Assembly (NCBI RefSeq): GCF_023347255.1
Contig: NZ_CP094466.1
Span: 62,001 to 126,000, forward strand
DNA: 64,000 bases
Source of the DNA: Faecalibacterium sp. I4-3-84
GTDB taxonomy: Bacteria; Bacillota; Clostridia; Oscillospirales; Ruminococcaceae
Direction: 5' to 3'
The notes beneath the pieces are model-generated. The model searched no databases and was not told where the DNA came from. It worked only from the letters and a program-made list of their open reading frames with translations. Made by a program: the position numbers and the translations under genes. Position 1 is the stretch's first letter; every line of letters begins with the position of its first letter. Of the stretch, positions 1 to 64,000 are shown in pieces.

Positions 1-181
1 TATTCTGTGGGAGGACTACAGCATCTGTGTGCGTGCCGGCGCGCACTGTGCACCGCTGATGCATAAAGCGCTGGGCACGGTGGAGCAGGGCGTGGTACGG
101 TTCAGCTTTTCGCATTTCAATACGGAAGCCGAAGTGCTGCAGGCCGCAGCCGCTGTTCAGGAGCTTGCACAGGAGATCTGA
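1..181 (+). CDS. Class V aminotransferase / cysteine desulfurase-like protein, C-terminal fragment
   Basis: The gene enters from the left edge; the first full codon is at base 2 and it stops with TGA at 179-181, leaving 59 residues. The segment RAGAHCAPLMHKALGT resembles the C-terminal active-site region of the PLP-dependent family related to NifS/selenocysteine lyase that sits in selenium-dependent molybdenum hydroxylase (SDMH) clusters, where the cysteine lies in an H-C-A-P context. The next three genes (DUF3343, XdhC, YqeB) are the usual companions of this subfamily. The expected role is sulfur or selenium mobilisation for cofactor maturation. The lysine that binds PLP lies outside the window, so subfamily assignment relies on this short tail and on context. 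Confidence 0.8.
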   Translation, partial: ILWEDYSICVRAGAHCAPLMHKALGTVEQGVVRFSFSHFNTEAEVLQAAAAVQELAQEI

Positions 182-182
182 T

Positions 183-413
183 ATGCGCATCAAAAAAACT
201 TATATTGTTCTTTCATTCCGCACAACGCTGGATGCCATGGAATGGGAAAAGCAGTGCCTTGCGGAGAAGGTTCCGGGCAGGCTCATCCCACTGCCGCGCG
301 AGATTTCCGCAGGCTGCGGCCTTGCCTGGCGGATGCTGCCGGAAGAATTTGAGCAGTGGCAGAACCGGCTGGACCCGGCACGTTACGATCAGGCCGCAGC
401 AGTAGAACAGTAA
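183..413 (+). CDS. DUF3343 family small protein
   Basis: This 76-residue protein starts at ATG 183, one base after the preceding stop, so it is very likely translated together with the aminotransferase. An in-frame upstream ATG at 165 lies inside the preceding gene and is less likely. The sequence (YIVLSFRTTLDAMEWEKQC, then PLPREISAGCGLAWRM) matches the DUF3343 pattern: a short beta-alpha unit followed by a conserved Pro-Arg-x-Ile-Ser-x-Gly-Cys-Gly segment. DUF3343 proteins are recurrent partners of SDMH genes; a sulfur/selenium carrier role through the Gly-Cys-Gly cysteine is plausible but is inference. It is followed 25 bases later by xdhC. Confidence 0.85.
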   Translation: MRIKKTYIVLSFRTTLDAMEWEKQCLAEKVPGRLIPLPREISAGCGLAWRMLPEEFEQWQNRLDPARYDQAAAVEQ

Positions 414-438
414 TAAAGACAAAACAGGAGAATGACGC

Positions 439-1494
439 ATGGGTAAAATGCCGCTTTATACAATGCTGCAAAAAGCCCGTTCTATGGGCGGCTGGACGAT
501 GGTGGCCCAGTTAGAGGGCGATGCCGCGGGGAGCCAGCTGCTTTTGCTGGAGGGCAGGCCTGTGTGGCAGAGGGGAGACAGCACCGTACTGCTGCAGCAC
601 CTGACAGAACTGCAGGGCTGCACAGCAGCTGGTATCCACTCTGTTGCAGGCACAGACATCTTTGCGGAGCGCTTTGGCGCGGTGCCGCAGCTGGTAGTCT
701 GCGGCGGTGGACATGTGGCTGCAGCCGTTGTGCAGCTTGCAAAGCTGCTGGGCCTGACGGTCCTTGCAATGGATGACCGCGAGGAATATGCACAGCAGCT
801 GCGGCTGGCCGGAGCCGATAGAGTGCTCTGCCTGCCGTTTGAAAAAGCGCTTGCGCAGGTACCTGACGGCGCAGAGACTTATTTTGTGGTCGTCACCCGG
901 GCACATGCATTTGATGTGGACTGCCTGAAGGTGATATTAAAAAAGCCTGCAGCCTATGTTGGCATGATGGGCAGCCGCGGGCGTGCCGCACTGGTGCGCC
1001 GTCAACTTCTGGAAGCCGGTATCGATGCCGAAAGAGTGGAGGCGTTGTACGCCCCCATCGGACTTTCCATCGACTCACAGACGGCAGAGGAGATCGCACT
1101 TTCCATTCTGGCACAGATCGTATCGATCAAGAATGCGCGTCCGCAGACGGAGGGCTTTTCATCTGCCCTTCTGGAAGCCATGGCTCAGACAGATGCCGCC
1201 GGGCAGCAGGCGGCGCTTGCCGTGATTGCGGCGCGGCACGGCTCTACGCCGCGGGAAATCGGCGCAAAAATGCTGGTTCGCACAGACGGCTCTATTGTGG
1301 GCAGTGTGGGCGGCGGTATTATGGAGCACCGCACCATTCTGGCTGCACAGGAAATGCTGACGGGAGCTGCTCCGGCGTATCAACGGCTGCATTTTTCGGC
1401 AGACGGCAAAAATGATGATGCAGCAATTGCTGCCTGCGGTGGGTCTATGGAGATCGTATTGACTCGACTCCAGCCCGGAGAGGAGATCAAATGA
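439..1494 (+). CDS. xdhC: XdhC/CoxI family protein with permuted domains (SDMH system)
   Basis: XdhC proteins bind molybdenum cofactor and help load sulfurated or selenated cofactor into molybdenum hydroxylases. This 351-residue protein has an unusual order. A Rossmann-like XdhC_C domain comes first (VVCGGGHVA near 87-94, YVGMMGSRGR near 173-182). The segment normally at the N terminus (HGSTPREIGAKML near 267-279, then SVGGGIMEHR and a late CGGSMEI near 333-339) is at the C terminus. ATG 439 is preceded by AGGAG. The gene overlaps yqeB by four bases (ATGA), implying coupling. The conserved cysteine in CGGSMEI is the likely cofactor-contact residue by family knowledge. Identity is firm; the substrate hydroxylase is not in the window. 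Confidence 0.9.
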   Translation: MGKMPLYTMLQKARSMGGWTMVAQLEGDAAGSQLLLLEGRPVWQRGDSTVLLQHLTELQGCTAAGIHSVAGTDIFAERFGAVPQLVVCGGGHVAAAVVQLAKLLGLTVLAMDDREEYAQQLRLAGADRVLCLPFEKALAQVPDGAETYFVVVTRAHAFDVDCLKVILKKPAAYVGMMGSRGRAALVRRQLLEAGIDAERVEALYAPIGLSIDSQTAEEIALSILAQIVSIKNARPQTEGFSSALLEAMAQTDAAGQQAALAVIAARHGSTPREIGAKMLVRTDGSIVGSVGGGIMEHRTILAAQEMLTGAAPAYQRLHFSADGKNDDAAIAACGGSMEIVLTRLQPGEEIK

Positions 1495-2306
1495 AGAAAG
1501 ATGCACTGATCCTTGTGCGCGGCGGCGGCGACCTTGCTACCGGCACCATTCACCGGCTGTGGAGCGCAGGCCTGCGTGTGCTGGTGCTGGAAGCGGAGCA
1601 TCCGGCGGCGATCCGGCGGCAGGTTTCTCTGTGCGAAGCCGTTTATGAAGGTGAGACCGCCGTTGAAGGTCTGCGTGCGGTACGAATCGAAACTCTGGCA
1701 CAGGCAGAAGAAATCTGGAAACAGAATGCCGTTCCTGTTCTGGTAGACCCGCAAGGCAAAAGCATTGCGCCGGCAAAGCCGGATGTCCTTGTGGATGCGA
1801 TCCTTGCCAAAAAGAATCTTGGCACAACGCGGGATATGGCACCCCTGACCATTGCACTCGGCCCCGGTTTCACGGCCGGGCAGGATGTAGATGTGGTGGT
1901 GGAGACCAAACGCGGCCACCGGCTGGGACGCATCATTCGGGAAGGCAGTGCCATCCCCGATACCGGCATTCCCGGAATCATTGGCGGCTACGGCAAAGAG
2001 CGCGTGATCCATGCCGGCACGGCCGGTATATTTATGGATCTCCGCAAAATTGGAGATATCGTGGAAGCGGGTGAGACCATTGCGCAGATCCGCACGGCAG
2101 ATGGTGCCATGATCTCTGTGACCACGCAGATCACGGGCATTCTGCGCGGGCTTCTGCGTAGCAGCTATCCGGTAACGCCCGGTTTTAAGGTGGCCGATAT
2201 AGACCCCCGCAAAGAGGAACTTTCCAACTGTTTTCTCATTTCGGATAAGGCCCGCTGCATCGCGGGCAGTGTGCTGGAACTTGTCTGCGCTCAACTGTGG
2301 AAATAA
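1491..2306 (+). CDS. yqeB: Selenium-dependent molybdenum hydroxylase system protein YqeB
   Basis: This 271-residue protein begins with LVRGGGDLATGTIHRL, the glycine-rich nucleotide-binding start of the YqeB (EF2563-type) family, and carries LGPGFTAGQDVDVVVET and RGHRLGRIIREGSA in the middle, both typical of it. The biochemical function is unknown; comparative genomics ties the family to selenium-dependent molybdenum hydroxylases lacking selenocysteine. The ATG overlaps the end of xdhC by four bases. It is the last gene of the cluster: a strong hairpin follows 15 bases after the stop. The molybdenum hydroxylase and selD should be found upstream of the window or elsewhere in the genome if the assignment is right. 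Confidence 0.88.
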   Translation: MKKDALILVRGGGDLATGTIHRLWSAGLRVLVLEAEHPAAIRRQVSLCEAVYEGETAVEGLRAVRIETLAQAEEIWKQNAVPVLVDPQGKSIAPAKPDVLVDAILAKKNLGTTRDMAPLTIALGPGFTAGQDVDVVVETKRGHRLGRIIREGSAIPDTGIPGIIGGYGKERVIHAGTAGIFMDLRKIGDIVEAGETIAQIRTADGAMISVTTQITGILRGLLRSSYPVTPGFKVADIDPRKEELSNCFLISDKARCIAGSVLELVCAQLWK

Positions 2307-2321
2307 ACCTGTAAAAAGCAA

Positions 2322-2376
2322 AAACCTCCGCTTCCCGGCGGCAGTACCGACAGGGAAGCGGAGGTTTCTATTTTTC
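2322..2376. terminator. Bidirectional terminator after yqeB
   Basis: A perfect 15-bp inverted repeat (AAACCTCCGCTTCCC at 2322-2336 and its complement at 2353-2367) is followed by a T-rich run on + and preceded by A residues that give a T-run on -. It can end both the yqeB transcript and the convergent small gene at 2380-2574. Confidence 0.9.
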
Positions 2377-2379
2377 ATT

Positions 2380-2574
2380 TCAGTTGCGGTAGCAGCGGTC
2401 CTGACCTACCAGCCAGTCCTCACACAGGCGCTGGGCTTCCTCCAAACTGCGGCTCTCGCAGTCGAAGAATGCACCGTGCATCGAGCGATAGGAGTAGTGA
2501 ACTCTCGGAATACCGTTGCCATCCTTGAAGCGTTCGCAGCGTTCTTCACCGGGCATCAGAAAAAGTTGTTCCAT
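2380..2574 (-). CDS. Hypothetical small protein, 64 aa
   Basis: The start is ATG at 2574, supported by AAGGAGAAGG just upstream on the minus strand; a longer in-frame start at 2631 has no comparable ribosome-binding site. The product is acidic and soluble (MEQLFLMPGEERCERFKDG at the N terminus), without membrane segment or signal peptide, and has cysteines at 12, 38, 50 and 60. I recognise no family. It is monocistronic, shares the terminator with yqeB, and has its own candidate extended -10 promoter. Its codon use resembles its neighbours, which together with the good ribosome-binding site argues for a real gene. Confidence 0.65.
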   Translation of the reverse strand: MEQLFLMPGEERCERFKDGNGIPRVHYSYRSMHGAFFDCESRSLEEAQRLCEDWLVGQDRCYRN

Positions 2575-2641
2575 GGTTCCTTCTCCTTTGATTTCAGCAT
2601 TCCGGAGCGGCTGGCCGGATGCAAGCCGCACAACGTTTGCT

Positions 2642-2670
2642 ATTGTAGCACGCAGGGGAGAAGTTTGCTA
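2642..2670 (-). promoter_or_regulatory. Candidate promoter of the 64-aa gene
   Basis: On the minus strand an extended -10 (TGCTACAAT, hexamer at 2642-2647) lies 17 bp from a weak -35 (TAGCAA, 2665-2670). The hexamer is good, the -35 poor. A 10-base direct repeat (TTTGCTATTG at 2635-2644 and 2664-2673) overlaps both elements. Confidence 0.4.
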
Positions 2671-2674
2671 TTGC

Positions 2675-2926
2675 CTTTTTGTCCAAAGATATGTTTTGTT
2701 TTTCTCTGTGGTTGTGGCACAAAAGGACTTGACAAGATCATTCGTACAGGATGCGTTCCTGTTCCTGCATTTTCCTTTTTGCTGCCGCTTTGCATGGGCA
2801 GCTGCCTTGCCGTATGGAAAAACCGATGGAACGGATGAAAATATTTTGTGCACTTTTCACAGTTTTCTTCTCGAGATTTTGGTGGTACAATAGAAGCATT
2901 AAAATATATCCTTTCAGGAGGAGCAC
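2675..2926. other. Intergenic region upstream of phoH
   Basis: About 350 bases separate the small minus-strand gene from phoH. I see the promoter of the small gene, an extended -10 for phoH, and a TTGACA at 2729-2734 without a convincing -10 at the right distance. No credible coding sequence or strong hairpin was found. Confidence 0.5.
2883..2891 (+). promoter_or_regulatory. Extended -10 promoter of phoH operon
   Basis: TGGTACAAT (hexamer TACAAT at 2886-2891) is a good extended -10; the region 17 bp upstream is only T-rich, without a clear -35. Transcription would start about 30 bases before the phoH ATG, with AGGAGG between. Confidence 0.45.
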
Positions 2927-3886
2927 ATGGCAGAAAAGAATATTGAACTGGATAGTGTAGAGGTCGCCGCAGCTGTTTTTGGCAACTGCGACCGGAACAT
3001 CCGTCTGCTGGAGAACGAGTTTTCTGTTACGGCGGTCTGCCGGGGCACGCAGCTGCGGCTTTCAGGCGAACCGGCCAATGTTGCCGCGGCCAGCCGCGCT
3101 GTGGAGGGAATGCTGCTTCTGATCGAGAATCATACACCGCTGGAAGACCAGACCGTGCGCTACTGCATCAGTCTGGCGCACGATGGAGCAGAAAAGCGGG
3201 TCAAGGAACTGACCGAAGATTTTGTTACCGTAACGGTCAAGGGACGGCCGATCCGGCCCAAAACACTGGGCCAGAAGGAATATCTCAATGCCATCCGCAC
3301 CAATGCCATTACCTTTGGCGTTGGCCCGGCGGGTACCGGCAAGACCTATCTGGCCGTTGCCATGGCGGTAAAGGCTTTTAAAGCCAAGGATGTTTCCCGT
3401 ATCGTGCTCACCCGCCCGGCAGTGGAAGCGGGTGAAAAGCTGGGCTTTCTGCCTGGTGATCTGCAGCAGAAGGTAGACCCTTATCTGCGCCCGCTGTATG
3501 ACGGCCTGTTTGATATGCTGGGTGCCGAAACTTACGAGCGCCTTGTGGAAAAGCAGATCATTGAGGTTGCACCGCTTGCCTATATGCGCGGACGCACGCT
3601 GGATGATTCCTTTATCATTCTGGACGAGGCACAGAACACCACACCGGAGCAGATGAAAATGTTCCTCACACGTATGGGTGTCGGCTCCAAGGTGGTGGTT
3701 ACCGGTGATGTGACCCAGATCGATCTGCCGGAACGCACCCGCAGCGGTCTTGTGGATGCACTGCACGTGCTTAAAAATGTAAATGGGATTGCACAGTGCT
3801 ATTTTACTGAGAAGGATGTTGTGCGCCACCGTCTAGTGCAGGAAATTATCAAGGCTTACGAAAAGGCTGCACACCCTGAAAAATAA
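2927..3886 (+). CDS. phoH: PhoH family ATPase
   Basis: This 319-residue PhoH-like (YbeZ-type) protein is a predicted cytosolic P-loop ATPase linked to RNA metabolism. A small N-terminal RNA-binding-like region (about 1-90) precedes the ATPase, with Walker A GPAGTGKTYLAV near 129-140 and Walker B FIILDEAQNT near 227-236. ATG 2927 follows AGGAGG at ideal spacing. It lies 53 bases before ybeY; the phoH-ybeY pairing is widely conserved and PhoH proteins are thought to act with YbeY in rRNA processing. Length and motifs are complete. Family assignment is certain; the exact cellular role is not settled even in model organisms. Confidence 0.95.
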   Translation: MAEKNIELDSVEVAAAVFGNCDRNIRLLENEFSVTAVCRGTQLRLSGEPANVAAASRAVEGMLLLIENHTPLEDQTVRYCISLAHDGAEKRVKELTEDFVTVTVKGRPIRPKTLGQKEYLNAIRTNAITFGVGPAGTGKTYLAVAMAVKAFKAKDVSRIVLTRPAVEAGEKLGFLPGDLQQKVDPYLRPLYDGLFDMLGAETYERLVEKQIIEVAPLAYMRGRTLDDSFIILDEAQNTTPEQMKMFLTRMGVGSKVVVTGDVTQIDLPERTRSGLVDALHVLKNVNGIAQCYFTEKDVVRHRLVQEIIKAYEKAAHPEK

Positions 3887-3939
3887 AATCACCAGAATTC
3901 ATATAAAGCCATCAGAAACAGAAAGGAGTGGACTGATTT

Positions 3940-4431
3940 ATGTCCAATAAAGTTTTGATCACCAATTCACAGAAGGCCGTCAAGGTTCCTTCCGGTCTGC
4001 GCATTCTCATCCGCCGTGCCTGTAATGCCGTGCTGGAGTATGAGCATTTTGAAGCTCCTGCAGAGATCAGCGTGACCTTTGTGGATAACGCTGCCATTGC
4101 TGAGCTGAACAACCAGTACCGCAACAAGCCCATGCCCACCGATGTGCTGAGCTTCCCTCTGGGGGTGGACGGCAAATATGATGTTGACGAGAACAACGGC
4201 TGCAAAATGCTGGGTGACATCGTCATCAGTATGGAGCGTGCACAGGAGCAGGCAAACCTCTACGGCCATCCGCTGCAGCGTGAGGTGGCGTTCCTGACGG
4301 TGCACTCCATGCTGCACCTGCTGGGCTACGACCACGAAAATGGCGGTCTGGAAGCCATGCGGATGCGTGAGAAAGAGGAAGCTGTTCTGTTGCAGCTGGG
4401 CCTGCCGCGCACCGTAAGCTATACCGAGTAA
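3940..4431 (+). CDS. ybeY: rRNA maturation RNase YbeY
   Basis: This 163-residue metal-dependent endoribonuclease acts in 16S rRNA 3' end maturation and ribosome quality control. The zinc-binding signature HSMLHLLGYDHE near 124-135 supplies the three histidines. The DVLSFPL segment near 70-76 is also characteristic. ATG 3940 is preceded by GAAAGGAG. It is followed 46 bases later by era, another ribosome-assembly gene, completing the common phoH-ybeY-era order. No anomaly was seen. Confidence 0.96.
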   Translation: MSNKVLITNSQKAVKVPSGLRILIRRACNAVLEYEHFEAPAEISVTFVDNAAIAELNNQYRNKPMPTDVLSFPLGVDGKYDVDENNGCKMLGDIVISMERAQEQANLYGHPLQREVAFLTVHSMLHLLGYDHENGGLEAMRMREKEEAVLLQLGLPRTVSYTE

Positions 4432-4477
4432 TTGATTCACCGTGCGGTTGCCGCACAATACAGACAGGAGCTAGATT

Positions 4478-5416
4478 TTGAGTAACGCTACACCCATTCA
4501 GGGGCATTATGATACTTCTTCCGTTTTTGTGGCTGTCATTGGCCGTCCCAATGTAGGCAAATCCAGTCTGACCAACCTTCTGGTTGGCGAAAAGGTAGCC
4601 ATCGTCACTTCCAAGCCGCAGACCACCCGTACCCGCATTACCGGCGTGATCACCCGCGGGCCGATGCAGTATGTGCTGCTGGATACACCCGGTGTGCACA
4701 AGGCACGCAACAAACTGGGTAAACGGATGGATAAGACTGCCAGCGATTCTATTGCAGATGTGGATGTTTCCATGATGCTGTTTGAGCCTTACGGCGCACT
4801 GAATGAATCGGAAATGGTGCTGGTGGATATGCTGCGCAGCAGCGGCGGCCCGGCAATTGCAGTCATCAACAAGACCGACCTTGTCAAGGAGCCTGCTGAT
4901 CTGGAAGCCCGCAAAGAAGAGCTGAAGGCATTGGGTGTATTCGACGATATCTACACCATCAGCGTCCGTGATAACGACGGCTGCGAAGTGCTGTTCGATG
5001 CTTTGAGCCGCTATGCTGTGGAAGGCCCGCATTATTTTGATGATGATGCCTACACGGATATGCCGGAAAAGGAGCTTGTGGCGGAGGTCATCCGTGAAAA
5101 GGCCCTGCTGTTCATGCGCGACGAGATCCCCCATGGCATTGCTGTTGTGGTGGAGCGCTTCAAAGAGCGCCCGGGCACCGACCTGATCGATATTGATGTA
5201 AATATCTACTGCGAGCGCGAAAGCCACAAGGGCATGGTCATTGGAAAAGGCGGTGCAATGCTGAAAAAAATTGCCAGTGCTGCCCGTGCAGACTGCGAAG
5301 AGTTTTTGGGTTGCCGCGTCAATCTGCAGTGCTGGGTAAAGGTAAAATCCGATTGGCGCGATAACGAGTTCCTGCTGAACAACTTTGGCTTCAAGCAGAA
5401 CACCAATAACCGTTGA
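4478..5416 (+). CDS. era: GTPase Era
   Basis: Era binds the 3' end of 16S rRNA and checks 30S assembly. The 312-residue protein has an N-terminal GTPase domain (G1 GRPNVGKSSL near 20-29, G2 region with repeated threonines near 46-52, G3 DTPGV near 67-71, G4 NKTD near 127-130) and a C-terminal KH domain with MVIGKGGAMLKKI near 250-262. The start is TTG at 4478, chosen because AGGAG lies seven bases upstream and the N terminus then fits the family. It probably belongs to the phoH transcript. Confidence 0.97.
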   Translation: MSNATPIQGHYDTSSVFVAVIGRPNVGKSSLTNLLVGEKVAIVTSKPQTTRTRITGVITRGPMQYVLLDTPGVHKARNKLGKRMDKTASDSIADVDVSMMLFEPYGALNESEMVLVDMLRSSGGPAIAVINKTDLVKEPADLEARKEELKALGVFDDIYTISVRDNDGCEVLFDALSRYAVEGPHYFDDDAYTDMPEKELVAEVIREKALLFMRDEIPHGIAVVVERFKERPGTDLIDIDVNIYCERESHKGMVIGKGGAMLKKIASAARADCEEFLGCRVNLQCWVKVKSDWRDNEFLLNNFGFKQNTNNR

Positions 5417-5501
5417 AACTTGCCAAAGCAGGACAGAATTCCCTTGGATGAACGGTTAAAATAAACTTGACACTATCCGTAACAGGGAAGAGGTGCTGCA
5501 A

Positions 5502-5660
5502 ATGGATGCACAAGCAAGCTGGCAGGCGTTTGCCTGCACGGGAAACATTCTTCGTTATCTCGATTATAAACAACAGCGGCCGGAAGAAACCCCGGCAGAG
5601 GACCAAGAAAATGGAAGCCTTTGTAACCACGGGTCTGGTGCTGAAGGAGACCCGCTATAA
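5502..5660 (+). CDS. yqzL: YqzL family small protein
   Basis: A 52-codon gene lies between era and recO, exactly where Bacillus and Clostridia carry yqzL. The N-terminal pattern W-x2-F-x2-T-G-x-I-x2-Y-L-x-Y-K (seen as SWQAFACTGNILRYLDYK) matches the YqzL family. ATG 5502 is preceded by AGAGG. The tail beyond about residue 36 overlaps the recO start in another frame by 50 bases, an unusually long overlap, so this tail may be a recent extension. YqzL has no established function. Synteny and motif make the call reasonably strong. Confidence 0.75.
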   Translation: MDAQASWQAFACTGNILRYLDYKQQRPEETPAEDQENGSLCNHGSGAEGDPL

Positions 5661-6357
5661 GGAATCGGACCGCATTCTGACGATCCTGACACCGGAACTG
5701 GGCGTGATCTCGGCAGCAGCGCAGAGCAGCCTGCGGCTGAAGAGCAAGCTGTTCAGCGCGTGCGGGCTGTTCTGCTATTCCGAGTTCACACTGGTGCCGG
5801 GCCGCAACATGTACACTGTGCGGGAAGCGGAAGTGAAAAATGTCTTTCACGGCATCTCGTCCAGCATTGAGGGCATGAGCCTTGCCATGTATATGGCTGA
5901 AATGGCAATGACCCTTTCGCCTACCGGGCAGGAGGCACAGCGGGAGCTTCGGCTGCTGCTCAACTGTTTCTATATGATCAGCGAGAGCAAAACGGACCTG
6001 CGGGTGATCAAGGCCGTGTTTGAACTGCGCACCATGAGCGAGTGCGGCTTTATGCCGCAGATCGTGTGCTGCCGCGATTGCAGCGCCTATGACGGTGCTG
6101 CGTTCTATCTTGATGTGCAGGAAGGCCACCTGCTCTGTGCAGACTGCGCCGCAAAAGCAGGAAAGACCTGCAACCTTGATCAGGGCGCACTGTATGCGCT
6201 GCGGCACATCTGCCTTGTGGACGACAAAAAAATATTTGCATTCAAAATTTCTGTGGGCAGTCTGGAAAAGCTTTCCGCAGTGGCAGAGCGCTATGCACTG
6301 ACCCACCTGGACAAGCCTTTGAAAAGCTATGACTTTTTAAAGACCCTGCTGCCCTGA
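5611..6357 (+). CDS. recO: DNA repair protein RecO
   Basis: RecO works with RecR to load RecA on SSB-coated DNA. The chosen start (ATG 5611, AGAGGA upstream) gives 248 residues beginning EAFVTTGLVLKETRYKESDRI, the canonical OB-fold N terminus; the frame stays open upstream but that part does not look like RecO. Two Cys-x2-Cys pairs (CCRDCS near 151-156 and CADCA near 172-176) form the expected zinc motif. It follows era/yqzL and precedes mutS2 by 15 bases, so it is probably cotranscribed with both. Confidence 0.93.
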   Translation: MEAFVTTGLVLKETRYKESDRILTILTPELGVISAAAQSSLRLKSKLFSACGLFCYSEFTLVPGRNMYTVREAEVKNVFHGISSSIEGMSLAMYMAEMAMTLSPTGQEAQRELRLLLNCFYMISESKTDLRVIKAVFELRTMSECGFMPQIVCCRDCSAYDGAAFYLDVQEGHLLCADCAAKAGKTCNLDQGALYALRHICLVDDKKIFAFKISVGSLEKLSAVAERYALTHLDKPLKSYDFLKTLLP

Positions 6358-6372
6358 GCATAAAGGGAACCT

Positions 6373-8784
6373 ATGGAAACAAGTTACTTAAAAACTCTGG
6401 AACTGGATAAGATCATCGCCCGTGCCGCTGAGGGCTGCGTGTGCAAGGAAGCGCGCGAAATGCTGCTTGCCACTCAGCCGCAGTGCGACCCGGACGAGGT
6501 GCGCTATGCGCTGGAACAGACCGATGCCATCAACACCCTGCTGATCAAAAACGGCTCCCCGCGCTTTGGCGGCGTGGAGAATGTCAGTCAGCTGGCGGCC
6601 CGCGCCGTAAAAGGCGGCGTACTTTCAATGGGCGAGCTGTTGATGGTGGCTGGTGCACTGCGCAATTTTCAGAATCTTTCAAGCTGGTATGGCGCTTCGG
6701 AGCACGACGCTCTGCCTACAGACGATCTGTTCTATGCGCTGGCACCGCAGCCGGGCCTGGAACAGCAGATCTCCAGCGCCATTCTGGCACCGGATGCCAT
6801 GGCAGACACGGCTTCTCATACCTTGAACGATCTGCGCAAAAAGATCCGCGCAACGGAGAACAGCATCCGTGACCGTCTGGAGAGCATGGTCCGCAATATG
6901 GATACCTCCAAGTATCTACAGGAAAGCGTGGTTTCCATGCGCAATGGCCGGTATGTTGTGCCGGTCAAGAGCGAATACCGCGGTGAGGTGAGCGGCATTA
7001 TTCATGATGTTTCGTCTACCGGAGCCACCGTCTTTGTGGAGCCGCAGGCCGTTGTGGAAGCCAATGCCCGCATTTTGCAGTACCGTGCGCAGGAAGCGCA
7101 GGAGATCGAGCGCATTCTGGTGGCCTTTACCGCACAGGTGGCTGCCATTGAGCCGCAGTTCCAGTACAGCTACAAGGCTATGCTGGAGATCGATGTTCTG
7201 CTGGCAAAGGCACGGCTGGCTTTGGATCTCAAGGCATTCAAGCCTGCTGTCCGCACCGACGATTCCTTCTCGCTGATCCGTGCGCGCCACCCGCTGATCG
7301 ATCCTAAAAAGTGCGTGCCTGTGGATATTGCTCTGGGCAGGGATTACGATTCGCTGATCATCACCGGACCGAACACCGGTGGCAAAACCGTCACCTTGAA
7401 AACAGCGGGCCTGCTGTGCGCCATGGCGCAGTGCGGCTTCCTGATCCCGGCTGACGAGCGCAGTGAGATCTGCGTATTTGACGAATTTCTGGTGGATATC
7501 GGCGATGAACAGAGCATTGAGCAGAGCCTTTCCACCTTCTCCGGCCATATGAAAAAGATCACCGGCATTCTGGAGCTTGCCATGCCGCACACACTGGTGC
7601 TGCTGGACGAGCTTGGTGCCGGTACCGACCCCGCCGAAGGTGCTGCGCTGGCTGTGGCCATCATTGAAGAGCTGCGCCGCCGCGGCGTGCTGCTGATGGC
7701 CACCACTCACTACGCTGAGCTGAAGGTGTTTGCTCTGGAAACCAAGGGCGTTGTCAATGCCAGCTGTGAGTTTGATCTGGAAACGCTGCGCCCGACCTAT
7801 AAGCTGAGCGTCGGCGTGCCGGGCAAATCCAATGCGTTCCTCATCAGCGAAAAGTTGGGCATCCCGGAGCGCGTGATCGAAGCGGCACAGCAGCATCTTT
7901 CCGCAGAGGATAAGCGTCTGGATGCCGTTCTGGGGCAGCTGGATGATCTGAAGCTGCAGCTGAAGGAAAGCCAGAACGAGGTGGAAGAGCTGAAAAATGA
8001 AGCTTCCCACCAGCTGGAAGCCGCGCAGAAAAAGCGTGATGAGCTGATCCGTCAGGGTGAAAATGAACTGGAAGCTGCCCGTGCCAAGGCTCGTGCGCTG
8101 GCACAGCAGGTGGAAAGTCAGGCTTACGCCCTGACTGATGAACTGCGTCAGCTGCAGAAGGACGAGCGCATGAGCACCCAGCAGAAAGCTCAGCGCGCCC
8201 GCGAGATCGCCAAAAAAGAATCGGAAAAGCTGTTTATCGGCTCCGAGGCTGTGCATAACCCCGTCAAGGAATTTGTGCCGCTGAAAGAGGTCAAGGTAGG
8301 GCAGGAGGTCTGCATTGCAGAGCTGAACCAGCTGGCCACCGTATTGGCCCTGCCGGATAAAAACGGCGATGTTCTGGTGCGTGCAGGCATCATCAAGACC
8401 AAAGTTCCGCTCAAGGGCTTGAAACAGCCGGAAAAGCTGGTCAAGGAAAAGAAACCGCAGACTAAAGCACAGCAGCGTTATTCCCGCCTGACCGGCGATG
8501 CCAACCGCCCGAACGGCAGGGTAGAGAGGGTACAGCGTTCCGCCAAGATGGAATGCAATCTGCTGGGCCTGACGGTGGACGAAGCGCTGCCGGAGGTGGA
8601 TTCCTTTATCGACCGTGCCATCCTGAACGGACAGACAGTGGTTTATCTGATCCACGGCAATGGCACCGGTGCGCTGCGCACAGCTATCCACAAGCATCTG
8701 CGCGGCAACCGCATGGTCAAAAGCTTCCGTCTGGGCCGTTATGGCGAGGGTGAAAGCGGCGTGACCGTGGTAGAGCTGAAATAA
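6373..8784 (+). CDS. mutS2: MutS2 family ATPase/endonuclease
   Basis: This 803-residue protein contains the core MutS ATPase (Walker A GPNTGGKTVTLKT near 335-347, Walker B and signature LLDELGAGTDPAEG near 413-426), a long Glu/Lys/Gln-rich coiled coil (about 520-630) and a C-terminal Smr domain with HGNGTGALR near 762-770. The N-terminal mismatch-recognition domain of MutS1 is absent, as usual. In Bacillus, MutS2 acts on collided ribosomes; suppression of recombination is reported elsewhere. The Smr LDLRG segment reads LLGLTVDEA here, a divergence that may affect nuclease activity. It ends the operon at a strong terminator. Confidence 0.95.
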   Translation: METSYLKTLELDKIIARAAEGCVCKEAREMLLATQPQCDPDEVRYALEQTDAINTLLIKNGSPRFGGVENVSQLAARAVKGGVLSMGELLMVAGALRNFQNLSSWYGASEHDALPTDDLFYALAPQPGLEQQISSAILAPDAMADTASHTLNDLRKKIRATENSIRDRLESMVRNMDTSKYLQESVVSMRNGRYVVPVKSEYRGEVSGIIHDVSSTGATVFVEPQAVVEANARILQYRAQEAQEIERILVAFTAQVAAIEPQFQYSYKAMLEIDVLLAKARLALDLKAFKPAVRTDDSFSLIRARHPLIDPKKCVPVDIALGRDYDSLIITGPNTGGKTVTLKTAGLLCAMAQCGFLIPADERSEICVFDEFLVDIGDEQSIEQSLSTFSGHMKKITGILELAMPHTLVLLDELGAGTDPAEGAALAVAIIEELRRRGVLLMATTHYAELKVFALETKGVVNASCEFDLETLRPTYKLSVGVPGKSNAFLISEKLGIPERVIEAAQQHLSAEDKRLDAVLGQLDDLKLQLKESQNEVEELKNEASHQLEAAQKKRDELIRQGENELEAARAKARALAQQVESQAYALTDELRQLQKDERMSTQQKAQRAREIAKKESEKLFIGSEAVHNPVKEFVPLKEVKVGQEVCIAELNQLATVLALPDKNGDVLVRAGIIKTKVPLKGLKQPEKLVKEKKPQTKAQQRYSRLTGDANRPNGRVERVQRSAKMECNLLGLTVDEALPEVDSFIDRAILNGQTVVYLIHGNGTGALRTAIHKHLRGNRMVKSFRLGRYGEGESGVTVVELK

Positions 8785-8785
8785 A

Positions 8786-8823
8786 GAAAAAGCTATCCGA
8801 AGGATTTTTCGGGTAGCTTTTTC
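8786..8823 (+). terminator. Terminator after mutS2
   Basis: A 15-bp stem (GAAAAAGCTATCCGA at 8786-8800 with its near-complement at 8809-8823, one wobble) begins two bases after the mutS2 stop and ends in CTTTTTC. Confidence 0.88.
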
Positions 8824-8837
8824 TCACATTGAAGGAA

Positions 8838-8865
8838 TTTGCAGAGCAGGATCGTATTCTATAAA
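8838..8865 (+). promoter_or_regulatory. Candidate promoter of the amidase gene
   Basis: TTTGCA (8838-8843) and TATAAA (8860-8865) are separated by 16 bp, about 28 bases before the amidase ATG. Both hexamers are moderate matches to the sigma-A consensus. Confidence 0.45.
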
Positions 8866-8893
8866 GAATACTGATATAAGGATGTAAGCCAAA

Positions 8894-9760
8894 ATGGCAA
8901 AACGATATTCCAAAGCCGTGCACTCAAAAAGACGAAAACAGACTTCTCATGTGCTCAAAAATACGGTCATTCTGCTTTTTTGCGCAGTGGGCATCTGGTT
9001 TGGCAGCTCACTCTGGCATGCAGCGCTGACTCTGCAGACAGCTCAGCCAGCGGAAAGCATCGCCGGTGAAGAATTTCGTCCGCAGGTAGGTGATCCGCCT
9101 TACCGCGTGGTGATCGATGCCGGGCACGGTGGAGCAGACCCGGGTGCAAGGGGAGTGATCGAAGAAAAAGATATGACCGCAGCAACCGCCTCGGAACTGA
9201 TCCGGCTGCTGCAGCAGGACTCTAATTTTATTCCGCTGCAGACCCGTGACAGCCTTGATGAAACCACTACACCCGCCCAGCGTGCCGCCAGAGCGGACGA
9301 ACAGGCACCGCAGCTGCTGCTTTCCATCCACGGCAACTCAGCTGCAAATGGCTCCACTGCATCCGGCTTTGAGTGCTATCCGGCAGTGCCGGGCCGGACT
9401 TGGCATCAGGAAAGCTTTTACTTTGCGCAGCTGCTTGCCAAAGGAATGCAGGCTGCAGGAGCATCTCTGCGTGGGCGCGGGGGAGTCCGATACATTTATT
9501 ATCTGGAAAACGATCAGAAGCAACTGGTGGAAAGCACCCACACCGAGGTGCGTGCAGAGCGAAGCTTTACGTTGCTGGAAGATGTAAATTGTCCGGCAGT
9601 GCTGGCAGAGCAATGCTTTGTAACGAATGAAGCAGATGTTGCACAGTTCGGCAGCGAAGAAGGTTGTAAAAAAACAGCCCGCGTTTATTACGAAGCGATC
9701 TGTGAATACTTTGGCACACAGCCGCAGGCCGAGCAGCTTGCCGGGTTCACTTTAAATTAA
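8894..9760 (+). CDS. N-acetylmuramoyl-L-alanine amidase (Amidase_3)
   Basis: This 288-residue enzyme is expected to hydrolyse the amide between N-acetylmuramic acid and L-alanine in peptidoglycan. Residues 1-20 are basic and cytosolic, 24-45 form a single membrane anchor, and the catalytic domain spans about 68-275. Zinc ligands are visible: His78 in DAGHGG, a Glu in IEEKD (90-91) and His146 in SIHGN; Glu239 in LAEQCFVTNEAD is the likely catalytic residue. The domain is therefore probably active, on the outer face of the membrane. It is monocistronic, flanked by terminators at 8786 and 9839. The anchor could alternatively be a cleaved signal peptide. No SPOR or SH3 wall-binding domain is present. 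Confidence 0.93.
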   Translation: MAKRYSKAVHSKRRKQTSHVLKNTVILLFCAVGIWFGSSLWHAALTLQTAQPAESIAGEEFRPQVGDPPYRVVIDAGHGGADPGARGVIEEKDMTAATASELIRLLQQDSNFIPLQTRDSLDETTTPAQRAARADEQAPQLLLSIHGNSAANGSTASGFECYPAVPGRTWHQESFYFAQLLAKGMQAAGASLRGRGGVRYIYYLENDQKQLVESTHTEVRAERSFTLLEDVNCPAVLAEQCFVTNEADVAQFGSEEGCKKTARVYYEAICEYFGTQPQAEQLAGFTLN

Positions 9761-9838
9761 AAAGTATCAGCATAGCATCACCAAAGGAGAAGAAGCGATA
9801 ACATTCTGAACCCAACACCATACAGCCATCAGCATTTT

Positions 9839-9886
9839 AAGACCGCTGAACTCATAACCAGAAGAGAAGGGCGGTCTTATTTTTTG
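9839..9886 (+). terminator. Terminator after the amidase gene
   Basis: AAGACCGC (9839-9846) pairs with GCGGTCTT (9871-9878), followed by ATTTTTT. It closes the last plus-strand gene before the dif-like site. Confidence 0.85.
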
Positions 9887-9895
9887 ATTGCATAA

Positions 9896-9923
9896 TTTTC
9901 GTATAATGCACGTTATGCGAAAT
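9896..9923. other. dif: Candidate dif / Xer recombination site
   Basis: Two 11-bp arms, TTTTCGTATAA (9896-9906) and TTATGCGAAAT (9913-9923), flank a 6-bp centre (TGCACG). The arms are inverted repeats of each other at 9 of 11 positions. Aligned by hand to the E. coli dif site the 28 bases agree at 19 positions, including ATAATG at the left arm/centre junction and TTATG at the right arm. The site is outside any gene, 384 bases from the stop end of a Xer-like recombinase gene. Gene direction changes from almost all + to mainly - here. This fits chromosome dimer resolution at the terminus; a recombinase-gene-linked mobile-element site is the alternative. Confidence 0.65.
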
Positions 9924-10225
9924 ATAGGGAAGTGAAAAATCTCTATTTTCCTGAATCTGGCCTTTTTCCGCGACCTACGGATCTGCAGCCATCTGTAATA
10001 CCGTATGATTCAACTTTTGCTTTTTTATATTTTTGTGTCTCATTTGTATTTTGGTGCTACAATCTTTTTATGGACTTACAAATTACAAAGCTGCACAGTC
10101 TGCCGCTGCCATGCGCCGCTTGCATTTTATTTTTCTGTGAACGACCATTTGCTCGTACGATTTCAAATCGCTGGCCAGATCACAGCTTATCATTCCATTA
10201 TTTATATTTATATAAATATATCTAT
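9924..10225. other. A+T-rich intergenic region beside the dif-like site
   Basis: This stretch is clearly richer in A+T than its surroundings, especially 10190-10235. Plus-strand frames are open here but have atypical composition, no ribosome-binding site and no recognisable motif, so I regard it as noncoding. TGCTACAAT near 10054-10062 resembles an extended -10 without an obvious gene downstream. Confidence 0.5.
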
Positions 10226-10274
10226 AAAAATACCGCCGATGACATGTCCGCACTTTGGACGCGTCACAGACGGC
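10226..10274 (-). terminator. Candidate terminator of the xer gene
   Basis: On the minus strand GCCG…TGACGCGTCC pairs imperfectly with GGACATGTCA…CGGC, followed by TATTTTTATAG, shortly after the recombinase stop. The stem contains mismatches, so confidence is moderate. Confidence 0.5.
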
Positions 10275-10306
10275 ATTGTTCCATTTTATGGGTATTCTTA
10301 TGTGGT

Positions 10307-11512
10307 TCAGGAATTTCCGTTTCCAGCGTTCGCATCAGGCTTCATTGCAAGCACGGAAGCATCCAGCCCGATGCCATCCTGAGCCGCACCCTCAAAGGCT
10401 TTCATGGGCACAGACGAAAGTTCCTCATCCAGAGCTGAATCCTCTGCTGTCTCCCCTGTTTCCTTTTCTGTTGTATCCAAGATGCGAGAAGATGCTTTGG
10501 ACTTTTTGACCTTGCCCAGCGGGTTTTCTTCAATAGCCGCGCGCACCTGAAATTCCTGTAGATGCGTATAAATTTGTGTGGTAGACACGTTGCTGTGGCC
10601 CAAAAGCTGCTTGAGTGTAAGGATGTCCACATTGCCGGTCTGATACATCAGAGTTGCGGCAGTGTGGCGCAGCTTATGTGTGGAAAAGCCTTTTAATCCG
10701 GCTGCTTTCATTGCACCGGTCACTAGCTGTTCTACCCTGCGGTTCGAGATACGCTCTTTGCGCCGTCGGGTAATAAAGACCGCCTTTTCCTGCGGCAGAA
10801 GCCCCTCCATCGTATTGCGTTTGCCCAGATACAGCCGCAATGCTTCCATGCAGGCATCATTCAGATAAACCATGCGCTCCTTGTGGCCCTTGCCAAACAG
10901 GCGTATCTGGCGGTTTTCCAAATCAATGTCGTCCAGATTCATGCCGACAAGCTCTGCCAGACGCATTCCACAGTTCAAAAACAGCGTCACCATGCAATAA
11001 TCCCGCTCCGGAAAATCGCTTTGGGTCTGCGTGCTTTCCAATAACTCCATGGACTGCTCCGCCGTCAGATATTTGGGCAGTACCTTATCCTGTTTGGGTG
11101 GGTGGATGGCCGCAGTCGGATCTGCATCCAGCCGGTTGACCTGATTGACCAGGTAATCATAAAAGCCGTGCAGGCTTGCCAGCCGCCGGGCCGTTGAGGA
11201 CTTTTTGTTGCCGCACTCGCGGTTTAAAAAGTACAGATATTCGTAGATATCCTCCTTTGTTACGGAGGCCCAGAATGCGGTGTCCAGCCCTTTGGGGTCG
11301 ATATCCTTCATCTCGCTGTCTTCGGGCACAAGCCCACGGCGGCGCTTCATAAAACGGCTGAATCCGCGCAGATCACAGTAGTAGCTGAACGCCGTGTTTG
11401 CGCTTTTGCCCGCGATCACTTCCAGATAGCGGACGTATTCTACAATGTCCGGCGCAGCATCATCGAAGGGCTTGTGCTTGCCGGGATTTTTCTCGTCCAG
11501 ATAGATCGACAT
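10307..11512 (-). CDS. Xer-like tyrosine recombinase with C-terminal extension
   Basis: This 401-residue site-specific recombinase has all catalytic residues: Arg184 (GMRLAEL), Lys208 (FGKGHK), His279 and Arg282 (THKLRHTA), His306 (LLGHSNV) and the nucleophile Tyr315 (TTQIYTH). An N-terminal SAM-like core-binding domain spans about 20-125. XerC/XerD are near 300 residues; here a Lys-rich junction (331-341) is followed by a roughly 60-residue acidic, low-complexity tail. ATG 11512 has AGAGGA upstream. It lies 11 bases downstream of radA, so the two are probably cotranscribed, and its 3' end faces the dif-like site. Most likely it is the chromosomal Xer; an integrase of a lost element is less likely because no element genes surround it. 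Confidence 0.88.
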   Translation of the reverse strand: MSIYLDEKNPGKHKPFDDAAPDIVEYVRYLEVIAGKSANTAFSYYCDLRGFSRFMKRRRGLVPEDSEMKDIDPKGLDTAFWASVTKEDIYEYLYFLNRECGNKKSSTARRLASLHGFYDYLVNQVNRLDADPTAAIHPPKQDKVLPKYLTAEQSMELLESTQTQSDFPERDYCMVTLFLNCGMRLAELVGMNLDDIDLENRQIRLFGKGHKERMVYLNDACMEALRLYLGKRNTMEGLLPQEKAVFITRRRKERISNRRVEQLVTGAMKAAGLKGFSTHKLRHTAATLMYQTGNVDILTLKQLLGHSNVSTTQIYTHLQEFQVRAAIEENPLGKVKKSKASSRILDTTEKETGETAEDSALDEELSSVPMKAFEGAAQDGIGLDASVLAMKPDANAGNGNS

Positions 11513-11523
11513 TGTTTTTCCTC

Positions 11524-12936
11524 TTATAAGCGGTCAGATTTCAGGGCATTGATCGCATCGGTGATATAAGCCGCGCCGATCAGCTGCATTCCAGGATAAT
11601 CTGCCGGGCTCAGATGATTCAGGCTGTGCTTCGGGATCACCGCACGTTCAAAGCCGATACGCTCTGCCTCATGCAGGCGCTGTTCCAGATTGGGTACGCT
11701 GCGCACTTCACCGCCAAGGCCGACCTCGCCAATGGCGATCAGCTTATCGCTGACGGGCCTGTCCAGCAGCGAGGAGACCATACTCAAGCAGACAGAAAGA
11801 TCACAGGCAGTATCACGCAGCGCAATGCCGCCCACGATGTTGATATATACATCCAGGTTTCCAAAGAAATACCCTGCACGCTTTTCCAGCACAGCGATCA
11901 ACAGATTCATGCGGTTGTAGTCGTAGCCGCTGCAGGCACGGCGCGGTGCTGGAAAATTGGTTTTGGTTGCAAGGGCCTGAATTTCGCTCAAAATGGGACG
12001 GCTGCCCTCCATGGTACAGGCCACACAGTTGCCGGAAACGCCAAGAGGACGGCCTTCCAGCAGCATCTGTGAAGGGTTTTCGATCTCAGCAAGGCCCTGC
12101 CCCGTCATATCAAACATGCCCAGCTCATTGGTGGAGCCATAACGGTTCTTGGCCGCACGCAGGATGCGGTACGGCAGCATTTTATCGCCCTCAAAGTAAA
12201 GCACCGTATCCACGATATGCTCCATGACTTTGGGGCCTGCAATGGCACCGTCCTTGTTCACATGGCCCACAATGAACATGGGGATCTCCTGCTTTTTGGC
12301 CACGGCCAGCAGGCGGGCCGCACTTTCCTTGACCTGACTTACCGTACCGGCGGAGGACGAGATATCCATGCAGCGCATCGTCTGGATGGAGTCGATGACC
12401 ACGAGATCCGGCTTTTCTTTTTCGATCAGGCCGCAGATCTCGTCCACATCATTCTCCGCTGCCAGAAAGATGTTATCCTGCGGCACTTTCAGCCGGGCAG
12501 CGCGCAGCTTGACCTGCCGCACCGATTCCTCGCCAGTGATATACAAAACGCTGTGCTGGTTGGAAATGGCACCGCACAGCTGCAGAAGCATAGTAGATTT
12601 GCCCACACCCGGCTCACCGCTCAAAAGCACAACGCCGCCCAGAACAATGCCGCCGCCAAGTACACGGTCCAGCTCCGAAATGCCGGTCAGAATACGGCTT
12701 TTTTCTTCGGTCATGCTGATCTCAGAAAGGCGTTTTGCGGTCAGGGTGGTCACCCCTTCCGGGCGGGCGGCTGCCGCCTGTTTGGCTGCGGCAGTACCTG
12801 CTTTGGGGGCTTCCGCTACAACGTCCTCGTTCATCGTGTTCCAGCTGCCGCAACTTGGGCAGCGGCCCATCCAGCGGGGGCTTGTCTCGCCGCAGTTGGA
12901 ACACACATATACAGTTTTCAGTTTTGGTTCCTTCAT
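11524..12936 (-). CDS. radA: DNA repair protein RadA
   Basis: RadA is a RecA-like DnaB-type helicase that promotes branch migration of recombination intermediates. The 470-residue protein has an N-terminal C4 zinc finger (Cys12, 15, 26, 29), Walker A GEPGVGKS near 107-114, the RadA-specific KNRYG motif and a C-terminal Lon-protease-like domain (GIALRDTACDLSV). ATG 12936 is chosen over TTG 12939 because AGGAG lies eight bases before it. It has its own promoter and is followed by the Xer-like recombinase gene 11 bases later. Confidence 0.96.
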   Translation of the reverse strand: MKEPKLKTVYVCSNCGETSPRWMGRCPSCGSWNTMNEDVVAEAPKAGTAAAKQAAAARPEGVTTLTAKRLSEISMTEEKSRILTGISELDRVLGGGIVLGGVVLLSGEPGVGKSTMLLQLCGAISNQHSVLYITGEESVRQVKLRAARLKVPQDNIFLAAENDVDEICGLIEKEKPDLVVIDSIQTMRCMDISSSAGTVSQVKESAARLLAVAKKQEIPMFIVGHVNKDGAIAGPKVMEHIVDTVLYFEGDKMLPYRILRAAKNRYGSTNELGMFDMTGQGLAEIENPSQMLLEGRPLGVSGNCVACTMEGSRPILSEIQALATKTNFPAPRRACSGYDYNRMNLLIAVLEKRAGYFFGNLDVYINIVGGIALRDTACDLSVCLSMVSSLLDRPVSDKLIAIGEVGLGGEVRSVPNLEQRLHEAERIGFERAVIPKHSLNHLSPADYPGMQLIGAAYITDAINALKSDRL

Positions 12937-12978
12937 CAAAAAAGCTCCTGTTACATTGTCTTGGCTTTATTATTCTCT

Positions 12979-13007
12979 ATTGTAGCATATAACAAGCAAA
13001 CCCGCAA
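12979..13007 (-). promoter_or_regulatory. Promoter of radA-xer
   Basis: On the minus strand TTGCGG (13002-13007), a 17-bp spacer and TACAAT (12979-12984) with an extended TGC form a good sigma-A promoter about 40 bases upstream of radA. Confidence 0.7.
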
Positions 13008-13032
13008 GAAAAGCCCTCGCTCAAAGCCTTGC

Positions 13033-13773
13033 TCAAAGCCTGCTTCCAATGCTTGCAAGCGCTGCAGAAATGCCGCACAGCGGCACAAATAACGTCAGCG
13101 TCAGCAGATACTGCCGGATGAATCCATGTGGCCGGACGATCTCCCGGTCAGGCCCTGCTGCAAAAAAGGAACAGACGCGGATCTGGCTGCTCACCCGCAG
13201 AGAATCTGTGCCGAGCGTGCACAGCCCTGCAGAAGCAGCTGCCGCAGGCAGAAATGCAAGCAGCAGAAGCCACGTTTCTTTTTTCAGTGCCGTGTCGGAA
13301 AGCAGCTGCACAAACAGCGTCCCGTTTCCCAGCCCATAGAACATCGTAAACAAAAAGATCAAAACCGGCCCCAGTGCGGAAAAGCCCATCAGGAACAGAA
13401 GGGTCGCGGCCGCAGCCAGCGTAAGATATTCCATTCCGAAAAGGCTGGCCGCAGTATGTGCATCTGCAGCGGCAAACAGGCCGCGCCAGCTTTGCAGGTA
13501 ATATTGCAGCCAGTCCGGCTGCTGTTTTTCGCAGAAAGCCAGAAGCACGCCAGCTGAGCCAGAGCCGATCAGAAAGGCACAGACGAGCAGCCAGCAGGTT
13601 TTCTGCCGGGTTTCCGTGTTATGTCTCTGCAGCGGTGAAGGCACTTCCGGTGCGGATCGTTCTGGCGGCAGTGTCTTCTGCGGCTGCGGCAGAAGCGCAG
13701 CTTCACCTGTGGGAAGCTGCTGCGCGGCTTCTGGCAAATGCGCTGGCGTTCCTGTTTGCTGATAGACCCACAT
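13033..13773 (-). CDS. Integral membrane protein, possibly SpoIIM-like
   Basis: This 246-residue protein has a Pro/Gln-rich cytosolic N terminus (about 1-58), a first membrane segment (about 60-82), an outer loop of about 30 residues, and four further hydrophobic segments (about 113-135, 137-158, 168-190, 222-245). The glycine-containing LLFLMGFSALGP and FYGLGNGTLF segments and the topology recall stage II sporulation protein M (DUF95), but similarity is weak by eye. AAGGAGG precedes ATG 13773. It lies 25 bases after the TIGR04086 gene, itself associated with spore formers. No enzymatic motif is present. I treat it as a membrane protein of unknown function with a possible sporulation link. 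Confidence 0.6.
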   Translation of the reverse strand: MWVYQQTGTPAHLPEAAQQLPTGEAALLPQPQKTLPPERSAPEVPSPLQRHNTETRQKTCWLLVCAFLIGSGSAGVLLAFCEKQQPDWLQYYLQSWRGLFAAADAHTAASLFGMEYLTLAAAATLLFLMGFSALGPVLIFLFTMFYGLGNGTLFVQLLSDTALKKETWLLLLAFLPAAAASAGLCTLGTDSLRVSSQIRVCSFFAAGPDREIVRPHGFIRQYLLTLTLFVPLCGISAALASIGSRL

Positions 13774-13798
13774 GATCGAACCTCCTTGTTCTATTTGT

Positions 13799-14194
13799 TC
13801 AGCTGCGGCGCTTTTTCTCCCGGGTCACCATGCCCAGCAATCCGCCAATACTGCCGCACAGGATCAGCACAGCAAACCGCAGCAGCGGCGGCTCTTCCGT
13901 AAGCGTACCGGAAGGAACGCTGAGCACCACGAGCAATGCCGCATAAAACAGGCCCTGTACAAGCCCGCACAGCAGGCCGCGTTCCTTTTTGCAAAATGCA
14001 GCGATCCAACCGCTGCAAAGGCTCCCTGCACCAACGGCTGCTGTTGCCAGCGGCGGTGCGGCGGCACCAGAATAACCCTGTGCTGTCATCAGCGCTGCCA
14101 TTGCGGCCAGCCAGCCCGCTGTGACCATAACGCCGACTGCCCCCGCCAGCAGAAGAACCCGGAGTTCCGCCGGGAAAAGTTTTTTCTCAGACAT
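13799..14194 (-). CDS. TIGR04086 family membrane protein
   Basis: This 131-residue protein has four predicted membrane helices (about 11-36, 45-66, 73-92, 102-123) and a basic C terminus (REKKRRS). Size, topology and position next to yajC match the TIGR04086 family found in endospore-forming Firmicutes. Function is unknown. The ribosome-binding site GGGAGG lies inside the 3' arm of a hairpin that follows yajC, so translation may be controlled by that structure. In many Clostridia the next gene is the six-cysteine peptide scfA; here a SpoIIM-like gene follows instead. Confidence 0.75.
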   Translation of the reverse strand: MSEKKLFPAELRVLLLAGAVGVMVTAGWLAAMAALMTAQGYSGAAAPPLATAAVGAGSLCSGWIAAFCKKERGLLCGLVQGLFYAALLVVLSVPSGTLTEEPPLLRFAVLILCGSIGGLLGMVTREKKRRS

Positions 14195-14239
14195 AAAAAC
14201 GCGCCTCCCTGCCAGTAATCTATGCAGGAAGACGCGTTT
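14195..14239 (-). promoter_or_regulatory. Hairpin between yajC and TIGR04086 gene
   Basis: On the minus strand AAACGCGTCTTCCTGC (14239-14224) pairs with GCAGGGAGGCGCGTTTT (14212-14196), ending in TTTTT directly before the ATG at 14194. It looks like a terminator, yet its 3' arm contains the ribosome-binding site of the next gene, so it could limit both read-through and translation. Confidence 0.65.
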
Positions 14240-14269
14240 GATATGCTCTTAATTGTTTGAAGAAAAAGC

Positions 14270-14581
14270 TTACTTCTTGTCAGCCTTGTCCATGTTCAGC
14301 TTTTCAACAGCGGAAATTGCAGTCTTGGTGAAGCGGATCTTCACACGGTCAGCACCGGTCTCCAGAACAAAGGTATCGTCCTTGATTGCAACAACACGGC
14401 CAATGACACCGCCAATGGTGGTGACCTGATCGCCGATCTCTAGGCTGCTGCGCATTGCGGCATCCTTCTTCTCCTGCTTCTTCTGGGGACGATAGATCAT
14501 GAAGTACAGCAGAACCAGCATCAGAGCCAGTGTGAAGAACAGGCTGATATAGCCTTCGGAAGTGGTAGTCAGAAATTGCAT
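14270..14581 (-). CDS. yajC: Preprotein translocase subunit YajC
   Basis: YajC is the small SecDF-associated membrane protein of the Sec translocase. The 103-residue product has one N-terminal membrane helix (about 12-30), the positive segment IYRPQKKQEKK, and the conserved LEIGDQVTTIGGVIGRV region forming the soluble domain. It lies 73 bases downstream of tgt, the usual partner. Its transcript is probably attenuated by the hairpin at 14195-14239. Confidence 0.95.
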   Translation of the reverse strand: MQFLTTTSEGYISLFFTLALMLVLLYFMIYRPQKKQEKKDAAMRSSLEIGDQVTTIGGVIGRVVAIKDDTFVLETGADRVKIRFTKTAISAVEKLNMDKADKK

Positions 14582-14654
14582 GGGGCAAAATCTCCTCTCA
14601 AAATTCAGATAAGCTTATTATACCTTTTTAAACGACCTGTTGCAAGGCTTATTC

Positions 14655-16926
<2,272 letters not shown>

Positions 16927-17003
16927 AGCGTGCAATTTGCCTTTCCGATGATTGACACGGACACCGTATCAATGATATCATAAAATCTGTATAAACAGTA
17001 TCT

Positions 17004-17032
17004 ATTATATTGCATCGCTGTCCGGTTTGCAA
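17004..17032 (-). promoter_or_regulatory. Promoter of queA-tgt, in divergent region with asd
   Basis: On the minus strand TTGCAA (17027-17032), a 17-bp spacer and a perfect TATAAT (17004-17009) form a strong sigma-A promoter. TTGCAA is palindromic, and TAGAAA at 17050-17055 lies 17 bp away on the plus strand, so the same -35 may serve asd. Confidence 0.75.
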
Positions 17033-17096
17033 GCCGTGAATCTATGTAATAGAAATATTTATTGAGTTCGCTTTCACGAAAGGAAAGGTGCTGGAA

Positions 17097-18179
17097 ATGG
17101 AAAAACAGTATAAAGTGGGTATCGTAGGTGCGACTGGTATGGTCGGTCAGCGTTTTGTGACGCTGCTGGAAAATCACCCCTGGTTCAAGCTGACCGTTCT
17201 GGCTGCATCCGGCCGCAGCGCCGGCAAGACCTATGAGGAAGCTGTCGGTCCCCGCTGGGCCATGACCTCCCCCATGCCGGAAAGTGTCAAGAAGATGGTA
17301 GTTTTGGATGCATCCAAGGTGGAAGAGGTTGCTTCTCAGGTGGATTTTATCTTCTGTGCAGTCAATATGCCCAAGGATGAGATCAAGGCTCTGGAAGAGG
17401 CTTATGCAAAGGCTGAGTGCCCGGTGGTGTCCAACAACAGTGCGAACCGCTTTACCCCGGATGTGCCCATGGTGGTGCCCGAGATCAACGCCGACCACAT
17501 CGAGATCATCCCCGCACAGCGCAAGCGTCTGGGCACCAAGCGCGGCTTTATTGCCGTCAAGTCCAACTGCAGCCTGCAGAGCTATGTTCCCGCCCTGCAC
17601 CCGTTGATGAAGGATTTTGGTGTCAGCAAGGCTCTGGTGTGCACCTATCAGGCCATTTCCGGTGCAGGTAAGACCTTTGACCGTATGCCCGAGATCGTGG
17701 ACAACGTGATCCCCTACATCGGCGGCGAGGAAGAAAAGAGCGAGCGCGAGCCGCTCAAGCTGTGGGGCCACATTGAGGGCGACCATATCGTGAACGCCGA
17801 AAAGCCGGTGATCACCGCACAGTGCTTCCGCGTGCCTGTCTCCGACGGCCACACCGCTGCCGTGTTTGTAAGCTTTGAGAAGAAACCCACCAAGGAGCAG
17901 ATTTTGGAGGCATGGGCAAACTTCCGCGGCCCCGCACAGGAGCTTGACCTGCCCAGCGCACCCAAGCAGTTCCTGCATTACTTCACCGAGCCGGATCGTC
18001 CGCAGCCCAAGCTGGACCGCAACACCGAGAACGGCATGGCTGTGTGCATCGGTCGCCTGCGCGAGGACACCCTGTTTGATTACAAGTTTGCCTGCATGAG
18101 CCACAACACCCTGCGCGGTGCTGCAGGCGGCGGCGTTCTGCTGGCAGAGCTGCTGGCCGCAAAGGGCTATTTCGACTAA
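17097..18179 (+). CDS. asd: Aspartate-semialdehyde dehydrogenase
   Basis: Asd reduces aspartyl phosphate to aspartate semialdehyde, the branch point to lysine/diaminopimelate, threonine and methionine. The 360-residue product starts at ATG 17097 with AAAGG eight bases upstream (GTG 17088 is a weaker choice). The NADPH fold GATGMVGQRFV is near 11-21, and the catalytic Cys lies in KSNCSLQSYVPAL near 155-167. The C-terminal layout is that of the archaeal/fungal-type Asd rather than the E. coli type. It is followed by dapA and dapB. Confidence 0.95.
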   Translation: MEKQYKVGIVGATGMVGQRFVTLLENHPWFKLTVLAASGRSAGKTYEEAVGPRWAMTSPMPESVKKMVVLDASKVEEVASQVDFIFCAVNMPKDEIKALEEAYAKAECPVVSNNSANRFTPDVPMVVPEINADHIEIIPAQRKRLGTKRGFIAVKSNCSLQSYVPALHPLMKDFGVSKALVCTYQAISGAGKTFDRMPEIVDNVIPYIGGEEEKSEREPLKLWGHIEGDHIVNAEKPVITAQCFRVPVSDGHTAAVFVSFEKKPTKEQILEAWANFRGPAQELDLPSAPKQFLHYFTEPDRPQPKLDRNTENGMAVCIGRLREDTLFDYKFACMSHNTLRGAAGGGVLLAELLAAKGYFD

Positions 18180-18220
18180 GTATATTTTGCGCAAAAGCGC
18201 ATACAAAGGAGTTTTAGGCT

Positions 18221-19114
18221 ATGAAGAATCCTGTCTTTACCGGCGCGGGTGTTGCCATTATCACCCCGATGTACGAGGACGGAAGCATCAACTTTGACGA
18301 GCTGGGCCGCATTATTGAGGATCAGATCGCGCACCATACCGATGCCATCATCATCTGCGGCACCACCGGCGAGTGCTCTACTATGACCGATGAGGAGCAG
18401 CTTGCCGCTATCAAGTATACGGTGGATGTTGTCAACCACCGCGTGCCCGTCATTGCCGGTGCCGGCTCCAACGATACCGACCACGGCTGCGCACTGGCCG
18501 CAAAGTCTGCCGAATGCGGCGCAGACGCTCTGCTGATGGTGACTCCCTATTACAACAAGACCACGCAGGCTGGTCTTGTTGCTCACTTTACCGCCATGGC
18601 TGAGGCCGGAGGCATCCCGGTGATCATGTACAACGTGCCTTCCCGCACCGGCCTGAACATTGCCCCGGAGACTGCTCTGGAACTGAGCAAGCATCCTCTG
18701 ATCAACGGCATCAAGGAAGCTTCCGGCAACATCTCTCAGGTAGCCAAGATTGCACAGCTGTGCGGCGACGAGCTGAACATTTATTCCGGCAACGACGATC
18801 AGGTGGTTCCCCTGCTGGCTCTGGGCGGCAAGGGCGTGATTAGCGTCGTGTCCAATGTCAAGCCGGAGCTGGTGCACAACTGCTGCAAGGCATTCTTTGA
18901 CGGCGATACCGCAAAGGCCCGTGAGCTGCAGCTGGAAATGCTGCCGCTGGCAGGTGCTTTGTTCTGTGAAGTGAACCCCATTCCGGTGAAGTACGCCATG
19001 AATGTGCTGGGCTGGGAAGCTGGCGAGTGCCGTCTGCCTCTGGTAGAGCCGAGCGAGGCACACAAGGAGTATATTGAAAAGGCTCTGCGTGCAGAGGGTC
19101 TTATTACAGAATAA
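18221..19114 (+). CDS. dapA: 4-hydroxy-tetrahydrodipicolinate synthase
   Basis: DapA condenses pyruvate with aspartate semialdehyde in the first committed step to diaminopimelate and lysine. The 297-residue protein has the class I aldolase features: GTTGECSTM near 46-54, the Tyr of YYNKTTQAG near 108-116, YNVPSRTG near 135-142, and the Schiff-base lysine in GIKEASGN near 162-169. AAAGGAG precedes ATG 18221. It lies 41 bases after asd and precedes dapB, with a hairpin between dapA and dapB. Confidence 0.97.
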   Translation: MKNPVFTGAGVAIITPMYEDGSINFDELGRIIEDQIAHHTDAIIICGTTGECSTMTDEEQLAAIKYTVDVVNHRVPVIAGAGSNDTDHGCALAAKSAECGADALLMVTPYYNKTTQAGLVAHFTAMAEAGGIPVIMYNVPSRTGLNIAPETALELSKHPLINGIKEASGNISQVAKIAQLCGDELNIYSGNDDQVVPLLALGGKGVISVVSNVKPELVHNCCKAFFDGDTAKARELQLEMLPLAGALFCEVNPIPVKYAMNVLGWEAGECRLPLVEPSEAHKEYIEKALRAEGLITE

Positions 19115-19126
19115 GTTTTTGGCTGC

Positions 19127-19161
19127 AAAATGCCCGGCGGAGCGCTCTGTCCGGGCATTTT
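19127..19161 (+). terminator. Hairpin between dapA and dapB
   Basis: AAAATGCCCGG (19127-19137) is perfectly complementary to CCGGGCATTTT (19151-19161). The T-run is only four bases, so it may act as a partial terminator or RNA-stabilising stem inside the operon. Confidence 0.6.
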
Positions 19162-19204
19162 GCGATATGCCGATATGCAAAACGGGCAGGAAAGGATAAA
19201 AATT

Positions 19205-19963
19205 ATGACGGATATTGTGATTCAGGGCATCGGCGGCCGCATGGGCCATGTGCTGTGTGATATGATCGCACAGCGCGAGGACTGCCGCGTGATTGCAGGC
19301 ATCGACATAAAGGATGGCGAACAGAACGGCATCCCTGTGTATGACAGCCTGGAAAAGCTGGACGGCAAGGGCGATGTGATTATCGATTTCAGCTCTCCGG
19401 CCGCTGTGGAAAAGGCTCTGCCCTACTGTGAAGCTCACAAGCTGCCCATCGTGGTGTGCACCACCGGCCTTTCGGAAGAGCTGCAGCTCAAGGTGGTGCA
19501 GCTATCCCGCACGGTGCCGGTGTTCAAGAGCGCTAATATGTCCATGGGCATCAATGTGCTGTCGGAGCTGTGCAAGCGCGCTTCGGCTATTCTGGGTGTG
19601 AACTACGATGTTGAGATCGTGGAGCAGCACCACCACAACAAGCTGGATGCACCCAGCGGCACCGCTCTGATGCTGGCCGATGCCATCAATGAGCAAAACA
19701 ATGGCGAATATCATTATGTTTACGACCGTTCTTCTGTCCGTCAGAAGCGCGACCCGAAGGAAATTGGTATCAGTTCCGTGCGCGGCGGCAGCATCGTGGG
19801 TGATCACGAAGTGCTGTTCTGCGGTCCGGATGAAGTGATCACTCTCAAGCACACCGCTTATTCCCGCAATATTTTTGCAAACGGCGCTGTGAATGCAGCA
19901 GTTTACCTTGCAAAAAAGGAGCCGGGCCTGTACAATATGGGTGATATGATCGCTGCACTTTAA
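19205..19963 (+). CDS. dapB: 4-hydroxy-tetrahydrodipicolinate reductase
   Basis: DapB reduces the DapA product with NAD(P)H. The 252-residue enzyme starts at ATG 19205 behind AGGAAAGGA; upstream in-frame codons belong to the hairpin region. It has the nucleotide-binding GIGGRMGHVL near 6-15, the catalytic histidine pair and lysine in EQHHHNKLDAPSGTA near 139-153, and C-terminal tetramerisation sequence with RNIFANGAV. It is the third lysine-pathway gene in a row. Confidence 0.97.
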   Translation: MTDIVIQGIGGRMGHVLCDMIAQREDCRVIAGIDIKDGEQNGIPVYDSLEKLDGKGDVIIDFSSPAAVEKALPYCEAHKLPIVVCTTGLSEELQLKVVQLSRTVPVFKSANMSMGINVLSELCKRASAILGVNYDVEIVEQHHHNKLDAPSGTALMLADAINEQNNGEYHYVYDRSSVRQKRDPKEIGISSVRGGSIVGDHEVLFCGPDEVITLKHTAYSRNIFANGAVNAAVYLAKKEPGLYNMGDMIAAL

Positions 19964-20017
19964 AAAGCCTGATTGCTCTGCTTTTGGCAGAAACATGGTG
20001 GAAGGATGTGGACGCGG

Positions 20018-21325
20018 ATGAACAAACAATCCCCGCAACAGCACCGGCGCAGACCGACTGCAAAACGCCGCGCCAGAAGGCAGGCTTTCTGGACAGCCGG
20101 AGCGGTGCTGATCGTATTTCTGTTCTGCCTGCCTTTGCTGCCAAAGTTCTTTCTGCAGGAAAGCATACCGACGGCAGAACCGGTGAGCACGGAAAGCTCT
20201 TCTGCAGGTTCTGCCACTGTATCACAGCTGGAAGAAGCAGAGCCTGCGCCAGAGCCGGAACCGCAGCCGCTGGTTCAGACTGTCCGCTTTTCTGCAACAG
20301 GAGATAATCTGATCCACGCACCCATTTATAAGCAGGCGCAGCGCCGCGCTTCCGGAGAGGAAGCTTACAGTTTCGATTACTGTTACGAACATATTGCGCC
20401 TTTTTATGCACAGCATGATGTGAACTGGATCAATCAGGAAACGCTCTGCACGGATGAATTGGAGCCATCCTCCTACCCATGCTTTTCTACGCCGGGCGAT
20501 TGCGCCCGTGCGCTTTACCGGGCGGGTGTGCGGGTGTTCAGCCTGTCCAATAACCACACCTACGATAAAGGCGCTTCCGGCATTGCCGCCACCCTGCGCT
20601 TCTGGGGCAGTATGCCGGAGGATGTAGTGACCACCGGTTTGTGGAAGGGCAAAGAGGACTACGGTCATATCCCGCTGCAGACTGTCAATGGTGTAACGAT
20701 CGCATATCTTTCCTATACAGAGCATACCAATGGCATCCCGCAGAACAGCTCCATGCAGGCCAATGTGATCTATACCAGCCAGACCGATGTGATCGAGCAG
20801 CAGGTAAAAGCGGCACGTCAGCTTGCAGATTTTGTGGTGGTGGGTGTGCACTGGGGCGTGGAAAACAGTCATACCGTTGTGGATGCGCAGCGTGCATTGG
20901 CACAAAGCCTTGCGGATTGGGGTGCAGACTTGATCATTGGCACCCACCCGCATGTGCTGCAAAATGCACAGTGGCTGACTGCAGCAGACGGCAGGCAGGT
21001 GTTCACAGCCTATTCTCTGGGCAATTTTATCAGCACGCAGGAAAAGCCCGATCAGCTGATCGGCGCAATTTTATCGGTTCAGCTTGAAAAAACGACCGAA
21101 CTGGACGGCACCGTCCGTTGCAGCGTGCTCTCCCCCAGACTTCTTCCGACGGTAACCCACTATGATGCAGGCAAATCCAATGTGCGTACCTATCTGTTCC
21201 GCGATTATACCGAAGCCCTTACAAAGTCCCACGGAGTACGGCAGGCGTATCCGGATTTCAGCCTGGAAATGATTCAGTCCATTGCCCGGGAAAATATCGA
21301 CCCGGAGCTTTTGCAGCTTACCTGA
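20018..21325 (+). CDS. CapA family (PGA_cap) membrane-anchored protein
   Basis: This 435-residue protein has a very basic cytosolic start (1-22), a membrane anchor (about 25-45), a Glu/Pro/Ser-rich linker (about 50-85) and an extracytoplasmic metallophosphatase-fold domain of the CapA/PgsA type. Metal-binding positions are visible in ATGDNLIH, NQETLC, LSNNHTYD, VGVHWGVE and IGTHPHVLQ. CapA proteins act in poly-gamma-glutamate export in Bacillus, but many Clostridia carry one without capB/C genes, as here. The start could also be ATG 20006. It lies 54 bases after dapB; a link to cell-wall amino acid supply is only suggested. Confidence 0.88.
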   Translation: MNKQSPQQHRRRPTAKRRARRQAFWTAGAVLIVFLFCLPLLPKFFLQESIPTAEPVSTESSSAGSATVSQLEEAEPAPEPEPQPLVQTVRFSATGDNLIHAPIYKQAQRRASGEEAYSFDYCYEHIAPFYAQHDVNWINQETLCTDELEPSSYPCFSTPGDCARALYRAGVRVFSLSNNHTYDKGASGIAATLRFWGSMPEDVVTTGLWKGKEDYGHIPLQTVNGVTIAYLSYTEHTNGIPQNSSMQANVIYTSQTDVIEQQVKAARQLADFVVVGVHWGVENSHTVVDAQRALAQSLADWGADLIIGTHPHVLQNAQWLTAADGRQVFTAYSLGNFISTQEKPDQLIGAILSVQLEKTTELDGTVRCSVLSPRLLPTVTHYDAGKSNVRTYLFRDYTEALTKSHGVRQAYPDFSLEMIQSIARENIDPELLQLT

Positions 21326-21376
21326 ATAAATTTTGTATCGTTGAAGCCCGCCTTTCGGGCAGAATGGAGGATCTTT

Positions 21377-21844
21377 ATGTACGGAGTATCGAAGATCAAT
21401 ATTGAGCCGAGTCTCATGATGATCAGTGTGCAGGATGTAGAGTTCAAGGGCAACAGCCTGGCACGTTACCTGCAGATCTTTGCAGATAACGGTGTGGTCG
21501 TAGATATGATCAGCCAGAGTGCGCCCCATGGCACCACCATTGATTTCAGCTTTACCGCTTCCAGCAGTGATCTTCCGCTGGTGATGAAGGCTATTTCCGT
21601 TGCAAATCTGGACAAGGATGCCAAGGCTTCTCCGCTGATCAGCGTGGGTTATTCCAAGCTGAACCTGTTTGGTGAAGAAATGGTCACCAGCTGCGGCGTA
21701 GCTGCCCGTGCACTGAATTCTCTGGCAATGGCCGGCATTGAAGTACTGCTTATCACCACCAGCGATCTGGATATTTCCCTGCTGGTCCACGCAGAGAATG
21801 AGGATGCAGCTTACGAAGCATTGAAGAAGGCTTACGAGCTGTAA
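21377..21844 (+). CDS. Free-standing aspartokinase-type ACT domain protein
   Basis: This 155-residue protein has two ACT-like repeats (about 12-73 and 87-153) and no kinase domain. It resembles the regulatory C terminus of lysine-sensitive aspartokinase: VDMISQS near 42-48 and ITTSDLDIS near 126-134 correspond to the effector-binding strands, and the C-terminal AYEALKKAYEL to the final helix. ATG 21377 has GGAGG upstream. It ends a run with asd, dapA and dapB, so it may be a separate feedback subunit for aspartokinase, as the Bacillus LysC beta chain is a separate polypeptide. No aspartokinase catalytic gene is in the window. A strong terminator follows. Confidence 0.8.
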   Translation: MYGVSKINIEPSLMMISVQDVEFKGNSLARYLQIFADNGVVVDMISQSAPHGTTIDFSFTASSSDLPLVMKAISVANLDKDAKASPLISVGYSKLNLFGEEMVTSCGVAARALNSLAMAGIEVLLITTSDLDISLLVHAENEDAAYEALKKAYEL

Positions 21845-21880
21845 ATTCTGCAATCAAGCGAGCGATCCTCCATCAAGTGA

Positions 21881-21922
21881 AAAAATGCCGGTGCACTCCA
21901 AAACGGAGTACACCGGCATTTT
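21881..21922. terminator. Bidirectional terminator, ACT gene / tyrS
   Basis: An 18-bp stem with one mismatch (AAAATGCCGGTGCACTCC at 21882-21899 against 21905-21922), flanked by A and T runs, separates two convergent genes and can end both. Confidence 0.92.
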
Positions 21923-21937
21923 CATGTTCAATATTTT

Positions 21938-23158
21938 TTACAGAGTGACCTTGTGGTAGATCTTTTTGCCCTTCTTGATCACAATGCCCTTTGCCAGCTG
22001 CTCAGCAGTGAAGCTAACGGTGGGAGCGGCTACCTTCTCGCCATCCACCAGAACACCGCCCTGCACGACCAGACGGCGTGCCTCGCCGTTGGATGCTGCC
22101 AGACCAGCCTTGACCATCAGGGTCAGGATACCGATGGAGCCATTGGTCAGGTCGGCCTCGGTCAGCTGAGTAGAAGGCATGTGCTCGGTATCCATTGCGC
22201 TGCCGCTGAACAGTGCGCGGGCAGCATTCTGAGCCTTTTCGGCCTCTTCCTTGCCATGGACCATGCTGGTCAGCTCGTAAGCCAGAATTTCCTTGGCCTC
22301 GTTCAGGCGCTGATCCTTCCATGTGCTCATCTCGTCGATCTGCTCCAGCGGCAGGAAGGTGAGCATACGGATGCACTTCATCACATCGGCATCGCCCACA
22401 TTGCGCCAGTACTGGTAAAACTCGAATGGACTGGTCTTGTTGGGATCCAGCCAGACAGCATTGCCGGCAGTCTTGCCCATCTTCTTGCCCTGAGAGTCGG
22501 TCAGCAGGGTGATGGTCATAGCATAAGCGTCCTTGCCCAGCTTGCGACGGATCAGCTCGGTGCCGCCCAGCATGTTGCTCCACTGGTCATCGCCGCCGAA
22601 CTGCATGTTGCAGCCGTAGTGCTGGAACATGTAGTAGAAGTCGTAGCTCTGCATGATCATGTAGTTGAACTCGAGGAAGGACAGGCCCTTCTCCATGCGC
22701 TGCTCGTAGCACTTGGCGCGCAACATGTTGTTCACGGAGAAGCAGGCACCCACATCACGCAGCAGTTCCACGTAGTTCAGGTTCAGCAGCCAATCTGCAT
22801 TGTTCAGCATCAGTGCCTTGCCCTCAGAGAAGTCGATGAACTTTTCCATCTGCTTTTTGAAGCATGCGGCATTATGGGCGATATCCTCTTTGGTCAGCAT
22901 CTTGCGCATGTCGGTGCGGCCGGAGGGGTCGCCGATCATGGTAGTGCCGCCGCCGATCAGGGCAATAGGCTTGTTGCCTGCCATCTGCAGGCGCTTCATC
23001 AGGGTCAGAGCCATAAAGTGGCCTGCGGTCAGGCTGTCGGCAGTGCAGTCAAAGCCGATGTAAAAGGTTGCCTTGCCATTGTTGATCAGGTCGATGATCT
23101 CTTCATCGGTGATCTGGGCCACCAGGCCGCGGGCCTTGAGTTCTTCGTACAGAGTCAT
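21938..23158 (-). CDS. tyrS: Tyrosyl-tRNA synthetase
   Basis: This 406-residue class I aminoacyl-tRNA synthetase charges tRNA-Tyr. ATG 23158 is preceded by AGGAGG; upstream in-frame codons are the T-box leader. The HIGH-type motif reads TAGHF near 46-50 after DCTADSL, and the KMSKS-type motif is KKMGKT near 229-234. A C-terminal S4 domain (NGEARRLVVQGGVLVDG) spans about 340-405. Expression is controlled by a T-box leader that senses uncharged tRNA-Tyr. Confidence 0.96.
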   Translation of the reverse strand: MTLYEELKARGLVAQITDEEIIDLINNGKATFYIGFDCTADSLTAGHFMALTLMKRLQMAGNKPIALIGGGTTMIGDPSGRTDMRKMLTKEDIAHNAACFKKQMEKFIDFSEGKALMLNNADWLLNLNYVELLRDVGACFSVNNMLRAKCYEQRMEKGLSFLEFNYMIMQSYDFYYMFQHYGCNMQFGGDDQWSNMLGGTELIRRKLGKDAYAMTITLLTDSQGKKMGKTAGNAVWLDPNKTSPFEFYQYWRNVGDADVMKCIRMLTFLPLEQIDEMSTWKDQRLNEAKEILAYELTSMVHGKEEAEKAQNAARALFSGSAMDTEHMPSTQLTEADLTNGSIGILTLMVKAGLAASNGEARRLVVQGGVLVDGEKVAAPTVSFTAEQLAKGIVIKKGKKIYHKVTL

Positions 23159-23183
23159 GATTTTTTCCTCCTGTTTGTGGGCA

Positions 23184-23480
23184 GAGGGAAAAATAAAACA
23201 CCCCCTGCCAAAAATGAATTTGGCAGAGGGCGAGAAAATTCGCGGTACCACCTCTGTTTGCCGCTTCCTCACAGAAACGACCTCACGAGTGCACACCCCA
23301 GAGTAGAGAGACACTCCTGCGTTTGTAACGCTCGCACGCGGCACAGCCTATTAACCTGAACGGCATTCAGCCTGCAGCTCCGGGAGGTATTTCCCCTGCT
23401 GCTCTGCGGCCCCTTACACCAACCGGGGTTTCTCTGGGCAGAACACTTCAAGGTACTTGTTCCCTTCATCGCCATTAACA
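23184..23480 (-). promoter_or_regulatory. T-box leader of tyrS
   Basis: On the minus strand the conserved antiterminator sequence AGGTGGTACCGCG is at 23253-23241. It is followed by a terminator hairpin (CCCTCTGCCAAA pairing with TTTGGCAGGGGG, 23231-23201) and a T-rich run. The upstream part, from about 23480, is the Stem I region; a TAC triplet at 23455-23453 in a purine-rich loop is a candidate tyrosine specifier. Uncharged tRNA-Tyr would stabilise the antiterminator and allow tyrS transcription. Confidence 0.92.
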
Positions 23481-23486
23481 AGAACT

Positions 23487-23515
23487 ACTTTATCACAATG
23501 CTTCGGGCTTGTCAA
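23487..23515 (-). promoter_or_regulatory. Promoter of the tyrS T-box transcript
   Basis: Consensus TTGACA (23510-23515), 17-bp spacer, and TAAAGT (23487-23492) on the minus strand place the start of transcription near 23480, just before the T-box leader. Confidence 0.75.
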
Positions 23516-23544
23516 CCCCCTTATCTGCAGCGGTTTATTTTGGC

Positions 23545-25209
23545 TTATTTTGCGCCAAGACCCAGCATTTCGCGGGCATTGGCACGCGAAAGCTCGGTAA
23601 CGTGGTCGCCGGAGATCAGCCGGGCCAGTGCTTCCACCCTGCCCTCCTCATCCAGCGGATGGATCTCGGTATAGGTGCGGTCATTGGCTACATTTTTCTG
23701 AATCAGCAGATGGCAGTCGGCCAGTGCAGCGATCTGGGCTGTATGGGTGATGCACAAGATCTGGTGGCCCTGTGCGCTCTGGCGCAGTACCTCACCAATA
23801 CGCCCGGCGGCTTTGCCAGAAACACCGCTGTCGATCTCATCATAGATCACGGTAGGCACGGCATCCTTATCGGCCATTGCATTTTTGATGGCCAGCGTGA
23901 TGCGGCTCAGCTCGCCGCCGGAAGCAATTTTTGCAAGGGGTTTGGGCGCCTCACCGGGGTTTGTGGAAATGTAGAACTCGATGCTGTCCTGCCCATGGCT
24001 TGCCAGCGGGCCGCGGGTATGGCGCAGTGTCATGCGCACGCCCGGCATGTTCAGAAAATCCAGCGTGCCGGAAATACGCTTATTCAGCTCTTCAAAAGCG
24101 CGCAGGCGCGTCTGGGTCAGTGCTTCTGCCTTTTCACGGGCCAGCGCATAAAGGCGGAGCTTTTCTGCCTGCAGGTGGTCATGCCGCTCCTGTGAGGACT
24201 GGATGCGCTCCAGTTCTTCCCTTGCATTCTGTCCAAAAGCGATCACGTCTTCTACCGTATCACCATATTTGCGCTTGAGCTTGTAGATCAGATCCAGACG
24301 CTGCTCAATCTCGTCCAGCTCCGCATCGTTGGTATCATAGGAATCCAGCCGACCGATCAGATCTGCGGCAACATCCTTTGCATTGTAATACAGATCCAGC
24401 AGCTGACTGGATGCACCGGCAAGTGCATCATCCAGCTGCGCGGCAGCATCCACTGCATTGGATGCCTCGCCCAGCAGATCGACTGCGCCGGAGGCCTCGT
24501 CATCGCCCGAAAGCAATGCATAGCTCTGTGCGATCTTATCCCGGATGGCAGATGCATTGGCAAGGATCTTGCGGCGGCTTTCCAGCGTCTGTTCCTCTCC
24601 GGCGGTCAGTCCGGCATCCTCGATCTCCTGCACCTGATAGCTCAACAGATCAATCCTGCGCTGCTTTTCGGCTTCGTCGGTGATCATGGCATCCAGCTCC
24701 CGCTTGATGCGCACAAGCTCCCGGTACAGGACATAATAGTCCTGAAACTCCGCGCTGTTCTGCGCATAATCATCCAGAATGCCCAGATGTCTTGCCGGGT
24801 TCAGAAGGCCCACAGAGTCGTGCTGACCGTTGATATTGATAAGTCCTCCGCACAGCTCCCGCAGAACCGCAGCCGTTGCAGGCATTCCGTTGATGCGGCA
24901 GGTGCTTTTGCCCTCGGCTGTGATCTCGCGGCTGAGCATCAGTGCATCCGAGCGCTCGTAGCCCGCCTTCTCAAGGCTGTCCAGCACCGTACCGGGCACC
25001 TCCTCAAAGGCTGCACGGATCACCGCCTTGGAGGCCCCTGTGCGCACAAGATCCTTTGAAGTGCGGTTTCCCAGGATCGCATTGATGGAATCAATCAGGA
25101 TCGACTTGCCGGCACCAGTCTCACCGGTAAGAACATTCAGGCCCGGCTTGAAATGTACTTCAGCCTTCTGGATCACAGCAACATTTTCAATTTGCAGGCT
25201 GCTCAGCAT
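23545..25209 (-). CDS. recN: DNA repair protein RecN
   Basis: RecN is an SMC-like ATPase recruited to double-strand breaks. The 554-residue protein has Walker A GETGAGKSILIDSI near 30-43, two coiled-coil arms flanking the middle, the ABC signature ASGGELSRI near 456-464 and Walker B IYDEIDSGVSG near 485-495. It is the last gene of the argR-recN group, a standard Firmicutes order, and lies 21 bases downstream of argR. Confidence 0.96.
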   Translation of the reverse strand: MLSSLQIENVAVIQKAEVHFKPGLNVLTGETGAGKSILIDSINAILGNRTSKDLVRTGASKAVIRAAFEEVPGTVLDSLEKAGYERSDALMLSREITAEGKSTCRINGMPATAAVLRELCGGLININGQHDSVGLLNPARHLGILDDYAQNSAEFQDYYVLYRELVRIKRELDAMITDEAEKQRRIDLLSYQVQEIEDAGLTAGEEQTLESRRKILANASAIRDKIAQSYALLSGDDEASGAVDLLGEASNAVDAAAQLDDALAGASSQLLDLYYNAKDVAADLIGRLDSYDTNDAELDEIEQRLDLIYKLKRKYGDTVEDVIAFGQNAREELERIQSSQERHDHLQAEKLRLYALAREKAEALTQTRLRAFEELNKRISGTLDFLNMPGVRMTLRHTRGPLASHGQDSIEFYISTNPGEAPKPLAKIASGGELSRITLAIKNAMADKDAVPTVIYDEIDSGVSGKAAGRIGEVLRQSAQGHQILCITHTAQIAALADCHLLIQKNVANDRTYTEIHPLDEEGRVEALARLISGDHVTELSRANAREMLGLGAK

Positions 25210-25230
25210 ATCTTTTCTCCCGCGTTATTT

Positions 25231-25713
25231 TTATCCAATGTGTCTCGTCAGTTCCGAGCAGATCGTTTTTGCATCACGCTCCGACCGTGCAACGATCAGG
25301 AACGTGTCGTCGCCCGAAAGCGTGCCGACCACATTTTTCCACTGCAATGCGTCAAAAACCTCGCATGCGGCGTTGGCCATGCCAGAATAGCACTTTACCA
25401 GCACAACATGTCCGGCGTAATCTACCCCCAGCACGGATTCATGAAAGATCGTTTCAAACCTTCCCTGCGTTTTGGGGTTGAAGCTTTCGTTCCGGCTGGA
25501 GACATAGCGATACCCCTCTGCCGTGGCAGCTTTTACCAAACACAGCTCCCGGATATCGCGGGAAACGGTGGCTTGTGTTACCTCGAATCCCTCTTTGGAA
25601 AGGTGATCCAGCAGAACTTCCTGCCGGCTGATCGGGTGTTCCTGCACAAGCCGGAGAATCACCTGCTGACGTTCTCCCTTGCTTTTTACATCTTCCTTAC
25701 GGCTGCGCGCCAT
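25231..25713 (-). CDS. argR: Arginine repressor ArgR
   Basis: ArgR is the hexameric arginine-responsive regulator of arginine synthesis and catabolism. The 160-residue protein has an N-terminal winged helix (to about 75, with TQATVSRDIRELCLVK) and a C-terminal oligomerisation/arginine-binding domain whose GDDTFLIVARS motif near 133-143 carries the acidic ligand residues. Its position between nadK and recN is the classic Firmicutes arrangement. No arginine genes are in the window, so it acts elsewhere. Confidence 0.95.
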   Translation of the reverse strand: MARSRKEDVKSKGERQQVILRLVQEHPISRQEVLLDHLSKEGFEVTQATVSRDIRELCLVKAATAEGYRYVSSRNESFNPKTQGRFETIFHESVLGVDYAGHVVLVKCYSGMANAACEVFDALQWKNVVGTLSGDDTFLIVARSERDAKTICSELTRHIG

Positions 25714-25731
25714 CGTAAACTCGCCTCCCCT

Positions 25732-26583
25732 TTATCGTCTGCTGCGAAGCTTCTGGTCAATGGCCTGAAACTGATCTGCTTTTCCGAAGGTGATCAGCTT
25801 TACCACCTGATCGGAGAGCCTTACTTCAGCCGTTGCGCCGGCCTTGAGCGGACAGCCAGCTCTGCCATCGCAGCTGATAAACACTTCATCGTCGGCCACC
25901 TGTCCCACACAGATATTCAGCTTGCGCTCCTGCGCAAACACCATGGCCGGGCTGGCCAGACTGTGCGGGCAGATAGGCGTTACAACAACGCCCTTCGTCT
26001 GGGAATCCAGGATCGGCCCGCCCGCCGCCAGCGAATACGCTGTGGAGCCGGTGGGCGTTGCAACGATCACACCGTCCCCACGGTAGTGCTCTACTAAAAT
26101 ATCATCGCAGTAAATGCTGAAATCGATCGCCTGCTGCAGGCGGCCCTTTGTGACCACCACGTCATTCAGGGCGTGGCCCTCCCAGCCATCGTGGCCAAGA
26201 ACGCGGACATACAGCAGCATCCGGTTGTCTACGCTGAACTCTCCCCGTGCAACAGCGGAGAGCTTGGCTTCCATCTCGCTGACTTCGCAGGTAGCCAGAA
26301 AACCACAGCGTCCCAGATTGATGCCCAAGATCGGCTTTGCGTACCGAAGCGAAAGATTTGCCTCATGCAGAATGGTGCCATCGCCGCCAATGGTCAGGAT
26401 CACATCTGCCTGCTCAAGGCATTCCTCCAGCGGCAGATAAACCACTCCGGCCGTGCTGCAGCTTGTGCGTGGCTGTTCACACATCAGAACAGCTGCACCA
26501 TGGTTCATTAGAATCTGCGCCGCGCGCAGTGCGATCTCGTTGGCAGAGGTCTTGCCGGGATTCGGCGAAATATAGATCGTCAT
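25732..26583 (-). CDS. nadK: NAD kinase
   Basis: NadK phosphorylates NAD to NADP. The 283-residue enzyme contains GGDGTILHEANL near 66-77 (catalytic Asp), GINLGRCGFLA near 88-98, the NDVVVTKG substrate motif near 140-147 and GDGVIVATPTGSTAYSLAAGGPI-type glycine-rich binding sequence around 168-190. It is 19 bases upstream of argR and 39 downstream of tlyA, in a run of minus-strand genes likely read from the promoter at 34092. Confidence 0.96.
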   Translation of the reverse strand: MTIYISPNPGKTSANEIALRAAQILMNHGAAVLMCEQPRTSCSTAGVVYLPLEECLEQADVILTIGGDGTILHEANLSLRYAKPILGINLGRCGFLATCEVSEMEAKLSAVARGEFSVDNRMLLYVRVLGHDGWEGHALNDVVVTKGRLQQAIDFSIYCDDILVEHYRGDGVIVATPTGSTAYSLAAGGPILDSQTKGVVVTPICPHSLASPAMVFAQERKLNICVGQVADDEVFISCDGRAGCPLKAGATAEVRLSDQVVKLITFGKADQFQAIDQKLRSRR

Positions 26584-26621
26584 GCGGGAAGCTCCTTTTT
26601 CTGGTCTGATGGCAGAGCCGC

Positions 26622-27425
26622 TCAGCGGTCCAGCGTGCTGTGGCTTGCCTCCACCACCTGCTCTGCAACGCTGTCGTCCAGCACAGAAGGTTCACCGCTC
26701 TTCTGCACGAACATCAGGTATTCAATGTTGCCCTCAGGTCCCTTTACCGGGCTGAAATCCAATCCGCGTACAGCAAAACCGTTTGCAGCAGCATAGCCCA
26801 TGGCATTGTGCAGCACTTCACGGTGGGTAGCAGGGTCGCGCACCACACCGTTCTTGCCAACCTTTTCGCGTCCAGCTTCAAACTGCGGCTTGACCAGACA
26901 AACGCCCATGGCATCCGGCGTTGTGATTGCCTGTGCCACCGGGAAAATATGGTGCAGCGAGATAAACGAGACATCCACACTGAAAAACTCGATCTGCTCG
27001 GCAAGATCCTCCGGTTTGACATTGCGGATGTTCGTGCGCTCCATGTTCACTACGCGCTCATCTGTGCGCAGACTCCATGCAAGCTGTCCATAGCCGACAT
27101 CCACCGCATAGACCTTGACGGCACCGTTCTGCAGCATACAATCCGTAAAGCCGCCGGTAGATGCTCCAATGTCCATGCAGACCTTGCCATTGGGTGTAAG
27201 CGGGAAACACTTCATAGCTTTTTCCAGCTTCAGACCGCCGCGGCTGACATAGCCAATGTCGTGCCCGCGCACTTCCACCTTGGCATCTTCCTTGATCATC
27301 TCTCCGGCCTTGTCCACCTTTTGCTCATTGACAAAAACGATGCCGGACATGATCAGCGCCTTTGCGCGCTCACGGCTCTGTGTCAGACCATGCTGAACAA
27401 GATATTGGTCCAATCGAATCTTCAC
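26622..27425 (-). CDS. tlyA: TlyA family rRNA methyltransferase
   Basis: TlyA-type enzymes 2'-O-methylate rRNA cytidines. The 267-residue protein has an N-terminal S4 RNA-binding domain (about 1-60) and an FtsJ-like Rossmann methyltransferase domain with DIGASTGGFTDCML near 85-98 as the SAM site. The start is GTG 27425, which overlaps the dxs stop as GTGA with AAAGGAG upstream; the frame continues upstream but inside dxs. Length equals the family norm. Translational coupling to dxs is likely. Confidence 0.93.
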   Translation of the reverse strand: MKIRLDQYLVQHGLTQSRERAKALIMSGIVFVNEQKVDKAGEMIKEDAKVEVRGHDIGYVSRGGLKLEKAMKCFPLTPNGKVCMDIGASTGGFTDCMLQNGAVKVYAVDVGYGQLAWSLRTDERVVNMERTNIRNVKPEDLAEQIEFFSVDVSFISLHHIFPVAQAITTPDAMGVCLVKPQFEAGREKVGKNGVVRDPATHREVLHNAMGYAAANGFAVRGLDFSPVKGPEGNIEYLMFVQKSGEPSVLDDSVAEQVVEASHSTLDR

Positions 27426-29305
27426 AGTAAATTTTCTCCTTTCGTCACGGCCATCTGCACGGCCTGTACAAGATGCGCTGCATCCAGACCGGTTGCCTGT
27501 TTGATCTGTGCCACACTGGCATGCGGAAGACACGCGTTCCGCACTGCGCAATGGATAAAGCGCCCATTCCATCCGTTTTGCTGCAAAGCATATTCCAGAT
27601 GTTCACCAATGCTTCCGTTTGCAATGCATTCTTCCGCAAACAGGATTATTTTATATTTCGACAGATCGGCGATCATTTTGTCTGTAAAGGGATACAGCTT
27701 TACAGCTTTTATCACATCACACGCAATGCTTTTCTGCTGTAATTCACGTTCTGCCTGCAAAAGGTCGGCCAGTTCGTCGGCGTAACTCACCAGAACGATT
27801 GTTGCATCATCCGCCTTGCGCAGGAAATCATAATCTTCGCCGGTGCAGCCAAATTCCGCCAGAACTGCATCCTGCCCACCGCGGGGATAACGAATTGCCC
27901 GTGGGCCATGGAAGCGGTCACTCAACAGCTGCTGCAGCCAGTAATTCAGTTCCTGATAATTGGAAGGCGCATACAGCGGCATTCCAAGCTGGCTCAGGAA
28001 AGCGGGATCGTAAATGCCCTGATGCGTTTCGCCATCCGCTGGGACAAAACCGGCGCGGTCGATGGCAAAAACTACATTCTCCCGCAGCAGATTTACGTCG
28101 TGGATGATCTGATCATAGGAACGCTGCAGGAAGGTGGAATAAATGCATACCACCGGCAGCATGCCCTGACTTGCAAGCCCGGCAGCAAAGGTCACAGCGT
28201 GCTGCTCTGCCATACCGACATCAAAAAAACGCTCCGGGTGGCTGTGCGCAAAAAACTGCAGGCCGGTGCCATACTTCATTGCTGCAGTGATGGCGCAGAT
28301 ATTCGGGTTCCGGTCGCCTTCCGTCACAAGAGCATTGCCAAATACCGTCGAGAACGATTCCTTTGGTGCCACCTCCGGGTCGGGCATTCCATCCGGATCA
28401 AATGCCGACACGCCGTGATAGTTGCCGGGGTTTGCCTCGGCCGGCTGATAGCCCTTGCCCTTTTTTGTGATCACGTGCAGAAAATGTGGCCCTTGCCGGT
28501 TGCGGATGGTGCGCAGTGTGCGTTCCAGCTCTTCCACGTTGTGGCCATCCACCGGCCCGATGTACTGGAAGCCCATATCCTCGAACATGGTAGAGTGGTA
28601 CATTGCCCGACGCAAAAGCGTCTTGAACTCGGTGATGTTTTTTTTCAGTGGAGCGCCCACCAGCGGTACTCCATCCAAAAAGCTGCGCACATTATCCTTG
28701 GCATCAAAATAGGCCGTGGTCGTGCGCAAATGAGTCAGATAGCGGGCAAGTGCACCGACATTTTTAGAAATGGACATCTTGTTGTCGTTCAGGATCACAA
28801 GAAGGTTGTCCAGCTGTTCAATGTTGTTCATGCCCTCGTAGACCATGCCGCCGGTAAAGGCACCATCGCCGATCACCGCGACCACAAGCCCTGCTTCATG
28901 ATGCAGCTTTTTGGCCCACGCCATGCCGATCGCAAGCGAAAGCGCCGTGTTTCCGTGCCCGGCAATGAATGCATCGTGTTCACTCTCGTTCGGGTTCGGG
29001 AAACCGGAGATCCCGTCGAGCTGGCGCAGTTTATCAAACTGTCCGCGCCGACCCGTAAGGATCTTGTGTGTATAGCACTGGTGACCGACGTCAAACACGA
29101 TTTTGTCCTGTGGTGTATCCAGAACACGGTGCAGCGCAACGGTAAGCTCTACCACGCCAAGGTTTGAGGCAAGGTGGCCGCCCGTCTTGGAAATATTCTC
29201 CAGCAGAAACTGGCGGATCTCCGCGCACAGCTGTTTCACCTGCTGTTCATTCAGTTGCTTTAAATCTCTGGGCTGATTGATGCTGTCCAGCAGCAATGCT
29301 CCCAT
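27422..29305 (-). CDS. dxs: 1-deoxy-D-xylulose-5-phosphate synthase
   Basis: Dxs makes DXP from pyruvate and glyceraldehyde-3-phosphate, the entry to MEP isoprenoid synthesis and a precursor for thiamine and pyridoxal. The 627-residue thiamine-dependent enzyme has the ThDP motif GDGAFTGGMVYEGMNN near 145-160 ending in LNDNKMSIS, and the transketolase-like middle domain with catalytic Glu in GMAEQHAVTFAAGLA near 363-377. It sits between the PAP2-like gene and tlyA, downstream of ispA, which elongates the products of the pathway. Confidence 0.97.
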   Translation of the reverse strand: MGALLLDSINQPRDLKQLNEQQVKQLCAEIRQFLLENISKTGGHLASNLGVVELTVALHRVLDTPQDKIVFDVGHQCYTHKILTGRRGQFDKLRQLDGISGFPNPNESEHDAFIAGHGNTALSLAIGMAWAKKLHHEAGLVVAVIGDGAFTGGMVYEGMNNIEQLDNLLVILNDNKMSISKNVGALARYLTHLRTTTAYFDAKDNVRSFLDGVPLVGAPLKKNITEFKTLLRRAMYHSTMFEDMGFQYIGPVDGHNVEELERTLRTIRNRQGPHFLHVITKKGKGYQPAEANPGNYHGVSAFDPDGMPDPEVAPKESFSTVFGNALVTEGDRNPNICAITAAMKYGTGLQFFAHSHPERFFDVGMAEQHAVTFAAGLASQGMLPVVCIYSTFLQRSYDQIIHDVNLLRENVVFAIDRAGFVPADGETHQGIYDPAFLSQLGMPLYAPSNYQELNYWLQQLLSDRFHGPRAIRYPRGGQDAVLAEFGCTGEDYDFLRKADDATIVLVSYADELADLLQAERELQQKSIACDVIKAVKLYPFTDKMIADLSKYKIILFAEECIANGSIGEHLEYALQQNGWNGRFIHCAVRNACLPHASVAQIKQATGLDAAHLVQAVQMAVTKGENLL

Positions 29306-29373
29306 AAATCACACGTCCTTCAAATGAAGATTTTCTGTTGCTGTAGTGCGTTCCTGCGTGAAAAAAGAATGCC

Positions 29374-29841
29374 TCAAGCCAGCGGATACAGGAAGCCGAC
29401 GGCTGCGCCGACCAGTACGCCTGCCACGACCTGCAGCGGCGTATGGCCGACCATCTCCTTCAGATGCATGTTCTGCAGGAAAGGAGCATTCTTCTCGCTC
29501 ACTTCGATCCACTGATCGATCATCTGGTTCAGGACCTTGGCCTGCTCGCCAGTCTCATGCCGCACGCCCATGGCATCGTGCATGGTAATGATTGCCACCA
29601 CGCTTGCCACTGCAAAAATGGCAGAGTCAACACCCACACAGCGTCCGGTTGCAATGACCATGGCACAGACCGTTGCGCTGTGGGCACTGGGCATACCGCC
29701 ATCACCCCACATGCGTTCCAACTGGAACTTGCCCAGCAGGATAAAATTGATGATGGTTTTAAGCACCTGCGCCACAAACCAGCCGAGCAGTGAAACCGTA
29801 AGGATCTGATTGAAAGACAGGATGTTTTGAATAAGCTGCAT
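29374..29841 (-). CDS. Divergent PAP2 family membrane protein (DUF212)
   Basis: This 155-residue membrane protein carries GDGGMPSAHSATVCAM near 47-62 and a later HDAMGVRHETGEQA near 88-101, the reduced phosphatase motifs of the divergent PAP2/acid phosphatase-like family (YuiD type). Four hydrophobic segments are visible. Given its place between ispA and dxs, an undecaprenyl- or polyprenyl-phosphate phosphatase role is attractive but unproven for this family. Confidence 0.85.
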   Translation of the reverse strand: MQLIQNILSFNQILTVSLLGWFVAQVLKTIINFILLGKFQLERMWGDGGMPSAHSATVCAMVIATGRCVGVDSAIFAVASVVAIITMHDAMGVRHETGEQAKVLNQMIDQWIEVSEKNAPFLQNMHLKEMVGHTPLQVVAGVLVGAAVGFLYPLA

Positions 29842-29873
29842 AATCTTTTTCCTTTATTCTGTATGGATTATTT

Positions 29874-30755
29874 TTAGTTTTTACGCACAAGAAGCTGCTG
29901 CGCAAGCTGTTCCAGAAACGCAGCTTTTTCGCCAAAATTCCGGTGCAGTTCCGTGCAGGTCTCCTGATTCAGGTCATGTGCAAGCTTCATGGCACCTTCC
30001 GCACCATAAAGGGTCACAAAGGTAGTCTTTCCATTTTCGCTGTCGCTGCCAATGGGCTTGCCCAGCTGTTCCGGTGTGCTGGTAACATCCAGCACATCGT
30101 CCACGATCTGAAAAACAAGGCCCAGACCATAAGCATACTGTTCCAGCGCTCTGCACTGTGCTTCATCTGCTTTGGCCGCAGCCGCACCCATCTGGATGGC
30201 TGCATTGATCAGCGCACCCGTTTTATTGCGGTGGATCAGCCGAAGCTGGTCTTCTGTTGCGGCCAACGCTTCGTATTTCAGATCCAGTTCCTGCCCATAG
30301 ACCATGCCGCGGCTGCCAGCGCCTGCACCCAGTGCCCGCGCTGCCTGTACACAGACAGACGCATCTGCCGGGGCATTGGCGACTGTCTCAAATGCTTCTG
30401 TCAGCAGCACGTCACCGGCCAGCATGGCAGTTGCTTCGCTAAACGCCTTGTGGCAGGAAGGACGGCCGCGGCGCAGATCATCATTGTCCATGCAGGGCAG
30501 GTCATCGTGAATGAGCGAATAGCAGTGCAGCATTTCTACAGCAGCTGCAAACTGCTGTGCCGCCTGCATACTGCCGCCCAGCATGTCGCAGACGCTGAGA
30601 ACAAGAACTGCACGGATCCGTTTGCCGCCGCCCATCAGGCTGTAGCGTGCCGCACGGCACACCTCGGATTCTTCCGGCAGAAAACGGCCGCAGGCCGTTT
30701 CCAGCGCGGCCATTGCCTGCGCCAGATAATTCTGATACTGCTCCTGATAGTCCAT
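29874..30755 (-). CDS. ispA: Polyprenyl synthetase (farnesyl diphosphate synthase type)
   Basis: IspA condenses isopentenyl diphosphate with allylic diphosphates to geranyl/farnesyl diphosphate. The 293-residue protein has the first Asp-rich motif in DDLPCMDNDDLRRG near 85-98 with the two-residue insertion of bacterial FPP synthases, and the second in QIVDDVLDVTS near 223-233. The ATG overlaps the xseB stop by one base (TAATG). The xseA-xseB-ispA-dxs order is standard in Clostridia and Bacillus. Confidence 0.95.
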   Translation of the reverse strand: MDYQEQYQNYLAQAMAALETACGRFLPEESEVCRAARYSLMGGGKRIRAVLVLSVCDMLGGSMQAAQQFAAAVEMLHCYSLIHDDLPCMDNDDLRRGRPSCHKAFSEATAMLAGDVLLTEAFETVANAPADASVCVQAARALGAGAGSRGMVYGQELDLKYEALAATEDQLRLIHRNKTGALINAAIQMGAAAAKADEAQCRALEQYAYGLGLVFQIVDDVLDVTSTPEQLGKPIGSDSENGKTTFVTLYGAEGAMKLAHDLNQETCTELHRNFGEKAAFLEQLAQQLLVRKN

Positions 30756-30970
30756 TAGCTTTCCTCCTGCACTGTGCCCGCAAGCTTTACGTCAATCTCG
30801 TCGATCTGCAGCGATGTTTTTTCCAGTGCAGCATGGCAGTACTCCATCAGAGAAGCGGCCTCTGCATACAGTTTGACCGAATCTGCAAGGGTCGTATCCT
30901 CGCTCTGCATCTGTGCAAGGAGCGTATTCAGCCGTTCCATGCCTTCCTCAAAACTTTTGGGTGTTCTCAT
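30755..30970 (-). CDS. xseB: Exodeoxyribonuclease VII small subunit
   Basis: XseB partners XseA in exonuclease VII, which degrades single-stranded DNA. The 71-residue product has the family segment SFEEGMERLNTLLAQM at the N terminus and is helical throughout. The ATG at 30970 lies 23 bases inside the end of xseA, and the stop overlaps the ispA start by one base, so all three are translationally linked. Confidence 0.93.
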   Translation of the reverse strand: MRTPKSFEEGMERLNTLLAQMQSEDTTLADSVKLYAEAASLMEYCHAALEKTSLQIDEIDVKLAGTVQEES

Positions 30971-32171
30971 TGATCTCCTCCACCGCTTCCACCCTGCACT
31001 TTGCACGGCGGGAAGCGCTGCGAACATAGATTGTTTTTTCCGGCTGCAGATCATCTGCATTTAAAATAGTGCCGTTGGCTGCTGTGACCATCGTGTAGCC
31101 GCGCGCCAGCACCTTGTATGGATCCAGCGAACCAGTAAGTGCTGCCGCATGACCCAGCTGCAATTCTGCAGAATGCAGGCGTTTCTGAATCTGCTGACGG
31201 ATGGCATCCTGCACCTGCTGCAGCTGCCCCTGACTTTTTTGCCAGTTTCGGCGTGCAAGGCCCTGCTCCAACACAAAGTTGTATTGTTCCAGACCATTAT
31301 AGCATAAATCAAAACGTTTTTGCATATTTTTGCGAATATTTTGCTGCAAATCCAGCAATATCCGTTCCTGCTCTGCCCGATCCGGTACAGCCAGCTCTGC
31401 TGCAGCCGAAGGTGTGGGGGCACGGCAGTCTGCCACAAAATCCAGAATGGTATAGTCGATCTCGTGGCCGATTGCGCTGATCAGTGGTTTTTTGCAGCGG
31501 TATGCAGCCCGGGCGATCATCTCTGCGTTAAAGACCCACAGGTCTTCCCGGCTGCCGCCTCCGCGTGCAACGATGATCTCGTCCACCTCTTTGCGCTGAT
31601 CCAGCTTTTTGATGGCATCAGCCACCTGCTGCGCGGCTTCAAACCCCTGCACTGTCACCGGACACAGCAGCAGCCGTACCGATGGCCAGCGCCGTGTGAG
31701 CACATTGCGGATGTCCTGCAGGGCAGCTCCCGTCTTGCTGGTAACAACACCGATGCATTTAGGAAATTCCGGCAGCGGCTTTTTGTGCTCCGGTGCAAAC
31801 AGGCCCTCCTGCTCCAGTTTCGCCTTGAGCTGTTCCAACGCCAGCTGTACGGCACCAATGCCATCCGGGAACATATCGTTCACGTACAGCTGAAATGCGC
31901 CGTCGCGCTCATAAAGGGTAGCGCGGCAGCGCACGACTACACGCATTCCCTCTTCCGGGCGGAAAGCAAGGCGGCGTGCATCAGTGCGGAACATTACCGC
32001 TTTGACGCTGCAGATATCATCCCGCAGAGAAAAATAGCAGTGCCCGCTGCGCGCATTCTGTACAAAATTTGCGATCTCGCCGCGCAGGGCAAGGTCAAAC
32101 AAAGCATCGTTGGCATCCAGCAGCGTTTTTACATAACGGTTGAGTGCTGAAACGGTAATCACTTCAGCCAT
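30948..32171 (-). CDS. xseA: Exodeoxyribonuclease VII large subunit
   Basis: The 407-residue catalytic subunit begins with an OB-fold DNA-binding domain (about 1-105, SALNRYVKTLLDANDAL, then GEIANFVQNARSGHCYFSL) followed by the nuclease core with ARGGGSREDLWVFN near 204-217 and the later AIGHEIDYTILDFVAD and RAPTPSAAAEL motifs, then coiled-coil helices. The first codons overlap the end of the TsaD-like gene by 13 bases. Motifs and length are complete. Confidence 0.96.
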   Translation of the reverse strand: MAEVITVSALNRYVKTLLDANDALFDLALRGEIANFVQNARSGHCYFSLRDDICSVKAVMFRTDARRLAFRPEEGMRVVVRCRATLYERDGAFQLYVNDMFPDGIGAVQLALEQLKAKLEQEGLFAPEHKKPLPEFPKCIGVVTSKTGAALQDIRNVLTRRWPSVRLLLCPVTVQGFEAAQQVADAIKKLDQRKEVDEIIVARGGGSREDLWVFNAEMIARAAYRCKKPLISAIGHEIDYTILDFVADCRAPTPSAAAELAVPDRAEQERILLDLQQNIRKNMQKRFDLCYNGLEQYNFVLEQGLARRNWQKSQGQLQQVQDAIRQQIQKRLHSAELQLGHAAALTGSLDPYKVLARGYTMVTAANGTILNADDLQPEKTIYVRSASRRAKCRVEAVEEINENTQKF

Positions 32172-33100
32172 AATCCGGCCTCCCGCGCTGCCAGGATCGA
32201 AACACCGATGGCATTATCGCTGGAATACTGTCCCGGCACAAAGTAGACCTGCGGCAGACGTTTCTGCACCCATGCACGGATGATATCGCTGCTCATCACT
32301 CCGCCAGCACATACCACCGGCAGGCCGGGGTATTCCTTCTGTGCAGCTTTGGTCATTTTTACCACTGTATCCGCCACACAGAGCAGGCAGTACTTGCACA
32401 CATATTCTGGCGTTTTGCCTGCGGCAAGCAGGGCATTGCACTGGTTTTCCAGCCCGGAAAGGCTGCATTGCATCCCCTTCACGCTGGATTTTGGCTTGAT
32501 CTCCTCAGTGCACTGTGCAGCCAGACGGGAAACCTCGGCACCCGCCGGGAAGCCAAAGCCAAGCCTGACCCCCACACGGTCCACAGCCTGTCCGGCATAA
32601 AGGTCTGTGCTGGTGCCAAGCGTTGTGATCCGGCGCACCTGATCGCAGAGCAGCAGGTCCGTGGTGCCGCCGGAAATATGGAACAGCAGAACTTTTTCAG
32701 CAAACAGCTGTTCCTCCTTAGCTGCAAACAGCGCTGCGGCAGCGTGACCCTGCTGATGGGTCGTCAGCACAAGCGGGATCCCTTTTGCATGTGCAAAGGC
32801 CGTTGCAGCATTGACACCTGCAAGAAAGCAAGGCATATAGCTGCCTTCTACCGGGCGGGGCTTTTGCGATACGCCCACAGCATCGATCTGCGTCAGATCA
32901 AATTCCTGCGCCAGTTCCTGCATCATCTCCGGCAGCGCGACCGTATGATGAAACAATGCATCGCTTTGCCGCAGGCCCAGCTGGCCCGCTTTTACCGGCA
33001 AAAAGCGCTTCTTTGCGCAAACAACCTCTCCAGCTGTATCAAACACTGCCAGAGAGGTTGCATAGTTGCTTGTATCAATGCCAAGCGTATAACGGCTCAC
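32159..33100 (-). CDS. TsaD/Kae1 paralog (glycoprotease-like ATPase fold)
   Basis: This 313-residue ASKHA-fold protein resembles TsaD (Gcp), the catalytic subunit for tRNA threonylcarbamoyladenosine, but is divergent. LGIDTSNYATSLAVF near 6-20 is the phosphate-binding start. The metal-binding H-x3-H is retained as HQQGH near 119-123, and GGTTDLLL and DRVGVRLGFGFPAG correspond to the TsaD nucleotide site. It is shorter than TsaD and sits between nusB and xseA, where many Clostridia carry such a paralog in addition to true tsaD. It overlaps nusB (ATGA) and xseA. Function is unknown. Confidence 0.8.
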   Translation of the reverse strand: MSRYTLGIDTSNYATSLAVFDTAGEVVCAKKRFLPVKAGQLGLRQSDALFHHTVALPEMMQELAQEFDLTQIDAVGVSQKPRPVEGSYMPCFLAGVNAATAFAHAKGIPLVLTTHQQGHAAAALFAAKEEQLFAEKVLLFHISGGTTDLLLCDQVRRITTLGTSTDLYAGQAVDRVGVRLGFGFPAGAEVSRLAAQCTEEIKPKSSVKGMQCSLSGLENQCNALLAAGKTPEYVCKYCLLCVADTVVKMTKAAQKEYPGLPVVCAGGVMSSDIIRAWVQKRLPQVYFVPGQYSSDNAIGVSILAAREAGLWLK

Positions 33101-33531
33101 TGTTCGGCTTGCTCCGCATCCAGACCGTGATCCCGGGCCACTGCGCCAAGCAGACCGTTCACGAACTGGTAATCTTCGTCCGCACCATACTTTTTCGTCA
33201 GTTCCACCGCCTCGTTGATGGCAACACCGGGCTTATTCTCGCCGCCAAACAGCATCTCGGCAACTGCCAGACGCAGGATAGTCAGGCTGACACGAGGCAG
33301 GCGCTCCATGGTCCAGTTGCGCAGATGTGCACGGATCTCATCATCCACCTCGGCAGAATGATCGTAGTATGCGTTCAGCAGATGCTTGCTGAAACCATCC
33401 ACAGGGTGCTCTTCATCGTTTTCTTCATGGCTGGTAATGGCCTCTGCCAGCGGGATATCACCAAAGGTCTGCGAAAATGCCAGCAAAAATGCATTCTCGC
33501 GTGCTTCTCTACGGGGCAAAATATTTTCCAT
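33097..33531 (-). CDS. nusB: Transcription antitermination protein NusB
   Basis: NusB binds boxA RNA with NusE and promotes rRNA antitermination. The 144-residue protein from ATG 33531 opens with RREARENAFLLAFSQ, the arginine-rich family start, and has the C-terminal AINEAVELTKKYGADEDYQFVNGLLGAV helix pair. The frame is open upstream to 33591 but the canonical N terminus fixes the start. Its stop overlaps the TsaD-like start by four bases; asp23 lies 74 bases upstream. Confidence 0.95.
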   Translation of the reverse strand: MENILPRREARENAFLLAFSQTFGDIPLAEAITSHEENDEEHPVDGFSKHLLNAYYDHSAEVDDEIRAHLRNWTMERLPRVSLTILRLAVAEMLFGGENKPGVAINEAVELTKKYGADEDYQFVNGLLGAVARDHGLDAEQAEQ

Positions 33532-33605
33532 AATGTTCCTCTCGCAGCACGAAGCCTCTCCGGCCAGAGCACAGAGAGGATCGGCTTCCAATTCTGAATT
33601 TTATT

Positions 33606-33977
33606 TTACTTCTCTGCTGCAGTGGTTTCTGCAAGGCCGGCGATCACCAGATTGACGCGGCTCACAGTGACATTGGTCATGTTCTGCACAGCATTCTTCA
33701 CGTTTTCCTGCACCTTTTCGGCCACAGCAGGAATGCGTGCGCCAAAGCTCATCATCAGGTTCAGAGTGATGTTTGCGGTACCATCCCGCATTTCCACCAC
33801 GACCGGAGACTGGATGCTGGATGCTTCCAGCAGATCCTTGAGCTTTTTATTTTGTCTGCCGCAGGAAACCTCGGCAACGCCGTCAATTTCCAATGCTGCG
33901 CAGCGTGCGATCTTGCCAATGACTTCGGTGGAGATCTGAAGGCTGCCGCCCCGAAGATCTGTATTCTGAAAATCCAT
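33606..33977 (-). CDS. Asp23/Gls24 family envelope stress protein
   Basis: This 123-residue protein has the Asp23 pattern: an N-terminal ISTEVIGKIARCAALEIDGV (about 16-35), LKDLLEAS, and the C-terminal TNVTVSRVNLVIAGL. Such proteins are soluble or membrane-tethered through partners and linked to cell-wall stress. ATG 33977 is chosen because GGAGG lies eight bases before it; ATG 33992 overlaps that ribosome-binding site. It is first in the long minus-strand group down to recN, behind the promoter at 34092-34121; asp23-nusB is a common Clostridia pair. Confidence 0.92.
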   Translation of the reverse strand: MDFQNTDLRGGSLQISTEVIGKIARCAALEIDGVAEVSCGRQNKKLKDLLEASSIQSPVVVEMRDGTANITLNLMMSFGARIPAVAEKVQENVKNAVQNMTNVTVSRVNLVIAGLAETTAAEK

Positions 33978-34091
33978 TGTGTTGTCCTCCATTCAAAAGC
34001 GGGCACAGCCTGCTTTTTCTTGTTTGAAATGGTCCTGCCTGAAACGATCAATGCCATACGCAGGACAACATCATTCTTTATTGATAGAGTT

Positions 34092-34121
34092 ATTATACCA
34101 TCAAAGCGGGTGCGATTTCAA
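34092..34121 (-). promoter_or_regulatory. Promoter of the asp23-nusB-xseA … recN group
   Basis: On the minus strand TTGAAA (34116-34121), an 18-bp spacer and TATAAT (34092-34097) with extended TGG form a strong sigma-A promoter about 105 bases before asp23. Confidence 0.75.
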
Positions 34122-34152
34122 TACTTGTTTCGGAAAACTCTGCCGCACCTTC

Positions 34153-34779
34153 TTATTTGACCTCCACCACCGTGATGTTCTGGGCAGTCACAGTGCTTTT
34201 GTTCAGCACCACATCCCGGATCTGTGCCACCTGTGCCGCTGTGAGCGGTTCACCGGAGGTCATCACGGTAAGGTCTGCCCGGCCGGACTGCAAAAAGCAC
34301 AGGCAGTCTGCAAAACCTTTGGCTTTGATCAGCGTTTCGATCTCATTCTCCGCATTCAGATCTTCCAGATTTGCGGTCATCTGGGCGGTATATTCCTTCT
34401 TTTCCTCTGCGGAAAGCGACGAGGATTTCATCGTTTTCTTGATGGAATCCATCGCCTCATCGTGGGCCTTCTGTCGCTTAAGCCGAGCCTGCTCAAAAAA
34501 CTTTGCACCGCTGTCACTGGCAACGCTTACAAGCTGCGCTTCACCATAGTTTTTGTTGGCGCTGGACACCGCTTCGGCCTCTGTGGGCAGCTCATCCAGA
34601 ACCGTCTGCGTCTGTACCGGGACATTCTCAGCCTCTGCCGCGACCATTGCAGCATTGTCCGGCAGTTCCGTGGGCACATCGCTGCGGGCGTACTGCCAGT
34701 TCAAGTATACGGCGATCACCAGTGCGGCAGCCAATGTAACAGCTGTGGCCCTGCGGGTATTTCTGGAAAGTGCTCTCAT
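34153..34779 (-). CDS. spoIIIAH: Stage III sporulation protein AH (SpoIIIAH)
   Basis: SpoIIIAH forms, with SpoIIQ, the channel between mother cell and forespore and resembles YscJ/FliF ring proteins. The 208-residue product has a short basic N terminus, one membrane helix (about 10-30), a linker, and a C-terminal ring-building domain (about 120-208) with ENEIETLIKAKGFADCLCFL and the AVAQIRDVVL-like end. ATG 34779 has AAGGAGG. It is the last gene of spoIIIA. Identity rests on position, topology and the C-terminal domain. Confidence 0.88.
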   Translation of the reverse strand: MRALSRNTRRATAVTLAAALVIAVYLNWQYARSDVPTELPDNAAMVAAEAENVPVQTQTVLDELPTEAEAVSSANKNYGEAQLVSVASDSGAKFFEQARLKRQKAHDEAMDSIKKTMKSSSLSAEEKKEYTAQMTANLEDLNAENEIETLIKAKGFADCLCFLQSGRADLTVMTSGEPLTAAQVAQIRDVVLNKSTVTAQNITVVEVK

Positions 34780-34811
34780 AAATCGTTCCTCCTTATAAAA
34801 GCTGCAGGGTC

Positions 34812-35345
34812 TCAGCCCTTGCGCTGTTCCACACAAATGCGGTTGGATGGCAGATCCAGCAGTGCGCTTACCAGTTCGGTGATCCGGGCAGCAACGCGGA
34901 TGTCTCCGCCGCCCTCGCACAGCACGGCCACACCGCACACCTGCGGCAGACATACCGTTTCGGTCAGGGCTGAACCATCTTCCAGCAGGACATGGGTCTG
35001 CTGGGACTGCATTTCTCCGGACTGTGTATCCAGCGCATAAATGGCTTCTTCCCCAGTCTCCAGCGTGACCATCACGGTCGTTTTGCCCGCACCGCTCATC
35101 TGTGAGATCAGATGTTCCAGCCGGTTCTCCAGCTGTGCCTGATATTCCGTGCTGCTCTGGGCAGACTTTGTGTTTTTTGTGCTGCCCGCTGCCGTGTTCT
35201 GCGGAAAAAGTTCCGACAGCAGGATCAGCAGCATTGCCAGAACGCCTACTGCCGCAGCAAGCCTTGCTCTGCCCTGTTTTCCTTTGCATTTCCGGGCAAA
35301 ATCTTTCACGGAATCTCCGAACGAAATGCCCCCTGCTTCTTTCAT
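34812..35345 (-). CDS. spoIIIAG: Stage III sporulation protein AG (SpoIIIAG)
   Basis: SpoIIIAG builds a large ring in the feeding-tube complex. The 177-residue protein starts at ATG 35345, overlapping the spoIIIAF stop (ATGA). One membrane helix is near 28-47, followed by a ring-building domain with LEHLISQMSGAGKTTVMVTLE near the start and GVAVLCEGGGDIRVAARITELVSAL towards the end, both typical of the family. The length is slightly below the Bacillus protein. Confidence 0.9.
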   Translation of the reverse strand: MKEAGGISFGDSVKDFARKCKGKQGRARLAAAVGVLAMLLILLSELFPQNTAAGSTKNTKSAQSSTEYQAQLENRLEHLISQMSGAGKTTVMVTLETGEEAIYALDTQSGEMQSQQTHVLLEDGSALTETVCLPQVCGVAVLCEGGGDIRVAARITELVSALLDLPSNRICVEQRKG

Positions 35346-35812
35346 TCGGTGTCCTCCTGTACTTCCAGTATCGGTGCCATGCCAAGCTCCTGCTGCAGAT
35401 ATGCCGCGATCCGGCTCTGCTCTGCGGATGTGCACGCCGCCGGGAGGATCACAAGCACCTTTTCTGTCCGAACGGTCTGTTCTGTCCAGGTCAGTGTGAT
35501 CTCCAGTTTCACCTTTGTACCAAAGCGCCGCTCACACTCTGCGCAAAGATCCGCTTCCAGCCGTTCCTGCGTTCCCTGCAAGAGCGATGTCTCCGTACTC
35601 TGGATGCTGACCGCTGCCGGAGCAGCCGCCGCTGCACTTTTCAGTTCCAGCTTCATCTGCGGGGCCAGCCGGAACAGGATCACTAGAATATATAGCCCGG
35701 CAACGGCTTTTATGCATCTGCCCGCCCAGCCTGCGCCCGCCAGCAACGTCGTAATCTCCGCACAGATACAGGCAATGCAGAACGCCGATGCCGCCGTCTG
35801 AAATGCGTGCAT
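35342..35812 (-). CDS. spoIIIAF: Stage III sporulation protein AF (SpoIIIAF)
   Basis: This 156-residue protein has two N-terminal membrane helices (about 5-26 and 33-49, with the conserved IKAVAGLYILVILF-type sequence) and a C-terminal soluble domain that resembles a small ring-building fold. It is part of the mother-cell SpoIIIA complex. It overlaps spoIIIAG and lies three bases after spoIIIAE. Confidence 0.88.
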   Translation of the reverse strand: MHAFQTAASAFCIACICAEITTLLAGAGWAGRCIKAVAGLYILVILFRLAPQMKLELKSAAAAAPAAVSIQSTETSLLQGTQERLEADLCAECERRFGTKVKLEITLTWTEQTVRTEKVLVILPAACTSAEQSRIAAYLQQELGMAPILEVQEDTE

Positions 35813-35815
35813 TTC

Positions 35816-36898
35816 CTATCCGCCTCCCGTCATCATCAGAAGCCCCACGCCTACCGTCAGCAGTTCAAAAAACAGTGCCGTTACTGCTGCCATGCATTTT
35901 ACCGCTTCGGCCATGCAGTCAAACAGCGCCTGACAGCGCCGGTTCTCCGCGAGGCCGCACAGAAGCCTGCATCCTGCAAGGAATAGCAAATGGAGCAGAA
36001 GCTGCAGATACAGTGGCAGAAATTCGGCCCCGATCACGGCAAGTGCCGCAAAACCCAGACTGCTTTTGAGCAGCTGCATTCCGGCAAGAAATACTTCTGC
36101 CGTATCGCTCAGAGCCTGCCCGATCACCGGCACGCCGCCGGTAAGCAGCTGGCCCAACCGCAGTGCAGAACGGTCCAGCTGAATCGTTACCGCTCTTTGC
36201 AGCCCTAACAGCACTGCAAAAATCCGCCCAGCCCAGACAAGCCCCCTGTGCAGCAACGCGCCCATGACACGGCACGTTTCCGAAAGCCCCTGCTGGGTGC
36301 TGATGCAGCACGCCATGCTTACCGCAAGGTAGCTCTGCAGCAGCGGACTGACCACAAGCACCGTACCCTGTGCCAGAAAGCACAGCCCGGTCAGCAGCAG
36401 ACCGCTTGCCGCTGTGCTGGCATTTACCTCTCCACCGGCAGCGAGCACACCGCTGTACACCGGAAGAAAACCCAGAAGGTAGTTTTTCCACCCCTCCATC
36501 CGCTCACAGATCAGCTGTGCAAGGCTGATCAGATCTCCCCACAAAAGAGTGCCGCAGCCCACAGCCGCAGCTAGCTCCAACAAGGCGCTGTCGGCTGCTC
36601 CTCCCACCAGAAATGAAAGCACGATCAGCAACAGTAAAAACAGCAGAACATCCGCATAGCAGTGTGCCATCTGCCGGATCATCTCTGCCGGTGATCCCGG
36701 CAGGAGCGCGAGCAGAGATTTGAGCGGATCTTTGGCAAAGGACTCTGCGCTTTGCGGAGCTTTTTCCAGATAAGGCTGCCAAAGCTCCTGTCCGGGCAGG
36801 CCCTGCAGCTGTGCCGCAGCGGCATCAGGTGCAAAAGCCAGAAAGCATACGGTGCACAATACAAACGCTGCCGCTTTTTGCAGGAATTTTTTTATCAT
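35816..36898 (-). CDS. spoIIIAE: Stage III sporulation protein AE (SpoIIIAE)
   Basis: SpoIIIAE is the polytopic membrane subunit of the complex. The 360-residue product from ATG 36898 has a cleavable-looking signal (about 5-27, ending AAAA), an outer segment, and about eight hydrophobic helices. GGVPVIGQALSDTAE near 239-253 is a recognisable family motif. The frame remains open upstream to 37330, but the overlap ATGA with spoIIIAD and the signal peptide fix the start. Confidence 0.92.
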   Translation of the reverse strand: MIKKFLQKAAAFVLCTVCFLAFAPDAAAAQLQGLPGQELWQPYLEKAPQSAESFAKDPLKSLLALLPGSPAEMIRQMAHCYADVLLFLLLLIVLSFLVGGAADSALLELAAAVGCGTLLWGDLISLAQLICERMEGWKNYLLGFLPVYSGVLAAGGEVNASTAASGLLLTGLCFLAQGTVLVVSPLLQSYLAVSMACCISTQQGLSETCRVMGALLHRGLVWAGRIFAVLLGLQRAVTIQLDRSALRLGQLLTGGVPVIGQALSDTAEVFLAGMQLLKSSLGFAALAVIGAEFLPLYLQLLLHLLFLAGCRLLCGLAENRRCQALFDCMAEAVKCMAAVTALFFELLTVGVGLLMMTGGG

Positions 36899-37278
36899 GC
36901 GGCAAGCCCCCAGATCTTCTGGCAGATCTCTTCCAGCAGAGGAAATGCTGCCGCCAGAACCAAACATCGGCCCGCAAACCCGGCGCACCATGCCAAAGTG
37001 TCCGCACCAGCTTCTTCGCACAGGGTCCGCGCGTAATCGGTCAGCAGCAAAATTCCGGCACAGCGCAGCAGGCAGGCAAATGCAGGCCCGTCCACCCGGC
37101 GGCTGAAAGCCAATATATTCCGAAGCAGCTCCTGCACCGCCACTCCAAGCTGCAGCAGCACAAACAATGCTGCGCCAACGGACAGCAGAAACGCATAGGC
37201 CGGTGCATCCTTCCGCAGCAGAAGCTGCGCCGCTGCAAAGACGACCACTGCCCCCAGAATGGAAAAAGATGTACTCAT
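36895..37278 (-). CDS. spoIIIAD: Stage III sporulation protein AD (SpoIIIAD)
   Basis: This 127-residue membrane protein has four hydrophobic helices and the EEAGADTLAWCAGFAGRCLVL-type C-terminal region typical of the family. ATG 37278 overlaps the spoIIIAC stop by four bases and its own stop overlaps spoIIIAE by four, so translation of AC-AD-AE is tightly coupled. A long open upstream extension in the same frame lies inside spoIIIAC and is not used. Confidence 0.88.
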   Translation of the reverse strand: MSTSFSILGAVVVFAAAQLLLRKDAPAYAFLLSVGAALFVLLQLGVAVQELLRNILAFSRRVDGPAFACLLRCAGILLLTDYARTLCEEAGADTLAWCAGFAGRCLVLAAAFPLLEEICQKIWGLAA

Positions 37279-37469
37279 AGTGCAAACAGCGACTTGATGG
37301 TAACGAACAGTGCGCTGATCTGCTTGACAAGGATGGAAAGCACTACCACAAGACCCGCAAGGGTCGTCATCATGGCCTGATCCTCCCGGCCGGAACGGAT
37401 CAGCAGCTGGTTCAGGACGGCCACGATAATACCGATCGCTGCAATTTTGAACACAAGGTCGATCTCCAA
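37275..37469 (-). CDS. spoIIIAC: Stage III sporulation protein AC (SpoIIIAC)
   Basis: This 64-residue protein has two membrane helices around a short polar loop (RSGREDQAMM near 25-34), as in the family, where this loop is highly conserved. It lies 18 bases after spoIIIAB and overlaps spoIIIAD. Confidence 0.93.
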   Translation of the reverse strand: MEIDLVFKIAAIGIIVAVLNQLLIRSGREDQAMMTTLAGLVVVLSILVKQISALFVTIKSLFAL

Positions 37470-37487
37470 GTTTTCGTCCTCCTGCCA

Positions 37488-37952
37488 CTACAAAAGAATC
37501 AGTGCTGCCACCGCGCCGGCTGCAAGGCCAAGCCTGCACGGTAAGCCCTGCCCGGATGCCGCTTTCTGCTGCGCCTGGTGCAGGAATGCTTCAAAACGGG
37601 CAGAGTAATAATCCAGTCGTTCGCATTCCTGTGCCGCTTCGCTTTGGCCAAGGCCGGCAAAGCACTGCTCAAAGCAAAGGCGTTCCGCATCATCAAATCT
37701 TTCCGGTGCCGGAATTTCCTGCAGTTTTGGTGCTGCATCGCTTTCCAGCAGCTTTTCCTGCACGAGACACCGCTGCAGCTGTTCCAGATCCAGCCTGCGG
37801 TAAGCGATCTCCTGCCGGATGCGCTGCAGCAGCTCCACGGTGCGCTGCAGCTGCAGGATATGCTGCTCTGTTCTGACCTGAAATGCAGAACCGGTCAGCC
37901 ACCCGCACAGCAGAAGCAGTGCAGCCGCTGCCCAATGAAAAAGCCGCATCAT
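37488..37952 (-). CDS. spoIIIAB: Stage III sporulation protein AB (SpoIIIAB)
   Basis: This 154-residue protein has an N-terminal membrane helix (about 4-24), a helical domain resembling type II secretion F proteins (QRIRQEIAYRRLDLEQL), and a C-terminal hydrophobic end. ATG 37952 overlaps the spoIIIAA stop by four bases. It works with the ATPase SpoIIIAA by family knowledge. Confidence 0.9.
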   Translation of the reverse strand: MMRLFHWAAAALLLLCGWLTGSAFQVRTEQHILQLQRTVELLQRIRQEIAYRRLDLEQLQRCLVQEKLLESDAAPKLQEIPAPERFDDAERLCFEQCFAGLGQSEAAQECERLDYYSARFEAFLHQAQQKAASGQGLPCRLGLAAGAVAALILL

Positions 37953-38842
37953 ACCGTGCAGACCTGCCGGACTTTTCCCGGCGTTGTGCAGCCGTGCAGC
38001 AGTACAAATACACGCAGCATTCCATGCCGCTGCAGCGCCTGTACCTGCGGCCGCCGGGCGGCTTCTTCCACGCTTGCGGCATGGACGCTTGCAACAAAGT
38101 CCACCCCGCCGTAAAAGCCCTGTTCCAGCGCTGCAGTTTCGGCAAGCGTGCCCAGCTCGTCCAGCAAAATAACTTGCGGCGAAAGCGTGCGCAGTGCCAT
38201 CTGCACAGCCCGTTCCTTAGGGATGCCGGACAGCAGATCCAGCGGAGGCATCTTCTCGAAATCACCCGGCGGAAAGATCTCGCAGCGCTCGTCCACCACG
38301 CAGGCTCGCCGCTGCATCCCGGCCAGTTCTCGTGCGATCTGACGCAGCAGCGTCGTCTTGCCGCTGTCCGGCTCGCCGACCAAAAGCATCCCAATAAAAT
38401 GCTTTTTCAGTTGCACCAGAAGTTCGTCCGGCAGCTGTACCAGAACCGCCCTTGCAATGCGCAGGTTCAACCCCTGCACCTGCTGCAGAACCGTCTGGCC
38501 GTCGCGATCCACATAGCGTCCTGCCACACCCACCCGGCAGCCGGAGGGTATGGTCAGAAATCCATGCGCAAGCTCCGTCTGGTGTGCATGTACTGCGCCG
38601 CCGCACAGGGTGTGAAAGATCTCTTCGATCTGAAGCTGATCCAATACACACTCCCTCAGCTGCAGCGGGCACTCCGGCAGGTCCTGCAGCGGGAGCTGCC
38701 GACCCGACAGTGTAACAAAAACACCACAGCCTGTCCGGAACCGAAGTTCATGGATCTGCGCTGCCGTCTGTGCTGGCAGCTGTCCCAATGGCCCGGCCAG
38801 CCATGAGGGAAGCAGGCGTATCGCCCGATAATACTCATCCAC
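37949..38842 (-). CDS. spoIIIAA: Stage III sporulation protein AA (SpoIIIAA) ATPase
   Basis: SpoIIIAA is the secretion-type ATPase of the forespore channel. The 297-residue protein has Walker A GEPDSGKTT at 156-164 and Walker B VILLDEL at 224-230, with the N-terminal HELRFRTG segment near 31-38 typical of the family. It is first in the complete AA-AH operon. A candidate sigma-E-type -10 lies about 40 bases upstream. Confidence 0.95.
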   Translation of the reverse strand: MDEYYRAIRLLPSWLAGPLGQLPAQTAAQIHELRFRTGCGVFVTLSGRQLPLQDLPECPLQLRECVLDQLQIEEIFHTLCGGAVHAHQTELAHGFLTIPSGCRVGVAGRYVDRDGQTVLQQVQGLNLRIARAVLVQLPDELLVQLKKHFIGMLLVGEPDSGKTTLLRQIARELAGMQRRACVVDERCEIFPPGDFEKMPPLDLLSGIPKERAVQMALRTLSPQVILLDELGTLAETAALEQGFYGGVDFVASVHAASVEEAARRPQVQALQRHGMLRVFVLLHGCTTPGKVRQVCTV

Positions 38843-38879
38843 ACTGTCCTCTCCTTTTTCAGGCTCATTGCCTGCTATG

Positions 38880-38887
38880 AGTATATG
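38880..38887 (-). promoter_or_regulatory. Possible sigma-E -10 element of spoIIIA
   Basis: On the minus strand CATATACT agrees with the sporulation sigma-E -10 (CATACAMT) at seven of eight positions, at a suitable distance from spoIIIAA. The -35 region 13-14 bp upstream is a poor match, so this is tentative. Confidence 0.35.
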
Positions 38888-38916
38888 CCTGTCCCTGCCG
38901 GATAGAACCTGCGGAC

Positions 38917-38953
38917 ATAAAAATATCCCCGCAGCACAAAACTGCGGGGATAT
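38917..38953 (-). terminator. Terminator of ligA
   Basis: A perfect 12-bp stem (ATATCCCCGCAG at 38923-38934 with its complement at 38942-38953) is followed on the minus strand by a T-run, 18 bases after the ligA stop. Confidence 0.9.
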
Positions 38954-38970
38954 CCATTGGAACGGTTTTA

Positions 38971-41010
<2,040 letters not shown>

Positions 41011-41046
41011 CTACCGCCTGAAAATGCATCGCAGAAAACTATTTTG

Positions 41047-41075
41047 ATTATAACACATCCAGCCGCGCTCTGCAA
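41047..41075 (-). promoter_or_regulatory. Promoter of ligA
   Basis: TTGCAG (41070-41075), a 17-bp spacer and TATAAT (41047-41052) with extended TG on the minus strand form a strong promoter about 80 bases upstream of ligA. Confidence 0.75.
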
Positions 41076-41593
41076 AGAGAAAGCGGATACAATTTGTATA
41101 AGTGCTTTGGAATCTGCATGTGTAATCGTTTTCGATCATCACTGCAGATTGATTTAAAATCAACACATGGAGATACTCTTTGTTTATTATTTTGATAAAA
41201 CAACGTCTTATCGTGTGATTTCTCCACATCCATGACGAGTGAATCGTCCTGTAGTATCGTTAAGCCGCCAGCCTAAACACACACAGAAAGGGCAACGCAT
41301 TCGTCGTGAATGCTTTAGGCCTTGGCCCCCCGGCATCGTCCTCATGATGGTCGTGTTCAGTTCGTCACCACGGCAAAGAAAGCCGGTGTGGATGAGCATG
41401 TCATTAAAAAGATTGTCGGCCACTGTATTGATGATGTTGCCGAAAAGTCGTATACTAAAAGAGGTATTGAGTGGATTCGTCATTTCATGCAATGCATCGT
41501 ACCATCCTAGATTTTGTACTATTATTTTAGGAGAAAAGCTGTTCCGATTTGTGAATTAAGTATCATACCGTTTCAAGAGGAGATCAAGCTGCC
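41076..41593. other. Low-G+C region with integrase remnant
   Basis: Base composition drops compared with the flanking genes, especially at 41090-41230 and 41500-41580. Apart from the integrase fragment at 41322-41510 I see no intact gene; the minus-strand frame at 41208-41492 is the antisense of that fragment. The region looks like the scar of a decayed integrative element between ligA and the uracil-DNA glycosylase gene. Confidence 0.55.
41322..41510 (+). pseudogene. Tyrosine integrase remnant (C-terminal fragment)
   Basis: This frame encodes the end of a phage/ICE-type tyrosine recombinase. HRPHDGRVQFVTTAKKAGV corresponds to the H-x2-R box (usually HDCRHTF), VIKKIVGHCIDDVAEKSYT to the second histidine box and the catalytic tyrosine. 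The N-terminal and core-binding domains are missing and a stop (TAG 41316-41318) lies just upstream, so it cannot be an active integrase. It is unrelated in sequence to the Xer-like gene at 10307-11512. Confidence 0.7.
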
Positions 41594-42169
41594 ATGGATT
41601 GGGAAACATTAAGATCAAGCTGTCTTGCCTGCACCCGCTGCGAGCTGTGCAAGACCCGCACCAATGTGGTGTTCGGTCAGGGTGTGGAAGATGCCGAAGT
41701 TCTGTTTGTGGGCGAAGGCCCCGGCCAGAATGAGGATGAGCAGGGTCTGCCCTTTGTGGGGCGCAGCGGCCAGCTGCTGGACAAATATCTGTTTGCCATC
41801 GACCTTGACCGCACGAAGAACTGCTATATTGCAAACATCGTCAAGTGCCGCCCGCCGCAGAACCGTGACCCCCAGCCTGCTGAGAGCGAAGCCTGTATGC
41901 CCTGGCTGCGGGAGCAGTTCCGCCTGCTGAAGCCAAAGATCGTGGTCTGCCTTGGCCGCATTGCCGCCCAGCGGATGATCCGAAAGGATTTCTCCGTGAC
42001 CAAGGAGCATGGCCAGCTGTACGAAAAGGGCGGCATCCTGTTCATGGGTACCTTCCACCCTGCCGCTCTGCTGCGCAGCCCGCAGAACAAGCCTGCAGCC
42101 TTTGCTGATTTTACTGCCCTGCGGGACAACATTGAAACGGTGTGCAAACATACCTATCATAAAGACTGA
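41594..42169 (+). CDS. Uracil-DNA glycosylase, family 4 (Fe-S type)
   Basis: This 191-residue enzyme removes uracil from DNA. It has the N-terminal cysteine cluster (Cys10, 13, 16, 19), motif A GEGPGQNEDEQGLPFVGRSG near 40-59, the KCRPPQNRDP segment supplying a further cysteine, and motif B TFHPAALLR near 158-166. These define the thermostable Fe-S family 4 rather than the Ung family. AGGAG lies about 11 bases before ATG 41594. It follows the integrase remnant. Confidence 0.93.
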   Translation: MDWETLRSSCLACTRCELCKTRTNVVFGQGVEDAEVLFVGEGPGQNEDEQGLPFVGRSGQLLDKYLFAIDLDRTKNCYIANIVKCRPPQNRDPQPAESEACMPWLREQFRLLKPKIVVCLGRIAAQRMIRKDFSVTKEHGQLYEKGGILFMGTFHPAALLRSPQNKPAAFADFTALRDNIETVCKHTYHKD

Positions 42170-42239
42170 ATCATTCCCGCTGCAAGAACCAAACACCTTC
42201 CTTTTGCATACTCTAAAACAAAAAGAGAGGTGTTCGATT

Positions 42240-43325
42240 ATGGAAACTGCACGACATGATTCCATTGATTTCTTTCTGGGTGCCACAACGCCTGCCGGTT
42301 TCAAGGGCTATTTTGAACCGCTGCGCCACGAACCCGGTATGCAGATGTACCTGATCAAAAGCGGGCCGGGCTGCGGCAAATCCACCCTGATGAAGCGGCT
42401 TGCCCGTGCTGCCGAACAGCGCGGCGAACTGACGCAGCGCATCCACTGTGCCAGCGACCCGGACAGTCTGGACGGCATGATCCTGCCCGGGCAGCACAGG
42501 GCCATCGTGGATGCCACTGCGCCCCATGTGGTGGAGCCGGATGCTCCCGGTGCGGACGAAGTGGTAGTGAGTTTGTACCACACCATCGATGCAGAAAAGC
42601 TGCACCAGTGCACCGATGAGGTCAAGGCGCTGTTTGCCCGCAACGCCCTGCTGCGCAGCCGCGCTGCACGATATATTGCATCGGCAGGCAGCCTTTTGCT
42701 GGACAGCCGCCGCGCCGAAGCCTGCAGCGCCAATTTCGACAAGGTGCGCCGTTATGTCAAACGGCTGTGCACCCGGGTGATGCCGCGCACGGAAGGCATT
42801 GGCAGCGAAGAGCTACGCCTGCTTTCCGCCGTCACCCCCAAGGGTGAAGTGTTTTATCAGGGCACTGCACAGGCATTGGCGGATAAGTTTATCGTGTTCC
42901 GGGATGACTACGGCGCGGTGTCCCGCCTGCTGCTGGAGCTGATCCGCGCCGAAGCCCTGACGCGGGGCTACCACATTATTACCTGTCCATGCGCCATGCA
43001 CCCGGAGGATAAGATCGACCATATCCTGATCCCGGAGCTGAAGCTTGCCTTCCTGACGGATAATCGCTGGCATCCGGTGCATCTGCCCAGTGTGCAGGCT
43101 GTGCGGTGCACCCGCTTCCTTGACAGGGAAAATCTGGCAGCGTACCGGGCACGGCTGCGTTTTAACGAGCGTGCTGCCGCCGAACTGCTGGAACAGGCCA
43201 GTGCCCTGATGGCACAGGCCAAGAGCTGCCACGATGAGTTGGAGACCTATTACCGTGCAGCGGTGGATTTTGGCAAAGTGGATGAAGCGGCAGCAGAATG
43301 CATGGAGATGTTCGGCCTGAAATAA
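42240..43325 (+). CDS. Duplicated P-loop protein, PRK06851-like
   Basis: This 361-residue protein has two homologous halves. The first contains Walker A GPGCGKST at 42-49, then HCASDPDSLDGMILPG and DATAPHVVEPD. The second (about 220-290) repeats the pattern as HIITCPCAMHPEDKIDHILIPE and LAFLTDN, but its P-loop position reads RDDYGAVSRLL and lacks the Gly-Lys-Ser core. AGAGAGG precedes ATG 42240. The family is widespread in Clostridia with no known function. It sits between the uracil-DNA glycosylase and the helicase element; a DNA-related role is only suggested. Confidence 0.8.
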   Translation: METARHDSIDFFLGATTPAGFKGYFEPLRHEPGMQMYLIKSGPGCGKSTLMKRLARAAEQRGELTQRIHCASDPDSLDGMILPGQHRAIVDATAPHVVEPDAPGADEVVVSLYHTIDAEKLHQCTDEVKALFARNALLRSRAARYIASAGSLLLDSRRAEACSANFDKVRRYVKRLCTRVMPRTEGIGSEELRLLSAVTPKGEVFYQGTAQALADKFIVFRDDYGAVSRLLLELIRAEALTRGYHIITCPCAMHPEDKIDHILIPELKLAFLTDNRWHPVHLPSVQAVRCTRFLDRENLAAYRARLRFNERAAAELLEQASALMAQAKSCHDELETYYRAAVDFGKVDEAAAECMEMFGLK

Positions 43326-43337
43326 TCAGTTTACGTC

Positions 43338-43455
43338 GACGAACCGGGAGTTTCTCTGAAGACCGTCCGCTGGGGTGGGACCCTGTTGCCGTGAGGCAAT
43401 CGGGCGGGCGATGGAATGGCCCGAATCGTGTCTGAAGAGAAATTACCGGTTCGTC
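43338..43455 (+). ncRNA. Structured element upstream of the nuclease-helicase gene
   Basis: About 118 nt fold into one closed structure. The outer stem GACGAACCGG (43338-43347) pairs perfectly with CCGGTTCGTC (43446-43455). A second stem TTTCTCT (43351-43357) pairs with AGAGAAA (43436-43442), GAC (43361-43363) with GTC (43430-43432), and CGTCCGC (43364-43370) with GCGGGCG (43404-43410). An inner hairpin TTGCC-GTGA-GGCAA (43386-43399) ends in a GNRA loop. There is no T-run, and the helicase start lies 31 bases downstream. Position recalls the published 'ssNA-helicase' motif found before helicase genes; I cannot confirm the match. Confidence 0.7.
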
Positions 43456-43485
43456 AGTGTATCCCAAAAGCGGAGGTGAAATGCT

Positions 43486-45972
43486 TTGGCAACGGTTCAT
43501 CTGCCCATCCGGCAGCTGGTGGAATTTCTGCTGCGGACCGGCAGCATTGACAGCCGGTTTACAGGGTTTGACCGTGCACTGGAAGGTGCCCACATCCACC
43601 GCAAATTGCAAAAAGCTGCCGGAGACGGCTACCAGGCTGAGGTATTTCTCTCCGTAGAGCGGCAGGCAGAGGACATCACTTTTACCCTTGAGGGCCGGGC
43701 TGACGGCATTTTTACCGATGAGACTGGCACGGTAGTCATTGATGAGATCAAGACCACCGCTGTGCCGCCGGAAGAGATCACTGAGGATATGAACCCCTGC
43801 CACTGGGCACAGGGCATGGTGTACGGTGCCATTTATGCCGCACAGCAAAGCCTGCCGGAACTGAACGTCCGGCTGACTTATTATCAGATAGACACCGATC
43901 AGATCATCCGCTTTATCCGCCGCTTTACGCAGCAGGAGCTGGATGAATTTCTTGACAAATTATTGTGCCAGTATGCTCCGTGGGCGCAGCGCCGGATAGA
44001 GTGGGATGTAAAGCGTACTCAGAGCCTTGCGGCGCTGCAGTTCCCGTTTGCGCAGTACCGGCCCGGACAGCGGGCTATGGCGGGCGAGATCTACCGCGCC
44101 TGCCGCGCTGGCAAGACCGCCGACTGCAAGGGTGGTACGCGGCTGTTCTGTCAGGCTCCTACCGGCATTGGCAAGACCATGAGCGCGCTTTTCCCCGCGC
44201 TGAAAGCCATGGGCGAAGGCAACGGAGAAAAGCTGTTCTATCTCACGGCCCGCAACACGACCCAGACTGCCGCCGAGGATGCCTTGACCCGGCTGCATAC
44301 GGCCCAGCCAGAGCTTGCCCTGCGCAGTGTGACGCTGACCGCCAAGGAAAAGGTCTGCCTGCATCCGGACGCAGAGGGACATCCCGCCTGCCTGCCGGAG
44401 CTTTGTCCCTACGCCAACGGCTACTACGACCGCATCAAGGATGCACTGACAGCTCTGCTGGACGGTACCGGCAGCTTTGACCGCGCAGCGCTGGCCGGGG
44501 CGGCAAAGCGTTTTTCGGTGTGTCCCTTTGAACTGGGGCTAGACCTGAGCGAGTGGTGCGATGTGGTCATTGGGGATTACAATTACCTGTTCGATCCGGT
44601 GGTGCACCTGAAACGGTTCTTTGATTCTTCCGGCGACTGGTTGTTTTTGGTCGATGAAGCACATAATCTGCCCGACAGAGCCAGAGCAATGTATTCTGCA
44701 CGCTTTTGTAAAAGCAGCCTGACCGAGGCAAAACGCGCATTGGGCAAGGGCAAAAGTGCTTTAAAGACCGCTCTGACCAAAGCAGACAAAGCCCTGCTGG
44801 AAGCCCGGAAAGCCTGCATACAGCTTGCACCCCGGCACAGCAGCCAGACCGATGCCGCAGACCCGGCACAGACCAGTCTTTTGCCTGAAAACACTGTCCC
44901 CGCACTGGAACTGCCCGAACCGCTGTATGCACAGGACAGTACTGTATTTTTGCAGGAGCCGCCCTCTGCCCTGCTCAGTCCGCTGCGGGCCGTACAGGCA
45001 CCTTTGCAGGACTGGCTGGAAGCGAACCCGGATGCCGAAGCACATGCACAGTTGCTGGAGCTTTATTTTGCTGTACAGGACATCACCCGTGCTGCCGAAC
45101 GATACGACAGCCACTTTGTCACTCAGCTTACCGCGCGCGGCAGAGAGCTTGAATTGCAGCTGCTGTGTCTGGACCCGGCACCTTTTGTGGATGCCAGCCT
45201 TGCCGCAGGGCGCAGCGCAGCGCTGTTCAGTGCAACACTGGCTCCGCCCTCGTTCTACCGCAGTGTTCTGGGCTGCAGCGATGCACGTGCCGTCGCACTG
45301 GACAGTCCCTTCCCGGCTGAAAATCTGGGGCTGTATTGCCTGCCGAATATCTCTACCCGCTACCGCGACCGCGAAGCCAGCGTGCAGGCAGTTTCGGATG
45401 CACTGGCCCGGCTGGTGCAGGCCAGAACTGGAAACTACTTTGCCTTTTTCCCAAGCTACGCATATCTGCGGCAGGTACACGAAGATTTTGCAGCACGTTA
45501 CCCGGGCATTCGCACCCTTGTGCAGGAAAGCCGTCTGGATGATGCCGCTCGGGCTGAATTTCTGGCTCAGTTTGTGCCGGACCCGGCCGAAACGCTTCTG
45601 GGTTTTGGCGTGATGGGCGGCATCTTTGGTGAGGGAGTTGATCTTGCAGGCAGCCGCCTGATCGGGTGCGCCATTGTGGGTGTGGGCCTGCCGCAGGTAA
45701 ATCCGCAGCAGGAAATGCTGCGCCGTTATTACGACGCACAGAACGGCTTTGGATTTGATTATGCCTACCGCTATCCCGGCATGAACAAGGTACTGCAGGC
45801 CGCAGGGCGCGTGATCCGCACGCCGGAAGACAGAGGTGCGGTGCTTTTGCTGGACGACCGGTTTGCCCAGCAGGAATACATCCGGCTGTTCCCTCCTCAC
45901 TGGCGGCATATCCGCTATCTGCGCAGCTGCGAAGAGCTGGCCGCTGCCCTGCAGGACTTCTGGAATAAATGA
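43486..45972 (+). CDS. PD-(D/E)XK nuclease – XPD/DinG-type Fe-S helicase fusion
   Basis: This 828-residue protein combines an N-terminal PD-(D/E)XK nuclease domain (Asp73 in EGRADGIF, then Asp86-Glu87-Ile-Lys89) with a superfamily 2 DinG/XPD helicase. Walker A PTGIGKTMS lies near 225-233, the Fe-S cluster cysteines in CLHPDAEGHPACLPELC and FSVCPFE, DEAHNL near 390-395, and a C-terminal Q-R-box region QAAGRVIRTPEDRG. Start TTG 43486 has GGAGG nine bases upstream. It should unwind 5'-tailed DNA and cleave it. A folded element lies directly upstream. Close to AddA/Cas4-like helicase-nuclease fusions in logic, but distinct. Confidence 0.9.
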   Translation: MATVHLPIRQLVEFLLRTGSIDSRFTGFDRALEGAHIHRKLQKAAGDGYQAEVFLSVERQAEDITFTLEGRADGIFTDETGTVVIDEIKTTAVPPEEITEDMNPCHWAQGMVYGAIYAAQQSLPELNVRLTYYQIDTDQIIRFIRRFTQQELDEFLDKLLCQYAPWAQRRIEWDVKRTQSLAALQFPFAQYRPGQRAMAGEIYRACRAGKTADCKGGTRLFCQAPTGIGKTMSALFPALKAMGEGNGEKLFYLTARNTTQTAAEDALTRLHTAQPELALRSVTLTAKEKVCLHPDAEGHPACLPELCPYANGYYDRIKDALTALLDGTGSFDRAALAGAAKRFSVCPFELGLDLSEWCDVVIGDYNYLFDPVVHLKRFFDSSGDWLFLVDEAHNLPDRARAMYSARFCKSSLTEAKRALGKGKSALKTALTKADKALLEARKACIQLAPRHSSQTDAADPAQTSLLPENTVPALELPEPLYAQDSTVFLQEPPSALLSPLRAVQAPLQDWLEANPDAEAHAQLLELYFAVQDITRAAERYDSHFVTQLTARGRELELQLLCLDPAPFVDASLAAGRSAALFSATLAPPSFYRSVLGCSDARAVALDSPFPAENLGLYCLPNISTRYRDREASVQAVSDALARLVQARTGNYFAFFPSYAYLRQVHEDFAARYPGIRTLVQESRLDDAARAEFLAQFVPDPAETLLGFGVMGGIFGEGVDLAGSRLIGCAIVGVGLPQVNPQQEMLRRYYDAQNGFGFDYAYRYPGMNKVLQAAGRVIRTPEDRGAVLLLDDRFAQQEYIRLFPPHWRHIRYLRSCEELAAALQDFWNK

Positions 45973-45983
45973 GACCCAAGCAA

Positions 45984-46037
45984 AAAGGCACTGCCGCACC
46001 CAAAAACAGGAGCGGCAGTGCCTTTGCTTCTTTTTTG
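45984..46037. terminator. Terminator between helicase and reductase genes
   Basis: A 14-bp perfect stem (AAAGGCACTGCCGC at 45984-45997, complement 46012-46025) is followed by CTTCTTTTTTG and preceded by A residues; it can end both convergent genes. Confidence 0.88.
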
Positions 46038-46039
46038 TT

Positions 46040-47011
46040 TTATTTTGCTGCTTTCCGGTTCTGCTGCAGGCTATCCCACGATGGCATTTCATTGCGCAGC
46101 TTTTCCCACATGGGCATTGCCGTGCCGGTCTGCCTGCGCAGAGCATCGAACGCTTCGTCCAGATACTTCATTTCGGACACTGCGTGCATGGCGTGATCCG
46201 AAACGCACAATCTGCCCAGCGGTGTTTTTGTCATGGTAAACACCATCGCTTCCATCTTACGGCGGGCCGATGTGCCGGGCTGGAAATTATCGGTGTTGTT
46301 GGCATCGTTCACCGGGATGCCCGCATCCTTGAGCATCAGGCAGGCTTCATAGGCGGCATCCAGAATGGCGCCGCGCTGCTGCTTGGTGGCCCGGTGCAGA
46401 TCGCCGTTGCAGGCATAGCACACATAGCACGCCGGCAGAACAAATGCAATGTGGCACTTGAGCCATTCATCCATATCGCCATAGAAGGTCAGCTTGTATT
46501 TTGCACCGTCAAAGGCGGTCTTGAGCCGGGTTCGGAAGGTGCCAGAAAGCGGAGTTGTGGCACCGCCCACCGTCATGCCAGCACTGGCGTACACACTGAC
46601 CACATGGTCGTGTTCACGGCGGCCTGCCGTGCCCTGAAAGCCGAATGCGATCTTATCCGCCGGGCGCTGCATGAATTCCAGCACCTGCTTTGCCTGCGGG
46701 TTGTTGCCCACAAACACAAAATACTGACTCTTGTTGGCCTTGAGCACAGGAAGCACATCCGGCAGCTGGCCCGCCTGCACGACCACAAAGACGAGATCAT
46801 AATAATCATCCGGGGCAAGAGTGTCCACGGTTTTGATCCGTTCCGTTGTGGTCTTGCGCTGCACCCAGTGTCGGATGACCAAACCCTTCTGGTCGATCAT
46901 TTCCTTCCACTCTCCGCGTGCAAGCAGCGTGACAACGTTCTTTTTGTTCTGCATCAGCACATGGGCCAGCTCGCAGCCCAAAACGCCCGCACCGTAAACC
47001 AGAATCCTCAT
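46040..47011 (-). CDS. ApbA/PanE-like ketopantoate reductase family protein
   Basis: This 323-residue NAD(P)-dependent oxidoreductase begins with ILVYGAGVLGCELAHVL, the Rossmann G-x-G-x2-G. The second domain has ArgLys-rich RRKMEAMVFTMTKTPLGRL near 265-283 rather than the strict PanE catalytic pattern, and the usual catalytic lysine and Asn/Ser positions are not clearly conserved. It is annotated in many Clostridia as ketopantoate reductase, but no pantothenate gene is adjacent, so another 2-keto or 3-hydroxy acid substrate is equally likely. Confidence 0.75.
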   Translation of the reverse strand: MRILVYGAGVLGCELAHVLMQNKKNVVTLLARGEWKEMIDQKGLVIRHWVQRKTTTERIKTVDTLAPDDYYDLVFVVVQAGQLPDVLPVLKANKSQYFVFVGNNPQAKQVLEFMQRPADKIAFGFQGTAGRREHDHVVSVYASAGMTVGGATTPLSGTFRTRLKTAFDGAKYKLTFYGDMDEWLKCHIAFVLPACYVCYACNGDLHRATKQQRGAILDAAYEACLMLKDAGIPVNDANNTDNFQPGTSARRKMEAMVFTMTKTPLGRLCVSDHAMHAVSEMKYLDEAFDALRRQTGTAMPMWEKLRNEMPSWDSLQQNRKAAK

Positions 47012-47046
47012 CCAGATACGCCTCCCTTATGTGTGTTAAGGTTTGC

Positions 47047-47307
47047 TTATTTTTTCAAAAACGAGAAAAAGCCTTTTTTCTCGTAAGGTGCACTGCTTAC
47101 GCCCTTGACCTCATAGCCGGTTGCATTGATGGCATCCCGCAGCTTCTGCTCGTCCAGCGGCTGTTCCGAGTGGATCACCGTCTGGGCTTTTGCCTGCGAG
47201 GACGACACCCTTTTCACCTCCGGGAAGGCCTTGCGCACGGCTTCGTTGACATGGCTCTCGCACATGCCGCACATCATACCCTCTACTTTTACGATCGTTT
47301 CAATCAT
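47047..47307 (-). CDS. Heavy-metal-associated (HMA) domain protein
   Basis: This 86-residue protein has the metal-binding motif GMMCGMCESH (Cys-x2-Cys, residues 12-15) of copper chaperones such as CopZ, a ferredoxin-like fold, and a Lys/Phe-rich tail (EKKGFFSFLKK) unusual for CopZ that may touch membrane. ATG 47307 follows GGAGGGG. It is transcribed alone from the promoter at 47483 through a long folded leader. No copper ATPase gene is in the window. Copper or silver handling is the likely role. Confidence 0.85.
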   Translation of the reverse strand: MIETIVKVEGMMCGMCESHVNEAVRKAFPEVKRVSSSQAKAQTVIHSEQPLDEQKLRDAINATGYEVKGVSSAPYEKKGFFSFLKK

Positions 47308-47326
47308 TTTATTCCCCTCCAGATCT

Positions 47327-47474
47327 TCTGCGCGCATCGGCCCGTTGACGCAGAATCTGTTAGGAAGCGCTAACCGCAGTTTCAAACAAAACGCCGTCGG
47401 GAACTGCCCGGCAGCGGTGCGGAGCGGTTCCCTGTTCTGTGGTGGGTCTGCTCAGAAAATGCACGCATGATTTC
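47327..47474 (-). promoter_or_regulatory. Folded 5' leader of the HMA gene
   Basis: The transcript starting near 47474 has three hairpins on the minus strand: GGGAAC/GTTCCC (47432-47427 with 47404-47399), GTTAG/CTAAC (47374-47370 with 47363-47359) and TCTGCG/CGCAGA (47354-47349 with 47332-47327). It is long for such a small gene and could be regulatory. No known riboswitch class was recognised. Confidence 0.4.
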
Positions 47475-47482
47475 TTGTCTTC

Positions 47483-47511
47483 ATCATATCACACCAGTGG
47501 GCTAAATGCAA
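47483..47511 (-). promoter_or_regulatory. Promoter of the HMA gene
   Basis: TTGCAT (47506-47511), 17-bp spacer and TATGAT (47483-47488) on the minus strand; about 165 nt of leader follow before the ATG. Confidence 0.65.
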
Positions 47512-47577
47512 GATGAAAAATACCCCATCCCGGTTTTTGCGCTTTTCACTCATGCACCCGGCATCCTGCTGTCGTGG

Positions 47578-48093
47578 TCAGTATTCAATGCCCTGCCGGG
47601 CGGAAATTCCCCTCTGGTAAGGGTGGCGGTGGCACTTCATCTCCGTGGCATAGTCGGCGGCATCCAGCATCCACTGCGGCGCAGCATGGGCAGTAAGCAC
47701 GCATTCCTGCTCTGCCGGGCGTTCCAGCACAGCCTTTTGCAACAGGGCTTTATCCACCATATCCAGTTCCCATGCGCTGCCTGCTTCGTCCAAAATCAGC
47801 AGGTCGGCAGGGTCGGCCATGGCAGCTGTGAGGTTCGCATTCTGCAGCTGGCGGGTGGCTTCCTTTTCCGCTTCGTTCATCTGGAACACGAATTTCTGCC
47901 CCGCCTTGCCGCGGTACACCTTTGCACCCAGCTGTTCCAGCAGCGGCACCTCGCCGCTTTTGCCGCCTTTGAGGAACTGCAGGATCACCACCCGCTTTCC
48001 GCTGCCCATGGCCCGCAAAGCAAGGCCCATGGCAGCGGTGGTCTTGCCCTTGCCATCACCGTAATATAGATGTAACAGCCCTGTACGCTTCAT
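47578..48093 (-). CDS. cobO: Cob(I)yrinic acid a,c-diamide adenosyltransferase
   Basis: CobO/BtuR transfers the adenosyl group of ATP to corrinoid cobalt. The 171-residue protein has the P-loop YYGDGKGKTTAAMGLALRA near 10-28, QFLKGGKSGE near 43-52 and LLILDEAGSAW near 97-107. The start is ATG 48093 with GGAG eight bases upstream. It stands alone without other cobalamin genes, suggesting corrinoid salvage. Confidence 0.93.
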   Translation of the reverse strand: MKRTGLLHLYYGDGKGKTTAAMGLALRAMGSGKRVVILQFLKGGKSGEVPLLEQLGAKVYRGKAGQKFVFQMNEAEKEATRQLQNANLTAAMADPADLLILDEAGSAWELDMVDKALLQKAVLERPAEQECVLTAHAAPQWMLDAADYATEMKCHRHPYQRGISARQGIEY

Positions 48094-48137
48094 GGTCATT
48101 TCTCCTTTTATCTTTGCGTTTATGGTAACACAAACCC

Positions 48138-48178
48138 AGCAAAAAAGGAAGAGGAAGCACCCGAAGGCGCTTCCTCTT
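48138..48178 (-). terminator. Terminator of glyA
   Basis: On the minus strand AAGAGGAAGC (48178-48169) pairs with GCTTCCTCTT (48158-48149), followed by CCTTTTTTG, 17 bases after the glyA stop. Confidence 0.88.
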
Positions 48179-48194
48179 TCAAACAATGCGATAT

Positions 48195-49448
48195 TTACTG
48201 ATACAGAGGGAAATCCCGGGTCAGCTTCAGCACACGGTCACTGATCTCGTCCTTCTTCTCGTCGTAGTGCCAGATGCAATCGGCGATGCAGTCGGCGATC
48301 ACCTTCATCTCGGCCACGCCCATGCCGCGGGTGGTAACAGCCGGGGTACCCAGACGCACGCCAGAAGTCACGAACGGGCTGCGGGTCTCGCCGGGGACAG
48401 TGTTCTTATTGGCGGTGATGTGCACGCTGTCCAGACGTGCTTCCAGCTCCTTGCCGGTGCACTCCTCGTCACGCAGGTCGATCAGCATGAGGTGGTTATC
48501 CGTACCGCCGGACACCAGCTTGACACCGCGTGCCTGCAGCTCTGCTGCCAGAGCCTGTGCATTCTCCACGATCTTGCGGGCATATTCCTTGAACTCCGGC
48601 TTCAGTGCTTCACCAAAGCAGACAGCTTTTGCGGCGATCACATGCTCCAGCGGGCCGCCCTGGGTGCCGGGGAACACGGCAGAATTGATGCGCTTTGCAA
48701 GAATGGGATTGTTGGTCAGGATCAGACCGCCGCGGGGGCCGCGCAGGGTCTTGTGGGTGGTGGTGGTAACAACATCAGCATACGGCACAGGGCTCTGGTG
48801 ATAGCCGCCTGCCACCAGACCGGCAATGTGGGCCATATCCACCATCAAATATGCACCATAGCCGTGGGCGATCTCAGCGATCTTTTCAAAGTCGATGGCA
48901 CGGGGATATGCAGACGCACCAGCCACGATCAGCTTGGGGCGCACCTTCTTAACCTGCTTTTCCAGCTCAGCATAGTCGATCACGCCGTCGGCATTGACAC
49001 CGTAAGAGACAAAGTTATAGTTCTTGCCGGACATGTTCACCGGAGAACCGTGGGTCAGATGGCCGCCCTGAGACAGATCCATGCCCATGACAGTATCGCC
49101 CAGATCCAGCAGAGCAAAATAAACTGCCAGATTGGCCTGTGCACCGGAGTGGGGCTGAACATTGGCATATTTTGCGCCGAACAGCTTGCAGGCACGCTCG
49201 ATGGCAATGTTCTCCACCTCGTCCACATAGACACAGCCGCCATAGTAGCGCTTGCCGGGCAGGCCCTCGGCGTACTTGTTGGTCAGGATGCTGCCCATTG
49301 CGGCCATGACGGCGGGAGAGACGATGTTCTCACTGGCGATCAGTTCAATGTTCTGGCGCTGACGGTTCAGCTCGCGATCCATGGCTGCGGCCAACTCCGG
49401 ATCAACGGTATTGACCAGACCGATGGTGTCCATCATTTCATTGTACAT
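48195..49448 (-). CDS. glyA: Serine hydroxymethyltransferase
   Basis: GlyA converts serine and tetrahydrofolate to glycine and methylene-THF. The 417-residue PLP enzyme has the PLP lysine in [16 protein letters not shown] near 222-237, the folate-site [10 protein letters not shown] near 96-105 and the N-terminal [14 protein letters not shown] near 34-47. It is divergent from the Fau-FchA-FolD operon, which uses the methylene-THF it makes. It has its own promoter and terminator. Confidence 0.97.
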
Positions 49449-49543
49449 AATATTCTACCCCTCTCAATTTCCGGAGAAAGCCCCGGATCTCTGGATCTCT
49501 TCAAGCCACCCTGCTCCGCGCACGAACCGAATTGCTTTCTTTT

Positions 49544-49572
49544 ATCATAGCAGAAAGCTGTAGAATCTTCAA
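49544..49572 (-). promoter_or_regulatory. Promoter of glyA
   Basis: TTGAAG (49567-49572), 17-bp spacer and TATGAT (49544-49549) with extended TGC on the minus strand, about 95 bases before glyA. Confidence 0.7.
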
Positions 49573-49592
49573 CTTCCATTTTGCCAAAAGGC

Positions 49593-49621
49593 TTGCTTTT
49601 TTCGTCTGAAGTGTTTATTAT
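49593..49621 (+). promoter_or_regulatory. Promoter of fau-fchA-folD
   Basis: TTGCTT (49593-49598), 17-bp spacer and TATTAT (49616-49621); transcription would start about 70 bases before the fau start codon. It lies back to back with the glyA promoter. Confidence 0.65.
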
Positions 49622-49698
49622 ACTTGTATAAAAATGCAGTGTCGTTTTTGTATATTTTTCAAGTCAGTCAACCTTCAGATGAAGCGAGGTGTTCTCTG

Positions 49699-50271
49699 GT
49701 GACGGTCAGCGAAGCAAAGCAGACCCAGCGCAAAGCGGGCCGTGCCGCACGCAAGGCTCTCGGCCCGGAAGAACGCAAGGCTGCAAATGCCGCTTTGTGC
49801 GCATCCCTCTGGCAGCTGGCTGCCGTGCAGAATGCGCAGACCATCCTGCTGTACGCAGCGTTTGGCTTTGAAGCCGACCTTGCTGCCTTTGCCGCCGAAG
49901 CAGCAGCTCAGGGCAAAACACTGGCCTATCCGGTGTGCGGCGAGGCGTATTCCCTTACAGCCGCTGTGCCCGGCCCGGACGGCTGGGAGATGGGGCAGTA
50001 CGGCATCCGCACCCCCATCCTGAGCCGGTCGGAGATTCTGCTGCCGGAAGCGCTGGATCTGGTCCTTGTACCCTGCACGGCTTTTGATGCAGACTGCTTC
50101 CGGGTCGGCATGGGCAAGGGTTATTACGACCGGTATCTTCCCCGCTGCAAAAACGCGGTGAAGATCGGCATTGCATTTGAGGCACAGCGGGTGGAACATG
50201 CTGCCGTAGACGAGCACGACCAGCGGCTGGATGCCTATGTAACAGAGAGGGGTATTTACAAATGGAAATGA
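49699..50271 (+). CDS. fau: 5-formyltetrahydrofolate cyclo-ligase
   Basis: This enzyme converts 5-formyl-THF to methenyl-THF with ATP. The 190-residue product starts at GTG 49699 with GAGG nine bases upstream; the frame continues upstream without a ribosome-binding site. The N-terminal basic RKAGRAARKAL segment, the YPVCGEAYSLTA region and the C-terminal RVGMGKGYYDRYLPR near 136-150 (ATP site) are diagnostic. Its end overlaps fchA by ten bases. Confidence 0.94.
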   Translation: MTVSEAKQTQRKAGRAARKALGPEERKAANAALCASLWQLAAVQNAQTILLYAAFGFEADLAAFAAEAAAQGKTLAYPVCGEAYSLTAAVPGPDGWEMGQYGIRTPILSRSEILLPEALDLVLVPCTAFDADCFRVGMGKGYYDRYLPRCKNAVKIGIAFEAQRVEHAAVDEHDQRLDAYVTERGIYKWK

Positions 50272-50897
50272 CTAAGCTGAGCTGTGAGAAATTTCTCGCA
50301 GAGCTGGCCAGCAAAGCCCCCACGCCGGGCGGCGGCGGAACGGCAGCGCTGGTGGGTGCTGCCGGTGTAGCGCTGGGCAATATGGTGGGCAACCTGACCA
50401 CCGGCAAAAAGAAATATGCCGCCGTGGAAGCAGACATTCAGGCCCTGAACACAAAAGCCGATGCCCTGCGCAAAGAGCTGGAAGCGCTGGTGCAGGCCGA
50501 TGCCGATGCCTTTGCGCCGCTGGCTGCGGCCTACGGCCTGCCCAAGGACACACCAGAGCAGGCTGCACACAAAGCCGCCGTGCTGGAAAAGGCGCTGGAT
50601 GCCGCCTGTGCCGTGCCACTTGAGATCATGGAAAAGTGCGCCGAGGGCATTGCTCTGGTGGAAGAATACGCCGCCAAGGGCAGCGTGATGGCCGTCTCGG
50701 ACGCAGGCTGTGCAGCCGCCCTGTGCAAGGCAGCCTTGCAGGCCGCAAGCCTGAATGTGTTCATCAACACAAAGCTGATGGCAGACCGTGAGCGCGCTGC
50801 TGCGTTGGACGCAAAAACAGACAAACTGCTGGATGAATTTGTGTTGCGGGCAGACGCTGTTTTTGCATCCGTGATGAACAAATTGCGAAATAAGTGA
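50262..50897 (+). CDS. fchA: Cyclodeaminase/cyclohydrolase family protein (FchA-like)
   Basis: This 211-residue all-helical protein belongs to the formiminotransferase-cyclodeaminase C-terminal family: KAPTPGGGGTAALVGAAGVAL near 19-39 is the glycine-rich signature and VSDAGCAAALCKAALQAASLNV near 146-167 the second conserved region. Members include FTCD and the stand-alone methenyl-THF cyclohydrolase FchA of acetogens. Placement between fau and folD favours methenyl-THF cyclohydrolase activity. It overlaps fau and lies 11 bases before folD. Confidence 0.88.
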   Translation: MEMTKLSCEKFLAELASKAPTPGGGGTAALVGAAGVALGNMVGNLTTGKKKYAAVEADIQALNTKADALRKELEALVQADADAFAPLAAAYGLPKDTPEQAAHKAAVLEKALDAACAVPLEIMEKCAEGIALVEEYAAKGSVMAVSDAGCAAALCKAALQAASLNVFINTKLMADRERAAALDAKTDKLLDEFVLRADAVFASVMNKLRNK

Positions 50898-50908
50898 GGG
50901 AAAGTATT

Positions 50909-51763
50909 ATGGCAACGATTTTGAAGGGCGCACCCGTTGTAGCCGCTATGAACGAACGCAATGCGGCGCTGTGTGAGCAGCTCAAGGCAAAAGGCATCAC
51001 TCCCACGCTGGCCGTGGTGCGTGTGGGTGAGCGGGAGGACGACCTCTCCTACGAGCGCGGCGTGATCGCCCGCTGTGGCAAGGTGGGTGTGGAGGTAAAG
51101 CAGTTTCTTCTGCCCGCCGATGCTTCGCAGGACGATCTGCTGAAGGTGATTGCCGAGGTGAACGCAGAGGATACCATCCACGGATGCCTGCTGTTCCGTC
51201 CGCTGCCCAAGCAGTTCAATGACCGCACTGTGCGTGCGGCGCTGGCTCCGGAAAAGGACATTGACGGCATCACGGACGATTCTCTGGCCGGTGTGTTCAC
51301 GAATACCGATCTCGGCTATGCTCCCTGCACCGCGCAGGCCTGCCTTGAAATCCTGAAGTATTACAACATTCCGCTTTCCGGCAGGCGCGCTGTCGTAGTG
51401 GGCCGCAGCCTTGTGGTAGGCAAGCCCGCAGCCATGATGCTGGACCGCGAGAATGCCACCGTGACCATCTGCAATTCCCGCACGCAGAACCTGCCCGCCA
51501 TCTGCAAGGAAGCAGATGTGGTAGTAGTGGCCATGGGCAAGATGGGTGCCGTGGGCACCGACTGCCTGCGTGAGGGCCAGACCGTGGTAGACGTGGGCAT
51601 CCATGTGAACGAAAAGGGCAAGCTGTGTGGTGACGTAAAGTTCAGCGAAGCAGAGCCGGTAGTGGATGCCATCACGCCGGTACCCGGCGGTGTGGGCACT
51701 GTGACCACCTCGGTGCTGGTGGGCCATGTCGTGCAGGCTGCAGCAAAAAAGGCCGGGCTGTAA
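50909..51763 (+). CDS. folD: FolD-like methylene-THF dehydrogenase (atypical active site)
   Basis: FolD interconverts methylene-, methenyl- and formyl-THF. The 284-residue protein has the NADP site VVVGRSLVVGKPAAM near 162-176, KDIDGI near 116-121 and the C-terminal PVPGGVGTVTTSVL. The usual Y-x3-K active-site motif reads Tyr48-E-R-G-Val52, so the catalytic lysine is missing, and the QLPLP segment reads FRPLP (96-100). Such variants occur in Clostridia. In other FolD proteins loss of this lysine abolishes cyclohydrolase but not dehydrogenase activity; the adjacent FchA may supply the missing step. ATG 50909 follows GAGGG. Confidence 0.88.
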   Translation: MATILKGAPVVAAMNERNAALCEQLKAKGITPTLAVVRVGEREDDLSYERGVIARCGKVGVEVKQFLLPADASQDDLLKVIAEVNAEDTIHGCLLFRPLPKQFNDRTVRAALAPEKDIDGITDDSLAGVFTNTDLGYAPCTAQACLEILKYYNIPLSGRRAVVVGRSLVVGKPAAMMLDRENATVTICNSRTQNLPAICKEADVVVVAMGKMGAVGTDCLREGQTVVDVGIHVNEKGKLCGDVKFSEAEPVVDAITPVPGGVGTVTTSVLVGHVVQAAAKKAGL

Positions 51764-51784
51764 CGAATGATAGAACTATAAAAT

Positions 51785-51858
51785 AAAAGACGCTTGATAC
51801 ACTGCTGTATGCTTCCCTGCCGGGAAAACATATTCAGACAAGACCAAGCGTCTTTTTT
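51785..51858. terminator. Terminator between folD and MraY-like gene
   Basis: AAAAGACGCTTG (51785-51796) is perfectly complementary to CAAGCGTCTTTT (51845-51856), followed by TT, with a long loop that itself contains a short CCCTGCCGGG hairpin. It can serve both convergent genes. Confidence 0.75.
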
Positions 51859-51870
51859 GATTGCTATATT

Positions 51871-52824
51871 TTAGCCGCGGACAATGAGCAGCAGCAAAGC
51901 CGAAGCCACACACTGCATGATCAGCCAGCGGGCCACCACCTGCTCGTCGCTCCAGCCCTTATTCTTGCGGGCATGGTCGTGCAAAGGGGTGCGGGTGTTC
52001 TTGAGGATGGAAATGTGCAAAAAGCGCTTCAGGCTGATCTTCAGGATGCCCAGACTGCCATCCACGATGAACACGATGGCTGCCAGCAGGAAGGCAAACG
52101 GATGGCCGCACTTAAGGGACAGCATTGCGATAAAGAAGCCCATTGCGCGGCTGCCGGCATCGCCCATCAGCAGGCTGGACGGCTTTGCGTTGGACCACAG
52201 ATAGGCCAGCAGCGCACCCATGAACACAACGCCTGCGGTGCCGTACTCGGCCAGCTCTGTTTTATAGGCCAGCAGGTAGGTGCCGATGGTCACCACTGCA
52301 ACACTTGCCGAAAGGCCGTCCACGCCGTCGGTGCAGTTGACCACATTGATGCTGGTCCAGATCAGAATAACGATCAGCAGCAGGTACACAGCATACGGCA
52401 GAGTGAAACTCCACTGCAGGAAATTCACACCGCAGCCGTTGAAGTTGAGGTAGGTCACACCTGCAACAATGGCAATGGCAAAATCAATGATACCCTTTTT
52501 ATACTCGTTCCATGCAGTTTCAGCAGCATCGTCAAAGTAGCCGGACAGCATGGATGCAATGAGCAGGATGGTGTAGATGACGTATTCCACCTTGAACGGC
52601 AGGAATGCCAGCGATACCAGTGCGATGCACAGCACGAAGATCAGGCCGGAACCACGGGCCTTACCCTTGGAAAGCGCACCGTTCACCGCAAACTCGCGGC
52701 CATGGTCGTGCGGAAGCTTATCGTGAAAAACGGAGTCCATCAAAGCCGTAAGGGCAAACGCCAGCAGGAATGCCAGAGCATCGACACCGCGCTGTCCTAC
52801 GACCGAAAGCAGTGATTCGATCAT
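51871..52824 (-). CDS. MraY/WecA-type phosphoglycosyltransferase
   Basis: This 317-residue membrane enzyme, with about ten helices, is of the polyprenyl-phosphate sugar-1-phosphate transferase superfamily. Asp98-Asp99 (SGYFDD), NCTDGVDGLS (163-172) and GDAGS (221-225) are the catalytic and metal motifs. The MraY His-His-His box reads LHDH (281-284), and the following KGWSDEQVVARW resembles the MraY C terminus. It could be the genome's MraY making lipid I, or a paralog for another wall polymer; no dcw genes are nearby. ATG 52824 is preferred over TTG 52830 on ribosome-binding-site distance. Confidence 0.82.
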   Translation of the reverse strand: MIESLLSVVGQRGVDALAFLLAFALTALMDSVFHDKLPHDHGREFAVNGALSKGKARGSGLIFVLCIALVSLAFLPFKVEYVIYTILLIASMLSGYFDDAAETAWNEYKKGIIDFAIAIVAGVTYLNFNGCGVNFLQWSFTLPYAVYLLLIVILIWTSINVVNCTDGVDGLSASVAVVTIGTYLLAYKTELAEYGTAGVVFMGALLAYLWSNAKPSSLLMGDAGSRAMGFFIAMLSLKCGHPFAFLLAAIVFIVDGSLGILKISLKRFLHISILKNTRTPLHDHARKNKGWSDEQVVARWLIMQCVASALLLLIVRG

Positions 52825-52860
52825 ATTCAAAGTTCCTCTTTCTTTTATGTTTGTGAGAGA

Positions 52861-52889
52861 AGTGTATCACGCTATCCATAAAAAATCAA
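52861..52889 (-). promoter_or_regulatory. Promoter of the MraY-like gene
   Basis: TTGATT (52884-52889), 17-bp spacer and TACACT (52861-52866) on the minus strand, about 40 bases upstream of the start codon. Confidence 0.65.
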
Positions 52890-52917
52890 TCATTCCCGGA
52901 GAAAAATCCACGTTTGA

Positions 52918-52946
52918 TTGACTTTCTGCAGCACCGCACTTATAAT
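52918..52946 (+). promoter_or_regulatory. Promoter of the MATE transporter gene
   Basis: TTGACT (52918-52923), 17-bp spacer and perfect TATAAT (52941-52946), 50 bases before the ATG; divergent from the MraY-like gene promoter. Confidence 0.8.
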
Positions 52947-52995
52947 AGTATATCAGTCTGTCGAAAAAGTTATTGTTTCTATAAAAGGAGAACTC

Positions 52996-54414
52996 ATGTC
53001 CATCTCTCTTGAGCAGCTTTCGGCGCAGATGCGCCGGGGCGAACAGGTGCCGCTGCGGCACACCATGCAGGTGGTGCTCACACTGAGCATCCCATCCATC
53101 CTGCAGCAGATCGTGGTAACTGCGGTGGAGTACATCGACGCAGCCATGGTGGGGCATATCGGTGCATCTGCTACGGCATCCATTGGCATCGTCAGTTCCA
53201 GCACGTGGCTCATGCATGGAATGCTGGCCGGTCTATATATGTCCTTTGCCATTCAGGTGGCACAGTATCTGGGTGCAGACCGGCAGGACGATGCACGCGG
53301 TGTATTGCGCCAATCTATGATCTTCAACCTTGTGGTGGGCCTTGCAGCTGCGGCCTTCGGCATTGGCATCAGCCGCTTTCTGCCCGGATGGCTGGGTGCT
53401 GATTCTTCCCTGCAGGCGGATGCTTCGGCCTACTTTGCCATCTGGTCGGCTTCCCTGCCCTTTTTGATGATCATGGGAACCTATTCCTCCATGCTGCGTT
53501 CCTCCGGCGATGCCCTGACACCGGGCCTTATCAGCGTGCTGACCTGCGTGCTGGATGTGATCTTTAACTTCTGCCTCATCAATCCCACCCGTGAGATGGT
53601 GGTGTTTGGCCGCACAATGACCGTCTGGGGCCTTGGCTGGGGGGTACCGGGCGCAGCACTGGGCACCGCCCTTGCTACCGCTATCAGCGGTGTGCTGACC
53701 CTTGCCATCCTGCTGCTGCGGGACGGACCGCTGTGCATCCGCAAGCCCGGCTCCTGGCACATTACCAAAGCCTGCCTGCAGAACCTGTGGAAGGTAGGCG
53801 CACCGCTGGCCGCAGAGCGTGCAGTTCTTTCCTCGGCGCAGGTGCTGCTCATCCGCATCGTATCCGGCCTTGGCACCACCGCCATTGCTGCCAACAGTCT
53901 GGGTGTGAGCGCCGAAAGCCTGTGCTACATGGCAGGCTATGGCATTCAGGATGCATCCCTTGCACTGGTGGGGCAGGCCGTGGGCGCAAACCGTCGGGAT
54001 ATGGCAAAAAACTTTGCCTGGCTGTGCACCGGCATGGGCATAGGCATCATGGCGCTGACCGGTGTTGGCATGTACATTTTTGCGCCAAACCTGATGGGTA
54101 TTTTCACCGCAGATGCGGCAGTTATTGCGCTGGGCGCACAGGTGCTGCGCATTGAAGCACTGGCCGAACCGATGTTCGGTGCCAGTATCGTTGCCAGCGG
54201 TGCCATGCAGGGTGCCGGAGACAGCACGGGATGCTTTGTGCTGAACCTTGTCAGCATGTGGGGCATCCGGCTCACGCTGGCTTCCCTGCTGGCTCCGCAT
54301 TTTGGGCTGGTGGGCGTATGGATGGCCATGAGCTTTGAGCTGACCATGCGCGGTGTGCTGTTCCTTGTGCGGCTGGTACGCGGCAGATGGCTGGACAAAG
54401 GGGCATTAGCCTGA
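52996..54414 (+). CDS. MATE family efflux transporter
   Basis: This 472-residue protein has 12 hydrophobic helices in two homologous halves, typical of cation/drug antiporters of the MATE type. The N-terminal VEYIDAAMVGHIGASATASIG near 48-68 is the conserved helix 1-2 segment, repeated in the second half as ANSLGVSAESLCYM. AAAGGAGA precedes ATG 52996. It is monocistronic with a promoter and terminator. Substrate cannot be told from sequence. Confidence 0.93.
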   Translation: MSISLEQLSAQMRRGEQVPLRHTMQVVLTLSIPSILQQIVVTAVEYIDAAMVGHIGASATASIGIVSSSTWLMHGMLAGLYMSFAIQVAQYLGADRQDDARGVLRQSMIFNLVVGLAAAAFGIGISRFLPGWLGADSSLQADASAYFAIWSASLPFLMIMGTYSSMLRSSGDALTPGLISVLTCVLDVIFNFCLINPTREMVVFGRTMTVWGLGWGVPGAALGTALATAISGVLTLAILLLRDGPLCIRKPGSWHITKACLQNLWKVGAPLAAERAVLSSAQVLLIRIVSGLGTTAIAANSLGVSAESLCYMAGYGIQDASLALVGQAVGANRRDMAKNFAWLCTGMGIGIMALTGVGMYIFAPNLMGIFTADAAVIALGAQVLRIEALAEPMFGASIVASGAMQGAGDSTGCFVLNLVSMWGIRLTLASLLAPHFGLVGVWMAMSFELTMRGVLFLVRLVRGRWLDKGALA

Positions 54415-54451
54415 TCGACCGCTGGCGGATATATTTTCCTCTAAATAACAG

Positions 54452-54496
54452 CTCCCCGGCCGGGAACCGCACTGCGGGACCTGACCGGGGAGTTTT
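54452..54496 (+). terminator. Terminator of the MATE gene
   Basis: CTCCCCGG (54452-54459) pairs with CCGGGGAG (54485-54492), extended by weaker pairing inside, followed by TTTT. Confidence 0.75.
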
Positions 54497-54540
54497 GCTG
54501 TGGTTATACGATTTGAGAAGAAGAAAAAATGGAGAACAAG

Positions 54541-55140
54541 TTACTTTCTGCCGTGCAGGATGGGAGACAGCGGCTTGTAGATCAGCATGCACAGCACTGC
54601 ATCCAGCAGGCCTTTGACCAGCGTGAAGGGCATATTGAAGATGACAAGGCACTTGATGAGGCTGTCTGCAGAAGGCAGGATGGCCTGATACATGCCGAGG
54701 ATGGCTTCCAGCGGCATGTGGTAGAACTGCACATAGGCCGGATAGGTGATGAAGTAGTTGGACGGTACGCTGAACACAGCCATGGCTGCAGCGCCTGCAA
54801 TAGCACCAATGATGGCGGTCTTGCGGCTCTTGTGGTGCTTATAGATAACGCCTGCCACAGCGGAGAAAACCGCACCCAGCATGAAGTTGCACAGCTCACC
54901 CACGCATGCAGTGGAAGTGCCCTTGATAACGATGTGCAGCAGGTTCTTCATAAAGCTGATGACCACACCGTACACCGGGCCGAGAGCAAAGGCACCCAGC
55001 AGAGCCGGCAGGTCAGAAAAGTCCATCTTGACGAAGGACGGAATGAGCATCGGAATGGGAAACTCAATGAACATCAGGATAAAGGCCACCGCGCTGAGCA
55101 TGGCGGCAACAGTAAGATTGTGAGTCGTGCTTTTTTTCAT
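54541..55140 (-). CDS. ribU: Riboflavin ECF transporter S component RibU
   Basis: RibU is the substrate-binding membrane protein of an energy-coupling-factor riboflavin importer. The 199-residue product has six helices; FIEFPIPMLIPSFVKMDFSD near 23-42 and the GPVYGVVISFMKNLLH segment are characteristic. It lacks the shared EcfA/T genes, which in this type are encoded elsewhere. ATG 55140 follows AAGGA. It is controlled by the FMN riboswitch immediately upstream, which confirms the flavin role. Confidence 0.95.
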   Translation of the reverse strand: MKKSTTHNLTVAAMLSAVAFILMFIEFPIPMLIPSFVKMDFSDLPALLGAFALGPVYGVVISFMKNLLHIVIKGTSTACVGELCNFMLGAVFSAVAGVIYKHHKSRKTAIIGAIAGAAAMAVFSVPSNYFITYPAYVQFYHMPLEAILGMYQAILPSADSLIKCLVIFNMPFTLVKGLLDAVLCMLIYKPLSPILHGRK

Positions 55141-55232
55141 GGTAATGATCCTTCCCGGGGTAAGATGCCCCTTGCAAAAATTGTTCCGAAAGCTCTTTTC
55201 GTATCTTGTTTTTTGGAACGGGAAGGACAAAT

Positions 55233-55272
55233 AGAAAAGCACCCTGCTGCAACAAAAACACTGCAACAGGGC
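55233..55272 (-). terminator. Regulatory terminator of the FMN riboswitch
   Basis: On the minus strand CCCTGTTGCA (55271-55262) pairs with TGCAGCAGGG (55251-55242), followed by TGCTTTTC. It lies between the FMN aptamer and ribU, so FMN binding probably favours this hairpin and stops transcription. Confidence 0.8.
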
Positions 55273-55297
55273 GCGTAGACAACGATTTGCCTGCCGT

Positions 55298-55407
55298 TTC
55301 TTGCATCCGGACTATACCGTTGGTCCCGGAGTTGCACCGGGTCAGCACCCTTGCGGGTGGTCGCGGACTTTACCGCCAGTGGGGAATCTCACCCCGCCCT
55401 GAAACGA
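55298..55407 (-). promoter_or_regulatory. FMN riboswitch (RFN element)
   Basis: The minus strand carries the conserved RFN blocks in order: CAGGGCGGGGTGAGATTCCC, GGCGGTAAAGTCCGCGA, a variable stem, GACCCGGTGCAACTCCGGG, and ACCAACGGTATAGTCCGGATG. It controls the riboflavin transporter ribU by FMN-dependent termination. Confidence 0.96.
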
Positions 55408-55421
55408 ACTTTCTGGCACAA

Positions 55422-55450
55422 AGTATAGCGTGGCAGGCCCAGCTTGTCAA
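55422..55450 (-). promoter_or_regulatory. Promoter of the FMN riboswitch-ribU transcript
   Basis: Consensus TTGACA (55445-55450), 17-bp spacer and TATACT (55422-55427) on the minus strand, just upstream of the aptamer. Confidence 0.85.
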
Positions 55451-55518
55451 GAGGGCATCTTAAAATTTGTGCAAAAAATGTCAAAGTAATTCTTTCAAGC
55501 GCCCTTCTCTGTAAGCTC

Positions 55519-55547
55519 TTGCCCGGGTGGGTGCGGTATGGTATCAT
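55519..55547 (+). promoter_or_regulatory. Promoter of the mscS gene
   Basis: TTGCCC (55519-55524), 17-bp spacer and TATCAT (55542-55547) with extended TGG, 31 bases before the ATG. Confidence 0.7.
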
Positions 55548-55578
55548 AGATGGGTCGTATAAAATTCAGGAGGTTATC

Positions 55579-56661
55579 ATGATCTTTTCTATTCGTGATC
55601 TTTCGTTTGAGCTTGGCTCTGTACTGCTGGAGGGCTGGTTTGCACTGGCTGCGCGCGCAGGGTGCGCACTGCTCATTCTGCTTGCCGCATGGCTGGTACG
55701 CCGCTGGCTGAGCAAAAGGGGCATTCCGGCACTGCTGTCCCGCAAGTGGCACTTTAACGGCACTCCCATCCTGCTGCGCAGCTTTGCGGTACCCATCCAG
55801 CGCATGTGCACTGCGGTTGGCGTATATCTGGCGGCAGCTTCCCTGCCCTGGGCCATTCCCGGCATTGCCAAGCTGCTGTTGGTCTGCTTCCGCCTTGTCA
55901 TGACCCTGCTGGTCTGCGAAGGCCTGTATGCGGCATCGGATCTGGCCGACCTGCTGCTGGCTTCCTGCAGCCCGGAGATCCGCTCCAACAAAACACTCTG
56001 CTCTTTGCTGGACACCGCCTACAAGGTGCTGGTGATCGTGCTGTGCGTGGCAGCGTTGGCACAAGAAGTGGGCTTTCCCATCGGCAGCATTGTCGCCGGT
56101 GCCGGTCTGGTTGGTCTGACCATCTCGCTGGCCGCACAGGAAAGCGCCAGCAACCTGTTTTCCGGCATCGTGATTCTGCTGGACAAGCCCTTCTCGGTGG
56201 GCGACTGGATCACTGTGGGCGATGTGGAAGGCGAAGTGATCGACATCAACTTCCGTTCCACCCGCATCCGCTCGCTGGATAAAACCATCAATGTGGTGAC
56301 GAACAGTAAGATCTGCTCTTCCACCGTGCAGAACGCCGCCCTGCGCACCATGCGGCCCTACAAGTTCAATCTGGGTGTCACCTATGGCACCACCCGCCCG
56401 AAGCTGGAACAGCTGATGAAAGACTTGCAGACCATGCTGGACGCAAGCCCTTACACCAACAAGGGTACCAACATCGTACAGCTTGCAAACTTTGGCGATT
56501 CCAGCATCAACATTCTGGTCTCCGCCTACCTGCTGACTAACGCCTACGCGGAATTTTTGCAGATGCAGAACGACCTGAACCTGAACATTATGGACATCAT
56601 GCAGGCCGACGGTGTGGATTTTGCGTTCCCCTCCACCAGCGTGTATATCGAAAAGAACTGA
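55579..56661 (+). CDS. mscS: Small-conductance mechanosensitive channel (MscS family)
   Basis: MscS channels open under membrane tension to release solutes on hypo-osmotic shock. The 360-residue protein has several N-terminal helices, then the pore helix (VGFPIGSIVAGAGLVGLTISLAAQ around 156-180), the DKPFSVGDWITVGDVEGEVIDI beta domain and a C-terminal cytosolic domain. Two extra N-terminal helices compared with E. coli MscS are present. AGGAGG precedes ATG 55579. It is monocistronic. Confidence 0.93.
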   Translation: MIFSIRDLSFELGSVLLEGWFALAARAGCALLILLAAWLVRRWLSKRGIPALLSRKWHFNGTPILLRSFAVPIQRMCTAVGVYLAAASLPWAIPGIAKLLLVCFRLVMTLLVCEGLYAASDLADLLLASCSPEIRSNKTLCSLLDTAYKVLVIVLCVAALAQEVGFPIGSIVAGAGLVGLTISLAAQESASNLFSGIVILLDKPFSVGDWITVGDVEGEVIDINFRSTRIRSLDKTINVVTNSKICSSTVQNAALRTMRPYKFNLGVTYGTTRPKLEQLMKDLQTMLDASPYTNKGTNIVQLANFGDSSINILVSAYLLTNAYAEFLQMQNDLNLNIMDIMQADGVDFAFPSTSVYIEKN

Positions 56662-56674
56662 GCAAACCTGTAAA

Positions 56675-56693
56675 GGGGCTGTTGCAAAATAGC
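56675..56693. repeat. Possible solitary insertion-sequence end
   Basis: GGGGCTGTTGCAAAATAGC resembles the terminal inverted repeats of IS6-type and related elements (G-rich start, then CTGTTGCAAA). No transposase or matching opposite end is seen in the window, so it may be an excision scar or chance. Confidence 0.25.
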
Positions 56694-56768
56694 GCCAACG
56701 AAAAGCGGAAAGCAAAAATCTCATCTTTTTCCCTCAAAAAGAGTAGAATTTTTCGGAACTGAAAATGC

Positions 56769-56809
56769 AAAAAGCTGAGCACCTGCTTTTTCACAGATGC
56801 TCAGCTTTT
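56769..56809. terminator. Terminator between mscS and pta
   Basis: AAAAAGCTGAGCA (56769-56781) pairs with TGCTCAGCTTTT (56798-56809), followed by C and T-rich sequence; it can end both convergent transcripts. Confidence 0.88.
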
Positions 56810-56899
56810 CTATACTCATTTTTTGAAATCTGCCTTTGAGGCCTCAACATTCTGCCCGTTTTGTACGGTGAATGCGGCGGCTATTTTCAATCAGTCAGC

Positions 56900-57925
56900 T
56901 CAAGACTGGCAGGCAGTGATCAGGCTCATCTTGTAGACCTCGTCGGCGTTGCAACCACGGGACAGATCGTTGATGGGAGCGTTCAGACCCTGCAGGATGG
57001 GGCCGTAAGCTGCATAACCACCCAGACGCTGAGCAATCTTATAGCCGATGTTGCCGGCCTCGATGCAGGGGAAGATGAAGGTGTTGGCCTGACCAGCCAC
57101 CTTGCTGCCCTTGCACTTGACCTGTGCAACTTCGGGAGCAACGGCAGCGTCAAACTGCAGCTCACCGTCCACAGCCAACTCGGGATCCATTTCCTGAGCC
57201 CTGATCACAGCGTCATGGCTCAAAGCAACGGTGCCGCCCTTGCCGGAGCCCTTGGTGGAGAAGCTCAGCACAGCAACCTTCGGATCGATGCCGAACAACT
57301 TTGCGGTCTTAGCGGTCTCAATAGCAACCTCAGCAAGCTTTGCAGAAGCGGCGATCTTGACCTCGCCGGTAGCCTTATCAATGGTATCGGTATAGTCGAT
57401 GTTAACAGCGCAGTCGCCCATGGCAATGCGCTTCAGGCCCTCTTCACCGCAGTCACGGTCCAGAATGAAGCAGGAGCTGACCAGATGTGCGCCCTTCTTG
57501 GTCTTGACCAGCTGCAGAGCGGGACGAATGGTGTCGGCAGTGGAGTAAGTAGCGCCGCCCAGCAGGCAATCAGCCTTGCCCATCTTCACCAGCATGGTGC
57601 CGAAGTAGTTGGACTTCTTCAGCAGAGCGGTGCACTCCTCAGCGGTCTGCTTGCCCTTGCGCAGCTCCACCATGGTGTTGACCATCTCATCGAAACCGGC
57701 ATAGTTCTCGGGGTCGATGATTTCGGCAGCGGAAATATCAAAGTTACCGGCGGCAGCAGCAGCCTTGCACTCAGCCTCGTTGCCCACCATGACGACCTTC
57801 AGCACGCCCTCGGCCAGCAGCTTTGCAGCGGCCTCCAGAATGCGGGGATCATTGCCCTCGGTGAAAACGATCGTCTTGGGATTTGCCTTCAGCTGTGCTA
57901 CCAGCGGTGCAAACATATCAGCCAT
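56900..57925 (-). CDS. pta: Phosphate acetyltransferase
   Basis: Pta interconverts acetyl-CoA and acetyl phosphate for ATP production with acetate kinase. The 341-residue length is that of the short Pta without the N-terminal regulatory domain. The start FTEGNDPRILEAAAKLLAEG, LLGGATYSTADTIRPAL near 140-156 and SFSTKGSGKGG near 236-246 are typical. No acetate kinase gene is adjacent, unlike many Firmicutes. It has its own promoter. Confidence 0.94.
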   Translation of the reverse strand: MADMFAPLVAQLKANPKTIVFTEGNDPRILEAAAKLLAEGVLKVVMVGNEAECKAAAAAGNFDISAAEIIDPENYAGFDEMVNTMVELRKGKQTAEECTALLKKSNYFGTMLVKMGKADCLLGGATYSTADTIRPALQLVKTKKGAHLVSSCFILDRDCGEEGLKRIAMGDCAVNIDYTDTIDKATGEVKIAASAKLAEVAIETAKTAKLFGIDPKVAVLSFSTKGSGKGGTVALSHDAVIRAQEMDPELAVDGELQFDAAVAPEVAQVKCKGSKVAGQANTFIFPCIEAGNIGYKIAQRLGGYAAYGPILQGLNAPINDLSRGCNADEVYKMSLITACQS

Positions 57926-57957
57926 TGTGATTACCTCCGAATTTACTTTCCAATATT

Positions 57958-58243
57958 CACATCCAGATATCTGTTGGACACAAGGATGCCTTTCTCTTTT
58001 ATTCTAGCACATACGGCAAAAAGTTCAAGACAAAATTGGCTTTTTGTGCTACAATTTTTGCCTCACACATCATCGTTATTTTCCTGCCAAAGTAGTAAAA
58101 CACGCCCTGCGTATTCCTCCACAATTTCCCGTAAACCACCTTCCACAAATTTCAATTTTAAGCTATGCACTTTTCATTCACGATTTTTCTTTTTTAAAAA
58201 TGCAGAAAGTTCCAGTCAGTTCATGTATTTTTTACGTTAAAAC
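57958..58243. other. Intergenic region upstream of pta
   Basis: Besides the pta promoter and the pfkA terminator, this A+T-rich stretch between pta and pfkA shows no credible gene. Plus-strand frames here lack a ribosome-binding site and recognisable motifs. Confidence 0.5.
58001..58028 (-). promoter_or_regulatory. Promoter of pta
   Basis: TTGAAC (58023-58028), 16-bp spacer and TAGAAT (58001-58006) with extended TGC on the minus strand, about 80 bases before pta. Confidence 0.65.
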
Positions 58244-58285
58244 GCAAAAAAGAGCCATTCTCCCGATTCTTCGAGAGAACAGCTC
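58244..58285 (-). terminator. Terminator of pfkA
   Basis: On the minus strand GAGCTGTTCTC (58285-58275) pairs with GAGAATGGCTC (58262-58252), followed by TTTTTTG, about 25 bases after the pfkA stop. Confidence 0.88.
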
Positions 58286-58307
58286 CATAGTATTGGCTTT
58301 ATAAATA

Positions 58308-59282
58308 TCAGATAGAAATGGTGTTTGCCACGTCCAGCAGCACCGGGTCAAGCGTCTTAGTCATTTCAAGAGCTTCATCCACAGGGTAATCCACCAGCTT
58401 TTCGCCCTTCATGCCGACGATGCGGTTATACTTGCCCTGCTCCAGCAGGCACACGGCATGGTAGCCCATTGCAGAAGCGTTCACACGGTCACGCAGAGTG
58501 GGAGAACCACCGCGCTGGACATGGCCCAGAATGGTGGCGCGGGAGTCGATGCCGGTGCGTGCCTGAATCTCGTTTGCGATTTCCTGTGCATGGCCAACAC
58601 CCTCGGCAACGATAATAATGAAGTGACGCTTGCCGGTCTTCTGAGTCTCAGCGATCTTATCCAGAATATCACGCTGCATGTCAAATTCCTTCTCCGGCAG
58701 TAGAACAGCCATAGCGCCGGAAGCAATTGCAACATTCAGAGCAATATAACCGGCGTTGCGGCCCATGACCTCGACCACACTGCAGCGGTCGTGGCTCTGG
58801 GTGGTATCGCGCAGCTTGTCGATCATCTCCAGCGCGGTATTCATGGCGGTATCGTAGCCAATGGTGTAATCGGTGCAGGAAATATCGTTGTCAATCGTGC
58901 CGGGCAGACCGATCATCGGAATGCCGCGGTGGGCCAGCTCACGAGCGCCGCGGTAAGAACCGTCGCCGCCAATGACCACCAGCGCATCAATGCCCAGTTC
59001 GCGGCACTTCTCTGCACCCTTGTCCTGACCTTCCTTGGTCTTGAATTCCAGACAGCGGGCGGTATACAGAATGGTACCGCCTGCAGAGATGATGTTCGAC
59101 ACACTGCGCAGGTTCATCTCAAAGCATTCGCCGTTCAGCAGGCCATTGTAGCCACGCTGAATGCCGATCATGCGGTAACCCTTATGCAGGCCGGTACGGA
59201 CTACGGCGCGCACGGCAGCGTTCATGCCAGGAGCATCACCACCGCTCGTCAATACGCCAATCGTTTTGATCTGCTTTTCCAT
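58308..59282 (-). CDS. pfkA: ATP-dependent 6-phosphofructokinase
   Basis: PfkA phosphorylates fructose 6-phosphate in glycolysis. The 324-residue product starts at ATG 59282 with GGAGGG upstream. GVLTSGGDAPGMNAAVR near 9-25, GGDGSYRGA near 105-113 (the Gly after Asp marks ATP rather than pyrophosphate use), LPGTIDNDISCTDYTIG near 124-140 with the catalytic Asp, and VEVMGRNAGYIAL are complete. It follows dnaE but has its own promoter. Confidence 0.96.
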   Translation of the reverse strand: MEKQIKTIGVLTSGGDAPGMNAAVRAVVRTGLHKGYRMIGIQRGYNGLLNGECFEMNLRSVSNIISAGGTILYTARCLEFKTKEGQDKGAEKCRELGIDALVVIGGDGSYRGARELAHRGIPMIGLPGTIDNDISCTDYTIGYDTAMNTALEMIDKLRDTTQSHDRCSVVEVMGRNAGYIALNVAIASGAMAVLLPEKEFDMQRDILDKIAETQKTGKRHFIIIVAEGVGHAQEIANEIQARTGIDSRATILGHVQRGGSPTLRDRVNASAMGYHAVCLLEQGKYNRIVGMKGEKLVDYPVDEALEMTKTLDPVLLDVANTISI

Positions 59283-59379
59283 ACGAGAGTTTCCCTCCAA
59301 TTTGTTTCTTCATTTACCCAATGGTATCACAGCGCTCTCCATTTTAACGCTGTCCAAAGCACTTCACTTGCCTTGAATC

Positions 59380-59408
59380 ATTATAACACAAACGCCTTAT
59401 TTTGGAAA
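59380..59408 (-). promoter_or_regulatory. Promoter of pfkA
   Basis: TTTCCA (59403-59408), 17-bp spacer and TATAAT (59380-59385) with extended TG on the minus strand; the leader to pfkA is about 90 nt. Confidence 0.7.
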
Positions 59409-59452
59409 CAGCCATCCCGCCGGATTTGCGTTAAGATTCGTGCACGGAAATG

Positions 59453-62400
59453 TCATTTTGTTGCAATGTTGTCCGTTCCGACCAGCCTTTCCAGCTCTTT
59501 GAACAGCAACGGATGGCCGGATGCGTACAGATGGCGCGGCACACGCAGATACTGCTTGGTATCGGTCAGATACAGGAGCACCGGCATGTCCCCATCAAAA
59601 ATGCCAAGCAGATTGACCACCTTTGCATATTCCCTGCTGCTGCGGGAAGGCACACGGATATACAGCTTCTTTGCTGCCGTTTTCATCGGGTCCGGCCTGC
59701 CGTTATCCAGTCGGGCCGGATCGTAATTTTCGATCGGGACGATGCTCTCTGCCAGCAGCTTGGAAGCTTCATCCTCCCGTACCGACAGTCTGCCATCGAT
59801 CACGACGACTGCATTTTCGTGCAGTGAATCCCGGAAAGCATCCAACACCTTTGGGAATACGATCACTTCCATGGTGCCGGTCAGGTCTTCTACGCTGGTA
59901 AAAGCCATCATGCTGTTGGACTTTGTGGTCATCATGCGGCTTTTTACCACCGCGCACACAATGCGCACTTTTTCTCCATCCTTCACATGGGCATCTTCCC
60001 CTGTAAGATCCTTGATGGTGTGGGATGCAATGCGTGCCGATTGTTCCCGGTAAGCATCCAGCGGATGACCGGACAGATACAGGCCGCTGACTTCCTTTTC
60101 CTGCTGGAGCAGTTCCTTATGGCTGTATTCCGGCAGCTGCTTTATTTCATAGTTATCCTCGGAAGCACCGCTCTGTGCTTCCCCGCTCATCACCGAGAAC
60201 AGATCCAGCTGTCCATCCAGATTGCGCCGAGAGTCGGTCTCAATGCTCTTCAGAATGCCCTCTACGGCCTCCACATGGCTGTGGCGGTTGTTGCCCAGAT
60301 GATCGAATGCGCCGGCCTTGATGAGGCACTCCACTGCCCGACGGTTCAGTTCATTGCCATGCATCCGCTTGCAGAAATCGTACAGGCCGGTGTAAGGTTT
60401 ATTCTGCCGCCCCTTCACCACATTCTCGATCAGGTTGCGGCCCACATTTTTGACTGCATTCAGGCCAAAGCGGATCTGACCGCTTCCATCCGCCGTGAAG
60501 CCGCCGTTGGAAACATTCACATCCGGCGGCAGCACCTTGATGCCAAGGCGGGCACACTCGCCGGAATATTCAATGACCTTATCCGTGTTATCCAGCACAC
60601 TGGTCAGCAAAGCCGCCATGAACTCACTGGGATAATGGCACTTGAGGTAGGCCGTCTGGAATGCCACATAGGCATAGCAGGCCGCATGGCTCTTATTGAA
60701 CGCATATGAAGCGAAACTGGACATTTCATCGTAGATCTCATTGGCCACTTTCTCAGAGATGCCGTTTGCCACACAGCCGGGGCATTCGTTGCCGGGATCG
60801 GTGCAGCCGTACACAAAGTGCTCCCGCTCGGCCTCCATGACGGCATGTTTCTTTTTGCTCATGGCACGGCGGACATTGTCTGCCTGACCAAAAGAAAAAC
60901 CTGCCAGCTCCCGGAAGATCTGCATGACCTGCTCCTGATAGACGATGCAGCCATTGGTCACATCCAGAATGTGAGCCAGCTGTGGGGTCTTATAGCTGAT
61001 TTTGTCTGGCTCGTGGCGGTTGCGCAGGTAGGTGGGGATCGAATCCATGGGGCCGGGCCGGTACAGGCTGATCAGAGCGATAATGTCTTCTAGGTTCTGC
61101 GGCTGCAGGCCCACAAGCACCTGCTTCATGCCGGAAGATTCCAGCTGGAACACACCCTCGGTGTCTCCCTGCCCCAGCATCCTGTAGGTGTCCGGGTCGT
61201 CGTAATCCAGCTTCTGGATGGAGAACTCCGGGTGGTGCTTCTGCACAGCAGTTTCCGCGTCATGAATGACGGACAGCGTGCGCAGGCCCAGAAAGTCCAT
61301 CTTCAAAAGGCCAAGTTCTTCGATCTCGGTCATGTTGAACTGGGTCACAGGCAGGCCGTCGTTGGTGGCCAACGGCAGATAGTAGTCCGTAGGCTCCGGG
61401 GTAATGACGACACCCGCCGCATGGGTGGAAGCATGGCGGGGCATGCCCTCCACCTTCAAGGCCGTGTCGATCAGCTCTGTGACCTGCGGGTCGGTATCGT
61501 ACATCCGCTTAAGTTCCGGCGATACCTCCAACGCACGCTTCAGCGTCATTTTCAGCTCCATGGGCACCTGTTTTGCCACAACATCTACCTGCTGATACGG
61601 AATGCCCATCACGCGGCCCACATCGCGGATGGCGTTGCGGGCGGCCATGGTGCCAAAAGTGACGATCTGAGCCACATGGTCGGCACCATATTTCCGGTTG
61701 ACGTAATCGATCACTTCCTGACGGCGCTCGTAGCAGAAGTCCACATCAAAATCTGGCATACTGACGCGCTCCGGGTTCAGGAAGCGCTCAAAGATCAGGT
61801 TATAACGGATAGGGTCGATATCCGTGATGCCCACGCTGTAAGCCGCAATGCTGCCTGCGCCGGAGCCACGGCCCGGGCCTACCGGAATACCCTGACTCTT
61901 GGCGTAGTTCACGTAGTCCCACACGATAAGATAGTAGTTCGTGTAGCCCATCTTTTTGACCACGCCGATCTCGTATTCCAGACGGTCTTTGTTGGCCTGC
62001 GGAACATTGGGGCCGTAGCGGCGCTCCAGACCTTCCCAGCAGAGCTTTTCAAAAAACGCCTGATTATCCATACCGTTCGGCGCTTTGTAATATGGAATTT
62101 TAGTGTGTCCAAAATCAAAATCAAAGTTACACTGTTCGGCAATTTTGGCGGTATTCTCGCAGGCTTCCGGCACCATGGAGAACAGCTCGTACATTTCGTC
62201 TGTCGTTTTGACATAGAACTCGTCGGTCTGGAACTCCATTTTATCCGCATCCTGAATGGTCTTGCCGGTCTGGATGCAGAGCAGGATGCCCTGCATTTTG
62301 GCATCCTCCTTGCGCAGATAGTGGGAGTCGTTGGTGGCTGCCATGGGAATTCCGGTCTCCCGTGCAAGCTTGATGAGCTGCGGCAGCACAGTATTATCCT

Positions 62401-62962
62401 CTTCCAGACCATGGTCCTGAAGCTCGATATAATAGTTTCCCTCGCCGAAGAGGTCTCGATACCACAGCGCTGCTGCTTTGGCGCGCTCATAATCGCCCGC
62501 CAGAATAGCCTGTGGAACTTCGCCTGCCAAACAGGCCGACAGGCAGATCAGACCTTCGTGATATTTTTCCAGCAGTTCCTTATCAATGCGGGGCTTGGAA
62601 TAAAAGCCCTCCACAAAGGCGGCCGACACCATTTTGATCAGGTTTTTGTAGCCGGTCTCATTTTTGCACAGCAGGATCAGGTGGTTGTTGCCGTCGATCT
62701 TATTTACCTTGTCAAAGCGGGTGCGGGTGGCCACATACACCTCACAGCCGATGATGGGCTTGATGCCAGCCTTTTTTGCAGCCTTATAAAACTGCACGCA
62801 GCCGTACATCACGCCGTGGTCGGTGCAGGCAATGGCGGTCTGTCCGCACTCTTTTACGCGATCCATCAGCTGGTCAATGCGGCAGGCACCATCCAGCAGG
62901 CTGTACTCTGTGTGGATGTGCAGATGGACAAAAGGCCGGGTATTGGGTAATGCTTCGCTCAT
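59453..62962 (-). CDS. dnaE: DNA polymerase III subunit alpha (DnaE)
   Basis: DnaE is a replicative C-family polymerase. The 1169-residue protein has an N-terminal PHP domain (HLHIHTEYSLLDGACRI near 13-29), the polymerase core with GPGRGSGAGSIAAYSVG and the catalytic MPDFDVDFCYERR near 404-416, the ICGQ-type helix-hairpin-helix region, and a C-terminal OB fold (VRIVCAVVKSRMMTTK). No exonuclease domain is present, so this is DnaE1/DnaE3-type, not PolC. It overlaps whiA by four bases (ATGA). Confidence 0.97.
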   Translation of the reverse strand: MSEALPNTRPFVHLHIHTEYSLLDGACRIDQLMDRVKECGQTAIACTDHGVMYGCVQFYKAAKKAGIKPIIGCEVYVATRTRFDKVNKIDGNNHLILLCKNETGYKNLIKMVSAAFVEGFYSKPRIDKELLEKYHEGLICLSACLAGEVPQAILAGDYERAKAAALWYRDLFGEGNYYIELQDHGLEEDNTVLPQLIKLARETGIPMAATNDSHYLRKEDAKMQGILLCIQTGKTIQDADKMEFQTDEFYVKTTDEMYELFSMVPEACENTAKIAEQCNFDFDFGHTKIPYYKAPNGMDNQAFFEKLCWEGLERRYGPNVPQANKDRLEYEIGVVKKMGYTNYYLIVWDYVNYAKSQGIPVGPGRGSGAGSIAAYSVGITDIDPIRYNLIFERFLNPERVSMPDFDVDFCYERRQEVIDYVNRKYGADHVAQIVTFGTMAARNAIRDVGRVMGIPYQQVDVVAKQVPMELKMTLKRALEVSPELKRMYDTDPQVTELIDTALKVEGMPRHASTHAAGVVITPEPTDYYLPLATNDGLPVTQFNMTEIEELGLLKMDFLGLRTLSVIHDAETAVQKHHPEFSIQKLDYDDPDTYRMLGQGDTEGVFQLESSGMKQVLVGLQPQNLEDIIALISLYRPGPMDSIPTYLRNRHEPDKISYKTPQLAHILDVTNGCIVYQEQVMQIFRELAGFSFGQADNVRRAMSKKKHAVMEAEREHFVYGCTDPGNECPGCVANGISEKVANEIYDEMSSFASYAFNKSHAACYAYVAFQTAYLKCHYPSEFMAALLTSVLDNTDKVIEYSGECARLGIKVLPPDVNVSNGGFTADGSGQIRFGLNAVKNVGRNLIENVVKGRQNKPYTGLYDFCKRMHGNELNRRAVECLIKAGAFDHLGNNRHSHVEAVEGILKSIETDSRRNLDGQLDLFSVMSGEAQSGASEDNYEIKQLPEYSHKELLQQEKEVSGLYLSGHPLDAYREQSARIASHTIKDLTGEDAHVKDGEKVRIVCAVVKSRMMTTKSNSMMAFTSVEDLTGTMEVIVFPKVLDAFRDSLHENAVVVIDGRLSVREDEASKLLAESIVPIENYDPARLDNGRPDPMKTAAKKLYIRVPSRSSREYAKVVNLLGIFDGDMPVLLYLTDTKQYLRVPRHLYASGHPLLFKELERLVGTDNIATK

Positions 62963-63888
62963 GCTTTTGCCTCCTGTTCCAGATTCTGCCGCAGATTTTC
63001 GGCCAATGCCTCCAGCTTCTTCATCCGGTGCGACAGGCCGGATTTGCTCACGGGTGGCTCAAAGCAGCCGCACAGCGCTGTGAGCGAAAGATCTGGGTAC
63101 TGCATCCGCTTGGCAGCGGCCTCCTGCAATACCTCCGGCAGAGTGCTAAGGGCATCCTGCTCTTCCAGAAAGCGGATGGCCTTCAGCGTCTGCGCATTGG
63201 CACGGGCCGTTTTGCCAAGGTTTGCCGTATCACAGTTGGTCTGTCGGTTGGTCTGGTTGCGCACCTGTTTGAAGGCTTTTTGCGCATGCATTTCCTCTGC
63301 AGCGTTTCCAGCGCCCATAAAGCTGAGCAGCCGTTCCACATTGGCCCCGGTCTTGACGTAGATCAGGTTCACGCCGTTGCGGCGGGTGCGGTGCGGTGCA
63401 AACTCATGCTCTGCCAGCAGCGCTTCAAAGTCCCGTGCCAGATTGGTGCGGGAGGTAAGGAACTCCAGATTATATTCTTTCTGCGGATCAATGACCGTTC
63501 CACTGCACAAAAAAGCTGCGCCAATGTATGCACTGACGCAGGTCTGACAGCGGATAAGGCGGGGATCGATCTGCAGGCTGGTCTCGCTGCCCGTGGTGCC
63601 GAACAGCTCGTGCACCCGGGCCACCTGCTCCGGTGCGCGGATGTTGAATTCATACAGCACGCCGCTGGGCCGCTGCTTGTGCAGGATCTCGCCCTGCACG
63701 CCGCAGCGTGCGAACAGCTGCTGGGCAGCCTGCACCGTCTCCTGCTGCTCGGTCTGCACCACCAGACCCTTTGCATCAAAATATTTGGCAAAGCACGCAA
63801 TGCCATAAGCTGCCGCACGCACACAGCAATCCTTCTGGATGCTGCGCTGCGCGATCTCCTCCCGCGCGCGGGATGCAAAACTACTCAT
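62959..63888 (-). CDS. whiA: DNA-binding protein WhiA
   Basis: WhiA is a LAGLIDADG-fold plus helix-turn-helix regulator linked to cell division and, in Streptomyces, sporulation. The 309-residue product starts at ATG 63888 (GAGGAAGT upstream). CVSAYIGAAFLCSGTVIDP near 118-136 is the degenerate homing-endonuclease motif, and QTNCDTANLGKTARANAQTL with the C-terminal LPEVLQEAAAKRMQYPDLSL and LSHRMKKLEALAE form the helix-turn-helix. It overlaps dnaE and follows rapZ by 16 bases. Confidence 0.94.
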   Translation of the reverse strand: MSSFASRAREEIAQRSIQKDCCVRAAAYGIACFAKYFDAKGLVVQTEQQETVQAAQQLFARCGVQGEILHKQRPSGVLYEFNIRAPEQVARVHELFGTTGSETSLQIDPRLIRCQTCVSAYIGAAFLCSGTVIDPQKEYNLEFLTSRTNLARDFEALLAEHEFAPHRTRRNGVNLIYVKTGANVERLLSFMGAGNAAEEMHAQKAFKQVRNQTNRQTNCDTANLGKTARANAQTLKAIRFLEEQDALSTLPEVLQEAAAKRMQYPDLSLTALCGCFEPPVSKSGLSHRMKKLEALAENLRQNLEQEAKA

Positions 63889-63904
63889 ACTTCCTCGAAT
63901 TCTG

Positions 63905-64000
63905 TCAGCGTTTGGCATCGCGGTGCTGCACGCCCGGCTCGTAGCCGAGTTGCGTGCAATACTCCGCGATCTTACGCGCAAATGTAATGGAACGGTGCTT
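63905..64000 (-). CDS. rapZ: RapZ (RNase adapter / nucleotide-binding) C-terminal fragment
   Basis: Only the last 31 residues are in the window; the gene continues past the right edge. The sequence begins KHRSITFARKIAEYC and ends GVQHRDAKR, matching the end of the RapZ (YvjC-type) P-loop family, where the CTGGKHRS motif just precedes the edge. In most Firmicutes yvcK separates rapZ from whiA; here it does not. Confidence 0.8.
   Translation of the reverse strand, partial: KHRSITFARKIAEYCTQLGYEPGVQHRDAKR

Follow-up and report, generated by a model that had tools for sequence, protein, structure and literature searches.

Among the described Xer systems, XerS/difSL of streptococci and lactococci employs one recombinase whose site lies beside its own gene, and difSL is 31 bp long, with an 11-bp centre and unequal arms (available text of PMC5357621). 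XerL of Legionellales is a single recombinase as well and uses a palindromic site with uninterrupted repeats of 10-12 bp, the XerL gene and the site being more than 400 kb apart in L. pneumophila (available text of PMC9765430). For systems with XerCD, dif was predicted in 97 of 100 Firmicutes according to the available part of Kono 2011 (PMC3025954), a table of which may hold some of the sites discussed below under the XerCD name. Nowhere in the available part of its main text does the 2017 review on single and double Xer systems use the terms Clostridi, Ruminococc or Faecalibacterium (PMC5357621). A partial survey of the literature by title and start of the abstract found no published description of the system presented here.

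The locus analyzed lies in a stretch of 64,000 nucleotides, referred to as the window, which spans positions 62001-126000 of the 3,119,411-bp one-contig Faecalibacterium genome G000. It consists of a dif-like site and a tyrosine recombinase gene whose product is labelled XerX, a name coined in the present analysis. One recombinase and a site adjoining its gene are features shared with XerS/difSL, as that system is presented in the available text of the review, whereas XerX-linked sites depart from the 31-bp form with an 11-bp centre in that they have 28 bp and a 6-bp centre, the arms often being perfect. The likeness to XerL/dif, a single recombinase with a palindromic site, is drawn from the published description, and the window site is found 383 bp from its gene, in contrast to the distance given for L. 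pneumophila. Shared with XerCD/dif of E. coli and B. subtilis are the 28-bp 11-6-11 layout, the place at the terminus and the presence of FtsK gamma, but here XerC and XerD do not exceed their cut-offs and both arms have the same sequence in relatives. XerA/dif of archaea likewise has a single recombinase, and XerH/difH of Helicobacter and Campylobacter differs in its arms. We propose that chromosome dimers are, with good probability, resolved at the window site by a single-recombinase Xer system that forms a lineage of its own.

The dif-like site and the replication terminus

The 28-mer reads TTTTCGTATAA-TGCACG-TTATGCGAAAT (Table 1). An earlier note on this DNA had described two 11-bp arms that are inverted repeats of each other at 9 of 11 positions, which a recount on the window returned, and agreement with E. 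coli dif at 19 of 28 positions, which was again obtained. Symmetry by itself was set aside as evidence because 9/11 dyads are common in the window (23 such 28-mers, compared with a mean of 7.8 in five shuffled windows). A 19/28 match to dif occurs once in the window, counting both strands, and 0.4 times per shuffled window; the two properties combined occur once in the window and in none of the five shuffles. The site is intergenic and faces the 3' end of the recombinase gene, and the switch in gene direction described earlier is likewise found here, the open reading frame to the left (8894-9760) being on the forward strand and the long ones onward to about 17 kb mainly on the reverse strand.

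Table 1. Features at the XerX locus in window coordinates.
Feature	Position	Strand	Description
Terminator-like hairpin (putative)	9839..9886	+	AAGACCGC...GCGGTCTT, then T-rich DNA; read from sequence
dif-like site	9896..9923	.	Arms 9896-9906 and 9913-9923, centre 9907-9912
Conserved block	9896..9957	.	The 28 bp and roughly 34 bp next to them on the motif side; 17 downstream genus loci
G-rich flanking motif, AGGGAAG	9926..9932	+	2 bp outside the right arm
xerX	10307..11512	-	401-aa tyrosine recombinase; PF00589 and PF02899; groups in its own clade

The earlier note had also placed the replication terminus in the window. The sole dnaA match over the cut-off in this genome is at position 1,630,814 of 3,119,411 bp, so that the two arcs from the site to dnaA measure 1,558,904 and 1,560,507 bp, and the site is no more than 0.8 kb from the point opposite dnaA. 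Cumulative G minus C over the window peaks at 9714, 182 bp from the site, where a turn near 9.9 kb had been anticipated. With the sampled pieces read from dnaA towards the site, 39 of 41 have a positive GC skew (forty 20-kb stretches, of which one inside the window was dropped, and the window itself split at the site), the exceptions being the pieces beginning at 880,001 and 1,760,001. Besides lying at the terminus, the site occurs once per chromosome: the search for other copies that the earlier note had called for gave a single occurrence with up to three mismatches in 3,119,411 bp, at 71,896.

A terminus-proximal position is also seen for the XerX gene elsewhere. The arc from XerX to dnaA amounts to at least 0.40 of the genome in 15 of 16 other complete genomes (G099 0.46, G142 0.47, G169 0.49, G178 0.475, G253 0.47, G264 0.47, G267 0.49, G281 0.40, G313 0.48, G320 0.50, G336 0.42, G337 0.42, G382 0.50, G442 0.49 and G524 0.50), the exception being G089 with 0.30. 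These arcs measure gene places and not sites, cover the 16 of 27 genomes with a listed XerX place and use genome sizes rounded to 0.1 Mb except for G089, G099 and G142. The corresponding binomial value of 4e-10 against 0.2 is overstated, with G281 borderline and four genomes sharing a genus.

A terminator-like hairpin comes after the amidase-like gene and carries GAGAAGGG at 9864-9871 inside its loop, 24 bp from the site. As a SpoIIIE-type signal, GAGAAGGG was not retained: 84 of 100 listed places fit their replichore, or 88 of 119 if 4 forward and 15 reverse further places are all in the right replichore (binomial 8e-8), and sampled chromosome stretches gave 22 to 11, which is suggestive only.

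Relationship of XerX to known recombinases

The window recombinase falls below the curated cut-offs of the XerC, XerD, XerS and XerA models. It reaches 140.9 bits for XerS (NCBIfam NF003462) against a cut-off of 267, and 192.5 bits for XerA (NF040815) against a cut-off of 220. XerA gives the highest structural Z (21.9), yet with an rmsd of 9.8, in a comparison whose rows were without XerL and XerS. XerH is a weak sequence match of 51 bits and is 22% identical in the structural superposition. The residues assigned to catalysis do not vary in sets of 24 and 30 sequences. A quick tree of 109 rows places 42 XerX rows together with L199, an uncultured Clostridiales entry labelled as other before the tree was built, on one side of a branch of length 1.54 with an SH-aLRT of 100; the remaining 66 rows comprise 46 Xer-like proteins from various other phyla and classes, 14 XerD of Clostridia and 6 second Xer-like proteins, the tree taking in no XerS, XerH, XerA or XerL. 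Matches to the window protein are found in 144 of 148 family genomes at E<=0.001 and in 137 at E<1e-50. With a profile built from 24 family members, at least 150 of 393 genomes of the class give matches of E<=2.5e-126, and 21 of 22 genomes at order level, 10 of the family among them, reach E<1e-120. Judged from its sequence relationships, XerX is a distinct Xer lineage spread across Clostridia.

The same data bear on the reading that the pair is an integrase gene and the attachment site left by a mobile element. The gene does encode a tyrosine recombinase, phages do sit at such sites, and the genome holds 22 tyrosine-recombinase (integrase) domain hits in 3.1 Mb, pointing to many integrated elements. 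However, the E<1e-50 matches throughout the family, the coherent clade, the location near the terminus and the position of the window xerX after mutS2 and the amidase-like gene all argue against a relic, and this origin is hardly credible.

Whether XerX is the only Xer recombinase of its genome bears on how the site would be used. Neither XerC nor XerD exceeds its cut-off in the window's genome; the XerD model (TIGR02225) does so in none of 10 family genomes and in 118 of 393 genomes of the class, and the XerC model (TIGR02224) in none of 41 genomes. These cut-offs are strict, being passed by 2 of 14 control genomes for XerC and 4 of 14 for XerD, and E-values are more telling: 1e-57 to 1e-69 for XerD in family genomes, compared with 4e-99 or better in genomes over the cut-off. 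Weaker Xer-like proteins are present. The window's genome has one at 2.70 Mb that scores 162 bits for XerC, and the family genomes G099, G085 and G016 each have, in addition to XerX, a Xer-like gene that falls outside its clade. A 291-aa integrase at 2.12 Mb, considered as XerD by its length, was rejected when its sequence was read as that of a mobile-element integrase. XerX and XerD co-occur in many Clostridia, and in those the system may work differently. In family f5 (G290, G341, G386 and G475), an XerD-type gene is located about 1.2 kb or less from XerX on the opposite strand. FtsK gamma was found in all 15 genomes tested.

Palindromic sites and a flanking motif in relatives

Perfect 11-bp arms around a 6-bp spacer occur within 500 bp upstream of XerX in 80 of 174 distinct loci (a count made without a consensus, 81 raw, one being a run of N; five are unlike the motif, leaving 75), and 94 loci have no perfect dyad in this range. 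Downstream, 10 dyads with a spacer of 6 were counted in the 174 loci. Odd spacers upstream give 2-7 dyads; spacers of 4, 8, 10 and 12 give 72, 69, 36 and 19, largely the same dyad counted again. Dyads like ATTTCGCTAAA-N6-TTTAGCGAAAT score at least 25 in 57 of 89 family loci (30 best hits and 59 picked mainly since a mismatch-pattern search had missed them) and in none of 89 shuffled ones; 56 of the 57 are upstream of the gene, the window's own being downstream. A score of at least 25 is also reached by 31 of 62 additional loci, part of them from the same family, and no shuffled stretch exceeds 23. With up to three mismatches, the ATTTCGCTAAA-N6-TTTAGCGAAAT-type pattern is present in 82 of 148 family genomes and as a single copy in 76. 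In 61 of the 69 family genomes with listed site places, no more than 0.8 kb separates it from the xer match; five of the eight exceptions (G008, G041, G043, G067, G074, G092, G128 and G129) have the two on different contigs. Linkage of site and gene is wide in the family and normally upstream, a downstream place being peculiar to most of the window's genus. G010, G014, G086, G111, G120 and G140 carry a second or third copy of the palindrome within three mismatches, in some tens of kb away or on another contig, and these copies are possibly traces of site-using elements. In family f51 (L145, L148-L151, L157 and L162), XerX is present, with XerD too in the genomes checked; no palindrome was found near XerX, and no 13-mer outside the gene is common to at least 6 of the 7 loci.

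Arm sequences vary by lineage, for example ATTTCGCTAAA, ATTATACAAAA, ATTGCACCAAA and ACCGCACTAAA, both arms staying matched. This joint change between lineages is taken as the strongest indication of a single protein reading both arms, a reading qualified by the window's own arms, which match at only 9/11. The alternative is a two-recombinase dif of the XerCD type, with the window protein and another recombinase of the genome as partners. It would account for the imperfect arms and for the resemblance of the genus core ATAA...TTAT to classical dif, the protein at 2.70 Mb could serve as a partner, and XerD and XerX genes are neighbours in the f5 genomes. Nevertheless, the lack of XerC or XerD over the cut-off in the window's genome and the perfect-repeat arms that change together in many relatives, perfect also in L286, L287, L294 and L296 of the genus itself, make a two-recombinase site unlikely.

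In the window's genus, the gene was detected at E<=1e-60 in 27 of 31 genomes, with the site downstream in 18 of these loci and upstream in 3 (L133, L297 and L298). The other 6 (L289-L293 and L295) have no site in the 1.3-1.5 kb downstream; it may be further off, the distance in their sister loci L294 and L296 being 1.2 kb. Across the 17 downstream sequences aligned, the mean majority fraction is 0.91-0.96 over the site itself, 0.90 and 0.80 over the adjoining 34 bp and 0.36-0.56 outside. The G-rich motif lies between site and gene in both layouts, an arrangement consistent with the gene having inverted next to a site that stayed in place.

These layouts also bear on the possibility that the palindrome is an operator for the xerX promoter, bound by XerX or a repressor. 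In most relatives that have it, the site is 5-440 bp upstream of the gene, as an operator might be. Yet in the genus it is conserved beyond the 3' end of the gene, its layout is the 11-6-11 of dif, the gene is near the terminus in most genomes examined and filamentous-phage genes abut the site, so that a purely regulatory function is very improbable. A double role as operator and recombination site is possible.

Of 114 tabulated sites, 47 have a flanking motif of the form AGGG[G/A]AG within 13 nt of an arm, in 46 cases at an offset of 2; shuffled flanks give a mean of 0.36 and a maximum of 3, and the next 20 nt give 1. The strict form is absent from the other 67, and the 114 rows, which include near-copies and a few doubtful sites, are not independent. 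It is on the gene side in 43 cases and on the far side in 4. Being found on either side, it is not, as a rule, the ribosome-binding site of the gene. AGGGGAG was also considered as a KOPS and rejected: its polarity of 27 to 3 in a first sample became 18 to 7 in a fresh one, heptamers resembling ribosome-binding sites are similarly polar (AGGAGGA, 71 to 30), 25 of 45 leading-strand copies are near a start codon, and the motif in the window points away from the site.

Phage junctions and proposed mechanism

Mobile elements use dif/Xer in Vibrio and others (available text of PMC5357621). Exact-pattern searches of IMG/VR returned 7, 27, 26 and 8 contigs, 61 of them distinct. Four metagenomic contigs (L345, L347, L358 and L379) carry an XerX gene, each with the palindrome within 0.5 kb upstream of it. 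Beyond the palindrome, on the side away from XerX, each contig has a gene for replication (PF02486, in L347 PF23343) together with one of the Zot family (22.8-26.3 bits against a cut-off of 20.3), a pair found in filamentous phages. One junction per contig is visible, and the arms are of three types, ATTTCGCTAAA twice, ATTATACAAAA and ATTTCGTAAAA. The L345 replication protein has relatives in 12 phage records, the best being 34% identical (Dulem virus 51). L347 and L358 have the G-rich motif on their host side, L345 has it there in part, and in L379 it was not seen. Because filamentous-phage genes are joined to XerX-linked sites, the site probably recombines in nature.

No XerX was found on the other 57 contigs. 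Some of these have the palindrome within DNA of tailed phages, close to genes for terminase or portal proteins. Related tailed-phage contigs have it near the large-terminase gene (L346:2476-2503, L348:3483-3510, L349:1177-1204 and L351:3623-3650); in L346, L348 and L351 the small-terminase gene is on the other side of the palindrome. The palindrome is also present on the terminase- or portal-bearing contigs L353, L359, L361, L382, L385, L394 and L396. Window-type arms with the window's centre occur on no IMG/VR contig, and with any centre on 8, none of which has XerX.

The XerX system is best read as working like XerS/difSL and XerH/difH. XerX would bind both arms, and a homotetramer made of two XerX pairs would join two sites. 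Strands would be cut where the 6-bp centre meets the arms and then exchanged, turning a dimeric chromosome into two monomers at the septum. The pairing of sites is probably brought about by FtsK, whose gamma domain is present. With arms that are nearly identical, the order of strand exchange would have to be set by the asymmetric centre or by the G-rich motif beside one arm. A more specific proposal is offered tentatively and is rather doubtful: a separate clostridial single-recombinase system in which both dif arms have the same sequence and direction comes from the G-rich element lying 2 bp beyond one of them. FtsK gamma might read this element, or XerX might do so through an additional contact, and filamentous phages would use only the symmetric 28 bp and leave the element on the host side.

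The site would give a terminus marker for clostridial chromosomes and show where filamentous phages enter such genomes. If the proposed function is true, the often identical arms would allow the order of strand exchange to be tested without two enzymes, and much of a class that includes many gut bacteria would separate its chromosomes by an enzyme and a site previously not assigned.
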